Shown here: positions 1 through 64,000 of the stretch, piece by piece | Numbering within the stretch: position 1 is the stretch's first letter | Layout: every line of letters starts with the position of its first letter | Source: Bacteroidia bacterium | Lineage (GTDB): Bacteria > Bacteroidota > Bacteroidia > Flavobacteriales > Flavobacteriaceae | DNA: 64,000 nucleotides | NCBI GenBank assembly: GCA_030428705.1 | Contig: JAUIDI010000003.1 | Location: forward strand, 310,001-374,000 | Direction: 5' to 3' | Translations under genes and position numbers: made by a program | The notes under the pieces: model-generated | The model's database searches: none | Seen by the model: only the letters and a program-made list of their open reading frames with translations | Told to the model about the DNA's origin: nothing

Positions 1-1349
1 GCGTTTCCTAGAAGGTTGGTCAAAATTTGCCGAATTCGGAATGGGTCTCCCAAAAGGGGTTTTTCAAGCTGCTCGTCAATTTCCAATGTTAGCTTAATGC
101 TTTTGTTACGGTACAATGCCTCGACGTTCTCGGCGGTTTCCTGTATTAGATTGGCAGCGACAAAAGGTACTTTTTCGATATTCAATTTACCCGCTTCCAG
201 CTTGGAGAAATCTAAAAGGTCGTTGACCAGATTACCGACGTATTCGGAAGCTGATTTTACATTTTTGAGGTAACGGGCCTGTTTGTCCGTAATGCCTGTA
301 TTCTCCATCAATTCGGTATAGCCAGATATGGTATTCAAAGGTGTTCTAAGGTCGTGGCTTACAGTAGAAATAAGTTGTTCCCTACTTTTCAGAAGTGATT
401 CTGAAAATTTCTTTTCTTTCTCAAGTTTTTGCCGATACAGTTGTACTTTCCAAAAATCGCGGTTGATCAAAAATGTAAAAATACCCACGATTATGAACCC
501 TAAGAGTGCCGTAATGCCCGCCAGCCGTATGCTGCGGCGCATCGTTGCTTGCCGCTTTTGGCCAACTTCATAGGTGTTGGCCAGGATTTCCTGTTCAAAG
601 GCGGCAATGATATTTTGAAGCTGTCTTGAAAGTTCAAGATCGTTTCTGTTGACCTCCAGTTCTTTTTGTGCGAACGATTGTTGCGATTTGAAATCTTTGA
701 GCTTTGCCCTTTCCAGCATGACCCTTGAAGCCGATAAAATAGAATCGGCATATTCCGCGTCGGCGGTTCCATCTTGATTTTTCGGAACATTTTGGCTCAA
801 AAGCTTGGCATATTCCGTCAGAACTTTTTGTTCGTTCGGAGACAGTTTATCATAATTGGCGACCATGTTTTCGGCCGAAAACCTTCCAAAGGATTCCTTT
901 ATCTTATCGAATTCCTTCAAGGCCTTGTCTAAAGAATTATTGTTGACTCTTCGTTTTTTCAGTTGGCGAAGTTCATTGTTGTTCGCCACCTTCTGTCCCA
1001 ATAAGATTTGAAGACTGTCCAAAAGTTCTTTTTGTTGTGCTGCCTGGGTCAACAATTTCAAAGAATCTATCGAGGTTTTTATCGAATCTATCTTTTGGGC
1101 ATAAGAAAGAAAATTGTTGTCGGAAGTGCTGTTCAAGGCCAATTTTGAAAGACTTTCAGCTTCGTACAGTTCTGTGACCAATGCCCCGGTCTTGAGAAGT
1201 TTGACATCGGTATCTTCACCTGAACCGGTCGCTATATAGTTCTGTATCTCAATATAGATGAAGTAGCCCGAAGTCAAGGCCAAGGCCAATAATACGAGAT
1301 AACTCAGCATTATCTTTAACGTAAACCTATTCTTTGATTTTTCGTTCAT
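1..1349 (-). CDS. sensor histidine kinase, N-terminal part (cut by window edge)
   Basis: The minus-strand reading frame opens with ATG at 1349 (MNEKSKNRFTLKIM) and stays open to the left edge, giving 449 residues without a stop. A membrane segment lies at about residues 10-32. A mostly helical extracytoplasmic region rich in K, L and Q follows to about residue 275, then a second membrane segment (about 280-300). A HisKA dimerisation domain with the phospho-acceptor box VSHDLRTPLNTISGY follows, the histidine being near residue 332. The last visible part (LGDPFRIRQILTNLLGN) is the start of the HATPase N-box. The ATP-binding domain, and any receiver domain of a hybrid kinase, lie outside the window. 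The layout of two membrane helices around a helical sensor is typical of Bacteroidota hybrid or plain kinases. The signal it senses cannot be read from the sequence. Confidence 0.9.
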   Translation of the reverse strand, partial: MNEKSKNRFTLKIMLSYLVLLALALTSGYFIYIEIQNYIATGSGEDTDVKLLKTGALVTELYEAESLSKLALNSTSDNNFLSYAQKIDSIKTSIDSLKLLTQAAQQKELLDSLQILLGQKVANNNELRQLKKRRVNNNSLDKALKEFDKIKESFGRFSAENMVANYDKLSPNEQKVLTEYAKLLSQNVPKNQDGTADAEYADSILSASRVMLERAKLKDFKSQQSFAQKELEVNRNDLELSRQLQNIIAAFEQEILANTYEVGQKRQATMRRSIRLAGITALLGFIIVGIFTFLINRDFWKVQLYRQKLEKEKKFSESLLKSREQLISTVSHDLRTPLNTISGYTELMENTGITDKQARYLKNVKSASEYVGNLVNDLLDFSKLEAGKLNIEKVPFVAANLIQETAENVEALYRNKSIKLTLEIDEQLEKPLLGDPFRIRQILTNLLGN

Positions 1350-1462
1350 ACCGGTGCCCTCAACAATAGACCTGATATAGTTACGTATAATTAACCGATT
1401 TTGTTTACAATTAAGCGTTAAAAATTTCCTCGAAAAGACTATGAAAAATACAATGGCGGACT

Positions 1463-1470
1463 TACATTTG
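1463..1470 (+). promoter_or_regulatory. Bacteroidota -7 promoter element before the riboswitch
   Basis: TACATTTG matches the TAnnTTTG -7 consensus of Bacteroidota exactly. It ends only 6 bases before the outer stem of the TPP riboswitch, so transcription would begin at the first base of that stem. No clear -33 TTG is visible at the expected distance. The geometry supports it being the promoter of the receptor mRNA. Confidence 0.5.
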
Positions 1471-1475
1471 CACTA

Positions 1476-1556
1476 TCTCAAAGGGGTGCTTGAAAAATCA
1501 GGCTGAGATTATACCCAATGAACCTGGGCGGGTAATGCCGCCAAGGGATGGCGAGA
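1476..1556 (+). promoter_or_regulatory. TPP riboswitch (THI element)
   Basis: The conserved THI-box blocks appear in order: GGGGTGC at 1483-1489, CTGAGATTATACCC at 1503-1516, and TGAACCTGGGCGGGTAATGC starting at 1519, followed by GCCAAGGGAT. The P4/P5 arm forms from GGGCGG and CCGCC around GTAATG. The outer stem can close between TCTC (1476-1479) and GAGA (1553-1556). This RNA binds thiamin pyrophosphate. It lies in the leader of the TonB receptor that follows, about 150 bases before its start codon, so uptake should be repressed when TPP is plentiful. No obvious terminator hairpin with a T tract is visible between 1557 and 1706, so control may be through translation initiation. Confidence 0.93.
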
Positions 1557-1706
1557 GCCACTATTTGGAATTTCTACGTCCTTAGCTGGGCAAAAATCAT
1601 TTTTAACTTAGAATAATAGCCCCTTTTATTCGTAACAAACGTATTACGAATGAAACCGCTCTATTCGACTATCAATTTTAAGACTGCTTGCTTATCGGGC
1701 AGTTCA

Positions 1707-3953
1707 ATGCGACTGTTTAAAAACAATAAAAAACAGCGTATCAAAACAATTTTCACAACAATTGCCAGCATTGGCCTGACGATGGGCCTATCGGCCCAAG
1801 AACAATCACAGGATTCTCTCGACGGCAAAAAAATCGTACTGGACGAGGTCTTGGTCTCGGCGGTTAGGGTCGACAACGAATCACCGGTAACTTTTTCGAA
1901 CCTGAAGAAGGAGGAAATCGCACCGCGCAATCTCGGACAGGACATTCCCATATTGATGAATTTTTTGCCTTCTGTGGTCACGACTTCAGATGCTGGTGCG
2001 GGCGTGGGCTATACGGGCATTCGTGTTCGTGGAAGTGATGCAACACGGGTCAATGTGACGATTAACGGTGTTCCATATAATGATTCGGAATCGCATGGTA
2101 CATTTTGGGTGAACATGCCTGATTTCGCTTCTTCGACCGAGAGTTTGCAATTACAAAGGGGAGTCGGTACATCGACCAATGGAGCCGGTGCCTTTGGGGC
2201 CAGTTTGAATTTATTGACCGATGCGGTTTCCGAAGAAGCGTACGGTCAAATATCCTCTTCTTATGGTAGCTTTAATACATTACGGAACAACCTTAAATTC
2301 AGTACCGGATTATTGAACGATCATTTTGAGATTGCGGGCCGTCTGTCGAGAATAACTTCAGACGGTTACATTGACAGGGCTTCCTCCAAATTGGATTCCT
2401 ATTTTTTACAAGGTGCCTTCAAGGATGATAATACGCTTGTAAAGGCATTATTGTTCGGAGGGCATGAGATTACCTATCAAGCGTGGTACGGTACTCCTTT
2501 GGCAAGGATAAACAATGACCTGGAAGGCGTGGAAAAGTTCATTTCGGATAACGGACTGTCGGAAGCGGAGGCCGAAAACCTGAGAAATTCCGACCGACGG
2601 TATAACTATTACACTTATGAGAATGAGGTGGATAATTATAAGCAGAACCATGCCCAATTGCTTTGGAACCAAGAAATTTCGGATGCTTGGAATACCAATT
2701 TGGCCTTTCACTATACACGAGGGCAGGGTTATTTTGAGCAGTTCAGGCAAGATGATGATTTTTCCACCTACGGATTCGAACCCTTGACTGTGAATGGTGA
2801 GGAAGTGAATACTACCGATCTGATCCGTCGCCGATGGTTGGACAATCATTTTTACGGCACTGTTTTTTCGGCTAAATACAATCATAAAAACCTGAACCTT
2901 ATCATAGGGGGCGGATGGAACAAATACGAAGGAGACCATTATGGCGAAGTTATTTGGGCACGTTATGCCAGTAACAGTGAAATTAGGGACCGTTATTACG
3001 ATAACAGCTCTATGAAGACCGATTTTAATGGGTTTACAAAAGCAAACTACAAATGGAGTCGGAACTGGAATATATTCGGGGACCTGCAATATCGAAGAGT
3101 AAAATACCAGGCCAATGGAGAGGAAACTGGAATCGTGGACGATACCTTTGATTTTTTCAATCCGAAGGTCGGGATCATATATGATTTCAATAAGAACAAC
3201 AATTTCTATTTTTCTTATGCCGTTGCGAATCGTGAGCCCAATAGAAACGATTATGAAAACGGGAACCCGAAACCCGAAAAATTGGGCGATTTTGAATTGG
3301 GGTGGCGCTATGTTTCCCCTGAAATTCAAGTAAGTACCAATGCCTATTACATGAACTACAAAGATCAATTGGTGCTAACAGGAGAACTAAACGATGTAGG
3401 TGCGCCATTGCGTGCCAATGTTGGGGATAGTTATCGTCTGGGGCTTGAAGCGGATGCGAACATATCGTTCGGCGATAATTTTCAATGGAGTCCGAATATT
3501 TCATTGAGTACCAATAAGAATAGAGATTTTGTATTTCAACGTGACGGTCAAATTCAAAATTTGGGAAACACCAATATCAGCTTTTCACCAAACCTTATTG
3601 TCGGAAATCGCTTGACGTTTAGTCCTTCTGAAAATCTTCAGGTTTCCGTATTGACCAAGTATGTGGGCAAACAGTATATGGGCAATATAGATTCGGAGGT
3701 CTCGCTATTGGATGCGTATTCACAGACCGATTTGAACGTACAGTACCAAATAACGACCAAAACATTTGTCAAAAGTATTGTGTTGTCGGCACTTGTCAAT
3801 AATGTCTTTGATAGTTTATATGAATCCAATGGGTATTTTTACACCTTTGACGATACTTGGTCCGAGCCCGATACGATTACCACGATCGAAGGAGCGGGTT
3901 ATTATCCACAGGCGGGCATCAACTTTTTGATAGGGGCCACGGTGAATTTTTAA
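1707..3953 (+). CDS. TonB-dependent outer-membrane receptor, probably for thiamin or a precursor
   Basis: The product is an outer-membrane beta-barrel receptor powered by TonB. The N-terminus after M at 1707 (MRLFKNNKKQRIK, then a hydrophobic stretch ending GLSAQEQ) is a signal peptide. An upstream in-frame ATG at 1650 would add 19 residues that fit a signal peptide less well. The plug domain follows (TGIRVRGSDATRVNVTINGVP, LQRGVGTSTNGAGAFGASLN), then a roughly 600-residue barrel with many alternating aromatic strands ending in F (IGATVNF). Length is normal for the family. The substrate is inferred only from the TPP riboswitch directly upstream. THI-controlled TonB receptors are an established predicted route for thiamin uptake in Bacteroidota. 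No inner-membrane thiamin transporter gene lies beside it. Confidence 0.9.
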   Translation: MRLFKNNKKQRIKTIFTTIASIGLTMGLSAQEQSQDSLDGKKIVLDEVLVSAVRVDNESPVTFSNLKKEEIAPRNLGQDIPILMNFLPSVVTTSDAGAGVGYTGIRVRGSDATRVNVTINGVPYNDSESHGTFWVNMPDFASSTESLQLQRGVGTSTNGAGAFGASLNLLTDAVSEEAYGQISSSYGSFNTLRNNLKFSTGLLNDHFEIAGRLSRITSDGYIDRASSKLDSYFLQGAFKDDNTLVKALLFGGHEITYQAWYGTPLARINNDLEGVEKFISDNGLSEAEAENLRNSDRRYNYYTYENEVDNYKQNHAQLLWNQEISDAWNTNLAFHYTRGQGYFEQFRQDDDFSTYGFEPLTVNGEEVNTTDLIRRRWLDNHFYGTVFSAKYNHKNLNLIIGGGWNKYEGDHYGEVIWARYASNSEIRDRYYDNSSMKTDFNGFTKANYKWSRNWNIFGDLQYRRVKYQANGEETGIVDDTFDFFNPKVGIIYDFNKNNNFYFSYAVANREPNRNDYENGNPKPEKLGDFELGWRYVSPEIQVSTNAYYMNYKDQLVLTGELNDVGAPLRANVGDSYRLGLEADANISFGDNFQWSPNISLSTNKNRDFVFQRDGQIQNLGNTNISFSPNLIVGNRLTFSPSENLQVSVLTKYVGKQYMGNIDSEVSLLDAYSQTDLNVQYQITTKTFVKSIVLSALVNNVFDSLYESNGYFYTFDDTWSEPDTITTIEGAGYYPQAGINFLIGATVNF

Positions 3954-3982
3954 GTAATGGGTATAGGGGTAATACCCGACCG

Positions 3983-4420
3983 TTAGTTTGATATAATAAC
4001 GATATTGCCACTGGCCGAAGCACGGTATTCCAACATATCGTAATAGCGTTTGCCATCATCGGGGCGGTTCAAGAACTGCCCCGTAAAAAGACTATACTCA
4101 AAGTCGTCACAGGGGCAGACCACATTTTGGCCGTCAATTGTCATTGTAGAACAATCGTTGGGAGCATGATTGGGGCAACTCGCCTCAAAGACCCTGAATT
4201 GGCCAAAGCCCGTATTCATTACAAATGCGCCCCGGGTACCAACGGTCTGGTTATCTATATAAACGGGGTTCCCGGTATTGGTCAAGGGACTGTATAAGGG
4301 TAGGTTCGTATTAATGTCGAACCGAAAGCCGATTTCCTGTAAATATGGATTTCGATTGGTAGCATCCTTACTACAAGACAATATCAATAAGACCAAAATT
4401 ATGCGCCACATGCGATGCAT
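3983..4420 (-). CDS. Rieske-like lipoprotein with an altered cluster motif
   Basis: A small exported protein of about 145 residues. I chose Met at 4420 because MHRMWRIILVLLILSC then forms a lipoprotein signal with lipobox LILSC; an ATG at 4462 would add 14 residues. The C-terminal half has the outline of a Rieske fold: ASCPNHAPNDC, then VVCPCDDFEYSLFTGQ about 18 residues later, with the usual glycine and aromatic pattern. Canonical Rieske proteins read C-x-H and C-x-x-H. Here the first box is C-P-N-H and the second box ends in aspartate (C-P-C-D), so the second histidine ligand is missing. It may hold a modified cluster or none. The gene converges with the TonB receptor gene, 29 bases away. 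Function unknown. Confidence 0.75.
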   Translation of the reverse strand: MHRMWRIILVLLILSCSKDATNRNPYLQEIGFRFDINTNLPLYSPLTNTGNPVYIDNQTVGTRGAFVMNTGFGQFRVFEASCPNHAPNDCSTMTIDGQNVVCPCDDFEYSLFTGQFLNRPDDGKRYYDMLEYRASASGNIVIISN

Positions 4421-4470
4421 AGCTAAAAAACCGATTAAGAAAACGCATACAAAATTGGGCAAAAAATACG

Positions 4471-4478
4471 TATCTTTG
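4471..4478 (+). promoter_or_regulatory. -7 promoter element of greA
   Basis: TATCTTTG is an exact TAnnTTTG match in the gap between two divergent genes. It would place the transcription start at about 4483-4487, the first bases of the leader hairpin that follows. No convincing -33 element was found. Confidence 0.5.
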
Positions 4479-4482
4479 CGTT

Positions 4483-4531
4483 AAATCCTCTCTAAAAAAT
4501 CAAGGCACGTCTTGATTATCATAGAGGATTT
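4483..4531 (+). other. long hairpin in the greA leader
   Basis: Nested inverted repeats lie directly after the predicted start of transcription. The outer arms are AAATCCTCT (4483-4491) and AGAGGATTT (4523-4531). The inner arms are AATCAAG (4498-4504) and CTTGATT (4511-4517) around a 6-base loop. The greA start codon is 25 bases further on. Only TTTTG follows the outer arm, so it is a poor terminator. A 5' leader structure affecting stability or attenuation is more likely. Confidence 0.55.
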
Positions 4532-4555
4532 TGTTATTATATAAATGAGGAAGTT

Positions 4556-5032
4556 ATGGGTAACGTATCATATTATACCGCCGAAGGTTTGAAAAAGCTC
4601 AAAGACGAGCTGAATCATTTGCGCGATGTAGAACGGCCAAAGGCGTCTCAGGCCATTGCCGAGGCCCGTGATAAGGGGGATCTTTCCGAGAACGCCGAAT
4701 ACGATGCCGCCAAAGAGGCACAGGGGCTGTTGGAGATGAAGATTTCAAAAATGGAAGAGATTTTGGCCAATGCCCGTTTGATAGATGAATCGCAACTTGA
4801 CACTTCAAAGGTCTTGGTACTTTCGACCGTAAAGTTAAAGAACCAGAACAATGGTATGGAGATGAAATATACCCTGGTCGCCGAGAGCGAGGCCGATTTG
4901 AAATCGGGCAAGATTTCGGTCAGCTCGCCTATCGGAAAGGGCCTATTGGGCAAACAGGTGGGCGAAGTAGCGGAGATTACCGTTCCGAACGGTACCCTGA
5001 AATTCGAGATTTTAGAGATAACCCGAGAATAA
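4556..5032 (+). CDS. greA: transcription elongation factor GreA
   Basis: At 158 residues this is the standard GreA length. The N-terminal coiled-coil (residues 8-75) inserts into the RNA polymerase secondary channel and carries the acidic tip GDLSENAEY, with D42 and E45 equivalent to the residues that help polymerase cleave backtracked RNA. The C-terminal FKBP-like domain ends with SPIGKGLLGKQVGEVAEI and a final beta-strand. The start ATG at 4556 directly precedes the conserved opening (YYTAEGLKKLKDEL). The HIT-family gene follows after 12 bases in the same direction, an arrangement often seen in flavobacteria and probably an operon. Expression probably begins at the promoter and hairpin leader at 4471-4531. 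Confidence 0.97.
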   Translation: MGNVSYYTAEGLKKLKDELNHLRDVERPKASQAIAEARDKGDLSENAEYDAAKEAQGLLEMKISKMEEILANARLIDESQLDTSKVLVLSTVKLKNQNNGMEMKYTLVAESEADLKSGKISVSSPIGKGLLGKQVGEVAEITVPNGTLKFEILEITRE

Positions 5033-5044
5033 TCAAAAACACTA

Positions 5045-5437
5045 ATGTCTTCTATATTCACTAAAATCATCAATGGCGAAATCCCCTGTTATAAAATAGC
5101 GGAGGATGATGATTTCTTCGCGTTTCTTGACATTAATCCGAATGCCAAAGGGCATACACTTTGTATTCCCAAAAAAGAGGTGGACAAACTCATGGATCTT
5201 GACGAAGCGACCTATATGGGTCTTATGGCCTTTTCAAGAAAAGTAGGCAAGGCCATGGAACAGGTCTTGGATTGCAAAAGGGTCGGAATGACCGTTATCG
5301 GTCTTGAAGTGCCCCATGTACATGTCCATCTGATACCGCTCAACGGTATGCAGGATGCTACTTTTCAGAAAAAGGTTTCGTTGACCCGTGACGAATTTGA
5401 AAACGTTGCAAATGCTATTCATTCTAAAATTGAATGA
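5045..5437 (+). CDS. HIT-family nucleotide hydrolase (HinT-like)
   Basis: A 130-residue histidine-triad protein. The signature HVHVHLIPL, with H91, H93 and H95, is the catalytic triad motif of HIT hydrolases acting on adenosine phosphoramidates or AMP-lysine type substrates. The N-terminus (SIFTKIINGEIPCYKIAEDD) and the FLDINPNAKGHTLCIPK strand are typical of the HinT branch. It lies 12 bases after greA and is probably co-transcribed with it. The end overlaps the convergent zinc-ribbon protein gene by 14 bases. The natural substrate cannot be decided from sequence. Confidence 0.95.
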   Translation: MSSIFTKIINGEIPCYKIAEDDDFFAFLDINPNAKGHTLCIPKKEVDKLMDLDEATYMGLMAFSRKVGKAMEQVLDCKRVGMTVIGLEVPHVHVHLIPLNGMQDATFQKKVSLTRDEFENVANAIHSKIE

Positions 5438-5780
5438 GCCCTTGTAGGTAAAGATAGACCACTGCAGCTACAAGAACGATCAACAATAAAATAATGATGT
5501 AGAACAATCGGGTAAACCGAATGGAAGCTCTCTCGGGCTCGACCATTTTTTGGTAGTATTCGAAAATACGTTCAATATCATCGGTCCATTTCACCGGATA
5601 AATATTCGAGCCACATTTATTGCAAGTTACCTTGTTCGTGATTTCACCCGTTGTACGATGAAAAAGTTTGCCGTACAGATGTTTTTGGTAGAATGTCAAT
5701 TTTAAGTCTTGGTTGAAACATTCCGGACAGTTGTTGGTCAGGTCGGCTTCTTTAATGACTTCCAATTCTTCCCTTGCCAT
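5424..5780 (-). CDS. small zinc-ribbon membrane protein
   Basis: A 118-residue protein with two CxxC pairs, CPECFN near residue 18 and CNKCGSNIYP near residue 54. Together they form a likely zinc ribbon facing the cytoplasm. A single C-terminal membrane helix follows (LFYIIILLLIVLVAAVVYLY). The start codon overlaps the stop of the upstream histidine kinase by one base (TAATG at 5778-5782), so the two are translationally coupled and probably act together or are simply co-expressed. The stop codon lies inside the end of the convergent HIT gene. No specific family name is recognised; function unknown. Confidence 0.8.
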   Translation of the reverse strand: MAREELEVIKEADLTNNCPECFNQDLKLTFYQKHLYGKLFHRTTGEITNKVTCNKCGSNIYPVKWTDDIERIFEYYQKMVEPERASIRFTRLFYIIILLLIVLVAAVVYLYLQGLIQF

Positions 5781-6931
5781 TATTTAGGTATTTGTTTTAG
5801 AGAAATCTGCATGATCGTACCTGCCTTACTTGACGAATGTACTTTAATTTTTCCATTATGGTATTCCTCGATGATTCTTTTGACAAGTGAAAGTCCTAGG
5901 CCCCAGCCTCTTTTCTTGGAGGTTACGCCCGGATTGAAAATGGTCTGGTGGTCGCTTTTTGGTATCCCATGCCCTGTGTCGGTGACCTGTATGTTCACAT
6001 ATCTGCCATCGGGAATGATCTCTATGCGAATGCTGCCTTTTCCTTTCATCGCATCGATACCGTTCTTGACCAAATTTTCGATGGTCCAATGGTAAAGGGC
6101 GGGGTTGAGCATAACATTCAGATGTTCCACTTTTGATGCGAACGAAAAATCGATAAGCTTAGAACTACGCAATTTCAGATATTCATAGGCATCCTTTGTC
6201 TGGGTCACGATATCGTGCTCGTCCAACTTGGGCAATGACCCGATTTTTGAAAAACGCTCGGTGATGGTCTCGAGTCGATTGATATCCTTTTCGATTTCGC
6301 GGGTAATATCGGGGTTGATATTTTCGGTTTTCAAGATTTCGTTCCAGCCCAACAATGATGATAGCGGCGTACCGATTTGATGTGCCGTTTCCTTGGCCAT
6401 GCCCGCCCATAGCTTGTTCTGTTCGGAGGCCTTATTGGTTTTAAAAAAGAAGAAAATGACCGCCCCGAACAAGAAAATTATAAGCAGCAAAGCCAAGGGA
6501 TAGTATTTCAGTTTGTTCAGAACTTCTGAATTTCCATAATATAAGGTGGCCAATTCTTCTCCTAGATGGTCGATGACAATGGGTTGGTTCTCCTTTTTGA
6601 ACCTTGCTATGGTCTTTTTGATGAAGATTGTGTCCGTCGCTTTTTCTTCGGGCATGTTATGTATTTTGGTCGAACCGTCTTTGTTGACCAGGATCATAGG
6701 GGTAGAGATATTATTTTGAAAGACTTTCAGTGGAAGGTCACCGGGGTCGGCATCTAAAGGAGTGGACAATAATGTGGAGTGTGCCGTGGCCCAGATTTCC
6801 ATTTTATGGCGTTCCTCTTCCTTGAATTTTTTGAAAAAACTGTTCGTATTCCAAAGAATCAAACTGACGATAACAAAGGACGCTATCAACAAAATGATAT
6901 TCGAAGTTTTGTTTTTCGGATTGAATTGCAT
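5780..6931 (-). CDS. membrane sensor histidine kinase
   Basis: This 383-residue kinase has membrane helices at about 11-29 and 143-163, enclosing a periplasmic sensor of roughly 110 residues. The phosphorylation box is AHQIGTPLSSLLGW with H184. It is a variant common in Bacteroidota in which the usual E after H is replaced by Q-I-G. The HATPase domain shows the N-box (ENLVKNGIDAM), G1 (DTGHGIPKSD) and G2 (GWGLGLSLVKRI). No receiver domain or response regulator gene is adjacent, so it is an orphan kinase in this window. The zinc-ribbon gene is coupled downstream by a one-base overlap. Its signal is unknown. Confidence 0.93.
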   Translation of the reverse strand: MQFNPKNKTSNIILLIASFVIVSLILWNTNSFFKKFKEEERHKMEIWATAHSTLLSTPLDADPGDLPLKVFQNNISTPMILVNKDGSTKIHNMPEEKATDTIFIKKTIARFKKENQPIVIDHLGEELATLYYGNSEVLNKLKYYPLALLLIIFLFGAVIFFFFKTNKASEQNKLWAGMAKETAHQIGTPLSSLLGWNEILKTENINPDITREIEKDINRLETITERFSKIGSLPKLDEHDIVTQTKDAYEYLKLRSSKLIDFSFASKVEHLNVMLNPALYHWTIENLVKNGIDAMKGKGSIRIEIIPDGRYVNIQVTDTGHGIPKSDHQTIFNPGVTSKKRGWGLGLSLVKRIIEEYHNGKIKVHSSSKAGTIMQISLKQIPK

Positions 6932-7037
6932 CCAAGTATTTTCTTGCTTTAAAGATAACGTAAATAGATAGAAATTGGTGCCTGGGCCACTTCCGGTACT
7001 TTTTCGCTAATGGGCAATTGGCTATCTTTACCCTGTT

Positions 7038-7919
7038 ATGAAAACAATGGTTTCCATCAGTCCGAACGAACTTTCAACAGGCCAATTGCATGGCTATCTT
7101 TTGGGGGCCGTCGGCCCCAGACCCATCGCTTTTGCGAGTACTGTCGATGAAGAAGGCAGGCCGAACCTTTCCCCTTTTAGTTTTTTCAATGTTTTTAGTG
7201 CGAATCCGCCTATACTGATTTTCTCGCCAGCAAGAAGGGTACGTGACAACACGACCAAACATACGCTGGAAAATGCATTGAAAACCAAAGAAGTAGTGAT
7301 AAATGTTGTGAATTACGATATTGTTCAACAAATGTCATTGGCGAGTACCGAGTATGCCGAAGGGGTCAATGAGTTCAAAAAATCGGGACTGGCCATGTTG
7401 CGATCCGATTTGGTACAACCGTATCGCGTTGCCGAATCCCCGGTGCAGTTCGAATGTAAGGTCACAAAGGTTGAAGCTTTGGGAAAAGAGGGGGGTGCCG
7501 GAAACCTGATATTTTCAGAAGTCCTGAAAATTCATATCCATTCATCGATTTTGGATAAAAATGGAAGCATAGATCAGCATAAAATCGATCAAGTAGCCCG
7601 TATGGGAGGCAATTGGTATTGTCGTGCCACGGCCGGTATGTTCGAAGTGCCAAAACCATTGACCAATTTAGGAATTGGGGTGGACCGTATTCCTGAACAG
7701 ATTCGGTTGAGCAAAGTATTGACCGGTAACGATTTGGGAATGTTAGGGAATATAGAAGAGATTCCGTCTGAAAAGGAAGTGGAAGAATTTATTGCCGGCA
7801 ATGATGATTTGAGCGCCTTGATCAATAGTGGTAACCACTTAAAAATAGAGCGAAGGGCACAGGAGTTTTTGGAAGAAGGCGATGTTCCCTCAGCTTGGAA
7901 ACTTTTGCTTTCGAAATGA
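7038..7919 (+). CDS. flavin reductase-like FMN-binding protein
   Basis: A 293-residue member of the flavin reductase / DIM6-NTAB family. The split-barrel FMN-binding region spans about residues 15-190, with the hallmark GPRPIAFASTVDEEGRPNLS and PFSFFNVFSANPPILIFSP. The C-terminal 80 residues are helical. Such proteins bind FMN and reduce flavin or act as NAD(P)H oxidoreductases; the substrate here is unknown. The stop codon overlaps the start of the methyltransferase-like gene (ATGA at 7916-7919), a clear sign of one operon. An alternative start at the fourth codon (MVSIS) is possible. TATCTTTA at about 7022 is a near match to the -7 promoter element. Confidence 0.93.
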   Translation: MKTMVSISPNELSTGQLHGYLLGAVGPRPIAFASTVDEEGRPNLSPFSFFNVFSANPPILIFSPARRVRDNTTKHTLENALKTKEVVINVVNYDIVQQMSLASTEYAEGVNEFKKSGLAMLRSDLVQPYRVAESPVQFECKVTKVEALGKEGGAGNLIFSEVLKIHIHSSILDKNGSIDQHKIDQVARMGGNWYCRATAGMFEVPKPLTNLGIGVDRIPEQIRLSKVLTGNDLGMLGNIEEIPSEKEVEEFIAGNDDLSALINSGNHLKIERRAQEFLEEGDVPSAWKLLLSK

Positions 7920-8722
7920 AACGGATTCAACTTTTCGAATTTGAGGATTTTTCATGGTTTCCATATTGGTTGCGTACATGCATGACCAATCTTTTGATGG
8001 TATTGCATCGCATGATGGGTATCAGCGGGGTTTTGGCTGATTTGATTACGGACTTGCTTAAGAAGCAAGATTTGAATCGGATCGTTGATTTGGGCTCCGG
8101 TTCGGGCGGGGCCATGCCCGAGGTATTGCAGTTGGTGCATAAAACACCGGGACTTGAGCATGTTGAATTGATTTTGACAGATCTTTATCCGAACCCCGGG
8201 ATCGTTAAAAAATACGAGCAAGGTGATATGTACGGGGTCACTTACCAGAGAAATCCTGTTGATGCAACGAATATTTCAAAGGCGCCCAAAGGTCTTAAGA
8301 CCATGATTAATAGTTTTCATCATATGCCGCCCGAAGCGGCCCGAAAGATACTTCAATCTTGTCAAGAGAACCGACAACCGCTTTTGATCTATGAATTGGC
8401 GGAGAACAAAATGCCTTTGTTGCTTTGGTGGCTATTGCTTCCGATATCGCTTTTGATTCTAATGATTATGGTATTGTTTATGACGCCTTTCGTTAGGCCA
8501 ATGACTTGGCGGCAGTTGATATTTACCTATTTGATTCCTATCATACCCATTTGTTATGCTTGGGACGGACAGGCCTCAATGCCGCGAATGTATGCTTTTA
8601 ACGATATCGACATACTTCTCGAAGGATTGTATTCCGATACCTATACCTGGGAAAAAGGTTACGCCTATAAGAAGAATAGCAAGAAAACGGGAACTTATTT
8701 GATCGGCTTGCCGATCGGTTAG
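7916..8722 (+). CDS. membrane-attached class I SAM methyltransferase-like protein
   Basis: I chose the ATG at 7916 because it overlaps the upstream stop (ATGA); an upstream ATG at 7895 lies inside the flavin reductase gene. The 268-residue product has a Rossmann motif I, RIVDLGSGSGGAMPEVL, an acidic second strand (ELILTDLYPNPG) and a loop (INSFHHMPPEAARKIL) typical of class I SAM-dependent methyltransferases. Two hydrophobic segments follow (LLLWWLLLPISLLILMIMV and LIFTYLIPIIPICYAW), suggesting attachment to the inner membrane, which is unusual for the fold. Coupling to the flavin reductase suggests a shared pathway, perhaps modification of a lipid or quinone, but that is inference. Confidence 0.8.
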   Translation: MKRIQLFEFEDFSWFPYWLRTCMTNLLMVLHRMMGISGVLADLITDLLKKQDLNRIVDLGSGSGGAMPEVLQLVHKTPGLEHVELILTDLYPNPGIVKKYEQGDMYGVTYQRNPVDATNISKAPKGLKTMINSFHHMPPEAARKILQSCQENRQPLLIYELAENKMPLLLWWLLLPISLLILMIMVLFMTPFVRPMTWRQLIFTYLIPIIPICYAWDGQASMPRMYAFNDIDILLEGLYSDTYTWEKGYAYKKNSKKTGTYLIGLPIG

Positions 8723-8815
8723 TTATTCTTGATAACTTCTTGAATCTATATTAGGACGATTAAGGTCTTACCCCTACTTTTAAAGACTTTATTTGTAAAC
8801 ATATAATTCGTAATC

Positions 8816-9193
8816 ATGGAAGTACAAGGAAAAATAAAATTGATCGGTGAGACCCAAACATTTGGCAACAATGGTTTTAGAAAGCGGGAAGTTGTCGTAA
8901 CCACCGAAGAACAATATCCGCAGCATTTAATGATAGAATTTGTTCAAGATAAGACCGAGCTTTTGAACAATTATAGTGTAGGGCAGCCTATCAAGATCAG
9001 CATCAATTTAAGAGGGCGTGAATGGACGAATCCGCAAGGTGAGGTAAAATACTTTAATTCGATTCAAGGTTGGCGGATCGAAAGTCTACAACCTGAAGCG
9101 GATAATAGTGGAATGCCACCCGTTCCGCCGATCGAGGCTTTTGAGCCTGTCGATACGCTCAATGAAGAAGACCACGACGATTTACCGTTCTAG
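8816..9193 (+). CDS. DUF3127 protein
   Basis: A 125-residue protein of the DUF3127 family, nearly restricted to Bacteroidota. The conserved body (VQGKIKLIGETQTFG, FRKREVVVTTEEQYPQ, FNSIQGWRIESL) is a single OB-like beta barrel reminiscent of single-stranded DNA-binding proteins. A variable acidic, proline-rich tail ends in EEDHDDLPF. That tail strongly resembles the acidic DDLPF tip of SSB proteins, which docks partner proteins. A nucleic-acid role is plausible but unproven. The gene stands alone and ends in a strong terminator. Confidence 0.9.
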   Translation: MEVQGKIKLIGETQTFGNNGFRKREVVVTTEEQYPQHLMIEFVQDKTELLNNYSVGQPIKISINLRGREWTNPQGEVKYFNSIQGWRIESLQPEADNSGMPPVPPIEAFEPVDTLNEEDHDDLPF

Positions 9194-9278
9194 TGAAATT
9201 TAATTTCAGGGGGGTATCGATTATGTCAAAGATATAACCGAGTGACCCTTGCCTTCTAATAGGAGTCTGACCCAATTG

Positions 9279-9314
9279 GCCTAAACGAAGTAACCTTTTC
9301 GTTTAGGCTTTTTT
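9279..9314 (+). terminator. rho-independent terminator after the DUF3127 gene
   Basis: An 11-base-pair perfect stem, GCCTAAACGAA (9279-9289) with TTCGTTTAGGC (9298-9308), is followed by six T (9309-9314). It separates the DUF3127 gene from the transporter gene that starts at 9330. Confidence 0.92.
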
Positions 9315-9329
9315 CGTTATTTTCAAGAT

Positions 9330-10736
9330 ATGGATTTCACTAAGGCTGTAGAACGTATTTTTCAGAAATACCTACCATCTCCTTTTACCCTAGCGGTACT
9401 TCTGACACTTTTGACCATACTCTTGGCGCTTTTGTTTACCCAAAAAAACGTTGGGGCATCCAATCTGGCGACAATACTTTCGTATTGGGAAGCCGGTATT
9501 TGGAACAATGGACTTTTAGTGTTCGCCTATCAAATGATGTTGATTTTGGTATTGGGCCATGTATTGGTACTTAGCGGGCCTATGAAGAAATTGATAGCAC
9601 GATTGACGGGATTTGTCAAAAACTCGGCCAATGCAGCTGCTTTGGTGGCGCTTTCAACAATGTTGGTCTCTTTTTTCAATTGGGGCCTGGGCCTTGTTTT
9701 CGGCGCGATCTTGGCTCGCAAAGTGGGTGAGTATGCACAAGAAAACAATATTCCCATTAATTACCCGCTTATTGGGGCGTCGGGTTACGTCGGTTTGATG
9801 GTCTGGCACGGTGGTATAAGTGGTTCGGCACCCTTAAAAGTGTCCGAAGCCGGACATTTGAACTCGTTGATGAAAGGCGTTTCAAATACCGATATGGTTT
9901 CAAGGCTGCCCGATTTGATTTCGACTTCTGAAACCATTTTTAGTGCTATGAATGTAATAGTATTTCTTGTGATATTGGCTGCAATCTCGTTTTTGGCCTA
10001 TCGCTTGGGGAAAAAGGCCAAACCTACGGATTGGAATAACAAAAGGTATGACTTGGCAATGACCGAAATGGACAAGAATTCCGCAAGGGTTCAAATAGTG
10101 TCAAAAGCCGGTTTAGGGGAAACCCTTGATCGGTCGAAACTCTTTGCCATTGGTTTTGGGGTTCTGGTTTTAGGGGCTTTTGCCGTGCAATATTCCGAAA
10201 TGGTACAACAGCTTAATATTACCCCGAATATGCTCAACTTTTTCATGTTGGGTCTCGCCTTGTTGATGCACGGCAGTTTCAAAAGGTTCTTGCAAGCGGT
10301 CGAAACGGCCATTGGCGATGTTTCGGGCATTTTGATTCAATTTCCGTTGTATTTCGGCATTATGGGAATTATGGCCGGTAGTGGTATGATCGAACGGATT
10401 TCCGATTTTTTTGTTTCCATTTCCAATCAGACTACCTTGCCGCTTTTCACTTTTTTTAGCGCAAGCTTGGTCAATATTTTTGTGCCCAGTGGCGGCGGGC
10501 AGTGGGCGGTACAAGGTCCGATGATTCTCGAATCGGCTATAAAACTTGATATACCGCTATCAAAAGCTGTTATGGCCCTGGCCTATGGCGATCAGATTAC
10601 CAATATGCTGCAACCCTTTTGGGCGTTGCCTTTATTGGGAATAACAAAATTGAAGGCCAAGGAAATATTACCGTATACCATCCAATTTATGGTGGCCGGA
10701 ACGTTCATCTATGTTGTGGCCCTCTTGATCTTTTGA
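9330..10736 (+). CDS. short-chain fatty acid transporter (AtoE family)
   Basis: A 468-residue polytopic inner-membrane protein with about a dozen hydrophobic segments. The opening (RIFQKYLPSPFTLAVLL), the conserved W-G-x-G-L region (FFNWGLGLVFGAILARKVG) and the late motif PSGGGQWAVQGPMI mark the AtoE-type short-chain fatty acid permeases, which import substrates such as butyrate or acetoacetate. Length matches the family. No acyl-CoA transferase genes are adjacent, so the substrate is inferred from family only. The start is 15 bases after the terminator T tract, leaving little room for its own promoter; its transcript must begin at or inside the terminator region, or arise by read-through. 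Confidence 0.92.
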   Translation: MDFTKAVERIFQKYLPSPFTLAVLLTLLTILLALLFTQKNVGASNLATILSYWEAGIWNNGLLVFAYQMMLILVLGHVLVLSGPMKKLIARLTGFVKNSANAAALVALSTMLVSFFNWGLGLVFGAILARKVGEYAQENNIPINYPLIGASGYVGLMVWHGGISGSAPLKVSEAGHLNSLMKGVSNTDMVSRLPDLISTSETIFSAMNVIVFLVILAAISFLAYRLGKKAKPTDWNNKRYDLAMTEMDKNSARVQIVSKAGLGETLDRSKLFAIGFGVLVLGAFAVQYSEMVQQLNITPNMLNFFMLGLALLMHGSFKRFLQAVETAIGDVSGILIQFPLYFGIMGIMAGSGMIERISDFFVSISNQTTLPLFTFFSASLVNIFVPSGGGQWAVQGPMILESAIKLDIPLSKAVMALAYGDQITNMLQPFWALPLLGITKLKAKEILPYTIQFMVAGTFIYVVALLIF

Positions 10737-10770
10737 CCACTTTTCGTTACTTTTAGGAAAAAGGAGTTGC

Positions 10771-11442
10771 ATGCAAAAAAATGGGCATTATGACCCTTTA
10801 TTCTTTCTATCGGACGAATTGTATTTTCCACCGGTCGAAGATGCTAACATTGATGGACTTTTGGCCGTCGGCGGGGATCTCTCGACGGAACGTCTTTTAT
10901 TGGCCTATAAAAGTGGAATATTTCCTTGGTTCAATGAAAATTCCCTGATTTTATGGTGGAGTCCCGATCCGAGAATGGTGCTTTATCCAAAGAATATCAA
11001 GATTTCGAAAAGTATGCGAAAAGTCATGCGTTCGAATCTTTTCAGATTGACAAAAGACACTTGTTTTGAGACCGTTATCGAACAGTGTGCCGCCATACCC
11101 CGCCCTGGACAGGATGGTACTTGGATTACGCCCCAAATGAAAAAGGCCTATGTAGAACTGCATAAAAAAGGAATTGCACATTCGTATGAGGTTTGGAGTG
11201 AAGATCAATTAGTGGGCGGACTTTATGGAATAGATTTGGGTCATGTTTTCTGTGGCGAGAGTATGTTCAGTTTGGTAAGCGATGCCTCGAAATTTGCCTT
11301 TATCAAATTAGGGCAAGAACTCGATTCAAAAAATTATGTCTTGATCGACTGTCAAGTCCATACCCGACATTTGGCAAGCCTTGGCGCTGAAGAAATAAGT
11401 AGAAGCTCTTTTCTGCGGCAATTAAAACGTACTAATAAATAG
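10771..11442 (+). CDS. aat: leucyl/phenylalanyl-tRNA-protein transferase
   Basis: A cytosolic enzyme that transfers Leu or Phe from tRNA to the N-terminus of proteins bearing Arg or Lys, marking them for ClpS/ClpAP degradation (N-degron pathway). The 223 residues are the family's usual length. Diagnostic stretches are FPWFNENSLILWWSPDPRMV near residue 50, the GTWIT strand near 115, and GGLYGIDLGHVFCGESMFS near residue 150. The last 11 bases overlap the convergent MerR regulator gene. Confidence 0.97.
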   Translation: MQKNGHYDPLFFLSDELYFPPVEDANIDGLLAVGGDLSTERLLLAYKSGIFPWFNENSLILWWSPDPRMVLYPKNIKISKSMRKVMRSNLFRLTKDTCFETVIEQCAAIPRPGQDGTWITPQMKKAYVELHKKGIAHSYEVWSEDQLVGGLYGIDLGHVFCGESMFSLVSDASKFAFIKLGQELDSKNYVLIDCQVHTRHLASLGAEEISRSSFLRQLKRTNK

Positions 11443-12340
11443 CTTGTCCGATTGATTCAGAAGGGGTTTCTTTTTTCTCGTTCAAAAGGGTTATGAACTC
11501 TTCGGGATTGTTCAATACAATGACCTGATCCGATTCTTCGACATCTTCTATAAACTTTGCCGAACCGGCTATGGCAATGGGGGTAGTAGTTGAATTAAGA
11601 AGGGTAGTAATCAAATCTTTTGTTTTCTGAGGCCTTGATAAGGTAAGTAACGTCATCATTAATTGGGGCCTGACCAATTGCAGCACTGCTTTGAGATCTT
11701 CTTGGGGCACATTTTGTCCAAGATAGAAAGTTTTCCAACCTAGTTCTTTTGCAAGATAATAGGCAAGTAATAGACCTATCTCATGAGTTTCTTCCTCCAT
11801 TAAAAATAGAACAATTTTGGGCGCACTGTCCTTGGGATGTGGAATCGCCTCAATGGCGGATAAAATCTTTTGTTTGATAAGATTGGAAATAAAATGCTCT
11901 TGAGCAGGCATTGCCTTATTTGTCCCCCAAAGAACACCAACGTGATTCAAAAAAGGATAAACAAGATTCGTTATCGTCTTAATCAGGCCCGAACGCATAA
12001 TATGTCTCCCCAGGATTTCAGAGAACCTGACCTCGTTCATTTCAAGCATACATAAGATCAATGCATTTATATCGTCTTTTGGGGATGCCTCTAAGAGGAT
12101 TTCAGATACCGTATTGTTAATTTCCCCTTGAGACATTTTATCGATGTGCGATATTCTATGACCATTGCGCAGTAAAATACCAATGTTCAAAAGCATTCTA
12201 AGTTGATCGTCGGTATAGAACCTAATGTTGGTTTCGGTGCGCTTTGGCTCTAAAAAATTGTATCGCGTTTCCCACTTTCTCAAAGTATGTGCCTTGATGC
12301 CGGTTAGGGAAACGATATCGGCCATGGAATACGTAGACAT
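11432..12340 (-). CDS. carH: CarH-like MerR regulator with B12-binding light-sensor domain
   Basis: A 302-residue transcription factor. Residues 1-70 form a MerR winged-helix DNA-binding domain (SMADIVSLTGIKAHTLRKWE). Residues 90-165 are the four-helix B12-capping domain and carry W138, nine residues, then E148-H149, the W-x9-EH signature of CarH photoreceptors. Residues 175-285 are a cobalamin-binding Rossmann domain with E-T-H-E-I-G (184-189), matching the (D/E)xHxxG motif whose histidine (H186) ligates cobalt. CarH proteins repress carotenoid genes in the dark as adenosylcobalamin tetramers that fall apart in light. The carotenoid genes 2-5 kb away fit this role. The residue after W138 is glycine, where Thermus CarH has the histidine that becomes the second cobalt ligand after illumination. 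The symbol is by analogy. Confidence 0.9.
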   Translation of the reverse strand: MSTYSMADIVSLTGIKAHTLRKWETRYNFLEPKRTETNIRFYTDDQLRMLLNIGILLRNGHRISHIDKMSQGEINNTVSEILLEASPKDDINALILCMLEMNEVRFSEILGRHIMRSGLIKTITNLVYPFLNHVGVLWGTNKAMPAQEHFISNLIKQKILSAIEAIPHPKDSAPKIVLFLMEEETHEIGLLLAYYLAKELGWKTFYLGQNVPQEDLKAVLQLVRPQLMMTLLTLSRPQKTKDLITTLLNSTTTPIAIAGSAKFIEDVEESDQVIVLNNPEEFITLLNEKKETPSESIGQAIY

Positions 12341-12358
12341 GTTTAACTTTTATAGTAT

Positions 12359-12366
12359 CAAATATA
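12359..12366 (-). promoter_or_regulatory. -7 promoter element of the carH-like gene
   Basis: CAAATATA on the plus strand reads TATATTTG on the minus strand, an exact TAnnTTTG. It lies 19 bases upstream of the regulator's ATG at 12340 and overlaps the first TTnGACAA-like half-site (12364-12371), which suggests autoregulation. Confidence 0.5.
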
Positions 12367-12509
12367 GACAAGTAATTTCGTAATTAAACGGGTCAAACCT
12401 TAATAACTTGAATTTTTTAAATTTTTGTCCAAAAATTTTTAAAAAAAGTTTGACAATTTAATTTTTAAATTATATTATTGTCTAACTTTAATGATAAAAT
12501 ATTAGACAT
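12364..12509. promoter_or_regulatory. array of TTnGACAA half-sites, candidate CarH operator, with the fasciclin-gene promoter
   Basis: Five related octamers lie in this gap: ATAGACAA (12364-12371, +), TTGTCCAA (12425-12432, -), TTTGACAA (12449-12456, +), TTGTCTAA (12478-12485, -) and TTAGACAT (12502-12509, +). The third and fourth face each other as an inverted pair centred at 12467. The third contains the -33 element TTTG (12449-12452). The fourth overlaps a one-mismatch -7 element TATTATTG (12473-12480) of the fasciclin gene, with 20 bases between the two elements. This is the position expected for a MerR-type operator. The assignment to the neighbouring CarH-like protein is inference. Confidence 0.5.
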
Positions 12510-14031
12510 GAAAAAGAAAATTTATTATTTGGTTGTGGTTGTAGGAGTGTCACTATTGGCTTATGCCTGTAGTGATACCTCCGACGACGACCAGTTTACA
12601 GAGACTTCACAAACCATCGTTGAAGTAGCACAAGACACTGATGCCCTGACTTCTTTAGTCGGCGCACTTGCCAAGGCTGATGAGGCAGAAGATTCCGATT
12701 TGATCGGTACATTGAGCTCTAATGGCCCCTTTACGGTTTTTGCCCCGACTAATGAGGCTTTCACCGAACTTTTGAATGCCTTGGACAATTATAGTTCACT
12801 GGAAGATTTTGATACTGATGAAGACCGAATGGTCTTGGCCTCGATTCTAAAATATCACGTGATATCCGGGATTAGCGCTCAATCGACCGACCTGACCGAT
12901 GGGCAGCAGCTCAATACAGTGCTACAGGAAAATTTAACTGTTCGATTGGACAATGGAGTTTTTATATCCGATGCCACCGAAACTGATGCCGCTGTTGTCG
13001 TTCCCGATGTAATGGCAAGTAACGGAATGGTACATTTAATCGATAAGGTTCTAGTGCCGCAGGTGGTTCTGGATCAAATAAACGATTCGGAAGCCGTTAC
13101 TTCGACTTTGACCGATTTAGTAGTGGAAACTGAGGCCCTATCCGTTTTAGAGGCTGCGGTTATTAAAGCCGATTTGGCCGAAACACTTAGTTCTGATGGG
13201 CCTTTTACCGTATTCGCCCCGACCAATGACGCTTTTATTGCCTTGTTGGATGCCCTTGGTGAAGATTACAATAGTTTGGATGATTTTGATACTGAAGATG
13301 AAATGGCATTGTTGAAAGATATTTTGTTATATCATGTAATCGTGGGAAGCGCTATTCTTTCGACCGATTTGGCCGAGGGAGAGGTCAATACGGCTCTCGA
13401 AAATAATTCAATAGCGGTGATTGCCTCGGGCGAAACATTCGTTATCGGTGACGCTTCTGATGTGAACGCCAATATTACGGGCGTGGACATTATGGCATCA
13501 AATGGAGTCGCACATACTATAGACAAGGTGCTTCTTCCTCAGTCGGTGATTGATTTCATGGCATCGATGGGTGCAAAGAATATTGTAGAACTTGCTATTG
13601 ATACAGAAGATTTAAGTTCCTTGGTCGCGGCATTGCAACAGGCCGATGCCGGCTTGGTCGAGTTATTGTCGGGAGAAGGGCCATTCACAGTTTTTGCCCC
13701 TACGAACCAGGCATTTGAAAATCTGTTGCATGAATTGGGCGATGAATATAATAGCCTGGAAGATTTTGACACCGAGGAAGAAAAGGCTACGCTGGCGAAC
13801 ATTTTGACATATCATGTGGTTGCCGGGGCAGCTGTATACTCGGATGCTCTTAGCGACGGGCAGATCGTAACTATGGCCCAAGATAATGATACTACCATTC
13901 TGATAAATGGTTCCGACATAGACGTTCAGGACGGCGTTCACAATACATCTCGTGTATTGGCGGCCGATCAAGAGGCAAGTAATGGAGTGGTTCATATTAT
14001 CGATCGCGTTTTACTGCCTCCAAGTCACTGA
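12508..14031 (+). CDS. lipoprotein with three fasciclin (FAS1) domains
   Basis: The start at ATG 12508 gives MKKKIYYLV and a lipoprotein signal ending LLAYAC (C21). An upstream TTG at 12478 would lie inside the promoter. After an acidic linker come three FAS1 domains at about residues 36-185, 200-350 and 355-505. Each has the H1-like motif GPFTVFAPTNxAF and the later ASNGxxHxIDxVLLP box. Fasciclin domains mediate adhesion, and some bind carotenoids or other lipids. The gene is divergent from the CarH-like regulator and upstream of the crt genes, so it may be light-regulated and connected with carotenoids in the envelope. That link rests on position only. A terminator follows it. Confidence 0.93.
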   Translation: MKKKIYYLVVVVGVSLLAYACSDTSDDDQFTETSQTIVEVAQDTDALTSLVGALAKADEAEDSDLIGTLSSNGPFTVFAPTNEAFTELLNALDNYSSLEDFDTDEDRMVLASILKYHVISGISAQSTDLTDGQQLNTVLQENLTVRLDNGVFISDATETDAAVVVPDVMASNGMVHLIDKVLVPQVVLDQINDSEAVTSTLTDLVVETEALSVLEAAVIKADLAETLSSDGPFTVFAPTNDAFIALLDALGEDYNSLDDFDTEDEMALLKDILLYHVIVGSAILSTDLAEGEVNTALENNSIAVIASGETFVIGDASDVNANITGVDIMASNGVAHTIDKVLLPQSVIDFMASMGAKNIVELAIDTEDLSSLVAALQQADAGLVELLSGEGPFTVFAPTNQAFENLLHELGDEYNSLEDFDTEEEKATLANILTYHVVAGAAVYSDALSDGQIVTMAQDNDTTILINGSDIDVQDGVHNTSRVLAADQEASNGVVHIIDRVLLPPSH

Positions 14032-14066
14032 TGAAAGAATAGCGATGTTGGTTTAGTTGGTTGTTC

Positions 14067-14109
14067 AAGGCATCGATGTCACGCAGGCAAGTGACCTCGG
14101 TGCCTTTTA
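14067..14109 (+). terminator. strong hairpin terminator between the fasciclin gene and crtI
   Basis: Arms 14067-14082 and 14091-14106 pair over 16 positions with one mismatch (T-C) and one G-U pair, around the loop GCAGGCAA. The sequence TTTTAT follows. This should end much of the transcription from the fasciclin gene before crtI. The remaining 70 bases up to crtI contain only a weak -7 candidate, TTTATTTG at 14127-14134. Confidence 0.8.
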
Positions 14110-14178
14110 TAGGATAGAGAATCCGCTTTATTTGAGCTCGGTACTTAAAAGGAAATAAGGGACTTAATCAAAAGAGAA

Positions 14179-15642
14179 TTGAAGAAAAAGAAAGTCGTGG
14201 TCATTGGTTCGGGTTTTTCGGCATTGTCGGCAAGTTGTTATTTGGCCAAGGCCGGCTATGATGTGCAAATACTCGAAAAGAACTATGAAATAGGAGGTAG
14301 GGCGCGTCAACTTAAAAAGGAAGGCTTTGTCTTTGATATTGGACCTACTTTCTATTGGATGCCCGATGTTTTTGAAAGATTTTTTAATGATTTTGAGAAA
14401 TCACCTGGCCATTTCTATGATTTGATAAAGTTGAATCCGGCTTATCGTGTATATTTTGGTAAAAACGATTCCATTAGTATTGCGGATAATCTGGCCGAAA
14501 TCAAAAGAACCTTTGAAAGTATCGAGAAGGGTAGTGCCCGAAAGTTGGAAAAATTCATCTCGTTGGCCAAAAAAAACTATGACTTGGCCGTTAAACGGCT
14601 GGTTTATGAACCGGGAGAAAATTTGTTGGAGATCATCAATATGCAGACGATTATAAGGATTAAAGATTTTTTTCGCTCCATTCAAATGCAGGTAGGTCGA
14701 TATGTCAAGAATAAGAAATTACGGTCCATTCTCGAGTTTCCAGTACTTTTTTTAGGCGCAAAGCCAAGTAATACGCCTTCGTTCTACAATTTTATGAATT
14801 ACGCTGATTTTGGTTTGGGTACGTGGCATCCGATGGGCGGTATGTATAAGGTTATTAAGGCAATGGCCTCAATGGCCTTGCAACTAGGTGTTGAAGTGAG
14901 AACCAATGATCCCGTAAGAAGTCTTGTAATAGAAGATGGTCAAGTGAAAAAAGTGAAAACCGCCAATGGATCATATGATTGCGATATTGTACTCAGTGGA
15001 GCAGATTACCATCATACCGAAACCCTACTACCTTTGGAATTTAGACAATACCCGGAGTCTTTCTGGAAGAAAAAAATTTTTGCCCCATCGGCCCTTTTGT
15101 TTTATGTAGGGTTTGACAAAAAAATGAAAAATGTCTCGCATCACACACTGTTTTTCGATACTGAGTTTGAAGCACATGCAAAAACCATTTATGATACCAG
15201 AGAATGGGCGGAAAAACCACTATTTTATGGGAGTTTTCCAAGCATAACTGATCAGACTAGCGCTCCTGAAGGAAGGGAAGCGGGCATATTTTTGATTCCT
15301 ATAGCCCCAGATTTAAAGGACACTCCTGAAATTAGAGAGCAATATTTTGATCAAATAATTCAACGTCTGGAATTCCTCACGGACCAAAAAGTTGCCGAGC
15401 ATATAATTTTTAAAGAATCATATTGTATCAATGATTTCAAGGCCGATTATAATTCGTATAAAGGCAATGCATATGGCTTGGCAAATACACTGCGCCAGAC
15501 GCACGTGCTGAGACCGAAGCTGAAAAGTAAAAAGCTAAGAAACCTATATTTCTGTGGTCAGTTGACAGTGCCGGGTCCAGGGGTTCCGCCCTCATTGATT
15601 TCAGGGAAAATTGTAAGTGACTTAATTTCAAAGTACCATTAA
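14179..15642 (+). CDS. crtI: phytoene desaturase (CrtI type)
   Basis: A FAD-dependent membrane-associated enzyme converting phytoene to lycopene. The N-terminal dinucleotide-binding motif VVVIGSGFSALSASCYLAKA is followed by the acidic strand QILEKN and the GGRAR motif. The C-terminal signature YFCGQLTVPGPGVPPSLISG is diagnostic for CrtI-type desaturases. At 487 residues it is full length. The start is TTG at 14179: the frame upstream has a stop at 14146-14148 and no ATG or GTG between, and the third codon on (KKKVVVIG) matches where relatives begin. It is followed by crtB after 2 bases. A terminator hairpin lies 70 bases upstream, so expression may depend on read-through or a weak promoter in the gap. 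Confidence 0.96.
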   Translation: MKKKKVVVIGSGFSALSASCYLAKAGYDVQILEKNYEIGGRARQLKKEGFVFDIGPTFYWMPDVFERFFNDFEKSPGHFYDLIKLNPAYRVYFGKNDSISIADNLAEIKRTFESIEKGSARKLEKFISLAKKNYDLAVKRLVYEPGENLLEIINMQTIIRIKDFFRSIQMQVGRYVKNKKLRSILEFPVLFLGAKPSNTPSFYNFMNYADFGLGTWHPMGGMYKVIKAMASMALQLGVEVRTNDPVRSLVIEDGQVKKVKTANGSYDCDIVLSGADYHHTETLLPLEFRQYPESFWKKKIFAPSALLFYVGFDKKMKNVSHHTLFFDTEFEAHAKTIYDTREWAEKPLFYGSFPSITDQTSAPEGREAGIFLIPIAPDLKDTPEIREQYFDQIIQRLEFLTDQKVAEHIIFKESYCINDFKADYNSYKGNAYGLANTLRQTHVLRPKLKSKKLRNLYFCGQLTVPGPGVPPSLISGKIVSDLISKYH

Positions 15643-15644
15643 AG

Positions 15645-16481
15645 ATGAAGTTACTTTTTGACAATTCGAGCTTTGATTGTAGTAGGTTGGTCACAAAATC
15701 CTACAGTACTTCATTTTCCATGGGTATAAAGCTGTTCTCCCCTATGATTCGACCTGCGATTTATGCAATATACGGTTTCGTTCGGTATGCGGATGAAATT
15801 GTCGATTCTTTTCAAGATTACGATCAGGAAGAGCTTTTCAACGAATTCGAACAGGAGTATTACAAGGCAGTTGAACGGCGAATTAGCTTAAACCCGATTT
15901 TGAATGCCTTCCAAGAGATTGTACATAGATATGGACTTCAAGAGTATGTCGAAGATTTTATGGATCGTATGCGAATGGATCTTGATAAAAAGGAATACAC
16001 CTCAAGAAAGGAGTACGAAAACTATATCTATGGCTCGGCGGATGTGGTCGGCCTCATGTGCCTTCGTGTTTTTGTGAATAACGATGAAGAGAAGTTTCTG
16101 AAATTGAAGGACTATGCAATGCGTTTGGGTTCGGCTTTTCAAAAGGTCAATTTCTTAAGGGATTTAAAACAAGATAGCGAGGAACTAGGCCGGTCTTATT
16201 TTCCTGAACTGGAAAATGGTAAATTGAACGAGCAGATAAAGGATAAGATAATCGTGGAAATAGAAGGTGATTTCAAAGAGGCCTATAAAGGAATTATTCT
16301 TCTTCCCTTGGAAGGAAAACTTGGAGTTTACCTTGCCTATCGATATTACCAACGTTTGCTCAAAAAGTTGAAGAACACCGATTGCGAAAAAATCATGAGC
16401 GAAAGAGTGCGGATTTCAAACCCCTCGAAATTACTTTTGCTTACCAAGGCACTAATAAGATTTAGGTTCAACTATATTTAG
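15645..16481 (+). CDS. crtB: phytoene synthase
   Basis: Joins two geranylgeranyl diphosphates to phytoene, the first committed carotenoid step. The 278 residues carry both Mg-binding aspartate motifs of squalene/phytoene synthases: D50-x3-D54 (RYADEIVDSF) and D173-x3-D177 (NFLRDLKQDSEELGRSYFP). The N-terminal YSTSFSMGIKLFSP is also typical. It starts 2 bases after crtI and is certainly co-transcribed with it. The gap to crtZ is 56 bases. Confidence 0.97.
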   Translation: MKLLFDNSSFDCSRLVTKSYSTSFSMGIKLFSPMIRPAIYAIYGFVRYADEIVDSFQDYDQEELFNEFEQEYYKAVERRISLNPILNAFQEIVHRYGLQEYVEDFMDRMRMDLDKKEYTSRKEYENYIYGSADVVGLMCLRVFVNNDEEKFLKLKDYAMRLGSAFQKVNFLRDLKQDSEELGRSYFPELENGKLNEQIKDKIIVEIEGDFKEAYKGIILLPLEGKLGVYLAYRYYQRLLKKLKNTDCEKIMSERVRISNPSKLLLLTKALIRFRFNYI

Positions 16482-16537
16482 CAACTGGATTTCAGGACAT
16501 TATAGTTATTTTTACAATTGATGAGATTGACAGGGCG

Positions 16538-16996
16538 ATGACGTTTTTACTATATATATTGGTTACATTGATTTCATTCCTGCTAATGGAAGCAGTGACT
16601 TGGTGCACCCATAAATTTGTGATGCATGGGTTTTTATGGGTACTTCATGAAGATCACCATCAACCCAAATATCAAGGGGTTTTTGAAAAAAACGACACTT
16701 TTTTTGTAATAGGGGCCATACCTAGTATTCTGCTTTTCTATTTTGGCACTTTCCCCAAATTGAATTATTTATTTTTTATCGGATTCGGAGTTTTTCTTTA
16801 TGGAGCATGCTACTTTCTGGTACACGATGTGATTATTCATCGTAGGTTCAAATGGTTCGACAATGTTAAAAGTCCATATTTTAAGGCACTTCGCAAAGCC
16901 CACAAAGTACACCATAAACATCTTGGTAAGGAAGATGGGGAGTGTTTCGGTATGCTCTATGTGCCCTTGAAGTATTTTAAACAGTTCATCAAATAA
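16538..16996 (+). CDS. crtZ: beta-carotene hydroxylase (CrtZ type)
   Basis: A 152-residue membrane di-iron hydroxylase that adds the 3 and 3' hydroxyl groups to beta-carotene, giving zeaxanthin. All histidine boxes of the fatty-acid hydroxylase/CrtZ family are present: H25-x4-H30 (HKFVMH), HEDHH (37-41), HDVIIH (96-101) and HKVHH (122-126). Hydrophobic segments lie at about 2-20, 55-72 and 78-96. Its TAA stop overlaps the ATG of the cyclase gene by one base (TAATG), indicating translational coupling. Confidence 0.95.
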   Translation: MTFLLYILVTLISFLLMEAVTWCTHKFVMHGFLWVLHEDHHQPKYQGVFEKNDTFFVIGAIPSILLFYFGTFPKLNYLFFIGFGVFLYGACYFLVHDVIIHRRFKWFDNVKSPYFKALRKAHKVHHKHLGKEDGECFGMLYVPLKYFKQFIK

Positions 16997-17691
16997 TGCA
17001 GTCGTACACCTATTTGTTGATAGACATTGGGTGTATACTTGTTCCTTTCATGGCTAGTTTTTATCCTAAGCATAGATTTTATGACTATTGGAAGCCTTTT
17101 TTCATTGCCAACGGCATTGTGGGCTTTTTCTTTTTGCTATGGGATGCTTACTTTACATCAAAGGGCATTTGGGGTTTTAATGCCGACTATCTCACAGGCC
17201 TTTACATCTTCAATCTACCAATGGAAGAGGTTTTATTTTTTGCCTGCATACCTTATGCCTGCACGTTTACCTATTTTGCCTTGAAGTATTTGGTAAAAAA
17301 AAACCCATTGAGCCCATATCAAAGAACGCTGACGATTACCATAAGCCTTGTGCTATTAGGCCTAGGATTACTTTATTCGGATAAATGGTACACAGGTATG
17401 ACATTTCTTTTGACTGCCACATACCTTGTTTTTAGGTCGATAAGAAGAGCGAACCTTTCCTATCATTATCTCGCTTATTTTCTTATTCTTCCTTTTTTCT
17501 TTATCAGCAATGGTATTCTGACCGGAAGTCTTTTGGATGCACCGATAGTTTGGTACAACAATGAAGAAATTATAGGAATACGATTTTTTACGATTCCCGT
17601 TGAAGATACGATTTATGGACTGCTGTTGATTTTATTGAATATTGACCTATATGAATTTTTAAGAAAGAAATTTTTACTGCAGCAATCTTAG
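16996..17691 (+). CDS. lycopene beta-cyclase (CrtY c/d fused membrane type)
   Basis: A 231-residue polytopic membrane protein of the heterodimer-type lycopene cyclase family, here with both halves in one chain. Each half carries the PxE(E/D) catalytic motif: LPMEEVLFF (P75, E77, E78) and IPVEDTIYG (P201, E203, D204). About seven hydrophobic helices are visible. It closes both ends of lycopene to beta-rings, supplying beta-carotene for CrtZ. The start codon overlaps the crtZ stop by one base. The 3' end overlaps the convergent DNA alkylation repair gene by 18 bases. Together with crtI, crtB and crtZ this gives a complete route from geranylgeranyl diphosphate to zeaxanthin. Confidence 0.93.
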   Translation: MQSYTYLLIDIGCILVPFMASFYPKHRFYDYWKPFFIANGIVGFFFLLWDAYFTSKGIWGFNADYLTGLYIFNLPMEEVLFFACIPYACTFTYFALKYLVKKNPLSPYQRTLTITISLVLLGLGLLYSDKWYTGMTFLLTATYLVFRSIRRANLSYHYLAYFLILPFFFISNGILTGSLLDAPIVWYNNEEIIGIRFFTIPVEDTIYGLLLILLNIDLYEFLRKKFLLQQS

Positions 17692-18342
17692 GGCCTCTCT
17701 TTTACTCAAGGGTTCCAATGGTGTTTTGGCCACAAAGTCTGATACCCATTTTGGGTTTGTTCGACTATAGTCTCGAAGAATCCAACCAATGGCCTTGTTG
17801 ATAAAAAATTCCTTTGAGCCCAATAACGAATTTATTACGTGGGTAAGAAGTTCGGCATCCATGTTTTCTTTGCTCAACAACTGAAAAATTAGGCAAGAGC
17901 GTTGTAGCCAGATATTATTCGATGCCAGCCATTTATTGACATAAAAATCTCGCTGTTCGGGAAATTTTTTGAAATACTCCGATATGAGTTTTGGTGCGAT
18001 GAAATCGACGGTATCCCACCAAGAATTGGTCGTTACCATGAACTCAAAAAGCTGAATATCTTTTTTCTCGAACTGTTTGACATACTTTTGCGCCAATTCT
18101 TGTGCAAAATAATGGTACTCACGTTGAGGTCTGTTCCAAAGCTGTCTTGTCAAACCATCAAGATTTTCTTTGGGAGGCAAGTATTCCTTGACCAAAAAAG
18201 GTTTTTGAATCGACCTTCGAATAGGGGTCTTGATACCATAGAACAAGAATTGGTCGCGCAAATAGGCCTTTTGTTCGGCGGCGATCTTTGAATCGGAATG
18301 GGCCTCGAACTCCAATCTAAGCGCTTTGATAAAATCATTCAT
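17674..18342 (-). CDS. DNA alkylation repair protein (AlkD family)
   Basis: A 222-residue all-helical HEAT-like repeat protein of the AlkC/AlkD family, DNA glycosylases that remove bulky or charged N3/N7-alkyl purines without flipping the base. Recognisable parts are FYGIKTPIRRSIQKPF near the N-terminus, the tryptophan- and aspartate-containing segment NSWWDTVDFIAPKLI near the centre, and FINKAIGWILRDYSRTNP near residue 180. The length is normal. The gene converges on the lycopene cyclase gene with an 18-base overlap. A second alkylation repair gene (tag) lies about 1.3 kb further right on the same strand. Confidence 0.92.
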   Translation of the reverse strand: MNDFIKALRLEFEAHSDSKIAAEQKAYLRDQFLFYGIKTPIRRSIQKPFLVKEYLPPKENLDGLTRQLWNRPQREYHYFAQELAQKYVKQFEKKDIQLFEFMVTTNSWWDTVDFIAPKLISEYFKKFPEQRDFYVNKWLASNNIWLQRSCLIFQLLSKENMDAELLTHVINSLLGSKEFFINKAIGWILRDYSRTNPKWVSDFVAKTPLEPLSKREALRLLQ

Positions 18343-18369
18343 TTACAATCACGGCTGGTTCGTTGAAAA

Positions 18370-19056
18370 TTACAAATTAAGCACTAAACTGGTAGTTGCA
18401 AAAAGAACATTTTTGGAATCGTTGGTATAATCCTCCACACGATACTCCAAACCGGTCTGGATTTTCGTTTTTTCTTTCAACAACCAACCGACATTGACCG
18501 TAACTCGCTGATCATACTCCGGGTATTTGCTTTTCGCTACACTCACAAGGCTTTCCGTTGATACAATAAAATAAGCTTCGCCGATATCAAGTTTTTCCCC
18601 GTGCAATGGAAAATCAAGGGCAAAACGGTAGCGAAAACGATGTATGGTCAAAGAGGGATTAATACGCTGCTCGAAACGCAGTCTATTTCCAAAGCGAACC
18701 GCTCCCCTTTGTTTCTTGATATTATATTGTTGGGTAAACCTTAGCTCATTTTCCTGATTATTTTCAAAGACCTCACGAAAACGATATTGAATTCCTAAAG
18801 CGATACTTTGATCAAAACCGATCTTGAGGCTTGAAAAATGTGAGAAATCAAGTTGACGGGCCCTAAACCCGAAGTCATCTTCGTAAAGATAACTTCGCTG
18901 AGACACCTTGAAGTTATGCCCGTAGTTTTTCGAAACTTCATAATTTAAAGAAATATCGGGTTCGAAATATCCTGTAAAGTCGTCTTGACAATGAACATTA
19001 CTACATATTGAAATTACGAGTAGTGTGCATAGATTTCTAGTATAATATGTGGTCAT
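18370..19056 (-). CDS. DUF2490 outer-membrane-type protein
   Basis: The start at Met 19056 (MTTYYTRNLCTLLVISICSNVHC) gives a signal peptide; an in-frame ATG at 19128 lies deeper in the upstream gene. The body of about 200 residues is made of alternating beta strands with many aromatic and charged residues (SQRSYLYEDDFGFRARQLDF, RFRYRFALDFPLHG) and ends in SLVLNL. This matches the DUF2490 family of small predicted outer-membrane barrels of unknown function. It overlaps the end of the upstream exported protein gene by 20 bases, so the two are co-transcribed. Confidence 0.8.
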   Translation of the reverse strand: MTTYYTRNLCTLLVISICSNVHCQDDFTGYFEPDISLNYEVSKNYGHNFKVSQRSYLYEDDFGFRARQLDFSHFSSLKIGFDQSIALGIQYRFREVFENNQENELRFTQQYNIKKQRGAVRFGNRLRFEQRINPSLTIHRFRYRFALDFPLHGEKLDIGEAYFIVSTESLVSVAKSKYPEYDQRVTVNVGWLLKEKTKIQTGLEYRVEDYTNDSKNVLFATTSLVLNL

Positions 19057-19624
19057 AGTTCGGTGGAAGCGACTTTCGTATTTTTTCAAAATTACCATTG
19101 GCATCGAACAATATTTCGAATTGCTCATAGTTTTTATCGCTTTTTCCTGCGACTATCAATTCGTATTTTATGCTGGGCAGCATTAAATTTTGGAAAGCAT
19201 TTTTTAAGGTGGTCTCGGTATCGTTTTCTAACAGTGGATATTGTTGTTGCATTTTAAGAATGCGATATTTTAAGAACCTTTTTTGAAGGTACGCGTTCAA
19301 TTTGGCGTAGACATCATTAGGGATGTCTACCTGTTTTATTTCGATTTCAACATCTTCCAAGACACCACTTTCATCAAATTCAATGCTATATTTTAAGCGG
19401 TCTTTTTTGAATTTGGCCTCGTAACTGACTTTGGCGCTATCGGTTTCCTTATAATAGCGAATGCGTTTGGCATGCTCCAAATCGCTCGAAATGAAATCCA
19501 ATGCCACTTGCGGAAATTGTGATTTTTTGATACGATGTTCACGTTCGTACTTATTTTGGGTAAAAGCGTGGGATGCACTTAACAGAAAGAAAATCAAAAA
19601 AGCGGGAAAAATTTTAGCTTTCAT
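19037..19624 (-). CDS. exported protein of unknown function, PepSY-like
   Basis: A 195-residue protein with a clear signal peptide (MKAKIFPAFLIFFLLSASHAFTQ). The mature part has short repeats of a strand-helix pattern (KVSYEAKFKKDRLKYSIEFDESGVLEDVEIEI and later YEQFEILFDANGNFEKIRKSLP), reminiscent of the PepSY-like fold found in Bacteroidota periplasmic proteins. I do not recognise a named family with certainty. It is first in a two-gene unit with the DUF2490 protein, overlapping it by 20 bases, which suggests a joint envelope role. Confidence 0.75.
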   Translation of the reverse strand: MKAKIFPAFLIFFLLSASHAFTQNKYEREHRIKKSQFPQVALDFISSDLEHAKRIRYYKETDSAKVSYEAKFKKDRLKYSIEFDESGVLEDVEIEIKQVDIPNDVYAKLNAYLQKRFLKYRILKMQQQYPLLENDTETTLKNAFQNLMLPSIKYELIVAGKSDKNYEQFEILFDANGNFEKIRKSLPPNYDHILY

Positions 19625-19678
19625 AATTTTGGATAAGTTATAATGTCCGTGTTTTGCGCCTACGGTGTAAACCTATTT

Positions 19679-20242
19679 TTAAACCTCATTGTATCGAAAA
19701 CAATTTATCTCGTGGTCGTTGACCATCCCGGTTGCCTGCATGTGGGCATAGACTACCGTACTTCCAACGAATTTAAAGCCTCGTTTTTTTAGGTCTTTGC
19801 TAATGGTATCCGAAAGCTCGGTATTGGCAGGGGCTTCCTTATAGTTTTTAAGTTTGTTTTTAATAGGATTGCCATTGACGAACCCCCAAATATAACTACT
19901 AAAACTTCCGAATTCATCTTGCACCTTTAGAAATGCCTGGGCATTCGTTACCGTTGCATTGATTTTCAGTTTATTCCTAATAATGCCTGGGTCTTGTAAA
20001 AGTGAGTCCTTTTTGGATTGGTCGTACTCGGCAATTTTTTTATAATCAAAATGATCAAAGGCCTTTCTGAAATTTTCCCGCTTGCGTAGAATGGTAATCC
20101 AGCTAAGGCCGGCCTGAAAGGTTTCCAAAATCAAAAACTCGAACAATGTATCATCGTCTTTTACGGGTACGCCCCATTCGAGATCGTGATAGGTTTCATA
20201 GAGTTCATCTCTCGCACACCAGCCACATCTGTTTTTTTCCAT
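19679..20242 (-). CDS. tag: DNA-3-methyladenine glycosylase I
   Basis: Removes 3-methyladenine from DNA in base excision repair. The start at Met 20242 (MEKNRCGWCARDELYETYHD) matches the family; an ATG at 20314 would add 24 residues of poor similarity. The zinc-binding N-terminal Cys and His (CGWC, YHDLEWGVP) and C-terminal partners (HMQATGMVNDHEINCF) are present, as is the central motif FLILETFQAGLSWITILRKR. The 187 residues are the family's normal length. It has its own transcription unit on the minus strand. Confidence 0.95.
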   Translation of the reverse strand: MEKNRCGWCARDELYETYHDLEWGVPVKDDDTLFEFLILETFQAGLSWITILRKRENFRKAFDHFDYKKIAEYDQSKKDSLLQDPGIIRNKLKINATVTNAQAFLKVQDEFGSFSSYIWGFVNGNPIKNKLKNYKEAPANTELSDTISKDLKKRGFKFVGSTVVYAHMQATGMVNDHEINCFRYNEV

Positions 20243-20365
20243 TGGTCTAAAGATAGCAAATAGAAAAAACGCACCCCATAGTTGAGATGCGTTAATTCGT
20301 AAAATGAGTTTCATTAATTAAAATGTATATGGTGTTCCAATTTCGGGAAATCACAGAATTGGAAA

Positions 20366-20728
20366 CTACTCTTCCAGGTTTAATTCACCATTTTGCAATG
20401 CTTTGGATAGTTCGGCCTTTACCGTCGGATAAAACCTGAAAAAATTCCGTCCATCTTTTCGCTTCAGTAAGGCCTGAGCGTTACCGTTCTTGTCCGTTTC
20501 GATACGGGCCACGACCAATTTCTTTCCAATAAGCCCATTGAAATTGGCAATTGCACCGCGTTTGATTATGGAATTTTTTCTAGGAAATTGAATGTGTCGA
20601 TAATTCGAGCCGGGAACTTCGGCAAGTACTAAAATATCTCCCTCCGAGAAAGTAGTCCCGTCGCCCTGCGCTTTTAACATTCCTCCTAAACCTAAAAATA
20701 ATGTCAATAAAAATACCGATTTTCTCAT
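20366..20728 (-). CDS. small exported protein of unknown function
   Basis: I chose Met 20728 because MRKSVFLLTLFLGLGGMLKAQ is a complete signal peptide; in-frame ATGs at 20764 and 20809 would add a charged extension before it. The mature part of about 100 residues is basic (SNYRHIQFPRKNSIIKRGAI, QALLKRKDGRNFFRFYPTVK) and has no cysteine or obvious domain. No family is recognised. Its upstream side is an AT-rich gap of more than 300 bases (20729-21052) that it shares with the divergent TetR gene. Confidence 0.65.
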   Translation of the reverse strand: MRKSVFLLTLFLGLGGMLKAQGDGTTFSEGDILVLAEVPGSNYRHIQFPRKNSIIKRGAIANFNGLIGKKLVVARIETDKNGNAQALLKRKDGRNFFRFYPTVKAELSKALQNGELNLEE

Positions 20729-21052
20729 AATGGTGTGAATCATGGTTAATCTTATTTTCTTCATTATGATTTTTTGAAAACTAAATTGATAATATGGCAT
20801 TTTAGGCATTAGAATCCATATACAATTTGAATTATTTTCAAATAATCTAGTGTTAAGTGCGAATATAATAATTTACATTTATTAAGTAGTATTACTTCTG
20901 TTAAATAGATGTTAAACTATTATATTATGATAGTATTACTATTATTTTTATTGAAATCTTAAAATAAGAAAGGAAGAAATAACTCGAAAAATCCATTTCT
21001 TGACTAATTTGTAAAAGTTTAAACAAGATTATTTTCTTAATGGCCAATAGTC
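20729..21052. other. AT-rich divergent intergenic region
   Basis: This gap lies between a small exported-protein gene and a TetR regulator gene. It is strongly AT-rich, with runs such as TTATTAAGTAGTATTACTTC and TATTATGATAGTATTACTA. The sequence AGTATTACT occurs twice (from about 20887 and about 20930), so it may be a site for the TetR protein that starts at 21053. No RNA gene, terminator or further open frame is visible. Confidence 0.4.
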
Positions 21053-21739
21053 ATGGATCAATTACTGCAATCGGTTACAATCAGAATTAACGAAAAGATA
21101 TTTATTAAAGACCCGGAGTCATCGGACTTGGGAAAGCGGATCATTGAAGAAAGTATCAATATGATCGGAAGAATGGGTTTTGAAAGCTTTACGTTTAAAA
21201 AGTTAGGGACACAAATTGGTTCGAATGAAAGCTCTGTCTACCGTTATTTTGAGAACAAGCACAAGTTGCTACTATATTTGACCTCATGGTACTGGGGTTG
21301 GCTCGAATATCAACTTGTGTTTTTTACGAACAATATTGCCGATCCCAAACAAAAATTGGAGAAGGCCATAAGAATAGTTACCAAGACCACCGAGGAAGAC
21401 TCTGAATTTTCACATATAAATGAAATCCTCTTGAATAAAATTGTAATTAACGAGTATTCCAAATCATATCTGACCAAAGAGGTCGATACCGAAAACAAAG
21501 AAGGGTATTTTGTTATTTATAAAAGACTTGTCAATCGGATGTCTTCTATGATAAAAGAGGTAAATGAGGCCTATGAATACCCCTTAAGTCTTGCTAGTAC
21601 AGTTTTGGAAGGATCCTTGCACCAACATTTTTTAAAAGACCATTTTACCTCGCTGACCGATTGCCGTGAAAATGTCGACCCAACTGAATATTTTACGCAA
21701 TTGGTCTTCAGCGCTTTAACTTCGAACATCAATGATTAA
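21053..21739 (+). CDS. TetR-family transcriptional regulator
   Basis: A 228-residue regulator. The N-terminal helix-turn-helix region (MGFESFTFKKLGTQIGSNESSVYRYFENKHKLLLYL) occupies about residues 43-78, preceded by an unusual extension of about 25 residues. The C-terminal ligand-binding part is helical, with a tryptophan/tyrosine-rich segment (TSWYWGWLEYQLVFF). The target genes are unclear: the nearest gene downstream, a thioredoxin-like protein, is 233 bases away with its own gap. The regulator may control itself or the divergent exported protein through the AT-rich gap. Confidence 0.9.
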   Translation: MDQLLQSVTIRINEKIFIKDPESSDLGKRIIEESINMIGRMGFESFTFKKLGTQIGSNESSVYRYFENKHKLLLYLTSWYWGWLEYQLVFFTNNIADPKQKLEKAIRIVTKTTEEDSEFSHINEILLNKIVINEYSKSYLTKEVDTENKEGYFVIYKRLVNRMSSMIKEVNEAYEYPLSLASTVLEGSLHQHFLKDHFTSLTDCRENVDPTEYFTQLVFSALTSNIND

Positions 21740-21972
21740 CCGTTTCTACCGCTAGGCAACGGTCGGGGCTTGTTTAACTGATGATGAGAATTTGAACGAA
21801 TCTATGGTCGCCTTTTGGTGTTCGGACCATTATAGAATTGCCCTGAAACCTTTCGATAAACCCTAAAAACCTTTAATTGTAAGTTTTTGCATATTGCACC
21901 TACTAATGTTGGTCCAAACCGAATTTTAATACGATTGTGCACCTTGGTTCGTCGTGAAAAATAAAATTTAGA

Positions 21973-22602
21973 ATGATGTCAAAACAATGTGTTGACTTTA
22001 AAAGTACCCAAAAACTGATTAACGAAGGCCTTTCGAAGGCTTTTACATATGATGATTATCGTAAAATGGTTTCCCAACTAGCTTTGGACGGAAAATCAAC
22101 GGGGTCGAATCAGACCGAGGTGTTGTCAAATTATACGATACTCAACGATAAACGAATGAAACGTTTTGACAAGACCCTAAAGATCGACCCGGAAATAGTA
22201 GGGAAAATTAAAAAATATACCGGAAAGGTGACTTGGTTAGTCTTGACGGAGAGCTGGTGCGGCGATGCGGCACCGAGTTTACCCGTTATGAATAAAATGG
22301 CCGAACTGAATCCCAATATCGATTTTAAGATCGCCTTACGTGATGAAAACCTTGAATTGATGGACCGTTTTAGGTACAACGACACATTGTCGATTCCGAA
22401 ATTGATCATGTTCGATAAAACTACTGGGGAAGTACTGGGAGATTGGGGTCCCAGACCTAGTACGGCCACAAAAATGGCGGAAAAAAACAAACGAGAATAC
22501 GGAAAACTCACCCCTGAATTCAAACAAGAGCTACAGGTCTGGTACAATAAGGATAAGGGCCGGAATATATTGGAAGACCTAACGGACCTTCTCTTGGAAT
22601 AA
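21973..22602 (+). CDS. thioredoxin-fold protein with a single active-site cysteine
   Basis: A 209-residue cytosolic protein of the Thioredoxin_9-like group. The thioredoxin strand-helix is WLVLTESWCGDAAPSLPVMN at about residue 97. In place of C-x-x-C the motif is C-G-D-A, so only the first cysteine remains. The cis-proline region is YNDTLSIPKLIMFD, followed by a strand GEVLGDWGPRP. With a single cysteine it cannot form the usual internal disulfide; a monothiol role or binding function is possible. Codons 1 and 2 are both Met. The 3' end overlaps the convergent TonB-like gene by 24 bases. Confidence 0.88.
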   Translation: MMSKQCVDFKSTQKLINEGLSKAFTYDDYRKMVSQLALDGKSTGSNQTEVLSNYTILNDKRMKRFDKTLKIDPEIVGKIKKYTGKVTWLVLTESWCGDAAPSLPVMNKMAELNPNIDFKIALRDENLELMDRFRYNDTLSIPKLIMFDKTTGEVLGDWGPRPSTATKMAEKNKREYGKLTPEFKQELQVWYNKDKGRNILEDLTDLLLE

Positions 22603-23310
22603 ATAGGTAATCGTGCCTTTTTGATCAGACTTGTCGGAAGAGCTAAATCTGGCCTTAAGCGCATAGGTAATCGCATTATCGACTAAACAACCATTTGAAG
22701 TACCGGAACTTTTGGCGTTGAAATCGGCATCCGTGACATATCCATTGCTGTCGACCGTTATGTTGATTACGACTTTACCCCCTTCGATACAAGTATATAT
22801 GGGTGGAGGCAATCTTCTGCTGTTTCTGTCGACCAACGAATAGGAAATCGAGGTTTTTCTTTTAGCAAGGTTGTTGGTATACTCTTCTTTTTGCGCTTCT
22901 TTTTCCCCTAACATTTGTTTTTTCTCTTCCCTTTTTTTGGCAAGTTCCTTGACCCGTTCGGCATATTCGGAATCGGAAAGCAGATCGGAAGGGTCATCGC
23001 TTTCCGCCGCCGCTTTTTCTTCCATAAGTTCTTCCAAGGTTTTCAACGGCTCGGGATTACCGATACTTGGTTTTGCCGTTTCATTGTAGGCCATGTGGCT
23101 CTTGATGGGATCGGCGTTCTGAAGTTCTTCTCGAAGTTTTTCTTCCTCTTTGATAAGCTCTTCAAGGTCTTCCTGCTCCAAAACCATTTCGACCACATAC
23201 TCATCTTCTTTTTGCTGTTGCCCCAAGTGGATATTGTACAAGGCCAATACCATAATGGCCAGCGAAAATGTGGTGATCAAGAACGATAAATGTTTTCGGT
23301 TCAGGTTCAT
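22579..23310 (-). CDS. TonB-like energy transducer family protein
   Basis: A 243-residue protein with one membrane anchor (LSFLITTFSLAIMVLALYNI, about 8-27). A long charged linker follows (about 35-165) rich in E and K, predicted coiled coil rather than the proline-rich spacer of classical TonB. The C-terminal domain has the TonB beta-strand core (GGKVVINITVDSNGYVTDADF, ALKARFSSSD) and a pair of cysteines (TCIEGG and NGCLVD) that could bond. It may energise one of the outer-membrane receptors or act structurally. It lies 65 bases downstream of truB and may share its transcript. Confidence 0.82.
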   Translation of the reverse strand: MNLNRKHLSFLITTFSLAIMVLALYNIHLGQQQKEDEYVVEMVLEQEDLEELIKEEEKLREELQNADPIKSHMAYNETAKPSIGNPEPLKTLEELMEEKAAAESDDPSDLLSDSEYAERVKELAKKREEKKQMLGEKEAQKEEYTNNLAKRKTSISYSLVDRNSRRLPPPIYTCIEGGKVVINITVDSNGYVTDADFNAKSSGTSNGCLVDNAITYALKARFSSSDKSDQKGTITYLFQEKVR

Positions 23311-23375
23311 AGTGCAATAACCCCAATTTCTAAAAATTATTTGAATTATTCGTTGAACGGAATAAAACGCCCCGG

Positions 23376-24095
23376 TTATTGTTGTGAATCATTGGTTTTA
23401 TCGAGTAATCGATTCGCAAACATATTGGGGTCTTGGGCTTTATCTACGTTAAAATCACCTATTTTGGTTCTTCTAAGGCTTGATAAATAGCCTCCACTAT
23501 TCAAAGCTAACCCCAAATCATGTGCCAAAGACCTAATATAGGTTCCTTTACTGCACACCACCCTAAATTGTACTTCGGGCATACCAACTTTGGTGATTTC
23601 GAAAGCCGAAATGGTAACTTTTCTCTTTTTTATTTCGACTTCCTTCCCTTCCCGGGCATATTCATAAAGGCGTTTCCCATCTTTTTTCAGGGCCGAGAAT
23701 ATTGGGGGCGCCTGTTCAATTTCGCCAATGAACCGACCTGCTTTTTCACGAATAAGTTCCTCTGTTATATGATCCGTAGGAAAGGTTTTGTCAATTTCGG
23801 TCTCCATATCGTAAGAAGGAGTGGTCGCTCCCAAGGTAATGGTGCCCGTATATTCTTTGGCCTGCCCTTGGAGTTCATTGATCTTTTTCGTGAATTTGCC
23901 CGTGCAGATCAAAAGAAGTCCAGTAGCAAGGGGATCCAATGTGCCGGCGTGACCGATTTTTATTTTCTTGAGATCGAATTTTTTACGAATGGCCCATTTG
24001 ATTTTATTGACCGCCTGAAACGACGACCACCCCAAGGGCTTGTCAATGAGCAATAGTTGCCCATTCAGGAAGTCTTCTTTGGATAATGCCTCCAT
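23376..24095 (-). CDS. truB: tRNA pseudouridine-55 synthase TruB
   Basis: Converts U55 in the T loop of tRNAs to pseudouridine. The 239 residues contain the family motif GHAGTLDPLATGLLLICTG near residue 48, with the catalytic aspartate in LDP, the opening LLIDKPLGWSSFQAVNKIK, and the KGTYIRSLAHDLG segment near residue 185. It is the last member of the row ftsX, DUF3098, uppP, truB on the minus strand, 46 bases after uppP, an order conserved in Bacteroidota. Confidence 0.97.
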   Translation of the reverse strand: MEALSKEDFLNGQLLLIDKPLGWSSFQAVNKIKWAIRKKFDLKKIKIGHAGTLDPLATGLLLICTGKFTKKINELQGQAKEYTGTITLGATTPSYDMETEIDKTFPTDHITEELIREKAGRFIGEIEQAPPIFSALKKDGKRLYEYAREGKEVEIKKRKVTISAFEITKVGMPEVQFRVVCSKGTYIRSLAHDLGLALNSGGYLSSLRRTKIGDFNVDKAQDPNMFANRLLDKTNDSQQ

Positions 24096-24141
24096 TTTTC
24101 TTCTTCTTAAGCCAAAATCGAATAGGTCGATGAATGTCCGG

Positions 24142-24936
24142 TTACCCCCAAAAACTGTAGGCGATTGCGATCAAGCCAACGACAAGGCAATAAATCGCAA
24201 AATAGGTCAATTTGCTTTTTTTGACCAATTGGATCATCCAAGTACAGGCAGCCAGTCCGGCAATGAATGCCGCTATAAATCCTGCACCCATGGCAACATT
24301 GTTTTCACCGTGAAAGCTCAGTTCGCCGCTCATGATATCTTTTGCGATTTTCCCAAAAATCAACGGAACGACCATTAAGAACGAAAATCTGGCGGCCTTG
24401 GTCTTATCCACGCCGAGCAAGACTGAGGTCGAAATCGTGGCCCCGCTGCGCGAAATGCCCGGTAACATGGCAATGGCCTGTGAAATACCTACTATAAAGG
24501 CATTGGAATAGCTTACCTTTTTATCGGTGTCCTTCGCCTTATCGGCAAAAAACAGCAGTACGGCCGTCACTATCAACATGAATCCTACAAAACGTATGTT
24601 TCCTCTAAAAAATGCTTCCAGTTGTTCTTCAAAAAATAAACCCACAAGAACCGCGGGTATCATCGATATGATAATTTTGAGTGAAAATCGGGTCTCTTCG
24701 TTCCATTTAAAACTGAGGAGTCCACGAATGATTTCCCAAACATCCTTCCGAAACACGACGATCGTACTCAATGCTGTCGCGAAATGAAGCACTACTGTGA
24801 ACAATAAGCTTTCTTCGGGTATCGAGCTATCACCTAAAATAGCTTTGCCCAATTCTAAATGTCCACTTGAAGAAACCGGAAGAAATTCCGTCAGTCCCTG
24901 AATAATGCCCAGGATAATGGCGTCTAGGGTATCCAA
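24142..24936 (-). CDS. uppP: undecaprenyl-diphosphatase
   Basis: An inner-membrane phosphatase that recycles undecaprenyl diphosphate to the monophosphate lipid carrier for peptidoglycan and other envelope polymers; it also gives bacitracin resistance. The 264 residues hold both catalytic motifs: GLTEFLPVSSSGHLELG near residue 14 and AMLPGISRSGATISTS near residue 156. About eight membrane helices are visible. It starts 1 base after the DUF3098 stop, so the two are co-translated. Confidence 0.97.
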   Translation of the reverse strand: MDTLDAIILGIIQGLTEFLPVSSSGHLELGKAILGDSSIPEESLLFTVVLHFATALSTIVVFRKDVWEIIRGLLSFKWNEETRFSLKIIISMIPAVLVGLFFEEQLEAFFRGNIRFVGFMLIVTAVLLFFADKAKDTDKKVSYSNAFIVGISQAIAMLPGISRSGATISTSVLLGVDKTKAARFSFLMVVPLIFGKIAKDIMSGELSFHGENNVAMGAGFIAAFIAGLAACTWMIQLVKKSKLTYFAIYCLVVGLIAIAYSFWG

Positions 24937-24937
24937 A

Positions 24938-25207
24938 TTAGTTTTTCTTCTTATGTGGATTCAACAAAATGGCATAGACTTCGATACCGAGACCGATCAA
25001 CACCAAGGTCGGTGCCAATCGAATTCTTCGAAAACTATAGATATCCTCATTGAAGACGTTCGGGTCATCGCTACCGCCGCCGCTCATCAAAATGAAGCCC
25101 AGAACAATAAAGGCGATTCCGATGAACATGAACATATAGTTCTTTTTTTGGAAGATAAATTCTTGCTTAGATGCCTGTATCGTCTGTTGTTTTTGTTTTT
25201 TACCCAT
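24938..25207 (-). CDS. DUF3098 small membrane protein
   Basis: An 89-residue protein with a basic, glutamine-rich start (MGKKQKQQTIQASKQEFIFQ) and two membrane helices (YMFMFIGIAFIVLGFILMSG and LAPTLVLIGLGIEVYAILL) joined by the sequence DPNVFNEDIYSFRRIRLAP. This is the DUF3098 family of Bacteroidota. It is almost always encoded between ftsX and uppP, as here, which suggests a part in cell division or envelope growth. Biochemical function unknown. Confidence 0.92.
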   Translation of the reverse strand: MGKKQKQQTIQASKQEFIFQKKNYMFMFIGIAFIVLGFILMSGGGSDDPNVFNEDIYSFRRIRLAPTLVLIGLGIEVYAILLNPHKKKN

Positions 25208-25297
25208 AATACAAAGTTAACGAAGTTGCGTAAAAAAGTTTAAAAGTTTATGAGTTTATCGTTTTTGTCCGTTGAGTTTGCGCTTGAACTTTAAATT

Positions 25298-26176
25298 TCA
25301 ATAGTATAATTCGTCAGTTCTTAGGTTCAAAAAGCGTTGTGTCGCAAAATACGTACTGATGAACGAAATCAATACGCCGAGAACAAATACCGCAACGAAC
25401 AAAATAATCAACATCGAAGTATCTTTAAAAAGGTTCAATTCTGGAAAAGAGCCGTTTATATAGTAAAGCACACCGGCCAATGCCAACAACGCCAGCAGAC
25501 TGCCCAACATGCCCAATTTGATGTTCGTCCAGATAAAGGGCCTGCGAATAAAGGTCTTAGTCGCGCCTACCATTTGCATGGTCTTGATGATAAAGCGTTT
25601 TGAATAAATCGATAAGCGGATCGAACTATTGATCAACAAGACGGCGATAAAAGTGAAAATGGCACTGGCGACCAAAATCCAGAAACTTATCTTTTTAACG
25701 TTTTCACTCAACAGTCCGACCAAAGGTTTGTCGTAACTCACTTCATCGACGTAATTCTTTTTAGATAATTCGGCAGCGATTTCCTCTATTTTTTCGAGCG
25801 ATACGAAATCGGCCTTCAATTGCACATCGATTGAATTTTTCAACGGATTATAGCCAAGAAATTCTATGAAATTCTCCCCAATTTCCTTGCTATGTTGCTC
25901 GGCGGCTTCTTCCTTTGAGACATACGTCGCCGCCTTGGTATATTCGGCCATGGCCAGACTCTTTTGCAACTGGTCGATTTCGACTTCCTTGGCCGAATCC
26001 TTAAGAAAAAGCGAGATGGTAATCTGTTCCTTGAAATGGTCGGCCATCTTTTTGGTGTTCAAGACCAGAAGGCCCAAGATTCCCAATAAAAAAAGTACCA
26101 ATCCGATACTCAACACCACGGAGAAATACGAAGATATCAGTTTACGCTTTTGATAACTTTCGAAAGATTTGCTCAT
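25298..26176 (-). CDS. ftsX: cell division protein FtsX
   Basis: The membrane partner of the FtsE ATPase that activates peptidoglycan hydrolases at the septum. The start at 26176 (MSKSFESYQKRKLISSYFSV) matches relatives; an ATG at 26236 adds 20 unrelated residues. The 292-residue product has one helix near the N-terminus (VVLSIGLVLFLLGILGLLVL), an extracytoplasmic domain (about 55-165) and three C-terminal helices of the FtsX permease fold with the cytoplasmic motif FIIKTMQMVGATKTFIRRPF. ftsE is not in the window, as is usual in Bacteroidota where the two genes are separate. It heads the ftsX-DUF3098-uppP-truB row. Confidence 0.95.
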   Translation of the reverse strand: MSKSFESYQKRKLISSYFSVVLSIGLVLFLLGILGLLVLNTKKMADHFKEQITISLFLKDSAKEVEIDQLQKSLAMAEYTKAATYVSKEEAAEQHSKEIGENFIEFLGYNPLKNSIDVQLKADFVSLEKIEEIAAELSKKNYVDEVSYDKPLVGLLSENVKKISFWILVASAIFTFIAVLLINSSIRLSIYSKRFIIKTMQMVGATKTFIRRPFIWTNIKLGMLGSLLALLALAGVLYYINGSFPELNLFKDTSMLIILFVAVFVLGVLISFISTYFATQRFLNLRTDELYY

Positions 26177-26223
26177 ATCTGGGGAATGAAAGTGTAAAAG
26201 TAGGAAAGTAATTTGATTAAACT

Positions 26224-26231
26224 TATTTTTG
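26224..26231 (+). promoter_or_regulatory. -7 promoter element of leuS
   Basis: TATTTTTG is an exact TAnnTTTG in the ftsX/leuS divergent gap, 81 bases before the leuS ATG at 26312. No -33 element is evident at the proper distance. Confidence 0.4.
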
Positions 26232-26311
26232 TGCATTAGGTAATAAGGAGATCACGAAGGATGCTCGCACACGAGATTCCGGATGTGGTCATTTGTTTTT
26301 ATGGAAGTAAG

Positions 26312-29300
26312 ATGAACTACAATTTCAACGAAATTGAGGCCAAGTGGCAAAAGTATTGGGCCGAACACCAAACCTTTAAGGCGGAGAATAATTCGGATAA
26401 AGAGAAGTTTTACGTGCTCGATATGTTTCCATATCCCTCTGGGGCAGGACTTCACGTAGGCCACCCATTGGGTTATATCGCAAGCGATATTTATGCCCGC
26501 TACAAAAGGCATAAAGGTTTTAACGTCTTACACCCACAAGGCTATGATTCCTTTGGATTGCCCGCGGAGCAATATGCCATTCAAACGGGCCAACATCCGG
26601 CGATTACTACGGAAGAAAATATCAAAACCTATAGAAGGCAGTTAGACCAACTCGGATTCTCCTTTGATTGGAACCGTGAGGTACGTACCTCGGATCCAAA
26701 ATATTACAAATGGACACAATGGATCTTTATTCAACTGTTCAATTCGTGGTACAACAAAGATTTGGACAAGGCCGAGGACATAGAAACCTTGATTTCAAAA
26801 TTTGCTGCGGAAGGAAATACCAAGGTCAATGCGGCCTGCGATGAAGATGTTTCGCAGTTTTCGGCAGATGACTGGAATTCTTTTTCAAGCAAGGAGCAGC
26901 AAGGAATCTTGCTCAAATACCGATTGACCTATTTGGCCGACACCGAAGTGAATTGGGTTCCGGCCTTGGGTACGGTTTTGGCCAATGACGAAATCGTAAA
27001 TGGAGTTTCCGAGCGTGGCGGCCACCCCGTGGTACGCAAGAAAATGACCCAATGGAGCATGCGCATCACAGCCTATGCCCAACGCTTGCTCGACGGATTG
27101 AACACTATCGATTGGCCACAGCCTTTAAAAGATTCACAGACAAATTGGATCGGTAGGTCGGAGGGAGCAAGTGTTAATTTTAAGGTTCTCCCCCTGGCCC
27201 CCTCCGAGGGAGGGGGAATCACTCCTCGGTATATTACCGCAGATTCGGATTTATATCCTGTTTTATTGGAACGGGCTAAGGAGATGCGTAAAAATCCAAC
27301 TGCCGCTGAAGATAAACTATGGCAGGCCCTAAGAAGAAAAAATCTTGATGTCCGATTTAGGCGACAGCATCCCATTTACAGATTTATTGTCGATTTTGTT
27401 TGCCTCGAGAAAGGATTGATAATCGAAGTTGACGGGAAAATTCATAAATATCAATTGGACAACGATGCCCAGCGCACCCTTGAACTGGAGCAAAAAAAGG
27501 GATATACGGTCATACGATTCGCCAATGACGAGGTACTAAATGATTTGGAAAGAGTGGTTTCGGAAATTGAGGGTGTGTTGAGCTTCCTCCCCTTTGGGGA
27601 GGGTCGGGGAGGGGATTTTGAAATCGAAGTCTTCACCACCCGTCCAGATACCATTTTCGGGGCCTCGTTCATGACACTTGCACCGGAACATGAACTGGTG
27701 CCAAAAATCACGACCCCGGAACAAAAAGCCGAGGTCGAGGCCTATATCGAAGCGACCGCGAAACGTTCCGAGCGGGATCGTATGGCCGATGTAAAAACGG
27801 TTTCTGGTGCGTTTACGGGTGCGTATGCCGAACATCCGTTTACCAAAGAACCCGTTCCCATTTGGATCGGCGACTATGTCTTGGCGGGCTACGGTACCGG
27901 GGCAGTGATGTCCGTGCCCTGTGGGGATCAACGCGACTATGATTTTGCCAAGCATTTCGGTATTCCTATTCCGAATATTTTCGAGGGCATCGATATTTCG
28001 GAGGAAGCTTTTGCTGATAAGGAAAAGACAATTATCGCCAATTCCGATTTTCTAAACGGACTCTCCTATAAAGAAGCCGTAAAAAAAGTGATCGCCGAAT
28101 TGGAAAAAATCGGTCAGGGCAAGGGCAAAGTGAATTACCGATTGCGTGATGCCGTTTTTAGCAGACAGCGGTATTGGGGCGAACCCTTTCCGGTGTATTA
28201 CGATGAAGACGGTATGCCGCAAATGTTGGATGAGAAATTTTTGCCGCTCGAGCTGCCCGAAGTCGATAAATACTTACCGACGGAAACCGGAGACCCTCCA
28301 TTGGGCAATGCCAAAAAATGGCATTGGTTGCAATACGGTGATAATGGAAAGGTGGTATCCAAAGAAGAATTTGAAAATTCCTCCCCTTCGGGAAGGTCGG
28401 GCGGACCTTTGGAGCTGAACACCATGCCTGGCTGGGCAGGCAGTTCGCAATACTTCAACCGCTATATGGATCCCCACAACGACAAGGAAATCTTTTCACA
28501 GGAAGCTATTGACTATTGGCAAGATGTAGATCTGTATATTGGCGGTAGTGAACATGCCACGGGGCATTTACTGTACAGCCGTTTTTGGCAAAAATTTATG
28601 TTCGATATGGGGTTGGTGCCCAAAGTCGAGTTTGCGAAAAAACTGATTAATCAGGGGATGATTACAGGGACAAGCGGCTATGCTTTTTTCACATTTTATT
28701 CATTGATTGATGAAGCTACCAAAAAGGTAGTAGTTGACAGAAGATACGTTTTTATTCCAAAGGATGTTTATGATAATGCTATTTCTTTGAGTTTAACTAG
28801 TGAAGTTGATCAAATTGTTAAGGAGTCTATTTGGGAGGTGATACCAGAAGATTTTCGAGAAGGAATTTTAAAAAAGGAATTAATTTTTATTTCTCCGATT
28901 GCGAAGACCCATGTTGATGTTTCCTTAATAAATGCTTCCGATCAATTGGATATCGATGGCTTTAAAAAATGGCAGCCTGAATATAAGAATGCTGAATTTA
29001 TTCTTGAAAATGGCAAATATATTGTTGGCCGCGAAGTGGAAAAAATGTCCAAATCCAAATACAATGTCGTGAATCCCGATGATATTTGTGAGGAGTACGG
29101 GGCGGACAGCCTTCGCATGTACGAAATGTTTCTGGGTCCATTAGAGCAATCAAAACCCTGGAACACGGCCGGGATCACGGGTGTACACTCCTTTTTGAAA
29201 AAATTATGGAAACTCTATTCCCCCTTTGAAGGGCCTGTCCTGAGCGGAGCCGAAGGGGGTCAGGGGGATGTAAATTCGGAAGCTACATCGGAGAATCTAA

Positions 29301-29749
29301 AAACGTTGCACAAAACCATCAAAAAAGTCGAGGACGACATCGAAAACTTTAGTTTCAACACCTCGGTCTCCACGTTTATGATATGTGTCAACGAACTGAC
29401 CGCACAAAAATGTACGAGCCGTGAAATTTTGGAGCCATTGGCGATTTTGGTGTCACCCTATGCCCCGCATATTGCCGAAGAACTTTGGGAGAAATTAGGT
29501 CATGGAGAGTCGATAGCCTTTGCGCCCTTTCCGAAATTTGAGCAAAAATATTTGGTGGAAAGTACCAAGGAGTACCCGATTTCCTTCAATGGAAAAATGC
29601 GTTTTACGATGGAACTTCCGTTAGACCTAAGCAAAGAAGAAATCGAAACGGCGGTCATGACGAATGAAAAAACGCAACAACAATTAGAGGGCCGAACGCC
29701 CAAAAAAGTAATCGTAGTGCCCGGTAAGATCGTTAATATTGTAGGGTAA
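26312..29749 (+). CDS. leuS: leucyl-tRNA synthetase with in-frame DUF559 nuclease-like and repeat insertions
   Basis: Charges tRNA-Leu. The start is Met 26312 ([16 protein letters not shown]); an ATG at 26261 is less likely. At 1145 residues it is about 200 longer than I expect for the family. Catalytic signatures are intact: HVGH (48-51), editing-site TTRPDTIFG (442-450), [19 protein letters not shown], and KMSKS (911-915). Residues 293-435 (27188-27616) are an extra module with a DUF559 endonuclease-like domain inserted just before the editing motif. Residues 690-698 and a segment near 970-986 are translated palindromic repeats. About residues 786-905 are encoded by AT-rich DNA and contain an expanded loop before [11 protein letters not shown]. 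The frame is never broken, so the enlarged enzyme is presumably made and active. Confidence 0.96.
27188..27217 (-). repeat. GC-rich palindromic repeat, left end of the DUF559 cassette
   Basis: The copy contains the palindrome CCCTCCGAGGGAGGG and on the minus strand ends in CCAGGGGGAG. It is translated as [10 protein letters not shown]. Its orientation is opposite to the right-hand copy. Confidence 0.75.
27586..27614 (+). repeat. GC-rich palindromic repeat, right end of the DUF559 cassette
   Basis: CCTCCCCTTTGGGGAGG followed by GTCGGGGAGGGG. It is translated as LPFGEGRGG. It is nearly the same as the intergenic copy at 62911-62939. Confidence 0.75.
28379..28405 (+). repeat. third palindromic repeat copy inside leuS
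   Basis: TCCTCCCCTTCGGGAAGG followed by TCGGGCGGA, translated as SSPSGRSGG (residues 690-698), just before the conserved [13 protein letters not shown] motif of LeuRS. It is in frame and diverged from the other copies. Confidence 0.65.
29219..29268 (+). repeat. fourth palindromic repeat copy in leuS, split by a nested 24-base insertion
   Basis: TCCCCCTTTGAAGGG is interrupted and resumes as GAAGGGGGTCAGGGGGA. The interrupting 18 bases (CCTGTCCTGAGCGGAGCC, 29234-29251) are flanked by the direct repeat GAAGGG (29228-29233 and 29252-29257). The net gain is 24 bases or 8 codons (PVLSGAEG), keeping the frame. Confidence 0.7.
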
Positions 29750-29862
29750 TTTTCAAAGCATGGCAGGAAATCCGTAGGTCCCGGCAACAACGTTTGGGGT
29801 TTCGCGAACCTCAAGTTTAGAATCCGGAAAACCGGGAATAGATAAAAACCAATAAACCGACC

Positions 29863-30117
29863 ATGGGCAACATTGAAATATTAGGTTTGGTGGCCGCTGC
29901 GATCACCACCTCAGGATTTATTCCGCAAGTCTACAAAATCTGGAAAGAGAAATCCACCCATGATATTTCCTTGAATATGTACCTGCTCCTGACATTAGGA
30001 TTGACGCTATGGCTGATCTATGGAATCAATATCGGAAGTTTGCCCGTAATTTTGGCCAACGGCATCACCTTATTGCTCGTTCTGAGCATTGTATTCCTTA
30101 AATTAAAATATAAATAA
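29863..30117 (+). CDS. SemiSWEET sugar transporter
   Basis: An 84-residue protein with three membrane helices forming one PQ-loop repeat (about 5-23, 38-55, 60-80). The hallmark proline-glutamine pair is in SGFIPQVYKIWKEKSTHDIS, exactly as in bacterial SemiSWEETs, which dimerise to carry sugars such as sucrose or glucose across the inner membrane. The substrate is not predictable. It stands alone, 113 bases after leuS, and ends in a strong hairpin. Confidence 0.93.
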   Translation: MGNIEILGLVAAAITTSGFIPQVYKIWKEKSTHDISLNMYLLLTLGLTLWLIYGINIGSLPVILANGITLLLVLSIVFLKLKYK

Positions 30118-30119
30118 AA

Positions 30120-30159
30120 TACAATTACACCCCCCCAATTTTTAGGGGGTGTAATTGTA
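30120..30159. terminator. 15-base-pair hairpin after the SemiSWEET gene
   Basis: TACAATTACACCCCC (30120-30134) pairs perfectly with GGGGGTGTAATTGTA (30145-30159) around a 10-base loop. There is no T tract on the plus strand, only AAAAAATATC. It is most likely a terminator or mRNA-stabilising 3' hairpin. Confidence 0.65.
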
Positions 30160-30261
30160 AAAAATATCTTTTTTGAAGATTAACCCCCTCTTTTTATCGA
30201 TTTTATTTCCATTTACAATATAATAGTCTGAATTTCGGAATGTAATTCAAAAATCCTAAAA

Positions 30262-31362
30262 ATGACTATTGGTGTTCCAAAAGAAATCAAGAACAATGAA
30301 AGCCGTGTAGGAATGACCCCTGCAGGTGTTTTCGAACTGGTCAAAAATGACCATACCGTTTATGTACAATCAAGCGCCGGAGAGGGCAGCGGATTCTTCG
30401 ATGCCGATTACCAACAGGCGGGGGCGATTATTTTGGATACTATTGGTCAGGTATATGCCTTGAGTGATATGATCGTCAAGGTAAAGGAGCCGATAGCCGA
30501 AGAATACGATTATATAAAGAAGGACCAAGTGGTCTTTACTTATTTTCATTTCGCTTCTAGCGAACCATTGACCAAGGCCATGATTAAAAGTGAAGCGATT
30601 TGTATCGCCTACGAAACGGTCGAGGATGAGGATGGAACCTTGCCTTTATTGACGCCTATGTCGGAAGTGGCGGGTCGAATGGCGATTCAGCAAGGGGCCA
30701 AATATCTTGAAAAACCTGTTAAGGGCCGAGGCGTTCTTTTAGGGGGCGTACCTGGCGTTGCCCCGGGCAAGGTTTTGGTTTTGGGTGCTGGCGTCGTAGG
30801 TATTCAGGCTGCAAAAATGGCAGCAGGTCTTGGGGCTCACGTCACCATTTTGGACATCAACATGAAAAGATTGCGCTATGTAAACGATGTAATGCCCTCA
30901 CATGTCGTTACCGAGTTTTCGAATGAATTCAATATCAGAAAGCACATAAAAGATCATGATCTTATTGTGGGTGGTGTATTGTTGAAAGGGGCCAAAGCTC
31001 CCAATTTGATAACAAGGGATATGCTCAAACAGATGCGTCCCGGAACGGTAATCGTCGATGTCGCGGTAGACCAAGGGGGTTGTGTCGAAACCACTAGGCC
31101 GACGACCCATGAGGATCCAGTTTACATTATTGATGATGTCGTACATTATTCGGTGGCCAATATGCCGGGCGCCGTTCCCTATACCTCGACAATGGCCCTG
31201 ACCAATGTTACATTGCCCTATGTATTGAAATTGGCGAATTTGGGTTGGGAAAAAGCGACCGAAATAGACGAATCGTTGCACAAAGGTTTGAATATTGTAA
31301 AAGGAGATGTCGTTTATAAAGAAATTATCGAGGCCTTTGGTTGGGAAGGTGTATTGGCATAA
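30262..31362 (+). CDS. ald: alanine dehydrogenase
   Basis: Catalyses NAD-dependent oxidative deamination of L-alanine to pyruvate and ammonia, or the reverse. The 366 residues start with the family's opening (MTIGVPKEIKNNESRVGMTPAG) and contain the substrate-binding region (VKVKEPIAEEYDYI), the active-site histidine segment TYFHFASSEPLT near residue 95, and the NAD-binding fold VLVLGAGVVGIQAAKMAAGLGA near residue 172. Length is standard. It is monocistronic with a strong terminator 25 bases downstream. An Lrp/AsnC regulator encoded 0.9 kb away could respond to alanine or other amino acids, which is inference. Confidence 0.97.
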   Translation: MTIGVPKEIKNNESRVGMTPAGVFELVKNDHTVYVQSSAGEGSGFFDADYQQAGAIILDTIGQVYALSDMIVKVKEPIAEEYDYIKKDQVVFTYFHFASSEPLTKAMIKSEAICIAYETVEDEDGTLPLLTPMSEVAGRMAIQQGAKYLEKPVKGRGVLLGGVPGVAPGKVLVLGAGVVGIQAAKMAAGLGAHVTILDINMKRLRYVNDVMPSHVVTEFSNEFNIRKHIKDHDLIVGGVLLKGAKAPNLITRDMLKQMRPGTVIVDVAVDQGGCVETTRPTTHEDPVYIIDDVVHYSVANMPGAVPYTSTMALTNVTLPYVLKLANLGWEKATEIDESLHKGLNIVKGDVVYKEIIEAFGWEGVLA

Positions 31363-31387
31363 AAGTACATTTTGTCAGTTAATGAAG

Positions 31388-31415
31388 AACCCCGCCCATT
31401 GTGGCGGGGTTTTTG
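31388..31415 (+). terminator. rho-independent terminator of ald
   Basis: AACCCCGCC (31388-31396) pairs with GGCGGGGTT (31403-31411) around the loop CATTGT and runs into TTTTT. Confidence 0.93.
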
Positions 31416-31488
31416 CTTTGATGGTATGGATTCTGAACCTAAAAAAGGAATCTTTACTATATTTAATAAAATTTAAATCGAACATACT

Positions 31489-32187
31489 ATGGGAATGGGA
31501 TATTGGATATTAATCGGAGGCATTGGCCTGATCAGTATGCTGGTAAGCGGCAGACTGAAAAGCAAGTTCGCCAAATACTCAAAAGTGCATCTTCAAAACG
31601 GAATGAGCGGTGCCGAAATCGCCGAAAAAATGTTGGCGGATCATGGCATTCGCGATGTCAAGGTCGTTTCTACACCGGGCATGTTGTCGGACCATTACAA
31701 CCCGAGAAACAAAACCGTGAATCTAAGTGAAGGTGTCTATAGTCAACGCAATGCAGCTGCAGCCGCGGTCGCTGCACATGAATGTGGCCATGCCGTGCAA
31801 CATGCACAGGCCTATGAATGGTTGACCATGCGCTCGAAATTGGTTCCGGTGGTCAGTGTGACATCAGGCATGTCGATGTGGGTGGTTTTCGGCGGATTGA
31901 TGCTAGGTGCTGCCGCAGGTGTGGGCCTCGGTTATTGGATTGCCGTTATCGGTCTGGGCATGATGGCACTCGCCACATTATTTAGTTTTGTTACCCTACC
32001 AGTAGAATATGATGCGAGCAATCGCGCCTTGGCATGGTTGAAAGCTAAGAACATCGTTACCCAACAAGAATATAAAGGTTCCGAAGATGCCTTGAAATGG
32101 GCGGCCCGCACCTATTTGGTTGCTGCCATTGGCTCATTGGCGACCCTGATTTATTTTGGACTTCAGGTATTCGGCGGAAGGGATTAA
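31489..32187 (+). CDS. membrane zinc metallopeptidase (YugP type)
   Basis: A 232-residue inner-membrane protein of the neutral zinc metallopeptidase (YugP) family. The zinc motif HECGH lies in VAAHECGHAVQHAQAYEWL near residue 97. Helices are seen at about 3-20, then two or three after the active site (SGMSMWVVFGGLMLGAAAGVG, IAVIGLGMMALATLFSF) and one at the C-terminus. The conserved PVEYDASNRALAWL segment near residue 167 supplies further family support. Substrates are unknown. It has its own terminator. Confidence 0.93.
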   Translation: MGMGYWILIGGIGLISMLVSGRLKSKFAKYSKVHLQNGMSGAEIAEKMLADHGIRDVKVVSTPGMLSDHYNPRNKTVNLSEGVYSQRNAAAAAVAAHECGHAVQHAQAYEWLTMRSKLVPVVSVTSGMSMWVVFGGLMLGAAAGVGLGYWIAVIGLGMMALATLFSFVTLPVEYDASNRALAWLKAKNIVTQQEYKGSEDALKWAARTYLVAAIGSLATLIYFGLQVFGGRD

Positions 32188-32196
32188 GCGACAAGC

Positions 32197-32218
32197 TAAG
32201 GGCTTTCCGAAGCCCTTA
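32197..32218 (+). terminator. hairpin after the metallopeptidase gene
   Basis: A perfect 9-base-pair stem TAAGGGCTT / AAGCCCTTA with the tetraloop TCCG starts 10 bases after the stop codon. It is followed by TTTCC, a modest T tract. Confidence 0.75.
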
Positions 32219-32237
32219 TTTCCGCTATTCTAAAATC

Positions 32238-32276
32238 AAACCCGTAAAGTTTAGAAAAGATTTTACGGGTTTTTTG
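32238..32276. terminator. bidirectional terminator between convergent genes
   Basis: AAACCCGTAAA (32238-32248) pairs with TTTACGGGTTT (32262-32272) and runs into a T tract on the plus strand. It lies immediately before the stop of the minus-strand Lrp gene, so it can end transcription from both sides. Confidence 0.85.
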
Positions 32277-32278
32277 TA

Positions 32279-32749
32279 TTAAATTGTAATTTGCCGGTCG
32301 ATTTGCTGCGCCAGCGAAATGAAAGTTTCGGTTCTCGAGACTCCCTCGATTTGTTGGATCTCTTTATTGAGTACTTGCATCAGATGTTCATTGTCACGAC
32401 ACAATACTTTGATCAATATGGACCAGTTACCGGTAGTGTAATGACATTCCAAAACCTCGGGAATCTTTTCAAGTTGTTTTACGGCAATAGGGTTGCTCAT
32501 GGCCTTGTCTAGATAAATGCCGATATAGGCCATTGTGGTATAGCCCATAATCTTGGGGTCGATGACGAACTTAGATCCCGCCAACAAACCCGATGCTTCC
32601 AATTTTCGAAGCCGTTGATGGATGGCTGCGCCTGAAATACCGATATTCCGAGCGATTTCAAGTACCGGTTTACGGGCATCTTCCATCAAGAATCTTAGAA
32701 TTTTTTTGTCGATACCATCGATTTTGACCTTATCGTTACCTGATTTCAT
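32279..32749 (-). CDS. Lrp/AsnC-family transcriptional regulator
   Basis: A 156-residue leucine-responsive-type regulator. The N-terminal helix-turn-helix (IDKKILRFLMEDARKPVLEIARNIGISGAAIHQRLRKLEASGLL is its extent, about residues 10-55) binds DNA. The C-terminal RAM domain (about 70-150, including VLECHYTTGNWSILIKVLC) forms the oligomer and binds amino acids. The saccharopine dehydrogenase-like gene lies 98 bases upstream on the same strand and ald is nearby; either may be a target, but the sequence does not show this. Confidence 0.95.
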   Translation of the reverse strand: MKSGNDKVKIDGIDKKILRFLMEDARKPVLEIARNIGISGAAIHQRLRKLEASGLLAGSKFVIDPKIMGYTTMAYIGIYLDKAMSNPIAVKQLEKIPEVLECHYTTGNWSILIKVLCRDNEHLMQVLNKEIQQIEGVSRTETFISLAQQIDRQITI

Positions 32750-32846
32750 GATTTGGATTTCATTTTATTGGCCAAAGTAAGCAATTTAATGATAAATGAT
32801 AATATCCATTGCTTATAACCCATCACAAATAATAACCTTATTTTGA

Positions 32847-34220
32847 TTATTTATCCGAAATGGAATCGGGATTATACCCTAAGTAGGGCACATTGTATTC
32901 CTTAAAGAGTATGCCATAGGTTTCCAACTCCTTAAGGATAGGTTCATATACTTCTTTGGAAATGGGAATTTGTACACCGGGACGAGTAATTTTTTTGTTC
33001 AATATAAGCAGGGTGGCAATAGCAACGGGCAGTCCGACGGTTTTGGCCATGGCCGTATGTAATCGGTCTTCTCCGATGACTACCATATTGGCGTCGATTT
33101 GATGATTACGGCCATTAAGTTCATATCCGAATTTATGGTACATCACAATCATGTCTTTGTCATCATTGCCCAAAGTCCAACTATCTTCCAGTATGTACTG
33201 CAGCATTTGGGCAGGGGTGGCTTTCTTCAGTGGTATCGTTTTGTTGGTGTCAAAAAGATTAAGTTCGAGTAACTTCTCCCATCTGATATCATCTTGGTCG
33301 ATTTTCAGATAATGACGGGTCTTCAATTCGACCGAATCCGTTGGCGAATAGGGCAAAAAAAGATTTACGAATTCCCGGTACGACATACCTTCCGAATTTT
33401 CGATGACATAGCTGTCATCGGTCATACCCAGTTGCACGAACATGTTCCACGCTTTTGAAAAGCCTACACGTCGCATCGTTCCCCTGTAAAGCGTCAATAC
33501 GTCTTGTAGACCGTAGGCTTCTCGGTAATCCAACGAATCTCGATTGGCGTAGCCTTCGAAACGACCATATCCTTCGATGTCGAAAAATTCGGTACGACGA
33601 AAAAGCCTATGGTAGGGAATATACTTATAGGTGCCCTCTTGAACGAACTTTGCCGCCCCACCCTGGCCGGCCAGTACCACATTCCGCGGATTCCATGTGA
33701 ACTTGTAGTTCCAAAGATTGTCGTCAGATTCAGGGGCGACCAGTCCGCCGGTAAAAGATTCGAACAAGAGCATTTTGCCCCCTTTGTCACGGATACGGTC
33801 AATGACCTGCATGGCGCTCATATGATCGATACCGGGATCTAGTCCGATCTCGTTCATAAAGACCAATCCTTTTTCTTTGGCCGCGGCATCCAATTCCTTT
33901 ATCTCGCTACTTATGTACGAGGCCGTGACAAGATGTTTTCCCAGTGCAATGCAGTCCTTGGCAACCTCGATGTGGAACCTTGCCGGAAGCATTGAAACTA
34001 CGATATCCGCTTTTTGGACGTTTTTTTTGCGGTCTTCTTCGTTAAAAATATCGAGCTTGAGAACGGTACATGCCGAATGTTCTTGAATATAAGGTGGTAT
34101 CGTACTGGGCTTGATATCACCGATAGTCAGATGTAACTTTTCGTTTTCGGCTTTCCCAAGAAAATAATCGAGCAAATATGAAGTTGATTTTCCGGCGCCT
34201 AATACAAGTATTTTCCGCAT
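32847..34220 (-). CDS. saccharopine dehydrogenase-family oxidoreductase
   Basis: A 457-residue NAD(P)-dependent enzyme. The Rossmann fold opens the protein (KILVLGAGKSTSYLLDYFL), followed by VVSMLPARFHIEVAKDCI and the conserved LGLDPGIDHMSAM-like stretch (EIGLDPGIDHMSAMQVID near residue 125). The C-terminal substrate domain contains SFTGGLVAPESDDNLWNYKFTW. This is the lysine-ketoglutarate reductase / saccharopine dehydrogenase family; in Bacteroidota the enzyme's substrate is often uncertain. It probably has a role in lysine or another amino acid's catabolism. It is monocistronic or joined to the Lrp regulator downstream. Confidence 0.9.
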   Translation of the reverse strand: MRKILVLGAGKSTSYLLDYFLGKAENEKLHLTIGDIKPSTIPPYIQEHSACTVLKLDIFNEEDRKKNVQKADIVVSMLPARFHIEVAKDCIALGKHLVTASYISSEIKELDAAAKEKGLVFMNEIGLDPGIDHMSAMQVIDRIRDKGGKMLLFESFTGGLVAPESDDNLWNYKFTWNPRNVVLAGQGGAAKFVQEGTYKYIPYHRLFRRTEFFDIEGYGRFEGYANRDSLDYREAYGLQDVLTLYRGTMRRVGFSKAWNMFVQLGMTDDSYVIENSEGMSYREFVNLFLPYSPTDSVELKTRHYLKIDQDDIRWEKLLELNLFDTNKTIPLKKATPAQMLQYILEDSWTLGNDDKDMIVMYHKFGYELNGRNHQIDANMVVIGEDRLHTAMAKTVGLPVAIATLLILNKKITRPGVQIPISKEVYEPILKELETYGILFKEYNVPYLGYNPDSISDK

Positions 34221-34303
34221 TCTTGCTTATTGGTTAACTTTGATATAACGAAGGGCTAAGGTATCAAATTGTTACATTTATAAAAAAACCGACTTTGTAA
34301 GTT

Positions 34304-34690
34304 ATGAACAAAACAATATTTTTAACGGCCATCGTTATGGGTGTTTTGGCAATAGGATTAGGTGCTTTCGGTGCCCACGGACTTGAAAAATTGGTCGAAG
34401 CCGATTCCGTAGCGACATTCGAGACCGGAGTTAGGTATCAGATGTACCATGCGCTATTCCTGCTGATTTTGGCTAGTGTGGTTCAAATATCCGAAAAAAG
34501 TAAAAAATTGGTGTTCTATTTGATCTTGACGGGTGTATTGTTCTTTTCCTTTTCGATTTATCTCTTGGCGACCAACAGTCTCACCACTTTTGATTTCAAG
34601 ACGATAGGTTTCATTACCCCGATAGGTGGATTACTGCTTATTCTTGGTTGGATTGTTTTGGGCTATCGTGGTTTCAGGAATTTCAACTAA
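34304..34690 (+). CDS. DUF423 small membrane protein
   Basis: A 128-residue protein with four membrane helices. Its start (AIVMGVLAIGLGAFGAHGLE), the central YQMYHALFLLILASV and the ending TPIGGLLLILGWIVLGYRGF are the typical parts of the DUF423 family. The family is widespread and its function is unknown. It precedes pckA by 68 bases on the same strand, but a -7 promoter element in the gap (TAATTTTG, 34730-34737) suggests pckA has its own start of transcription. Confidence 0.93.
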   Translation: MNKTIFLTAIVMGVLAIGLGAFGAHGLEKLVEADSVATFETGVRYQMYHALFLLILASVVQISEKSKKLVFYLILTGVLFFSFSIYLLATNSLTTFDFKTIGFITPIGGLLLILGWIVLGYRGFRNFN

Positions 34691-34729
34691 TAAATTCGTA
34701 AAATTAGCCCCCTTAAATTTATTTTATGA

Positions 34730-34737
34730 TAATTTTG
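34730..34737 (+). promoter_or_regulatory. -7 promoter element of pckA
   Basis: TAATTTTG is an exact TAnnTTTG, 22 bases before the pckA ATG at 34759. No clear -33 partner is visible. Confidence 0.4.
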
Positions 34738-34758
34738 CACACCTAAAAACCGATTTGA

Positions 34759-36375
34759 ATGAATATATCGAAAAATTCCAACATGGCCATTTCGCTGAAG
34801 GAATATGGAATTGAACATGAAAATGTACATTATCAACTGTCTCCTGAAAAGTTGCATGATATTACTTTGGAAAAAGGAATGGGCCAAGAGGCTTCTTCGG
34901 GAGCTTTGGCGGTGAATACCGGCGAGTTTACCGGAAGATCGCCTATGGATCGTTTCATTGTAAAAGATGAGGTCACCAAAGATGAGGTCTGGTGGGGCGA
35001 CATCAATATTCCTTTTGAACCGGAAAAATTCGATTTGCTTTATGACAAGGTAATCTCTTATTTGAACGATAAGGAGTTGTTCGTTCGTGATTGCTATGCG
35101 TGTGCGGATCACAATTACCGCATGGATATTCGTGTTATCAACGAATACCCTTGGTCGAACCAGTTTGCCTATAATATGTTCATTAGGCCTACGCATGAAG
35201 AGCTGAAACACTTTGAACCTGAATGGACGGTCATCAATGCGCCGGGCTTTATGGCGGATGCATCGATCGATGGTACGAGGCAGCACAATTTTGCCATTTT
35301 GAATTTTACGCGAAAGATTGCCTTGATAGGGGGTACGGGTTATACCGGGGAAATAAAAAAAGGTATTTTTTCGGCCCTGAATTTTATACTTCCCGTTCAG
35401 AAGAATACCCTGCCCATGCATTGTTCCGCCAATGTTGGCAAAAAAGGGGATACGGCCATCTTTTTCGGACTTTCGGGAACGGGTAAAACCACTTTGTCGA
35501 CCGATGCCAACCGCAAGTTGATCGGTGATGACGAACACGGTTGGAACAACGAAAATGCAGTTTTTAATTTCGAGGGAGGATGTTATGCCAAGGTTATCAA
35601 TCTTTCCGAAGAAAATGAACCTGAAATTTTTGGGGCGATAAAAAAGGGGGCGATACTCGAGAATGTCGTAATGGATGATGCGGGAAATGTCGATTTTGCC
35701 GATACCTCCATTACACAGAATACAAGGGTCAGCTACCCTATTTATCATATACCCAACGTTCAAAGGCCTTCTATTGGAAAGAATCCTAAAAATATTTTCT
35801 TTTTGACCGCCGATGCCTTTGGGGTACTGCCCCCGATTTCTAAACTAACACCGAGTCAAGCGGCCTATCATTTTATTTCAGGATATACCGCAAAAGTTGC
35901 AGGTACCGAGGCAGGTGTGGTAGAGCCTGTACCTTCGTTTTCGGCATGTTTCGGAGCACCCTTTATGCCCCTGCATCCGGCGAAATATGCCGAGATGCTC
36001 AGTAAGAAAATGACGAAAGCAGGGGTAAACGTGTGGTTGGTGAACACGGGATGGACAGGTGGGCCTTACGGAGTCGGAACAAGGATGAAATTGAAATATA
36101 CCAGGGCTATGATTAATGCCGTCTTGAATGGTGACCTTGGACTGTATTCCTATGACACGTATCACATTCATTCGGTGTTCGGGGTGGCACAACCGAGGGA
36201 ATGCCCCGGGGTGCCAACGGATGTACTGAGTCCAAGAACGACTTGGAACGATGACAAGGCGTACTATAAAACGGCTTTTAAATTGTCAAATGCCTTTCGG
36301 GAGAATTTCAAGAAATTCGAGGCTTTTGCCAGTGAGGAAATCAGAAGGGGAGGTCCTCAAAGATATGCGTACTAA
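34759..36375 (+). CDS. pckA: ATP-dependent phosphoenolpyruvate carboxykinase
   Basis: Converts oxaloacetate and ATP to PEP, CO2 and ADP, the entry step of gluconeogenesis. The 538 residues have the PEPCK signature GLSGTGKTTLSTD (kinase-1a loop) near residue 240, the kinase-2 stretch IGDDEHGW, the oxaloacetate-binding segment GEFTGRSPMDRFIV near residue 55, and NTGWTGGPYGVGTRM near residue 430. An internal ATG at codon 9 (MAISLKEYG) is an alternative start that fits relatives equally well. It ends in a strong bidirectional terminator facing hemD. Confidence 0.97.
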   Translation: MNISKNSNMAISLKEYGIEHENVHYQLSPEKLHDITLEKGMGQEASSGALAVNTGEFTGRSPMDRFIVKDEVTKDEVWWGDINIPFEPEKFDLLYDKVISYLNDKELFVRDCYACADHNYRMDIRVINEYPWSNQFAYNMFIRPTHEELKHFEPEWTVINAPGFMADASIDGTRQHNFAILNFTRKIALIGGTGYTGEIKKGIFSALNFILPVQKNTLPMHCSANVGKKGDTAIFFGLSGTGKTTLSTDANRKLIGDDEHGWNNENAVFNFEGGCYAKVINLSEENEPEIFGAIKKGAILENVVMDDAGNVDFADTSITQNTRVSYPIYHIPNVQRPSIGKNPKNIFFLTADAFGVLPPISKLTPSQAAYHFISGYTAKVAGTEAGVVEPVPSFSACFGAPFMPLHPAKYAEMLSKKMTKAGVNVWLVNTGWTGGPYGVGTRMKLKYTRAMINAVLNGDLGLYSYDTYHIHSVFGVAQPRECPGVPTDVLSPRTTWNDDKAYYKTAFKLSNAFRENFKKFEAFASEEIRRGGPQRYAY

Positions 36376-36412
36376 AAATAAACCCCGACAGTTCAGCCGG
36401 GGTTTATTTTTA
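36376..36412. terminator. bidirectional terminator between pckA and hemD
   Basis: AAATAAACCCCG (36376-36387) pairs with CGGGGTTTATTT (36398-36409), with A-rich and T-rich sides, so it works for both converging genes. It starts at the end of the pckA stop codon. Confidence 0.9.
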
Positions 36413-36430
36413 TTCTTTATTAAGGAATAC

Positions 36431-37177
36431 TTATTTCTTGTTCGCTTCGGTAATATATTTCTGAAGTGCCATGGTCATGGACGGCGTTTCTGGTGTAGGA
36501 GCCTTGATATCGATGCGTAACCCTGCATCGGTTGCAGCTTTTACGGTAGAATTACCGAATACCGCAATTCGTGTATCGTTTTGTTCGAAATCGGGAAAGT
36601 TCTTCAATAATGATTCGATTCCAGAAGGACTAAAGAAAACCAGCACATCGTAATATACATCACGAAGATCCGACAAATCGCTGATTACGGTTTTATAAAA
36701 TATGCCCCTTGTCCAATCAATTCCAATTTTATCTAATGTTTCAGGCACGATGCTCTTAAGCGAATCGGACGAGGGTAAAAGAAATTTTTCGTCTTTGTAC
36801 TTTTTAAAGAGGGCAGCCAAATCGGCAAAATTCATTTTGCCTACGTAGATTTTTCGCTTACGGTATACTACATATTTCTGAAGGTAGTACGCAACCGCTT
36901 CCGATTGGCAAAAGTATTTCATCGTGTCGGGCACCTTAAATCGCATTTCCTCAGCGATTCTAAAGTAATGGTCCACCGCATTTCTACTAGTGAGTATGAT
37001 GGCGGTATAATTTTTCAGATCTATTTTTTGTTGGCGTACTGATTTGGCATCAACTCCCTCAACGTGTATAAAAGGGCGGAAATCTACCTTGACCTTGGCC
37101 TTATCTACTAGTTTCGAATAAGGGGAGTTCTCCATCTTCGGTTCCGGTTGAGATACCAAAATCGTCTTTACTTTCAT
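36431..37177 (-). CDS. hemD: uroporphyrinogen-III synthase
   Basis: Closes and inverts ring D of the linear tetrapyrrole to give uroporphyrinogen III, the precursor of haem and cobalamin. The 248-residue protein has the loose HemD fold: AIILTSRNAVDHYFRIAEE near residue 55, LPSSDSLKSIVPETLDKIG near residue 135, VLVFFSPSGIESLLKNFPDF near residue 180 and IAVFGNSTVKAATDAGL near residue 205. The family has low sequence conservation, but these serine-containing loops are characteristic. The DUF4271 protein lies directly upstream with a 6-base gap, so they are co-transcribed. Confidence 0.9.
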   Translation of the reverse strand: MKVKTILVSQPEPKMENSPYSKLVDKAKVKVDFRPFIHVEGVDAKSVRQQKIDLKNYTAIILTSRNAVDHYFRIAEEMRFKVPDTMKYFCQSEAVAYYLQKYVVYRKRKIYVGKMNFADLAALFKKYKDEKFLLPSSDSLKSIVPETLDKIGIDWTRGIFYKTVISDLSDLRDVYYDVLVFFSPSGIESLLKNFPDFEQNDTRIAVFGNSTVKAATDAGLRIDIKAPTPETPSMTMALQKYITEANKK

Positions 37178-37183
37178 ACACCT

Positions 37184-37840
37184 TTATTGTTTAAGATAGC
37201 TTCCTAAGATGATTAGGGGCGCAATTTCAAGAGCGCAAAGGTACAAAATAAAATAGAAAAAGTTATTTGCGATGAATTTTTGATGATTCCGCAGTAGGGT
37301 GATCCAGCCGATTCCATTAACCAATAAAATAAGTGCCAAAGCTACATAAATCACAAGTTTTGAGTCTTTTAACAAGTAGGCCAGTACAATATTGGCCAAG
37401 AACATTATGAAGCCACTGTGGTTTAGGTATGAGCTTTTTTTGAAAATGATCTCACTTATGGTTCTGTTTGTGCCAAAAATAAATCCATTGCTAAATTGTA
37501 AGATGATCTTGATGGCGATAAAGCCTATTAAACCAGCTAAAATTATTGGAAATACAACAACATCGATTTGTTGGGAGGATCCAGCAAAGGCTTTCCATAT
37601 AAAAAAAATGAAAAGTGAAAAATTGATAATCAAAAAGATACTGAAGAAAATGTGGAACCAATTGATCAACTTTTCCTTTTTGTTGTACATAAAAATGTAC
37701 TTGTTGTTAAAGGGTAGAATGATGAAGTTCAAAAAACGATTGTAAAAAAGGCCTTTTGCAACAACAAGGAATAAGAGACTACTGAAGATCAGTATGGTAA
37801 TCCAATCGATATTTTCTGTAGCCCTTGCTATTGGTTCCAT
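37184..37840 (-). CDS. DUF4271 membrane protein
   Basis: A 218-residue protein with about six membrane helices (for example ITILIFSSLLFLVVAKGLFY, FHIFFSIFLIINFSLFIFFI, VVFPIILAGLIGFIAIKIIL). The pattern and its place directly before hemD match the DUF4271 family of Bacteroidota. Its function is unknown. Its start overlaps the stop of the glycosyltransferase gene by one base and it ends 6 bases before hemD, so all three are one operon. Confidence 0.88.
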   Translation of the reverse strand: MEPIARATENIDWITILIFSSLLFLVVAKGLFYNRFLNFIILPFNNKYIFMYNKKEKLINWFHIFFSIFLIINFSLFIFFIWKAFAGSSQQIDVVVFPIILAGLIGFIAIKIILQFSNGFIFGTNRTISEIIFKKSSYLNHSGFIMFLANIVLAYLLKDSKLVIYVALALILLVNGIGWITLLRNHQKFIANNFFYFILYLCALEIAPLIILGSYLKQ

Positions 37841-39519
37841 TATTCTATCTTGATGTTCGCCCCATTGAGTCCGAATGGGAGATCGTTTTCTGAGATACCC
37901 AGCCTAAAGTACCGGGGGTTGTCCATTTCGGGTCTCGGAAGTCTAAACGTAAAATTCGCCGTATCATTGGCTTTTAAGACTAAAATTTTTTGTTCGGGCT
38001 TTAACTCATTGATGGGTTGTGTATCCCTGACTTCTTTATGTGCATTGAGATAGGCAACCCCGAATTTCAATTTATCAAGTGCAATGTCGATACTATAGGG
38101 GTTATAGACTTTTAAATTCAACGTCTTTTTAAAAGGATCGACCAGGGCCTTTTCATCAACGATACACTTTAGTTTCCTTAAAGACTCGAAATTATCGATA
38201 AACTTTCCATAGAATACCTCTCCATTCGTTCTTTTATATGAAATATCCCTTTCGGGAATATATTGTGAAATGTACAGCACTTTTTTATGTTGTACCCTAA
38301 ATTCTGAGCTATCAATCGAATATTGGTTTTTGCGATAGTTCATATTGTTCAACGAGTAGGACGGGTTCCCGGAATAGAATTCGTACATCGGCGCAAAGCG
38401 ATATGAATTTTCAAAAATAACTGGATTGTTCCCTGCGATCGCCTCTACTTTTTGCACCCAATCTTTGTTGCCATGGGTTTCATAGTAAATAGGAAATAGA
38501 GGCTTATAAATAAGTCCAATACGTAAAATGGCGATTACGATGATGTTGACAACACCCATTCTAAGAATCCATTTTCGGGTCTTTTCATCCTTCAGCATAT
38601 AATCGAATGTCAAAATCGCCAAAGGAATGGAGATGACGATAATCCATTGTGTCTGTACTCTACGGTTGAAGCTTGAGATAAAAAAGAAAAGGATAAAACC
38701 GTATGTCAAATAAAGCAGGGCCTTCGTAAAGAGATCGTGAGCCTTGGTCTTGAAAAGCGATTTATAGATCCAGGGGAAGGTCAGGCCGAAGATCGCCACA
38801 AGGTTTAGGAAGAACCCCAATGTATATTTATTGAAATCGTAGGCGGCATTTGGTCTATCGAAAAGGTGGTATTTCAAGGAAACAAAATCGTTGTCGTACA
38901 ACCAGATAAAGTGGGGCAAGTAACCTAGTAGGGCCACAATTACGGCTAGCCAGGCGTATTTGTTGGCCAACAATTTCAAGTTTGATAGCAAAACAAAAAC
39001 GATGACCAATACCGCGTGGTATTTGCTGTACATCAGTACCGACATGATAAGGCCCAAAACCAAGGCCTTGCCAATGGTGTTGTTATTCAGAAAATCCTTG
39101 TATGCGAAAAGAAAAAGAGCGGTAAAGAACAACAAGGGAGTATCGGGCAAGGTCAAGAATCCATAGGCGTTCAACAAGGTCATTGATAAGGTCAACACAA
39201 AAAAGTGGACGATATAGTCCTTCTTTTTTACATCATCGACCATAGCCCAGAGTACGATCAACGTTCCAATCGATAACAGGCAACTTACGAAGCGTACCCC
39301 CAGTTCACCATCGAAAAAGAAACCACTCAATTTGATCATCAAGGCGACCATAGATGGGTGGTCGAAATACCCCCAGGCCATTTCTTTGGCATAAAACCAG
39401 TAATAGGCCTCGTCAAAAATAAGTTCGGTGAAATAGGCTTGAAGAAGATTGACGATGAATATGCCACCTAGAAAATACAGAAAAAGTTTAGGGAGGTTTT
39501 GTGGCATTCGGTCCGACAT
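37840..39519 (-). CDS. membrane glycosyltransferase (GT39/ArnT-like)
   Basis: A 559-residue integral membrane protein with about eleven hydrophobic helices in the first 350 residues and a C-terminal soluble domain of about 200. The N-terminal loop DEAYYWFYAKEMAWGYFDHPSMVALMIKLSG (shown here as its extent, about residues 34-65) has the D-E and H-P residues of the GT-C fold dolichyl/undecaprenyl-phosphate sugar transferases (PMT/ArnT family). Such enzymes move a sugar from a polyprenyl carrier to lipid or protein outside the membrane. The polyprenol-phosphate mannosyltransferase-like gene divergently encoded next to it could supply the donor. Confidence 0.88.
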   Translation of the reverse strand: MSDRMPQNLPKLFLYFLGGIFIVNLLQAYFTELIFDEAYYWFYAKEMAWGYFDHPSMVALMIKLSGFFFDGELGVRFVSCLLSIGTLIVLWAMVDDVKKKDYIVHFFVLTLSMTLLNAYGFLTLPDTPLLFFTALFLFAYKDFLNNNTIGKALVLGLIMSVLMYSKYHAVLVIVFVLLSNLKLLANKYAWLAVIVALLGYLPHFIWLYDNDFVSLKYHLFDRPNAAYDFNKYTLGFFLNLVAIFGLTFPWIYKSLFKTKAHDLFTKALLYLTYGFILFFFISSFNRRVQTQWIIVISIPLAILTFDYMLKDEKTRKWILRMGVVNIIVIAILRIGLIYKPLFPIYYETHGNKDWVQKVEAIAGNNPVIFENSYRFAPMYEFYSGNPSYSLNNMNYRKNQYSIDSSEFRVQHKKVLYISQYIPERDISYKRTNGEVFYGKFIDNFESLRKLKCIVDEKALVDPFKKTLNLKVYNPYSIDIALDKLKFGVAYLNAHKEVRDTQPINELKPEQKILVLKANDTANFTFRLPRPEMDNPRYFRLGISENDLPFGLNGANIKIE

Positions 39520-39693
39520 CTATTTTTAGGAAATGGTACGATTTACCAAATTCTATTATTGCATTAAGCAAGATAATCGCCCAAAATTACGAATTATAAG
39601 GATTATGCAACCTTTTAAAAAAATGATAAATGGCGAAATGGCAGTTACGATGCGCTTTTAAAATATTATTTTTGCCCGTATACCGTGAAGTCA

Positions 39694-40422
39694 ATGTCCG
39701 AACGACTAGTTATTATTCCCACCTATAACGAGATCGAAAATATCGAAGCCATTATCAAGGCGGTGTTCGACCTTTCGACTGATTTCGACGTTTTGATCGT
39801 AGATGATAACTCGCCCGACGGTACTTCGGCTGCGGTAGTGGAGTTGCAAAAGCAATATCCCCAAAGGCTTTTTCTCGAGACACGCGAAGGAAAGTCGGGT
39901 CTGGGAACGGCCTATATCCATGGGTTTAAGTGGGCTATTGCGCGTAAATACGATTATATTTTTGAGATGGATGCCGACTTTTCACATGACCCAACAGATT
40001 TACCACGTTTATACAGGGCATGTCTCAATGGGGCAGACGTTTCCGTCGGATCGCGCTACAAGAAAGGGGTCAATGTAGTCGATTGGCCCTTGTATCGGGT
40101 CTTATTATCTTATGGGGCTTCTTTTTATGTGAAGGTGATAACCGGTATGCGGGTACACGATCCCACAGCGGGCTTTGTATGCTATAAACGCCATGTGCTT
40201 GAAAATATAAAACTTGACTCCATTCGGTTCATAGGCTATGCGTTTCAGATTGAAATGAAGTTCAGGGCCTATTTGTTGGACTATAAAATCGAGGAGATAT
40301 CCATTATTTTTAAGGATCGGATCAAGGGGAAATCAAAGATGAGTTCTTCCATAGTGAACGAAGCTATTATTGGCGTTTTGAAAATGAAAATACGAAGTAT
40401 GTTCACGAAAGAAAGGTTTTAG
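39694..40422 (+). CDS. polyprenol-phosphate glycosyltransferase (GT2, dolichol-P-mannose synthase type)
   Basis: I chose the ATG at 39694; a GTG at 39685 is in frame but just 11 bases after an exact -7 element (TATTTTTG, 39667-39674). The 242-residue protein opens with the GT2 signature LVIIPTYNEIENIEAIIKAV, then VLIVDDNSPDGTSAAV (DDNSPDGT), and YIFEMDADFSHDP with the D-x-D of nucleotide-sugar binding. The absence of C-terminal membrane helices fits the soluble DPM1-like class. It loads a sugar on a polyprenyl phosphate, and the membrane transferase encoded opposite could be the user. It precedes the dihydroorotase gene by 2 bases. Confidence 0.95.
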   Translation: MSERLVIIPTYNEIENIEAIIKAVFDLSTDFDVLIVDDNSPDGTSAAVVELQKQYPQRLFLETREGKSGLGTAYIHGFKWAIARKYDYIFEMDADFSHDPTDLPRLYRACLNGADVSVGSRYKKGVNVVDWPLYRVLLSYGASFYVKVITGMRVHDPTAGFVCYKRHVLENIKLDSIRFIGYAFQIEMKFRAYLLDYKIEEISIIFKDRIKGKSKMSSSIVNEAIIGVLKMKIRSMFTKERF

Positions 40423-40424
40423 CA

Positions 40425-41759
40425 ATGGATAGAATATTGATAAAAAATGCCCGAATTGTTAACGAGAACAGGGTTTTCGAGAGCGATGTATTATTGCAGG
40501 ATAAAATTATCTCAAGGATTGACCGTGATATCAGTGACGACAATGCCAAGCATATCGATTTGAAAGGAAACCTTTTGCTACCAGGAATTATAGACGATCA
40601 AGTGCATTTCAGGGAGCCAGGACTTACACATAAAGGTAATATTGCCTCCGAGAGTAGGGCGGCTATAGCTGGTGGAATCACGTCGTTTATGGAACAGCCG
40701 AATACTGTTCCACAGACCACTACGATAGAAAAGTTGGAAGAAAAGTTCGCTTTGGCGAATACCTCATCTTATGCCAATTATTCGTTTTTGTTTGGAGGTA
40801 CGAACGATAACCTTGAAGAAATAAAACGCTTGGATAAAAATGCCTGTTCGGGCATAAAACTATTTTTGGGATCCTCGACAGGTAATATGTTGGTTGATGA
40901 CGAAGCCGTTATCGAAAAGATTTTCTTGAATACCGAAATGGTAATTTCCGCCCATTGTGAAGATGAGGAAACCATCAAAAATAACCTGGCACGGTACAAA
41001 GCGAAGTATGGGGATGACATTCCGGTAAAATACCATCCGTTGATACGAAGTGAAGAGGCCTGTTACCTTTCTTCTTCGAAAGCAATTGCATTGGCAAAAA
41101 AGACCGGCGCGAGATTCCATGTCTTTCACGTATCTACAGGTAAGGAAACCGATTTGTTCAGAAACGATATTCCTTTGAAAACGAAGAAGATTACCGCCGA
41201 GGTTTGCATTCACCATCTGTGGTTTTCCGAGAATGATTATGATAGCAAAGGAACCTTGATCAAATGGAATCCGGCGGTGAAAACCGCTCAGGACCGCGAA
41301 CAATTGTGGAAAGCACTTTTGGACGACCGCATCGACGTGATCGCGACCGATCATGCGCCCCATACCCTTGACGAAAAGAACAATGTCTATACAAAGGCAC
41401 CTTCCGGAGGGCCGTTGGTACAGCATGCCTTGCCGGCCATGCTAGACAAGTATCATAAAGGGGTGCTCTCCTTGGAAAAAATAGTCGAAAAAATGTGCCA
41501 TAACCCGGCCATACTCTTCGAGGTGGAAAAACGCGGGTTCATCAGGGAAGGATATTTTGCCGATCTGGTGGCCGTTGACTTGAACGGTAGATGGAAGGTC
41601 GCAAAAGAAAATATTGTCTATAAATGCGGATGGTCGCCTTTCGAGGGACATTCCTTTAAGTCCAAAGTGTCGCACACTTTTGTAAATGGACATTTGGCCT
41701 ACGAAAATGGCAATTTTTCCTCGAAGAGAAATGCGATGCGCTTAACTTTTGACAGATGA
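40425..41759 (+). CDS. pyrC: dihydroorotase (pyrimidine synthesis)
   Basis: Cyclises carbamoyl-aspartate to dihydroorotate. The 444 residues follow the amidohydrolase plan: IIDDQVHFREPGLTHKGNI near residue 57, the metal-bridging lysine segment SGIKLFLGSSTGNML near residue 143, AHCEDEE near residue 177, FHVFHVSTGKE near residue 230 and ATDHAPHTLDEK near residue 305. In most amidohydrolases the first motif is H-x-H; here it reads Q-V-H, so the first zinc-ligand histidine is glutamine. As far as I recall this reading is common among flavobacterial homologues. It overlaps the DUF4296 gene by four bases (ATGA). Confidence 0.93.
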   Translation: MDRILIKNARIVNENRVFESDVLLQDKIISRIDRDISDDNAKHIDLKGNLLLPGIIDDQVHFREPGLTHKGNIASESRAAIAGGITSFMEQPNTVPQTTTIEKLEEKFALANTSSYANYSFLFGGTNDNLEEIKRLDKNACSGIKLFLGSSTGNMLVDDEAVIEKIFLNTEMVISAHCEDEETIKNNLARYKAKYGDDIPVKYHPLIRSEEACYLSSSKAIALAKKTGARFHVFHVSTGKETDLFRNDIPLKTKKITAEVCIHHLWFSENDYDSKGTLIKWNPAVKTAQDREQLWKALLDDRIDVIATDHAPHTLDEKNNVYTKAPSGGPLVQHALPAMLDKYHKGVLSLEKIVEKMCHNPAILFEVEKRGFIREGYFADLVAVDLNGRWKVAKENIVYKCGWSPFEGHSFKSKVSHTFVNGHLAYENGNFSSKRNAMRLTFDR

Positions 41760-42190
41760 GAACAAGAAGATATTTGCTCATAATGGTTGTTTTGGCGCTG
41801 TATTCCTGTGGAGAGAAACTCATGGAAAAGCCTGAGAACCTTATTCCCAAGGAAAAAATGGTAGAGATACTGGCCGACATGGCCATAGTCAATTCGGCCA
41901 AAGGCACCAATATCGGTTTTTTCAGGGATTATGATATCGATCCTACCGAGTTTGTTTTCAAAAAACACGGTATCGATAGTGTTCTGTTTGTGGCGAGTGA
42001 CAGATATTATGCGTCAGTGCCTGTCGAGTATGAAGCGATTTATACCGAGGTCGAATCGAAATTGGAACGGCAAAAAAAAGAACTCGAAGAGGCAAAAAAA
42101 CTAGGCGATAGTCTTCAAAGAATGGAATTGGAATCAAAACAAAAACTAAAGGATTCGACCCTACAGAAAGTCAAGGATTCTCTTCCTTGA
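41756..42190 (+). CDS. DUF4296 lipoprotein
   Basis: A 144-residue lipoprotein whose signal (MRTRRYLLIMVVLALYSCGE) has the lipobox LYSC. The conserved middle (PKEKMVEILADMAIVNSAKG, then DPTEFVFKKHGIDSVLF) identifies the DUF4296 family. The C-terminal 50 residues are a charged helix (VESKLERQKKELEEAKKLGD). Function unknown. Its ATG overlaps the dihydroorotase stop, so it is translated with it, an order conserved in flavobacteria. The 3' end overlaps the convergent epimerase gene by 20 bases. Confidence 0.9.
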   Translation: MRTRRYLLIMVVLALYSCGEKLMEKPENLIPKEKMVEILADMAIVNSAKGTNIGFFRDYDIDPTEFVFKKHGIDSVLFVASDRYYASVPVEYEAIYTEVESKLERQKKELEEAKKLGDSLQRMELESKQKLKDSTLQKVKDSLP

Positions 42191-43178
42191 TTCTTTCGCA
42201 GCAGAACCTTATAACGGGTTCCAAAGGCTTGAACTCAAAATCCAAAGCTTTTTTTATTTTCTCATTGGTATAGTCATCGCGTTGATACAATGATTTGATG
42301 GAGTTTTTGGTAATACGTCTTCCGCGACCGGTAAAAAGATTGGCCAAATAATCGAAATATCTTCCGACTTGCAGCTGCCAATGCTTCAGTTCTTTTCGCG
42401 GAGGCCGTTTTCCCAAATTTTTGGAAATTAAGGTCAGTATTGTTTTAAAGCTAATGTTCTGGGCAACGAGAATGTATCGTTCGTTCTGTATTTTAGAATC
42501 TGTCAGGCGTATCATAAGTTCGACGACATCGTTGACGCATACAAAACCTGTCCCGCCAGGTGGGTAATACGAATACCCTTTGTTGGCCGTGGTGAAAAAT
42601 TCACCACTGCCGCTGCCCCAAAAACCTGGACCAAGAATTACACCGGGGTTGACGATTACCATAGACAGCCCCTCTTGGGCACCCCGCCAAACCTCCATTT
42701 CGGCCTCGTATTTTGTTAGGGCGTAGACATTGGCGTTCCGTTCGATCCAATCGTTCTCTTCAGAGGCCGGCAAGTTGTCCATACTCTTTCCAATGGCTCC
42801 GATTGTACTGACGTAGCACAGTTTTTTGATTTTTTCGGACAGACAAAGGTTGACGATATTGGCCGTACCCTCGGTATTTATTTTTTGAAGCGCTATGTAT
42901 TTTTTCGGGTCAAAAGATATGAAGGCCGCCGTATGGTACACCTGATCTATGTTTTCAAAAGCCGCTTTTAGGGCCGGAATGTCATTCAAATCCGCTCTGA
43001 CCCAGTGAATCTTTTCGAACAAATCGGATGCATTATCGGTATAGTAAGAAAATATTTTTCGAACACGGTTTAAATCACTATTGTCGCGATGGATTGCACA
43101 CACGGAAACCCCTTTTTGAAGTAACCGAAGTAAAAGATGTGAACCTACCAAACCCGTTCCGCCAGTGACCAAGACCAT
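42171..43178 (-). CDS. NAD-dependent epimerase/dehydratase family protein
   Basis: A 335-residue extended short-chain dehydrogenase/reductase. The NAD-binding motif MVLVTGGTGLVGSHLLLRLL opens the protein, the catalytic Y-x3-K is in NVYALTKYEAEMEV near residue 152, and a serine-threonine motif (VSTIGAIGKS) precedes it. The C-terminal substrate domain is variable. Substrate unknown; nucleotide-sugar or other small molecule. It converges on the DUF4296 gene. Confidence 0.92.
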   Translation of the reverse strand: MVLVTGGTGLVGSHLLLRLLQKGVSVCAIHRDNSDLNRVRKIFSYYTDNASDLFEKIHWVRADLNDIPALKAAFENIDQVYHTAAFISFDPKKYIALQKINTEGTANIVNLCLSEKIKKLCYVSTIGAIGKSMDNLPASEENDWIERNANVYALTKYEAEMEVWRGAQEGLSMVIVNPGVILGPGFWGSGSGEFFTTANKGYSYYPPGGTGFVCVNDVVELMIRLTDSKIQNERYILVAQNISFKTILTLISKNLGKRPPRKELKHWQLQVGRYFDYLANLFTGRGRRITKNSIKSLYQRDDYTNEKIKKALDFEFKPLEPVIRFCCERIKEENP

Positions 43179-43246
43179 GCGGTAAATTTAGCGATTCGCA
43201 ACGGATTTAATAAATGTGACCTCGGACCAAAACATGCAAATTGCTT

Positions 43247-43254
43247 TATATTTG
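43247..43254 (+). promoter_or_regulatory. -7 promoter element of tyrS
   Basis: TATATTTG is an exact TAnnTTTG. It lies after an in-frame upstream start at 43241, which excludes that start and supports ATG 43283 for tyrS. Confidence 0.55.
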
Positions 43255-43282
43255 CAGCTATCGAACTTTTTTAAAGAACAAA

Positions 43283-44578
43283 ATGGCCTTGAACTTTGTC
43301 GAAGAACTGAAATGGAGGGGAATGTTGCACGATGTCATGCCCGGTACCGAAGAACATCTGATGAGCGGAATGCAGTCGGCCTATGTGGGCATTGACCCGA
43401 CTGCCGACTCTTTGCATATCGGGCATTTGGTGGGCGTAATGATGTTGCGCCATTTTCAGTTGGCGGGCCACAAACCTTATGCCTTGGTAGGTGGGGCAAC
43501 GGGAATGATCGGGGATCCTTCGGGCAAATCTTCCGAGCGTAATCTTTTGGACGAGGAGACATTGAAGCACAATCAAGAGGCCTTAAAACAGCAGCTTTCA
43601 AGATTCCTTGATTTCGAAAGCAATATGGATAATGCTGCCGTACTGGTCAATAATTATGATTGGATGAAAGATTTTTCATTCCTTGATTTTATTCGTGATG
43701 TGGGCAAACATATTACGGTCAATTATATGATGGCGAAGGATTCGGTAAAAAAGCGATTGTCGTCCGACGCTAAAGAGGGCATGTCCTTTACTGAATTTAC
43801 ATATCAACTGGTACAGGGATATGATTTTTTACATCTGTACGAAAGTTATGGTTGCACATTACAAATGGGGGGTAGCGATCAGTGGGGAAACATCACAACG
43901 GGAACCGAACTCATTCGAAGAATAGGTGGTGGAAAGGGCTACGCCATGACTTGTCCGTTGATTACCAAGGCCGATGGCACGAAATTCGGTAAAACGGAGG
44001 GAGGCAACATCTGGTTGGATGCCCGAAGAACCTCTCCTTATAGATTCTACCAATATTGGCTGAATACCTCGGATGAAGATGCGGCGAAGTATATCAAGAT
44101 CTTCACCTTCTTATCAAAGCAGGAAATCGAGAACTTGATAAAAGAGCATCTGGAAGCTCCGCATATGAGGGTACTTCAAAAACGGTTGGCTGTGGAGATA
44201 ACCGTAATGGTACACTCGCAGGAAGATTTGGACAACGCCTTGCAGGCCAGCGATATCCTCTTCGGGAAATCGACTTCCGACAATTTGAAAAAACTGGACG
44301 AGAAAACATTTCTCGATGTGTTCGAAGGTGTTCCACAGGCTGAAATATCAAAAGCCGATTTGGAAAACGGACTCGATATGATCGCCGCTTTGTCGGCCAA
44401 AACAGGTTTTTTGGCATCGAATGGTGAAGCAAGAAGAGAACTTAAACAAAATTCCATTTCGGTAAACAAAGAGAAAGTAAAAGAGGACTATACAATCACT
44501 TGTTCGGATTTGATAAATGACAAGTATGTACTCTTACAGCGGGGCAAGAAGAATTACTTTGTTCTAGTCGTAAACTAG
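43283..44578 (+). CDS. tyrS: tyrosyl-tRNA synthetase
   Basis: Charges tRNA-Tyr. The start at ATG 43283 ([14 protein letters not shown]) is set by the promoter element at 43247-43254, which would lie inside a longer frame. The 431 residues contain the HIGH-type motif [14 protein letters not shown] near residue 45, the tyrosine-binding [30 protein letters not shown] region (about residues 175-205), the KMSKS equivalent [12 protein letters not shown] near residue 235, and a C-terminal S4 RNA-binding domain ([20 protein letters not shown]). It is followed by an ankyrin-like gene after 12 bases. Confidence 0.97.
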
Positions 44579-44590
44579 CGGTAAAAGGTT

Positions 44591-45244
44591 ATGGAGGTTT
44601 ATAGACCAAATATCGTAACGGAGCTCGAAACATTTTATGGAGATTTTCTAACGGACATTGGGAGCTATTCGACAATCAAAGATCATCTCGCCGACTTGTC
44701 GGCCAGGATGTGGGAAGGGATTCAGGACGGAAATAAGGCGGTTTTCAAAGAAATAAGCAATTACCACTGGGCGCATTTAGGAAAAAGCACTGAAAACCTG
44801 ATTGCCTTGAATCTCGATGAGAATGACTGTAAAAAAACAATTGCCAATGAATATGGGTTCCGTCGCTGGACCGAAGTACAGCACGTAAACAGACCTTATA
44901 ATGTGGCTTTCGAAAATACGGTAAATGCAATTTTGGAAGGAGATTTTTCAACATTGAAGAATAATATTTCCAAAAGAAAAGAGCTTGTCAATACAAAATC
45001 ACTTTATGGGCATCGAGCGACACTTTTGCACTATGCCGCGACCAATGGAGTCGAAATATGGCGACAGAAAGTGCCGATGAACCTTCCTGATATGGTTCGG
45101 TATTTGATAGAAAACGGAGCCAATAAAAAAGCCAAAATGAAAGTCTATGGAGGCGAGTATACGGCCGCCGAACTGGTGCCTTCAAGTGCGCATCCTTATA
45201 ATGCAGGGATCATGGATGAGTTGCAACTGGCATTCAATGGGTAA
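44591..45244 (+). CDS. ankyrin-repeat-like cytosolic protein
   Basis: A 217-residue protein without signal or membrane segments. The C-terminal half resembles two ankyrin repeats: GHRATLLHYAATNGVEIWRQ and NLPDMVRYLIENGANKKAKM, then YGGEYTAAELVPSSAHPYN. The N-terminal half is helical and acidic and matches no family I recognise. Such proteins mediate protein contacts. It probably shares a transcript with tyrS 12 bases upstream. No functional link with the synthetase is evident. Confidence 0.78.
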   Translation: MEVYRPNIVTELETFYGDFLTDIGSYSTIKDHLADLSARMWEGIQDGNKAVFKEISNYHWAHLGKSTENLIALNLDENDCKKTIANEYGFRRWTEVQHVNRPYNVAFENTVNAILEGDFSTLKNNISKRKELVNTKSLYGHRATLLHYAATNGVEIWRQKVPMNLPDMVRYLIENGANKKAKMKVYGGEYTAAELVPSSAHPYNAGIMDELQLAFNG

Positions 45245-45287
45245 TTTAGTGAAATACACTGCGCTCTTTTATGGCCAATGAAGAAGT

Positions 45288-47801
45288 TTAAATAAGACTT
45301 TTTTCAGGAACACTTAATTTATCAGGACTATACCTTTGCGTAAAGGTTTCCTTCACTCTTTTTGATAAAAGAAAATAAGGTATCCAAATCGCAGCGGATA
45401 ATATGGCCCTGAATATATCTTTGAAAGTTGAGGCATCTGAAAGGCCCGATTGGTTGAGCACAAAGCCTCCAAGTAGAACCGCTAAAAGATTTGTGGAATA
45501 AAAGATGACCATCAGTTTGGGTAGCCCCGTCCGTCTTTTAAAAAACATTAGAATGAGGAGAATGGTGAATACGAGGAATGCTATATTATAAAAAAGTTCA
45601 AAACCCATATATAGGTTCAATATCCGGTGGTTTTCATAACCGCCAAGCCGAAACCCTTGCCAGATGTTTTTATTGAAATAATCGTTGGATACTAGATGGA
45701 AAATAAGGATAAAAGGAGTTAGGACAAGTCCGATGGCGGGTAATACGAGCCACCCACCTATCGACAAGGCCTTATCTTCCCCTTCGGACACAGGGTCAAA
45801 ATATTTGTATAATCGTATTGCCAAAAATACCCCTATAAAAAGGGAGATTATGGCAATGAATACGGATATCCAACTTATTTGGGAACCACTTGTCATAGAA
45901 GTCATATAATATAACTGGTAGCCAAGTTTCTCCCGAACCTCATTATTCTTGTCTAGGAAAGAAGGTACACTTTCAGCATCTAAAACCTCTTTGTCCAGTT
46001 CATATTTGTGTGAAATCGTCACTAATTTGCCTATTGAGCTTACCTGTTTTTCATATGAAAAGCCAGGTCCGGTAATTTTAGGGTTGTCGTCTGTAATCGA
46101 CCATAATTCAGGAAGGGTGATTCTTGTGGTTTGACTAAAGACGAAAGGCACCCCAACGTAATAGGGCATTTTTCTCTTAGGTGATTTGGAATAGTTTGTC
46201 AGACCGTCCAAAACTATGGAATAAGTATCGAAATAGATGCTCTCATCCGAATCTGAAGTAGACCAGATCGAATCTATATGATAAGTTTCGTTAGTGGTAA
46301 AAATATTTTCCCAAGGCCTCGAATCATCCGTATATGAAATCTTATCACTTGATGAAATAGTAGGGTAGAGGCTGCTATAGTAATTGAGATATTCCTTATT
46401 AATGCTTTCTTCGGTATTATTCTTGAAATAAGAACGCATATAATCGGCCTTGCTTCCCGTATATTCCGACGTTACGCTAAAAGTAGCACTGCCGCCAATT
46501 GAGTCTATAACAATATCTTCGACTATTCTGATTCTCGATTTAATGGGTTTTGGAATTGGAATCAAATTTTTGCTTCCTTCGTTTAAGACAAAACCGAACT
46601 TGTAATCGGGTGTTGCAAAGTGCGATAAGTCCCCACCTTGATTCGAAATCGTAGGGTCGACGAAATATTCGTTCCCACCATGTTCAAAATAAACGATGCA
46701 GTGGTCGAACATATAATGACTCGGAAGTAGCTCATCCATATCATCTTTAGCCAACGTACTAACCAGGATAGGATGCGCATTAACACCCTGATTTTGCAAT
46801 AAGTTAGATAAAAGCAAGGATTTGTCCTTACAATCGCCATATCTTCTGGACAGAACTTTTTCAGGACTGTTAGGCTTGTAAGCACCTATTCCCGACTCAA
46901 AGCCCAGATAGCGAATCTCATCTTGCACAAAACGAATGTTCTTTATGATGATATCTTGTTTTGAATCTAATTCTTCATCGATGTCTATCGGGGCTTTTAA
47001 GGTATTTTTTTCAATAGAATAGAGAGGATTCAATAAAGCCCCGACTTCTCCCCAGTCCTTGAACGTAGAAACGGAAACTCTTTTTTGAACGTCGTACGAA
47101 TAAGGCACACTATTTTCATAGACCAAGTGCTCGGATCCACTATTGTCCCAAATATATTCCAAAGCTTCCGAAGAGTTCAAAATCTTAGGTTCTGATGCAC
47201 CATGAAGTAGTTTATAACCTATCTTATTGTCTTGATCCGTTACCAGTCTGGAATAAATCCGGTTTACTGGGGAAGTATATTGTTGATATAAGATACTTGC
47301 ATAATTGCCTTTGTTCACGGGGTTGAATCCTTTTATCGAATATGCATATTCGATAATATCCCCCTCCCTCACATCCGACAGGTTCAAGACGGCGGTAAGA
47401 GACCCATCGTACAAGGATCTTTCATGATTGGTCTCTCTCTGAAAAGTCTTGATGGGACTGTTGGATAGTTTTTCGATGATCGAGCCATTTCTGACAATCT
47501 GTACAAAATGAAACTCCAAGGTTTGAAAAGTAGGGTCAAAAGAAGCGCTGATATCCGAAAACTCCTGTACACCATCGCCGTTCAAGACCTTCAAGGCGTA
47601 ATGAATATATTGCTCCTTGCCAATAAGATTGTCTTGCAGATCGATTAGTAGATAGCTAACGGCCCCTTCTTCGATCCTGTTGACTGTATCATCAATAGTA
47701 ATAGAGTTCACCCATTGGGGTGCCTTGGTCTTTTTTACGCTTTGGGCATTTAGGGAAAGGAAGCAAAAGATATAGGTAAAAGAAACAATGAAAAGACGCA
47801 T
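45288..47801 (-). CDS. DUF3857 / transglutaminase-like membrane protein
   Basis: An 837-residue exported protein. It has a signal peptide (MRLFIVSFTYIFCFLSLNAQ), a DUF3857 domain at about 30-240, and a transglutaminase-like core with the catalytic Cys in SRRYGDCKDKSLLLSNLLQ (near residue 320), followed by the His and Asp regions (HYMFDHCIVYFEHGGNEYFVDPT spans about 360-383). After another beta-rich domain come about six C-terminal membrane helices resembling DUF2569 (GGWLVLPAIGLVLTPFILIF). The three-part architecture is a recurring one in Bacteroidota; the substrate is unknown. It is monocistronic. Confidence 0.88.
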   Translation of the reverse strand: MRLFIVSFTYIFCFLSLNAQSVKKTKAPQWVNSITIDDTVNRIEEGAVSYLLIDLQDNLIGKEQYIHYALKVLNGDGVQEFSDISASFDPTFQTLEFHFVQIVRNGSIIEKLSNSPIKTFQRETNHERSLYDGSLTAVLNLSDVREGDIIEYAYSIKGFNPVNKGNYASILYQQYTSPVNRIYSRLVTDQDNKIGYKLLHGASEPKILNSSEALEYIWDNSGSEHLVYENSVPYSYDVQKRVSVSTFKDWGEVGALLNPLYSIEKNTLKAPIDIDEELDSKQDIIIKNIRFVQDEIRYLGFESGIGAYKPNSPEKVLSRRYGDCKDKSLLLSNLLQNQGVNAHPILVSTLAKDDMDELLPSHYMFDHCIVYFEHGGNEYFVDPTISNQGGDLSHFATPDYKFGFVLNEGSKNLIPIPKPIKSRIRIVEDIVIDSIGGSATFSVTSEYTGSKADYMRSYFKNNTEESINKEYLNYYSSLYPTISSSDKISYTDDSRPWENIFTTNETYHIDSIWSTSDSDESIYFDTYSIVLDGLTNYSKSPKRKMPYYVGVPFVFSQTTRITLPELWSITDDNPKITGPGFSYEKQVSSIGKLVTISHKYELDKEVLDAESVPSFLDKNNEVREKLGYQLYYMTSMTSGSQISWISVFIAIISLFIGVFLAIRLYKYFDPVSEGEDKALSIGGWLVLPAIGLVLTPFILIFHLVSNDYFNKNIWQGFRLGGYENHRILNLYMGFELFYNIAFLVFTILLILMFFKRRTGLPKLMVIFYSTNLLAVLLGGFVLNQSGLSDASTFKDIFRAILSAAIWIPYFLLSKRVKETFTQRYSPDKLSVPEKSLI

Positions 47802-47888
47802 GGTAAAATTGGTATTCGCTTGGTTGATAAAGTGGGATTTTTCTTCTTTGATAACGACCGCTATCTCTTTATCGTATAATACAAGGTA

Positions 47889-48875
47889 TTAAAGTACCAT
47901 CAAATTACACCCTCGGATATCAGCATGGTCAAATCTTCCCAAAACTTCGAAACTACCATCGTCATGGACTTTCCCGAGGTCTTGGGTGGCAATGAAAGCG
48001 CATGAATTAAGATTGGCCAGATCGATTATGTTAATCCCCCCGGTTTTGCCCGTAATTGGTCGCGTAAAGGGATCTTCGGTATCGCGAACCCGAACCTTCA
48101 TCCATGAAGGTGTTCGAAAAATTCCGCTTCCTTTCGAATAGGCCTGCGAAAGCAGTTCGGTCATACCGTATTCAGAATGGATGGCATTTACCCCAAAACC
48201 TTTTTTAAGCAAAGCGTGGAGTTCTTCACGGATCAATTCTTTCCGGCGGCCCTTCATTCCGCCGGTTTCCATAATAATGGTATTTTTTAATCTGAAGTTA
48301 TGCTTTTCGATTAAGTCCAACAGGGCAAAAGTGACCCCGACCAATAAAACTTTGTTTCCTTTGGCATCCAACATTTGCAATTTATCGGCTAAACCTGGCA
48401 GATCGTTTAAATAAAAGCCACTTTCGGGATTTTTACTCTTCTTGATCAAATCGTCCATCATATAGATTAATGAAGAACCTTCACGGTCAAGATAGGATGG
48501 TAAAAGGGCCAGAACACAAAACTCTGAAATAGAGCCATAAAATTGCTCGAAGCCCTTAAGGTAGCTCGTTTCATATAATTTGAGGTCGCTCACATAATGT
48601 TTACTCGTTTGGTTTCCGGTGGTACCGCTACTGGTAAACATAATTTCATGGTCGACATTGTCGACAATGACTTTTTTTGATTTGAAAAATTCGATCGGTA
48701 AAAAAGGGATATCCTCCAAATACCTGACATTATCCGCATTTTTGTTTAAATACCTGCAGAATTCTTGATATACAGGGTTGTTCTGGTATTGAAATCGAAA
48801 AATGGAGAGCGCCTGGGTCTCGAACTCATGTTTTGTTTTTATCGAGAAGATTTTATGAGCATCCATCAGACCCAA
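47889..48875 (-). CDS. LuxE/PaaK-type acyl-protein synthetase-like enzyme
   Basis: A 328-residue adenylate-forming enzyme of the LuxE / phenylacetate-CoA ligase group. The glycine/serine/threonine loop is MFTSSGTTGNQTSKHYVSD near residue 82, the phosphate-binding motif of this superfamily. Further conserved parts are NTIIMETGGMKGRRKELIREEL near residue 200 and NAIHSEYGMTELLSQAYSKG near residue 230. LuxE activates fatty acids as acyl-AMP for the luciferase aldehyde, but no luxC, luxD or luxAB genes are present, so a different acyl acceptor is likely. In flavobacteria a stand-alone homologue is common. Confidence 0.88.
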   Translation of the reverse strand: MGLMDAHKIFSIKTKHEFETQALSIFRFQYQNNPVYQEFCRYLNKNADNVRYLEDIPFLPIEFFKSKKVIVDNVDHEIMFTSSGTTGNQTSKHYVSDLKLYETSYLKGFEQFYGSISEFCVLALLPSYLDREGSSLIYMMDDLIKKSKNPESGFYLNDLPGLADKLQMLDAKGNKVLLVGVTFALLDLIEKHNFRLKNTIIMETGGMKGRRKELIREELHALLKKGFGVNAIHSEYGMTELLSQAYSKGSGIFRTPSWMKVRVRDTEDPFTRPITGKTGGINIIDLANLNSCAFIATQDLGKVHDDGSFEVLGRFDHADIRGCNLMVL

Positions 48876-48957
48876 AGTTAGTCAATGCCAACGTGACGAA
48901 AAAAGCCTTTTTAGCCGTGTTCAACTAAGGGTCTACATTTTAAAGTAAAGGAAAATC

Positions 48958-49281
48958 TTATTTTACGACCAGTTTTCGGGTAACGGTCTTTTTACGTTGT
49001 ACCACCCGAACGACATATACGCCAGGCACCAATCTTGAAATGTTCAAGGTATTGCCATCGACTCTTTCCGTCAAGACAACTTCACCGAACACATCATAGA
49101 CCATTATGTCTTTGGGACCTTTTTCTTGGCCGATCATGTAGACCAAATCATCGTAAACCGGATTGGGGTACAATTTGAACGCCGAAGCGTCTTCAGATTG
49201 CTGTTTCTGAAAATCCAAAGGTTCTTGTGCCGATAGCGCACAGGTAAATACCAAAAACATTGCGGTGTAGAGTATTCGCAT
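48958..49281 (-). CDS. mini T9SS cargo protein (sorting domain only)
   Basis: A 107-residue protein made of a signal peptide (MRILYTAMFLVFTCALSAQ), a linker of about 15 residues and a complete type A C-terminal sorting domain: FKLYPNPVYDDLVYMIG, then VYDVFGEVVLTERVDGNTLN and GVYVVRVVQRKKTVTRKLVVK. The sorting domain directs secretion by the type IX system, after which it is cut off. Here there is almost no cargo in front of it. A second protein of the same plan is encoded 177 bases away on the same strand. Confidence 0.9.
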   Translation of the reverse strand: MRILYTAMFLVFTCALSAQEPLDFQKQQSEDASAFKLYPNPVYDDLVYMIGQEKGPKDIMVYDVFGEVVLTERVDGNTLNISRLVPGVYVVRVVQRKKTVTRKLVVK

Positions 49282-49458
49282 AGGTATTGATTTGGGATCA
49301 ACAGGTTAAAGATAGTGAAAGGCTTTACCTACACCGATAAAATGTTGTGAAATTCGTCTAAATGTATGTAAACGGAATATTGAATGACCGTTCATCGATT
49401 TTTGGAACGAATCATCGAGGGAAGATTGGTAATATCAATATGGAAATGAGATAATTAC

Positions 49459-49767
49459 TTACTTGATAATTAGTTTTCTAGTGGCCACTTTGTCCTTTTC
49501 AAAAACCCGTAAGACATAAACACCGGCATCGAGATCCGAAACGTTAAGTTCAGAACCTAAAATAGTCGTCTGAAGTACTTGGGTACCCAAGACATCGAAG
49601 ATAAATACCTTTTTGGGAGCATCAGCTTTTGTTTGGATATAAACTTTACCCGTGGTAACCGGATTTGGGTAGAGTTTGAACCCAGCTATATCACCGTTCG
49701 GCTTCGGATCTTGTCCATAGCCAACAGTAATAAAAAGCAAGAATATTAGAAGGTAAAGGTGCTTCAT
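49459..49767 (-). CDS. second mini T9SS cargo protein (sorting domain only)
   Basis: The start at Met 49767 (MKHLYLLIFLLFITVGYGQ) yields a signal peptide; an ATG at 49848 adds 27 residues. The 102-residue product again carries only a type A T9SS sorting domain: FKLYPNPVTTGKVYIQT, FIFDVLGTQVLQTTILGSEL and AGVYVLRVFEKDKVATRKLI. It is a paralogue of the neighbouring mini protein with the same layout. Confidence 0.88.
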   Translation of the reverse strand: MKHLYLLIFLLFITVGYGQDPKPNGDIAGFKLYPNPVTTGKVYIQTKADAPKKVFIFDVLGTQVLQTTILGSELNVSDLDAGVYVLRVFEKDKVATRKLIIK

Positions 49768-50032
49768 ATAGTAGGTTGAGCAAAAAATATACCACAAATA
49801 TAATGATTCTGAATCCTGATTGGCTCCGCTATCCAAGTAATATGGCAATTATTCGATGAAATGCACAAATTTTTTTGCAAATGCCATATCATTATTCTTA
49901 AAAAATAAGCTTATCGTAAAGACCGATTAGGTTATTGGGCAAATTGCCATGGCGAACTTACACAAACCGTGTTACCTAATTGTTACCATATTAAATCAAT
50001 GTTAAGCACGTTCGGACTAATAGTATTATCTT

Positions 50033-50040
50033 TACATTTG
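50033..50040 (+). promoter_or_regulatory. -7 promoter element of the response-regulator gene
   Basis: TACATTTG is an exact TAnnTTTG, 25 bases before the ATG at 50065. No clear -33 element. Confidence 0.45.
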
Positions 50041-50064
50041 AAGGTTGATCAACCATAATTACTG

Positions 50065-50751
50065 ATGAAAAAGAGTGATATTCGAATACTTTTGGTAGAT
50101 GATGAACCCGATATTCTTGAAATAGTCAAGTACAATTTGTCTTCCGAGGGGTACGAAGTTTTTACCGCGAAGAATGGTGCCGAGGGAGTTGCCAAGGCCA
50201 AAAAGAAAAAACCCCATTTGATTATTTTGGATGTGATGATGCCAGAGATGGATGGCATAGAGGCCTGTGAGATAATTCGAGGCACTTCCGGACTCGAAAA
50301 TACCATTATTGCATTTCTAACGGCGCGCGGGGAAGATTATTCCCAAGTGGCAGGTTTTGATGCAGGGGCGGACGACTATATTACCAAACCCATCAAACCG
50401 AAGGTTTTGGTGAGCAAGGTCAAGGCATTATTGCGAAGATTGAAAGAAGATTCGGTCCAACAAGACGATATTGTCAAAGTGGGCAACATCGTTATTAACC
50501 GTGAGGAATATAAAATAATAAACAACGGTCAAGAAATGGTGCTTCCGAGAAAAGAGTTCGAGCTTTTGGCCCTGTTGACCTCCAAGCCGAGCAAAGTCTT
50601 TAAAAGGGAGGTTATCTTGGACCGCGTATGGGGCAACGAGGTGGTCGTTGGAGGCCGCACCATAGATGTGCATATTCGCAAATTGCGTGAGAAGATAGGT
50701 GAAGAGCACTTTAAAACCGTTAAGGGGGTAGGTTATAAATTCGTTTTATAA
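50065..50751 (+). CDS. OmpR/PhoB-family response regulator
   Basis: A 228-residue transcription factor. The receiver domain (1-120) has the acidic pocket VDDEP, the phospho-acceptor D56 in LIILDVMMPEMDG and the lysine of ITKPIKPK. The C-terminal winged helix (135-228) holds the recognition region VGGRTIDVHIRKLREKIGE and ends in TVKGVGYKFVL. It pairs with the histidine kinase 171 bases downstream. The PhoB/PhoR arrangement is suggested by domain type and order, but no phosphate genes are adjacent. Confidence 0.95.
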   Translation: MKKSDIRILLVDDEPDILEIVKYNLSSEGYEVFTAKNGAEGVAKAKKKKPHLIILDVMMPEMDGIEACEIIRGTSGLENTIIAFLTARGEDYSQVAGFDAGADDYITKPIKPKVLVSKVKALLRRLKEDSVQQDDIVKVGNIVINREEYKIINNGQEMVLPRKEFELLALLTSKPSKVFKREVILDRVWGNEVVVGGRTIDVHIRKLREKIGEEHFKTVKGVGYKFVL

Positions 50752-50922
50752 TGCTCTTTTAAGCTTTTTGAACTAGTTGTTAAATTCTTCCATTGTATAT
50801 CGCGATTACTTTTTCGCGACAATTTTGAACCCTGTTTTTCTATCTGTTTTGGCCCAAAAATCTTCAAATGGACTCAAAATGACTAACTTTCGCCTAAATG
50901 CGATAAAGTTAAAATAAGTTCA

Positions 50923-51984
50923 ATGTCTTCGCGCCTTAGAAAGTCATATAGATTCGCTTTTCGCTCCGCGATTTTTATAACTCTGATCCTTTCACTTTTC
51001 ATGTTCGCTCTTATATATTATAGGGGTAGTATCGATGAGTATTGGATTGCAATAGCGTTGTCTGGCTTGGTAATTTTCACAGTGTCCTTTCTAGTTGTAC
51101 AGATCAGGGTGGAGAAGTTCATATACAAAAGGATAAAGAAAATATATGATGATGTAACCCTTCTCGAATCTACTTCATTGACCTCAGACCCGATTACTAC
51201 CGATATGAGAACCCTTACCGAGGAAATAGAAAAATTTGCGAAAGACAAAAAAATAGAGATCGACACGCTCAAAATTCGTGAGGAGTATCGAAAAGATTTC
51301 CTTGGTAACGTCTCCCATGAATTGAAGACCCCGCTTTTTACCGTTCAAGGATACATTGAAACACTCTTGAACGGCGCAATGGAAGACAAGGCTATTCGCA
51401 AAAAATATTTACAGAGGGCCGCCAAAGGGGTGGATCGCTTGATTTATATCATTAAGGATTTGGATTTGATAACAAAACTCGAAGTTGGCGACCTGAGTCT
51501 CGAAAAAGAAGATTTCGATATTGTTGAGTTGATCGAAAGCGTCTTTGACCTGCTTGAAATGAAGGCATCAAAAAAAAAGATATCGCTCACTTTTGATATG
51601 GCTTATCCAAGCCCGATATATGTACGGGCCGACAAGGAAAAAATACAGCAAGTGTTGACCAATCTTATCGTAAACTCGATTAAATACGGACATAAGAATG
51701 GTACTACAGAGGTGAGCGTCGAAAATTTGATACAGAACAAAGTGATTATTCGCGTTACCGATAATGGGGAAGGTATTCCTGAACAACATATTCCGCGACT
51801 CTTCGAGCGGTTTTATAGGGTTGACAAAAGTGGCAGTCGAAGCGAAGGCGGATCTGGACTGGGCCTGGCTATCGTTAAACATATAATTGAAAGGCACAAT
51901 GAAAAAATCTACGTGGAAAGTGAACTTGGTATAGGGTCCGAGTTTTCTTTTACCATGGAGAAATCAAAAAATATGGACGGTTGA
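50923..51984 (+). CDS. membrane sensor histidine kinase (PhoR-like)
   Basis: A 353-residue kinase with two N-terminal helices (about 13-33 and 41-60) separated by only a few residues, so there is no large periplasmic sensor. A short HAMP-like linker follows, then the HisKA box GNVSHELKTPLFTVQGYIETLL with H132. The HATPase domain shows N-box QVLTNLIVNSIKYG, G1 (VTDNGEGIP), F-box (FERFYRVD) and G2 (GGSGLGLAIVKHII). It probably phosphorylates the regulator encoded just upstream. Confidence 0.95.
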   Translation: MSSRLRKSYRFAFRSAIFITLILSLFMFALIYYRGSIDEYWIAIALSGLVIFTVSFLVVQIRVEKFIYKRIKKIYDDVTLLESTSLTSDPITTDMRTLTEEIEKFAKDKKIEIDTLKIREEYRKDFLGNVSHELKTPLFTVQGYIETLLNGAMEDKAIRKKYLQRAAKGVDRLIYIIKDLDLITKLEVGDLSLEKEDFDIVELIESVFDLLEMKASKKKISLTFDMAYPSPIYVRADKEKIQQVLTNLIVNSIKYGHKNGTTEVSVENLIQNKVIIRVTDNGEGIPEQHIPRLFERFYRVDKSGSRSEGGSGLGLAIVKHIIERHNEKIYVESELGIGSEFSFTMEKSKNMDG

Positions 51985-52035
51985 ACCAGGCCGTCTGCAA
52001 ATTAGATTTCCTTAGCTTTGCCATAAATTTTTTTT

Positions 52036-52707
52036 GTGGGAAGCAAGAACAAGCTCAAACGGTTCAAAGAGAACGAATCTTTTCAAAATGTTATCCAGCC
52101 CAAGAGGGAAGATATCGAAACGGGTTCGTTGGGCCTCGGAGGAAATTGGGCAAAGCATTTTGAAAATGAAAATCCCATCGTTCTTGAATTGGGTTGTGGT
52201 AAGGGAGAATATACCATTGGATTGGCAAGATCGAACCCGGATAGAAATTTTATTGGGGTCGATATCAAAGGAGCTCGTCTGTGGCGGGGCGCAAAAACGG
52301 CACTGGAAGAAAAACTTGCCAATGTTGCCTTTCTTCGAACACAGATAGAATTGATTCACCAACTTTTTGACAGCAATGAGGTTTCCGAGATTTGGATAAC
52401 CTTTCCCGATCCCCAGATCAAATATAAGAGGACCAAGCATCGAATGACCAATGCCGATTTCTTGGAGAAATACAGAAAGATATTAAAACCGAAAGGACTC
52501 ATTCACTTGAAGACCGATAGTGAATTCATGCATGGTTATACCTTGGGAATACTCCATGGTCTTGGACTAGAGGTAGTCTATGCGAACCATGACGTCTACA
52601 AGAACGAGGGTAGTCCCAAAGATGTTCTAGAGATACAAACATTCTACGAAAATCAGTACCTTGATAAAGGAAAGCCCATTACCTACATCCAATTCAGGAT
52701 AAACTGA
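52036..52707 (+). CDS. trmB: tRNA (guanine-N7-)-methyltransferase
   Basis: Methylates N7 of G46 in tRNA using SAM. It starts with GTG at 52036 (MGSKNKLKRFKENESFQNVI). The 223 residues include motif I (IVLELGCGKGEYTIGLA near residue 48), the acidic strand (NFIGVDIKGARLWRGAKTAL) and the TrmB signature IWITFPDPQIKYKRTKHRMT near residue 118. A short gap of 3 bases leads to the LysE-type exporter gene. Confidence 0.96.
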   Translation: MGSKNKLKRFKENESFQNVIQPKREDIETGSLGLGGNWAKHFENENPIVLELGCGKGEYTIGLARSNPDRNFIGVDIKGARLWRGAKTALEEKLANVAFLRTQIELIHQLFDSNEVSEIWITFPDPQIKYKRTKHRMTNADFLEKYRKILKPKGLIHLKTDSEFMHGYTLGILHGLGLEVVYANHDVYKNEGSPKDVLEIQTFYENQYLDKGKPITYIQFRIN

Positions 52708-52710
52708 TTT

Positions 52711-53340
52711 ATGGAACACTTACTGATTCTATTCTTTGCTACTTTTTCGGCAGCCTTTATGGCTACGGTCCCACCAGGGTTGTTGAACATGAACGCTGCC
52801 AAGACTAGTGTGGACAAAGGAAAGCTGAACGGTGTAGTATTCAGCCTTGGGGTTTCGTCGATGATTATGATCCAATCGACCATAGCGGTCTACATTTCGA
52901 AATTCTTGTATAATAACCCTGAAGTGATCGACTGGCTTTTGAAGATAGCTTTGGGGGTCTTTGCTTTTTTCGCGATATATTTTTTTGTGGCCGCGAAGAA
53001 GAATAAAGCAAAATCGCCTAAAAAAGTAGCGATAAGTAAAAGAAACAGTTTTTACAAAGGGTTTTTGTTGGCGGCGGTTAACTTATTGACCATTCCGTAT
53101 TACAGTGGGTTGAACGCCATGTGGAATGCTTCCGGATGGATAAAGTTCGAGGCCACCGATATTCTTACCTTTGTCTTGGCGGCTGGCTTGGGAACCTTTT
53201 CAGTACTTTATCTTTATGTGTTTTATTTCAATAAATTGGAAACCAAAACAAATCGTTTTTCAAAGAACAGCAACTATATTTTAAGCGCCTTGATGGTATT
53301 GTTGCTTACCATCACCATTATCCGAATATTTTACAAATGA
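52711..53340 (+). CDS. LysE/RhtB-family exporter
   Basis: A 209-residue inner-membrane protein with about six helices. The opening (ILFFATFSAAFMATVPPGLLNMNAAKTSVDKG) contains the PPGLLN element of the LysE superfamily that exports amino acids or related small compounds. The stop overlaps the start of the following gene by four bases (ATGA at 53337-53340), and trmB is 3 bases upstream, making a three-gene operon trmB - lysE-like - alkyltransferase-like. Confidence 0.88.
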   Translation: MEHLLILFFATFSAAFMATVPPGLLNMNAAKTSVDKGKLNGVVFSLGVSSMIMIQSTIAVYISKFLYNNPEVIDWLLKIALGVFAFFAIYFFVAAKKNKAKSPKKVAISKRNSFYKGFLLAAVNLLTIPYYSGLNAMWNASGWIKFEATDILTFVLAAGLGTFSVLYLYVFYFNKLETKTNRFSKNSNYILSALMVLLLTITIIRIFYK

Positions 53341-53675
53341 CAAATCCCGATAACAAAAACTTTTTTGAAAAGGTATACGAAGTGGCAAAATTGATTCCCT
53401 ACGGTAGGGTTACATCGTATGGGGCCATTGCCAAATACTTGGGGGCTGCACGAAGTGCCCGAATGGTGGGTTGGGCCATGAACGGCGCAGGAAATATAGA
53501 GGATGTACCCGCCCATCGTGTTGTTAATAAGATTGGTCTATTGACCGGTAAACATCATTTTGAGGGCACCAATTTGATGCAGCAGTTATTGGAAAGCGAA
53601 GGTATCAAGGTCGTCGAAAATCAAATAGTCGACTTTGAAAAGCACTTTTGGGATCCCTTTAAAGAACTCGGCTAA
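53337..53675 (+). CDS. alkyltransferase-like protein (ATL / MGMT family)
   Basis: A 112-residue protein consisting of only the DNA-binding domain of O6-methylguanine methyltransferases. The helix-turn-helix and arginine finger are in YGRVTSYGAIAKYLGAARSARM. The active-site motif of MGMT is P-C-H-R; here it is PAHRVVNKIG, with alanine in place of the acceptor cysteine. Such ATL proteins cannot repair the base but bind it and recruit nucleotide excision repair. The ATG overlaps the upstream stop, so it is translated with the exporter. Confidence 0.92.
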   Translation: MTNPDNKNFFEKVYEVAKLIPYGRVTSYGAIAKYLGAARSARMVGWAMNGAGNIEDVPAHRVVNKIGLLTGKHHFEGTNLMQQLLESEGIKVVENQIVDFEKHFWDPFKELG

Positions 53676-53712
53676 AATGGTTTTGGTTGCCTTTGAAACC
53701 TAGCATATTCTT

Positions 53713-55059
53713 TTATTCAAAACTAAGGGTGAAAACAGTATACTCATTTGAGCTTACTTGAATGGTGCCCCCGTGTAAATGCATGATCTGTTTTGAAAGA
53801 CTTAGGCCGATTCCTGTTCCGGTTTCTTTGGTGGTAAAAAAAGGAACGAAGATTTCTTCGATTACGTCGTCCGGTATTCCAGGGCCATTGTCGATAACCT
53901 GAATATATTTTGTGCCACTTGGAGTACTTCCGGCAGCCATTTTGATTTTTCCGTTTTCCTGACCTTGCAAAGACTGTAACGCATTTTTGCTGAGGTTGAT
54001 GAGGATTTGTGAAATCTGTTTCTCATCCAGATACAGTTCAAGGTCCGCTGGGTCGGATACTACCGAAAAATCAACATGACCTTGTTCATTTTCCTGGCTC
54101 ATCAACACCTTTACTTTTTCCAATAAACGTTGGGCACTGATAAGGCTTTTATCAGGTTTGGGCAAACTTAGAAAACTCCTGTACGACTGTACGAAATCCA
54201 TTAGGTCACCCCCTTGTTCCTTGATTACTTCAAGCCCTTTGACTGTATTCAAAATGTGATTTTCGTTAAAATCCTTTAATGATACAAGTCCGCGATTCGT
54301 TTTATAATATTTCAGGATGGATTCTGAGATCGAGGTTATCGGGGTAATGGTATTCATGATTTCATGGGTGAGTACACGGATTAGTTTTACCCATGAATCG
54401 GTTTCTTTTTCATCAAGTTCTTTGTGTATATCTTGAACAACGACCAATAATAGTTCCCTTCCTTCCGAAGAGATCGAAGTCGATTTGAGCGCCAATTGTT
54501 TTTTTTCCCTTTCATTAGTGAGCTGCACCAACTTTCGTTCGAAAGGTTTTAGCTCTTCGAAAAGCTCGTATAGGTTGTGGTCAACTTGTAATAGTTGTTT
54601 GATATGGTTCAAGGGAGTGTAGTTGAACAATTTCTCGATGGTAGGGTTGGCAAAAAGAATATGGCCTTTCTCGTTTATGGTTAAAATACCGATATCCGCC
54701 TGTTTTATAATTTCCTGATAATACTGCTCTTGCGCCTGTTTTTTTAGATGGATTTCTTGGATCATCTCATTGAGCATATTGAGACTGTGATTGAGTTCTT
54801 CCAAAGATTTTACCGTCAATTTCTCAGGAAAACGCAAAGTGAAATCCTCATTTTTAATTGCGTCGAAAAAGTAGGCGATCTTTCGGTTGGTCTGATTTAC
54901 GTAATGGATCAGAAAAGAAGTCAACAAAATCAATACGAACAATGACATGCCGGCCAGTATATATTGTTCCCTGAAAAAGAAATAGCCGACACCAAGCGCC
55001 GCCAGTGCAATGAATATGATGCGAAATACGAGTTGCAGATAAATATGTCGACTCACCAT
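53713..55059 (-). CDS. NtrB-like PAS sensor histidine kinase
   Basis: A 448-residue kinase with two N-terminal membrane helices (about 8-29 and 33-53), a HAMP-like linker, a PAS domain (about 115-215: [20 protein letters not shown]), a HisKA box [18 protein letters not shown] with H232, and a HATPase domain (N-box [14 protein letters not shown]1 [13 protein letters not shown]2 [13 protein letters not shown]). It is encoded 93 bases downstream of the sigma-54-type regulator on the same strand and is its likely partner. Confidence 0.94.
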
Positions 55060-55152
55060 TTTTTAAAGCTCTACCTCAAAATGAGTTCATGAAGTTCAGT
55101 ATTTAAAAGAGACCAAATGATGAAAATACTTTTTTTCACATCCAGCATCCAA

Positions 55153-56517
55153 CTACTTCCCCTTTTTTTTGATTTTATTGTATAAGGTCTGTCTTGAAAT
55201 ACCCAACTGTTCTGCAGCCGCACTATAATTGCCGTCATTTTGGTCAAGGGCGTTTGAAATCATCTGTGCTTCCATTTCTTCCAAGGTTATCAGATTTTTT
55301 TCCGCCGATGTTGCCGATTTGGTGTTCAACATAAAGTCGGTGGGCTTCAGAACATTCCCTTCCGAAAGAATTACCGCCCTTTCAATAGTGTGCAAGAGCT
55401 CACGAACGTTCCCTGGCCACGGGTAGGCCATAAGTTTTTCTTGTGCGGCCTGATTGATTTTCAAACCTTGTTTGCCATATTTGTTGGTAAACCTGTTTAG
55501 ATAAAAATCTGCCAAGACCAGAATGTCGTTCTCCCTTTCGCGCAATGGGGGCACCTCAATGGAAATGGTATTGATACGGTACAAGAGGTCTTCTCGAAAA
55601 AGACCGTCCGTAACCATTTTATCAAGATTTTCGTTTGTAGCGCAGATCAAACGAATATCGACAGGAATCGATTTGTTCGAACCTACGCGCACCACCGCCT
55701 TGTTCTGTATGGCCGATAATAGTTTGGCCTGCGTTTGTAACGATAGATTGCCGATCTCATCCAAAAATAAGGTGCCGCCATTGGCCGCTTCAAACTTGCC
55801 GGCCCTATCTTCTTTGGCATCTGTAAATGCCCCTTTTAAATGGCCGAACAATTCGCTCTCAAAAAGATTTTCTGAAATAGAGCCCATATCAACGGGAATG
55901 AACACTTCGTTTTTACGAACGGAAAGCCCGTGCAATTCTCTTGCGATCAGTTCCTTTCCCGTACCGTTTTCACCAGTGACCAAAACGTTGACATCGGTTT
56001 TGGCCACCTTGCCGACCAATTTGAGCACGGCATTGAGAGCCTTTGAATTTCCTATGATATGATTCTTGCCCTGATTGATTACCTGCTTCAGGCTATTTTC
56101 CTTTTGTTTGAGCGTGTTGATTTCTTTGCGCGACTTACGTAGTTCATAGGCCGATTTCACAGTGGCCAATAATTTGTCGTTGTTCCATGGTTTCAGTACA
56201 AAATCGGCGGCCCCTTCTTTCAGGGCCTTTACGGCAAGATCGACAGCCCCGTAGGCGGTCATCATGACCACCGAGGTCTGGGGAGCCTTTTTTTGGATTT
56301 CCCTTAACCAAAAAAGACCTTCATTACCCGTATTGACACCTGCAGAAAAGTTCATGTCGAGCATTACAATATCGAAATCGGCCAAATCTGGAAAAGAAGT
56401 AATTTGGTTCGGATTGAATATTGTCTTGACCGTTTTGTATTCGAATTGTAATAGGATCTCTAAGGCGCTAAGTACACTTTTATTATCATCTATGACAAGA
56501 ATTTTAGCATCTACCAT
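55153..56517 (-). CDS. NtrC-family sigma-54-dependent response regulator
   Basis: A 454-residue activator. The receiver domain (1-125) has D54 in VMLDMNFSAG. The AAA+ domain (about 150-385) has Walker A TGENGTGKELIARELH, the sigma-54 contact loop GAFTDA (229-234; G-A-F-T-G-A in most members), Walker B GGTLFLDEIGNL, and the arginine-finger region. The C-terminal Fis-type helix-turn-helix is QLGISRQTLYNKIKKKGK. Divergent from it is a TolC/HlyD/MacB-type efflux operon, whose upstream region holds palindromic TGACA sites, making that operon a likely target. Confidence 0.96.
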   Translation of the reverse strand: MVDAKILVIDDNKSVLSALEILLQFEYKTVKTIFNPNQITSFPDLADFDIVMLDMNFSAGVNTGNEGLFWLREIQKKAPQTSVVMMTAYGAVDLAVKALKEGAADFVLKPWNNDKLLATVKSAYELRKSRKEINTLKQKENSLKQVINQGKNHIIGNSKALNAVLKLVGKVAKTDVNVLVTGENGTGKELIARELHGLSVRKNEVFIPVDMGSISENLFESELFGHLKGAFTDAKEDRAGKFEAANGGTLFLDEIGNLSLQTQAKLLSAIQNKAVVRVGSNKSIPVDIRLICATNENLDKMVTDGLFREDLLYRINTISIEVPPLRERENDILVLADFYLNRFTNKYGKQGLKINQAAQEKLMAYPWPGNVRELLHTIERAVILSEGNVLKPTDFMLNTKSATSAEKNLITLEEMEAQMISNALDQNDGNYSAAAEQLGISRQTLYNKIKKKGK

Positions 56518-56641
56518 ACCAGTGTGTTGTTGTCTATTGCCCTACCAAAAAACATTCCATTTGATTCCGGATTTTTTCGACCAGATGTCAATTGCCCGAT
56601 TCATTGGGTTTTCAAAAGATTTTAAAACTACGATTTGAAAA

Positions 56642-56675
56642 TGACAAAATTTTAAAAGTGTCAACATTTTTGACA
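56642..56675. promoter_or_regulatory. candidate upstream activator sites for the NtrC-type regulator
   Basis: TGTCAAcatttTTGACA (56659-56675) is a perfect 6-base inverted repeat. A third half-site TGACA lies at 56642-56646 and makes a second inverted pair with TGTCA at 56659. These lie about 85-120 bases upstream of the -24-like element at 56761, the usual place for enhancer sites of sigma-54 activators. Confidence 0.45.
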
Positions 56676-56760
56676 ACCTGTGTACAACTATTTTACAGTC
56701 TATTCTTTATTTATTTTCAATAAATTACATAAATATCTGAAAATCAAACATATATATTTA

Positions 56761-56777
56761 TGGCACGAGACTGGTTA
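56761..56777 (+). promoter_or_regulatory. possible sigma-54 promoter of the efflux operon
   Basis: TGGCACG (56761-56767) matches the -24 element of sigma-54 promoters exactly. The -12 position reads CTGGTTA and lacks the GC of TTGC, so the match is only partial. The start codon of the TolC gene is 41 bases from the -24 element. Confidence 0.35.
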
Positions 56778-56801
56778 TTAAGTTGGCATACTATTTAGAT
56801 T

Positions 56802-58148
56802 ATGAACTTTAAATTTTCATTACGGTTTTTTTTATTTTTCTTGATAAGTGCAAGCACCTTTGCGCAAGAGAAGTGGACTTTAGATGAGTGCGTGGCTTAC
56901 GCCCTTGGGCATAACTTGCAACTGAACGATTTAAGGTATAGTGCAGACTCTGGCAAAGAAACGTATAGACAGTCGATACGCGATTTACTCCCGGGTGTCG
57001 AGGCCTCATCAAGTTATACCATCAATTACGGAAGGAGTACCGACCCTTTTACCAATGATGTCGTTACTACGGATTTCTTTTCGAACAATTATTCATTGAA
57101 CTCCTCTATCGATTTGTTCCAGGGTTTTCAGAAGATAAATTCCATAAAGGCATCCAAATTTTTGTATAAGGCGGCTCAAAACGAAACCTTGCACGAAAAG
57201 TACCTTTTGGCGTTTCGGGTTATGCAGGCCTTCTATGATATCGAGTTCTATGAAGGATTGGTCGCGATTTCAAAGGAACAGCTCAATGTCTCACAGACGA
57301 ACTACGACTTGGTCGACAAACAAATCGAACTGGGGCTTAAGGCGGGAGCTGATTTATTCGAGGCAGAATCATTGTTGTTGACCGATAAATTGAATGTTAC
57401 GCAGAGTGAGAACCAGCTGATGGCGGCAAAATTACAGCTCATTCAAGAAATGAACCTGGAGAATACTAGCGATATAGACATTCAAACGCGCATCGACACG
57501 AAATTTAATGGAGAGGATACTCCTGAAATTCATTCCGATTCGATCTATTCCACGGCAAGGGAGTTTATTCCGTTGATAAAGGCCCAGGAATTGCGTGCAC
57601 GGGCCGCAAAGAAACAAGTGGCGATAGCCCGGGGAAGACTTTATCCATCACTTTCGTTGTTTGCCGGAATGGGAACGGGTTATTTTGAAACCACCCGTGA
57701 CTCTTTGGCCAATACCCTACCTTTCCGTGAGCAGTTCAGGGACAATACCTCACGTTATGTCGGGGTCAATCTGAACGTACCCATAAGCTATGGGTGGTCT
57801 TTGAGAAGTCGTGTAAAGCAGGCAAAAATAGCACGCTCAAGGGCCGAAAATAATTTGAAGATGCAAGAGCAAGAACTTTTTCAGACAATCGAGCAGTTGG
57901 TACAGGCCTATAATGCGCTTGAGGTGGAATATGATCAGAGCACAAAAAAAATGGAATCGCAGCGCATGGCTTTTTCCATTGCCCAAAAACGATATGAAAA
58001 GGGAATGATCAATGCCATCGAATTGTTCACGGCGAAGAATCTTTTTGCAAGTGCCCAAAACGAGAATTTACAGGTAAGGTTAAAATTGGAGATCAACAAA
58101 AGCACCTTGGATTTTTACAGCGGCCTTCCGGTATTTAATATAAACTAA
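56802..58148 (+). CDS. TolC-family outer-membrane efflux protein
   Basis: A 448-residue protein with a signal peptide (MNFKFSLRFFLFFLISASTFAQ) and the two structural repeats of TolC-type channels: long coiled-coil helices and beta-strands such as YTINYGRSTDPFTNDV and YVGVNLNVPISYGWSLRSRV. The N-terminal WTLDECVAYALGHNLQL is typical of Bacteroidota members. It forms the trimeric outer-membrane duct. It is the first gene of the operon with a HlyD-type adaptor, an ATPase and at least two permeases. Confidence 0.94.
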   Translation: MNFKFSLRFFLFFLISASTFAQEKWTLDECVAYALGHNLQLNDLRYSADSGKETYRQSIRDLLPGVEASSSYTINYGRSTDPFTNDVVTTDFFSNNYSLNSSIDLFQGFQKINSIKASKFLYKAAQNETLHEKYLLAFRVMQAFYDIEFYEGLVAISKEQLNVSQTNYDLVDKQIELGLKAGADLFEAESLLLTDKLNVTQSENQLMAAKLQLIQEMNLENTSDIDIQTRIDTKFNGEDTPEIHSDSIYSTAREFIPLIKAQELRARAAKKQVAIARGRLYPSLSLFAGMGTGYFETTRDSLANTLPFREQFRDNTSRYVGVNLNVPISYGWSLRSRVKQAKIARSRAENNLKMQEQELFQTIEQLVQAYNALEVEYDQSTKKMESQRMAFSIAQKRYEKGMINAIELFTAKNLFASAQNENLQVRLKLEINKSTLDFYSGLPVFNIN

Positions 58149-58195
58149 ATAGAATGATTGCCGCTTTTGCGGAAATGACAATAAAAGAATAAAAA

Positions 58196-59446
58196 ATGGA
58201 CATACAATTAGAAAAGAAAAAAGGTTTACGGCCCAAGCATTATGGTTACATCGCTCTTGGCTTATTGTTGCTGTTCTTGGCATATCAATTACTTTTCGTG
58301 ACTTCGGTTTCCACTTTTCGCACAGAAAAGGATAAGTTATCCATAGCACAGGTCACACAGGGCAAGTTTGACGATTATATTACCATCAATGGCAATGTTG
58401 CGCCTATTGCTACCATATATATGGATGCGTACGAAGGCGGTAGGGTGAGCGAGAAATTGATCGAAGAAGGGGCGACCGTAAAAAAGGGCGATATTATTTT
58501 GAAGCTGGAAAATATGAACTTGTACGAGCAGATCTTGGCTAGTGAAAGTAATCTTGCCCTAAAGCAAAATGACCTTCGTTCTACAAAATTGACGTTCGAT
58601 CAACGTCAGGTCGAGGGTAGAAAGTCATTGGCGACCGCTAGTACCGACCTACAGCGTTTGAAGAGAAATTTCGAACAGAATCAGGCTTTATATGACGATG
58701 AACTTATTTCGAAAGAAGAATACTTGAAATCAAAGGAAGACTATGAACTTTCCCAAAAACAGTACGATATCATAAAACTTCAAACGGAAAACGATGATGA
58801 ACTCCGCAAGACCTCATTGACAGGTTTGGATGCCGACCTTGCCCGCATGCAGAAAACCTTGGGCATGGTGTACCAGCGTCTCGACCATTTGAACGTTCGG
58901 GCACCTGCAGATGGCCAATTGGGCTTCTTGGATGCTGAAATAGGCCAAAGTATTTCCCAGGGCGAACGGATCGGCCAGATCAACGTGTTGACGGATTATA
59001 AGATTGAGGCAAGTATCGACGAACATTATATCGATAGGGTCCAGCGTGACCTCATGGCCGTTCTTGAACGTAACGGGAATGAATTTCCCCTGCGTTTGCG
59101 TAAAGTTTATCCCGAGGTACGAAACGGAAAGTTCAAGGTCGATTTGGTCTTTACCGAAGAGAAACCAGAGACCATTCGTACGGGTCAGAGCTACAATATC
59201 AAATTACAGCTGGGCGAATCGAGCGAAGCGCTTTTATTGCCCAAGGGAAGTTTCTTTCAGAGTACCGGTGGCCAATGGATTTTCGTAGTTGGCCCTGATG
59301 GGGATGAGGCGTTAAAGCGAAACATCCGGATAGGGAAGCAGAACTCCAGATATTATGAAGTACTAGAAGGGCTGCAAGCGGGCGAAAACGTGATAACCAG
59401 TAATTACGATAGCTTTGGCGAATCGGAAAAAATAGTGTTAAAATAG
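58196..59446 (+). CDS. HlyD/MacA-type periplasmic adaptor
   Basis: A 416-residue membrane fusion protein that joins the inner-membrane pump to TolC. A single helix (YIALGLLLLFLAYQLLFVTS, about 18-38) anchors it. It has the lipoyl-like halves (GGRVSEKLIEEGATVKKGD, and VRAPADGQLGFLDAEIGQSI), a long coiled-coil hairpin between them (about 110-210), and a C-terminal beta barrel domain with a membrane-proximal region (IRIGKQNSRYYEVLEGLQAG). It lies 47 bases after the TolC gene. Confidence 0.94.
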   Translation: MDIQLEKKKGLRPKHYGYIALGLLLLFLAYQLLFVTSVSTFRTEKDKLSIAQVTQGKFDDYITINGNVAPIATIYMDAYEGGRVSEKLIEEGATVKKGDIILKLENMNLYEQILASESNLALKQNDLRSTKLTFDQRQVEGRKSLATASTDLQRLKRNFEQNQALYDDELISKEEYLKSKEDYELSQKQYDIIKLQTENDDELRKTSLTGLDADLARMQKTLGMVYQRLDHLNVRAPADGQLGFLDAEIGQSISQGERIGQINVLTDYKIEASIDEHYIDRVQRDLMAVLERNGNEFPLRLRKVYPEVRNGKFKVDLVFTEEKPETIRTGQSYNIKLQLGESSEALLLPKGSFFQSTGGQWIFVVGPDGDEALKRNIRIGKQNSRYYEVLEGLQAGENVITSNYDSFGESEKIVLK

Positions 59447-59513
59447 AAATATAACTGTCACTAAAACAGAATAGTGCAGTCTTTAATTATAACGTGTTAA
59501 AAACAATCAAGAA

Positions 59514-60209
59514 ATGATACAGATCCAAAATTTGAAAAAAAGCTTTAGAACAGAGGAAGTCGAGACCTTGGCATTGAACAACGTCAACCTAAAGGTCGAG
59601 GAGGGAGAATTTGCAGCGATTATGGGGCCTTCGGGATGTGGTAAATCTACCCTGCTCAACATCATCGGTATGCTAGATAACCCGACTGAAGGTAGCTACA
59701 AGTTTGCCGGTCATGAGGTCGGAGGACTAAAAGAACGTCAGCGCACCGAGTTGCGAAAGGGGAACTTAGGTTTTGTCTTTCAAAGTTTCAATCTTATCGA
59801 TGAGCTAACCGTTTTCGAAAATGTCGAGCTTCCGTTAATCTACCTCAAGGAAAGTAAAAGCAGCCGCCGTGAAAAAGTTATGAAGGTCTTGGAGCGGATG
59901 AAGATCGCGCATCGCGAAAAACATTTTCCGCACCAGCTTTCAGGAGGTCAGCAACAACGTGTGGCGATTGCCAGGGCGGTGGTTACGAATCCGAAATTGA
60001 TCCTTGCCGATGAGCCGACCGGTAATTTGGACTCGAAAAACGGAATCGAGGTCATGAACCTGTTGACCGAATTGAACCAAGAGGGTACAACCATAGTAAT
60101 GGTAACGCACTCGGATCGTGATTCGCATTATGCGCACAGGGTCATCAACTTGTTCGATGGTCAGATCGTAACGGAAAGTCAGAACAGGGCTGTTGGAGCA
60201 ATGATGTAA
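59514..60209 (+). CDS. ABC transporter ATP-binding protein (MacB/LolD type)
   Basis: A 231-residue ATPase subunit. Walker A is GPSGCGKSTLLN near residue 40, the Q-loop is in LGFVFQSFNLIDELTVFENV, the signature is LSGGQQQRVAIARAVV near residue 142, Walker B LILADEPTGNLDSKNG near residue 162 and the switch histidine is in VMVTHSDRDSHYAHRV. This branch (MacB, LolD, FtsE) powers mechanotransmission-type permeases. It is encoded between the adaptor and the permeases, consistent with a tripartite efflux system. Confidence 0.96.
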   Translation: MIQIQNLKKSFRTEEVETLALNNVNLKVEEGEFAAIMGPSGCGKSTLLNIIGMLDNPTEGSYKFAGHEVGGLKERQRTELRKGNLGFVFQSFNLIDELTVFENVELPLIYLKESKSSRREKVMKVLERMKIAHREKHFPHQLSGGQQQRVAIARAVVTNPKLILADEPTGNLDSKNGIEVMNLLTELNQEGTTIVMVTHSDRDSHYAHRVINLFDGQIVTESQNRAVGAMM

Positions 60210-60278
60210 CAGTTTTTGGGTTTATTCATCAATCTATACTGAACTCTGTTCAGAATCAATCATCAAAAAACGGGAATC

Positions 60279-62711
60279 ATGTTTAAGAACTATATTAAAA
60301 TAGCTTGGCGAAGTCTTAAGAAACAGCCTTTTTTCACTTCTCTGAACATCTTCGGCCTGGCCATTGGTATTGCTGGAGGTTTGCTTATTTCATTATATAT
60401 CTACGACGAACTGAGCTATGATACCATGTTCACCGATGCAAATCGCATCTATAGGGTGAACGCCGATATCAAGTTTGGTGGCCCGGCCCGAGACTTTGCG
60501 GTGCAATCCGCACCGATGGCCGCCACCTTAAAAAATGACTATCCTGAGGTAGAATTGGCGACCCGTTTCAGAACGGTCGGCAGTATGTTGCTAAAAGAGA
60601 GTGGCACTGAGACCAATGTCAAAGAAGAACAGGCCACCTATGTAGACCCGACGTTTTTTGAAATGTTCGGTGTTTCTCTTTTAACGGGCGATACGGCAAC
60701 GGCACTCAAAGAGCCTAATACGCTCATTCTTACCAAGACCGCTGCCGAAAAACATTTTACCGTGAACGAGGCCTTGGGCCAGACCTTGGTGTTGAACAAT
60801 GGTGATACCTATACGGTTACCGGGGTAATCGAAGATCTGCCACGGAACTCTTTCCTTAGGGACCATAGCGTTTTTATGGCGATGGAAGGGTATGCAGATT
60901 CCCGTAATACGGAATGGGGCAGCCATAATTACCAAACATATGTCAAGCTGATACCCGGTGCGGATGCCAAATCATTTGAGACTTCCCTTAAAAACATTCT
61001 GAAGGATTATGTGATGCCATGGGCGCAGCAAATCTATCCCGGAGTAACGCTAGAGCAATTTGAGCAATCCGGCAATTATATCAGGTACAGTCTTACGGGG
61101 TTGACCGACATTCATTTGCACTCTGACCGCGTTGCTGAGATTAGTCCCAACAATAGAATCGAGAACATCTATATTTTATCGTTCATTGCCATCTTTCTCA
61201 TTGTTTTGGCCAGTGTGAATTTTATGAACTTATCGACGGCGCATTCATTAAAACGGGCCAAAGAGGTTGGTATTCGTAAGACCTTAGGCTCGGGGAGAGC
61301 AGCACTTATCCGTCAATTTTTGATCGAATCGACGTTGATTGTTCTTTTCTCACTTGTTATGGCTCTGATACTCTCGGCTTTGGCATTACCCATCTTCAAT
61401 TCGTTGGCCGGTAAGGAAATATCACTTCCTTTGTTAAATCCGGTTTTTTGGTTGGTACTGTTCACTGCCACGGCATTGTTGGCCCTTTTGTCCGGGAGTT
61501 ACCCATCTTTTTTTATGTCACGTTTTATTCCTGTGAAAGTACTTAAGGGAAGTGGCGAGAACAGTTTAGGCGGAAGTAAGATTCGCAATGTTTTGGTCAT
61601 CTTTCAATTTGCGATATCGGTCTTCCTTATCGTGGCGACCCTTGTAGTCTACCAGCAACTACGGTTCATACAGAACAAAGAACTTGGTTTTAGCAAAGAT
61701 CAGGTTTTGGTGGTCAACGACGTTTACGCGATCGGGCAAAGGGCAAATTCTTTCAAGGACCAAGTACAAGGTTTGGGATTTGTTGAAAGTGCCACGTTAA
61801 GCAGTTTCTTTCCAACCCCATCGAGTCGAAGTGACAGTTCTTTTTTCAAGGAAGGATCCACGGAACAGGAAAACGCCATCAATATGCAGACTTGGGGCGT
61901 TGACTACGAATATATGCCCACGTTGGGCCTCAAGATTATCGCAGGGCGCAACTTTGATCGTCAGTTCGGTACCGACTCGTTGGCCGTAATTGTCAATGAA
62001 TCGGCTCTGAATATTTTAGGGTTGCAACCTGAGGAAGCCTTGGGGTTAAGGCTTTCGAGAGACCTCGGAGAAGAAAACCCTGAATTTTATACGGTAATAG
62101 GCGTTGTACAGAATTTTCATTTCGATTCGATGCGCAGTGATATTCGCCCGCTCAGTCTTAATTTGGCCGATAATAGCGGAAGCATGGCCATTAAGCTTAA
62201 GGCCGGTGATTTTTCGAATGCCGTTGCGCAGGTCGAAGCTGTATGGAATAAAGTGGCCCCGGGCCAACCGTTCAACTATTATTTTATGGATGAATCGTTC
62301 AATACCACCTATGAAGCCGAACAACGGTTAGGCCGAATCTTTATGATTTTTTCCATACTCTCGATCATCATTGCCTGTCTCGGCCTTTTCGGGTTGGCCG
62401 CTTTCAATGCCGAAAAACGCACCAAGGAAATAGGGGTGCGTAAGGTACTTGGGGCCAGCGTCGGGCAGGTCGCCTACCAGCTAACAGTCGATTTTTTAAA
62501 ACTGGTAGGTATTGGAATACTCATTTCATTGCCTATTGGGTGGTTTGCCATGAGCAAATGGCTCGAAGACTTTTCGTACCGTATTGAAATAGGTGCTTGG
62601 GTATTTGTTTTGGCCGCTTTATTGGCTATCGCAGTTTCCATAATAACGGTAAGCTATCAGAGCATAAAGGCGGCGATCGTAAACCCTATAAAAAGTTTGC
62701 GAACAGAATAG
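60279..62711 (+). CDS. ABC transporter permease with duplicated FtsX/MacB modules
   Basis: An 810-residue permease of the long Bacteroidota type. Each half has an N-terminal helix, a MacB periplasmic core domain and FtsX-type helices. Landmarks: the start MFKNYIKIAWRSLKKQPFF, helix LNIFGLAIGIAGGLLISLYI, the FtsX segment FMNLSTAHSLKRAKEVGIRK near residue 315, the second core from about 430, and the last FtsX segment (FNAEKRTKEIGVRKVLGASV) near residue 710. It works with the ATPase encoded 70 bases upstream. A related permease gene begins 247 bases downstream after a block of repeats. Confidence 0.94.
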   Translation: MFKNYIKIAWRSLKKQPFFTSLNIFGLAIGIAGGLLISLYIYDELSYDTMFTDANRIYRVNADIKFGGPARDFAVQSAPMAATLKNDYPEVELATRFRTVGSMLLKESGTETNVKEEQATYVDPTFFEMFGVSLLTGDTATALKEPNTLILTKTAAEKHFTVNEALGQTLVLNNGDTYTVTGVIEDLPRNSFLRDHSVFMAMEGYADSRNTEWGSHNYQTYVKLIPGADAKSFETSLKNILKDYVMPWAQQIYPGVTLEQFEQSGNYIRYSLTGLTDIHLHSDRVAEISPNNRIENIYILSFIAIFLIVLASVNFMNLSTAHSLKRAKEVGIRKTLGSGRAALIRQFLIESTLIVLFSLVMALILSALALPIFNSLAGKEISLPLLNPVFWLVLFTATALLALLSGSYPSFFMSRFIPVKVLKGSGENSLGGSKIRNVLVIFQFAISVFLIVATLVVYQQLRFIQNKELGFSKDQVLVVNDVYAIGQRANSFKDQVQGLGFVESATLSSFFPTPSSRSDSSFFKEGSTEQENAINMQTWGVDYEYMPTLGLKIIAGRNFDRQFGTDSLAVIVNESALNILGLQPEEALGLRLSRDLGEENPEFYTVIGVVQNFHFDSMRSDIRPLSLNLADNSGSMAIKLKAGDFSNAVAQVEAVWNKVAPGQPFNYYFMDESFNTTYEAEQRLGRIFMIFSILSIIIACLGLFGLAAFNAEKRTKEIGVRKVLGASVGQVAYQLTVDFLKLVGIGILISLPIGWFAMSKWLEDFSYRIEIGAWVFVLAALLAIAVSIITVSYQSIKAAIVNPIKSLRTE

Positions 62712-62762
62712 AGGTTAGAAGTGAGATATAAGAATTGAGAAGTTAGATATGAGATTAAAGAT

Positions 62763-62860
62763 TGTCATTTCGAACTGAACGAAGTGAGCATGAGAAATCT
62801 AATGATACGATTTTTTGGGGATTTCTCAATCGTCGTTGCACTCCTCATTTCGAAATGACA
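62763..62860. repeat. 98-base imperfect palindromic element
   Basis: The ends are perfect inverted repeats, TGTCATTTCGAA (62763-62774) and TTCGAAATGACA (62849-62860). A second inner pair is GAGAAATC (62792-62799) and GATTTCTC (62820-62827). It has no coding capacity. Its form is that of the miniature palindromic repeats widespread in flavobacterial genomes. It lies in the gap between two permease genes. Confidence 0.8.
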
Positions 62861-62910
62861 CACCGAATCGTGAGTAGTAAAGAAAGAAAAATAGAACAAC
62901 AACGCCGTTC

Positions 62911-62939
62911 GCTCCCCTCCTTTGGAGGGGTCGGGGGAG
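62911..62939 (+). repeat. GC-rich palindromic repeat of the leuS cassette family
   Basis: CTCCCCTCCTTTGGAGGGG followed by TCGGGGGAGG. The order is C-rich arm, TTTGG, G-rich arm, GTC, G-rich tail. It is very close to the right boundary of the DUF559 cassette in leuS (27586-27614) and the nearest thing to an uninterrupted copy in the window. Confidence 0.75.
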
Positions 62940-62957
62940 GCCGATAAATAAAAAACC

Positions 62958-64000
62958 ATGCTCAAAAATTATCTAAAGATCGCTTGGCGAAACTTGATCA
63001 AGAACAAAGGATATTCGGCCATAAATATTGGAGGGTTGGCCATAGGCATGGCATGCTTTCTTATGATAGCATTATTCATAAACAATGAGCTGTCTTATGA
63101 TTCGTATCACGATAAGGGCGATAACATTTATCGAATTGTACACCACATGGGCTCCGAAGATTTGGAGGACCAATGGATTTGGGGAAATGCTCCCGTAGGT
63201 CCCGCTTTGAAGGCCGACTTTTCAGAAGTCGTGGAAAAAGTCCAATTTTCTGGAAGATCGGATGTTTTGTTGGAATATAACAACAACTCCTTTCAAGAAA
63301 GCAATTGTTTTTATGTGGATGCCACTGTTTTTGATGTGTTTAGTTGGCCGTTGGTATCCGGTAACCCCAAAACCGCTTTAGAGGCACCTTATTCCATTGT
63401 CCTTACCGAAAGTATGGCAAAAAAATATTTTGGTAACGAGGATCCAATGGGCAAAACCATGGATGGTGTAGGGGGCAGGGCCAATGATGGGACTTATACA
63501 GTAACAGGGGTGATGAGAGATGTTCCTGCCAATTCGCATTTTACGTTTGACTTTTTGATGTCAATGAGTTCTTTTTATCAAACCCGACCAAGTATTTTTG
63601 AAATGTGGGGCTATGTTGACTTTTATACCTATTTCTTGGTCAACGAAAATTTTGATCTGGATGCTTTCCAGTCCAAAATGCCTGGTTTTTTGGAAAAACG
63701 ATACCCGGATGAAGAGTCTGAGTATTATTACAACCTCTCTTTTGAACCCTTGAAAGATGCATACTTGAATTCCAATGCCTCACGTCAACCCGGAATTACG
63801 GGCAGCTTGTCCAACATTTACATTTTTGCCATCATCGGTCTTTTTATTCTGATTATTGCAAGTATCAATTTCATGAACTTGGCCACTGCAAGATCGATGG
63901 AGCGTGCTAAGGAGGTAGGTGTACGAAAGGCCATCGGGGCGGACAAAAGGGGACTTGTCCATCAGTTTTTGGGAGAGTCCTTGATCATGGTATTCGTATC
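62958..64000 (+). CDS. ABC transporter permease, N-terminal part (cut by window edge)
   Basis: The start at ATG 62958 gives MLKNYLKIAWRNLIKNKGY, the same opening as the permease upstream. The visible 347 residues include the first helix (AINIGGLAIGMACFLMIALF), a MacB periplasmic core domain and the first FtsX helix plus cytoplasmic loop (FMNLATARSMERAKEVGVRK near residue 315). The remainder lies outside the window. It is a second permease for the same or a parallel ATPase and belongs to the efflux locus despite the 246-base repeat-filled gap. Confidence 0.92.
   Translation, partial: MLKNYLKIAWRNLIKNKGYSAINIGGLAIGMACFLMIALFINNELSYDSYHDKGDNIYRIVHHMGSEDLEDQWIWGNAPVGPALKADFSEVVEKVQFSGRSDVLLEYNNNSFQESNCFYVDATVFDVFSWPLVSGNPKTALEAPYSIVLTESMAKKYFGNEDPMGKTMDGVGGRANDGTYTVTGVMRDVPANSHFTFDFLMSMSSFYQTRPSIFEMWGYVDFYTYFLVNENFDLDAFQSKMPGFLEKRYPDEESEYYYNLSFEPLKDAYLNSNASRQPGITGSLSNIYIFAIIGLFILIIASINFMNLATARSMERAKEVGVRKAIGADKRGLVHQFLGESLIMVFV

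Follow-up and report, generated by a model that had tools for sequence, protein, structure and literature searches.

The leucyl-tRNA synthetase gene (leuS) in the analyzed stretch of Flavobacteriaceae DNA (64,000 nucleotides, here called the window) carries an in-frame module composed of a DUF559 nuclease domain between two palindromes. With a probability of roughly 60%, we interpret this insert as a mobile nuclease cassette that is embedded in genes without splicing, spreads by homing and now and then moves to another gene, both its activity and its homing being predicted properties. According to the proposed mechanism, such a cassette would consist of a DUF559 (Vsr-like) nuclease of about 110 amino acids, often placed between inverted GC-rich palindromes that are translated as flexible linkers, and would sit in frame within a loop of the host protein. 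The nuclease would cut the module-free allele of the host gene, and repair from a module-bearing copy would put the cassette into the same loop, i.e., homing without splicing. In rare cases, the palindromic ends may allow the cassette to reach another loop or another gene. Survival of the host is presumably due to a module that keeps the reading frame, folds independently and is attached at a loop. An earlier sequence-only reading of this DNA had described one lone capture; what goes beyond it is the scale, as the module belongs to a family spread over a phylum. The features of the window are listed in Table 1.

Table 1. Features of leuS, the inserted module and related palindromes, numbered from the first base of the window.
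Feature	Position	Strand	Basis or remark
leuS, leucyl-tRNA synthetase, 1145 aa, module in frame	26312..29749	+	stop-free ORF
Insert of 143 codons, DUF559 nuclease with a palindrome at each end	27188..27616	+	429 nt; Pfam
Left terminal palindrome CTCCCCCTGGCCCCCTCCGAGGGAGGGGGAA	27188..27218	+	related palindromes elsewhere in genome
DUF559 (PF04480) domain, Vsr-like nuclease fold	27269..27577	+	Pfam, profile, Foldseek
Predicted active site D69 ... E80-x-D82 ... H86 (module numbering)	27392..27445	+	
Right terminal palindrome TTCCTCCCCTTTGGGGAGGGTCGGGGAGGGGAT	27584..27616	+	
Solo palindrome-like stretch in frame (SSPSGRSGG), second LeuS loop	28379..28407	+	by eye; missed by the genome patterns
Third GC-rich palindrome-like stretch, in frame in LeuS	29218..29269	+	by eye; hairpin stability not above that of shuffles
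Solitary intergenic palindrome copy	62911..62940	+	0 mismatches to pattern

The DUF559 module in LeuS

The sequence-only reading had noted 143 extra in-frame codons in the CP1 hairpin of LeuS and, within them, the D...E-x-D pattern of DUF559. This observation was confirmed: the reading frame is open through all 429 nt of the insert, and the pattern corresponds to D69, E80 and D82, followed by H86. Pfam placed DUF559 (PF04480) at LeuS residues 320-422 with an E-value of 1.1e-33, and the module scored 115.8 bits against this profile at a curated cut-off of 20.6. The catalytic, editing and anticodon domains of LeuRS were all detected in the same protein, the editing domain (PF13603) beginning at residue 435. 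Among the matches listed, the window leuS was the only one of LeuS strength for its genome (1/4 matches of this genome listed), and the cell therefore appears to rely on the module-bearing copy.

The model predicted for the module alone (143 aa) had a pLDDT of 85 and consisted of a nuclease core with low-confidence ends. Foldseek returned two PDB fold matches at E < 0.001, NGO0050 (2.4e-6) and the catalytic domain of the homing endonuclease I-Bth0305I (5.6e-4), and a profile built from 67 sequences picked the same two PDB chains (4e-32 and 1e-6, respectively). Checked for a nuclease fold, the segment is thus predicted to have one. In the AlphaFold model of the whole LeuS (mean pLDDT 77.5, pTM 0.64, so that placement is only indicative), for which LeuRS structures were the best PDB matches, the nuclease is predicted to lie between two strands of the CP1 hairpin (LeuS residues 282-292 and 437-442). 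The palindromic ends, which are translated as proline/glycine-rich linkers, had low confidence in this model (residues 296-307 and 427-434).

An alignment of the window module with 66 of the 83 modules from named loci, taken best-scoring first (alignment A3), contained 12 invariant columns. As this set was selected, the putative active-site residues were counted over all 176 distinct modules. D69, E80, D82 and H86 were all kept in 171 of them (118 of the 120 internal ones), and one or two of the four were missing in the modules L011, L034, L045, L080 and L232. Between the window genome (G000) and its sister species G002, the DUF559 core showed 17 synonymous and 2 nonsynonymous changes (dN/dS 0.027); the dN/dS values of the two LeuS flanks were similar (0.037 and 0.031) and that of the whole module including its ends was 0.090. 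The DUF559 domain of the window is under purifying selection. Judged from its fold and the retained residues, the module is a predicted nuclease and may cut DNA.

It is conceivable that the module is removed by RNA or protein splicing or skipped by ribosome bypass, which would yield a normal mature LeuS. The two ends can indeed pair, leaving the module as a loop of the RNA (z -2.52, with 1 of 100 shuffles as stable). A search for an intron RNA at the LeuS site, however, gave only one sub-threshold match to another family (Rfam, positions 26900-27900), and an intein was rejected as well, no Hint splicing domain being found in LeuS or in the module (Pfam, E up to 0.01). In the embedded copies, too, no stop interrupted the frame within the module, but an open frame had been a criterion for picking them. 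We consider such a removal very improbable. Since no splicing element was recognized, the module is probably retained in the mature LeuS.

Two further observations concern the downstream part of leuS. At positions 28669-29069, G000 and G002 were only about 57-67% identical, with many gaps, compared to 86-99% in the preceding 100-base blocks, which marks a part of leuS that is hypervariable or has recombined. In the genus mate G001 (L004, also L117), the leuS frame is broken past the module and close to the second loop, into a frame of 719 aa and another one; this copy represents either a sequence error or a damaged gene.

Module-free alleles, host proteins and palindromic ends

A comparison of LeuS from relatives revealed module-free alleles in other genera. 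Within the window's genus, LeuS contains the module in each of the three genomes. The module was absent from 37 of the 57 LeuS genes fetched from the family, which were a chosen rather than random set, so that 37/57 is not a population frequency; for L094 and L101 no LeuS frame was obtained. The module-free genes included those of G077 and G034, from genera whose N-terminal part of LeuS is 87% identical to that of the window. The distance between the motifs NWIG and TTRPDT is 160 aa in the window and 149-222 aa in the 20 module-bearing genes of the family (one of these decayed), compared to 21 aa in 23 of the 37 module-free genes and 19 to 60 aa in the other 14. The net gain over the common module-free form is 139 codons, with the original loop tip being replaced.

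An intact module in LeuS was present in at least 18 of 299 genomes of the family, and a decayed one in a single genome of the family, G004 (L080). In the latter, the palindromes are gone, D82 is changed to E and H86 is missing, and the frame is still open, which would be expected of a nuclease that LeuS can do without; this one case suggests that it can. These data bear on the possibility that the module is a domesticated domain, retained for a useful function in nucleic-acid binding, regulation or defense. Such a role would agree with the purifying selection, with the position of the loop at the editing domain and close to the tRNA, with the nucleic-acid-handling function of several hosts, and with the presence of the module in LeuS of all three genomes of the window's genus. 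We nevertheless regard domestication as rather improbable in view of the low number of genomes of the family in which an intact copy was seen in LeuS (18 of 299, a lower bound), the loss of active-site residues in L080, and a range of hosts that includes metabolic enzymes and has nothing obvious in common.

Some module-free genes of other genera contain other short peptides in the same CP1 hairpin loop, for example VIASEAKQSH in L100 with close variants in L066, L074 and L098. These and the peptides starting with VIPTERHTERSRS look like putative repeat-derived sequences (VIASEAKQS... or VIPTERHTERSRS... in L066, L070, L074, L078, L098 and L100). A LeuS with the module at the same loop was also found outside Bacteroidota, in a contig labelled Candidatus Paceibacterota that is possibly mis-binned (L137). 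Bearers of the module that are available in culture include Cellulophaga baltica DSM 24729 (L134) and Leeuwenhoekiella marinoflava DSM 3653 (L120).

Related modules were detected at E ≤ 1e-15 in 161 of 395 genomes of the phylum, many of them in short frames of their own. The modules from named genomes represent the best 80 of at least 557 confirmed candidate stretches, and most of these 80 come from Bacteroidota. With identical cores counted once, 176 distinct modules were obtained, of which 120 were internal (preceded by at least 80 aa of open frame and followed by at least 60 aa), 25 N-terminal (some of these being due to contig ends), 24 stand-alone and 7 C-terminal; the loci had been picked for good matches and long frames, and ratios of internal to stand-alone modules are not population frequencies. 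In-frame modules occurred in 16 host families with a profile match, one of them weak. Examples of internal sites checked with Pfam or NCBIfam are two loops of LeuS, three of MetH, and sites in MetG, RecJ, a RecB-like helicase, an AddB-like protein (weak), AcsA, a class III CoA-transferase, IcmF, an M23 peptidase and an epimerase/polysaccharide protein, as well as in restriction-modification genes (Eco57I-type, ISP-type, MmeI-like, HsdM and N6/N4 methylase genes). RecG, IleS and HsdR are presumably additional hosts according to conserved motifs, and most single loci within a class were likewise assigned to their presumed host by such motifs. In several hosts a Pfam domain was split in two around the module, as expected for an insertion.

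The second LeuS loop, which in the window contains only the solo palindrome-like stretch, holds a full module in some other Bacteroidota. MetH proteins with two modules each were found in L043 (G217) and in L178 and L180 (Flavobacterium MAGs), and site B of MetH holds a module in G002 but not in its congeners G000 and G001. Terminal fusions of DUF559 were found with HemD, HisD, HisF, IspF, Gmk and others. Among them, DUF559 is fused in frame to the start of a hemD-like gene in nine genomes (L018, L028, L030, L036, L045-L047, L049, L053), and these fusions form a separate clade; we take these nine to be HemD from a motif, and Pfam backs the C-terminal case L243. In phage and plasmid collections, relatives of the module were present in 3 and 37 records, respectively, all with less than 60% identity, and these collections therefore hold no close donor.

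The ends of the window module were described in the sequence-only reading as inverted copies of one GC-rich palindrome. They are GC-rich and hairpin-like, and similar to each other after one of them is reverse-complemented, which upholds the inverted arrangement; the copies are imperfect, however, and at the settings used the repeat finder did not report them as a single inverted pair. In the relative L042 the ends read TTCCCCCTAGCCCCCAAAGGGGGAA and TTCCCCCTTCGGGGGTTAGGGGGA. Inverted flanking repeats were scored in 173 of the 176 modules, three with short flanks being dropped. In 113 of the 173 modules the flanks exceeded all 40 shuffles, compared to 20 of 940 random positions in the same loci, and in the remaining 60 they were no better than shuffles. 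By class, inverted flanks were present in 77/120 internal, 18/24 N-terminal, 14/22 stand-alone and 4/7 C-terminal modules.

The palindrome was also sought elsewhere in the window genome. Similar sequences occurred at eight places besides the module when looser patterns were used (≤3 mismatches), a stricter pattern gave one match, and reversed control patterns gave none. The RNA hairpins of four single palindromes did not exceed shuffles in stability (z 0.11 to 0.61). No stand-alone DUF559 gene bearing the same ends, which had been suggested as something to look for, was found in this genome; the only other DUF559 match covered part of the profile (positions 66-108; 27 bits) and lay in a gene of 164 aa, which we take to be Vsr-like. 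Among the palindromes of the window genome, one solitary copy is in frame in another open frame of 333 aa (L247, G000:C12:64558-64576, ...VVKGLPPSFGGGQGEAYF...). Elsewhere, two palindromes face each other at a distance of a few tens of bases without a nuclease (L255/L257, G000:C15:190391-190454), possibly an emptied unit.

Solitary palindromes of this kind, both intergenic and in frame, raise the question of whether the nuclease is passive cargo, i.e., a DUF559 gene carried between two REP/MITE-like palindromes that are moved by unlinked machinery or by recombination. The short repeat-like peptides without a nuclease in the same LeuS loop and the inverted ends around stand-alone DUF559 genes (14/22) would fit this explanation as well. 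On the other hand, mere cargo would need neither the active-site residues, which are kept in 171/176 modules, nor purifying selection on the core of the window module. We therefore consider passive transport unlikely and favor a cassette whose nuclease takes part in its own spread.

Module trees and lateral spread

If modules were inherited together with LeuS, the module and enzyme trees should agree. The LeuS module data rejected the LeuS topology with a p-AU of 0.00076 for 11 type-2 rows and of 2.4e-7 for 17 rows, and did not reject it for the six type-1 rows, the type of the window (p-AU 0.094). Conversely, the LeuS data rejected the module topology in all three sets (6, 11 and 17 rows). 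A single LeuS clade of the type-1 bearers was rejected with a p-AU of 0.007 and one of the type-2 bearers with 4.7e-6; the groups for these tests came from the module tree but were chosen with the LeuS tree already in view. In the module tree, neither a single clade of all LeuS modules (p-AU 0.294) nor one of the window's genus (g1; 0.167) was rejected. From these alignments, we read the conflict as a sign that modules probably spread laterally into a single loop of a single gene, with a possible contribution from recombination within leuS or from a poorly fitting model.

In a phylum-wide module tree, which is a quick tree from a short alignment with many weak forks, the 37 host labels change at least 54 times, compared to 116.7 times in shuffles, and the modules therefore combine site fidelity with repeated host switches. 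In this tree stand-alone and embedded modules are intermixed, above all those in restriction-modification hosts. In the tree at the level of the family, a clade (100/96) of 34 internal modules plus a HisD fusion is separate from the included stand-alone and hemD-fused DUF559 proteins. The two modules of the G217 MetH are sisters (100/91) with 91% identity, and those of the L178 MetH fall into different clades.

These trees also bear on an ordinary domain fusion that was inherited vertically from an old ancestor and lost many times, without any mobility. The grouping of modules by insertion site, the correlation of module and host identities (r 0.51), the module data, which do not reject one shared origin of the LeuS modules with later losses, and the type-1 set, which alone does not reject the host topology, can all be reconciled with such a history. 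The mutual rejection of topologies in the 11- and 17-row sets, the sister modules at two sites of one MetH, and the Pfam domains that are split around the module instead of being joined end to end argue against it, and we judge it distinctly improbable. The interpretation as a mobile cassette, already put forward from the sequence alone, is supported by the inverted ends, by the conflict between module and enzyme trees and by the presence of the same kind of module in many hosts.

Loop residues differ between full and module-free alleles of LeuS and MetH, the boundaries are not clean, and a clean target-site duplication was not readable in these two genes because the full and module-free loop sequences are too different. 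Co-conversion of the LeuS flanks near the insertion gave no signal in what is a weak test, with third-position identities of about 0.43-0.59 and L196-L205 left out. Homing-type behavior, as far as fold and distribution allow such a statement, is supported only indirectly, by the I-Bth0305I fold match and the site-faithful spread.

Comparison with known mobile elements

The persistence of mobile introns and inteins in conserved genes is generally ascribed to their splicing out. A nuclease cassette that resides in many unrelated enzymes and has no recognizable splicing element would represent another route to persistence, namely a foldable in-frame domain with linker-forming ends. In the open-access literature (PMC only), we found nothing joining DUF559 and leucyl-tRNA synthetase and no description of such a cassette. 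Within these limits the cassette is undescribed and there is a real chance of a new class. That it represents a new class of selfish element, i.e., a non-splicing, protein-embedded homing cassette that occupies the same loop across genera and whose ends occasionally reach new genes, is a tentative proposal to which we give slightly less than even odds. If it is correct, many tRNA synthetases, methionine synthases and repair helicases of Bacteroidota are physically fused to a live DNA nuclease. The modules would then serve as a natural record of protein loops that accept a 140-residue domain. They might also explain oversized LeuS and MetH proteins in Bacteroidota and point to a candidate role for some members of DUF559, which Pfam names a family of "unknown function". 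In addition, they would connect REP-like palindromes with a non-RAYT nuclease in a way that can be tested.

The best structural match to the module, NGO0050 (3hrl) of Neisseria, is a stand-alone DUF559 protein with 41% identity; it forms a separate chain of 104 residues, whereas the window module is embedded in another protein. With the EDxHD homing endonuclease I-Bth0305I, the module shares the fold of the catalytic domain and the sequence profile, and its site-faithful lateral spread fits homing. I-Bth0305I, however, is the protein of a mobile intron and has a long multi-domain DNA-binding structure. The module has neither an intron nor a long DNA-binding extension and is embedded in a host protein, which may supply the extra DNA-binding regions. 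In-frame insertions of homing nucleases in fungal mitochondrial rps3 provide a precedent for such an arrangement.

In REP/RAYT units (REPtrons), a nuclease gene is located between inverted short palindromes, and solitary palindromes are found elsewhere in the genome. The DUF559 modules resemble them in both respects, although the ends of the window module are imperfect. RAYT is an HUH tyrosine transposase, whereas the nuclease of the module is a Vsr-like DUF559 protein that is embedded in host ORFs.

Homing endonucleases are described as being carried by introns, inteins or free-standing frames (PMC3943268). Like inteins with homing endonucleases, the modules occur in frame in conserved genes, show a patchy distribution and carry a nuclease (partly PMC3943268). 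Unlike inteins, they have no Hint domain, occupy loops in LeuS and MetH that vary between relatives, and apparently stay in the protein. The Rickettsia palindromic elements (RPE) are in-frame palindromic inserts in many unrelated protein genes; they have a size of about 150 bp and are described as encoding a conserved peptide and not a nuclease domain (PMC10969869). The module resembles RPE as a palindromic element that is in frame in several unrelated genes. It is set apart from RPE, as these are described, by its core, which is a conserved nuclease of about 110 aa, and by its occurrence in another phylum.
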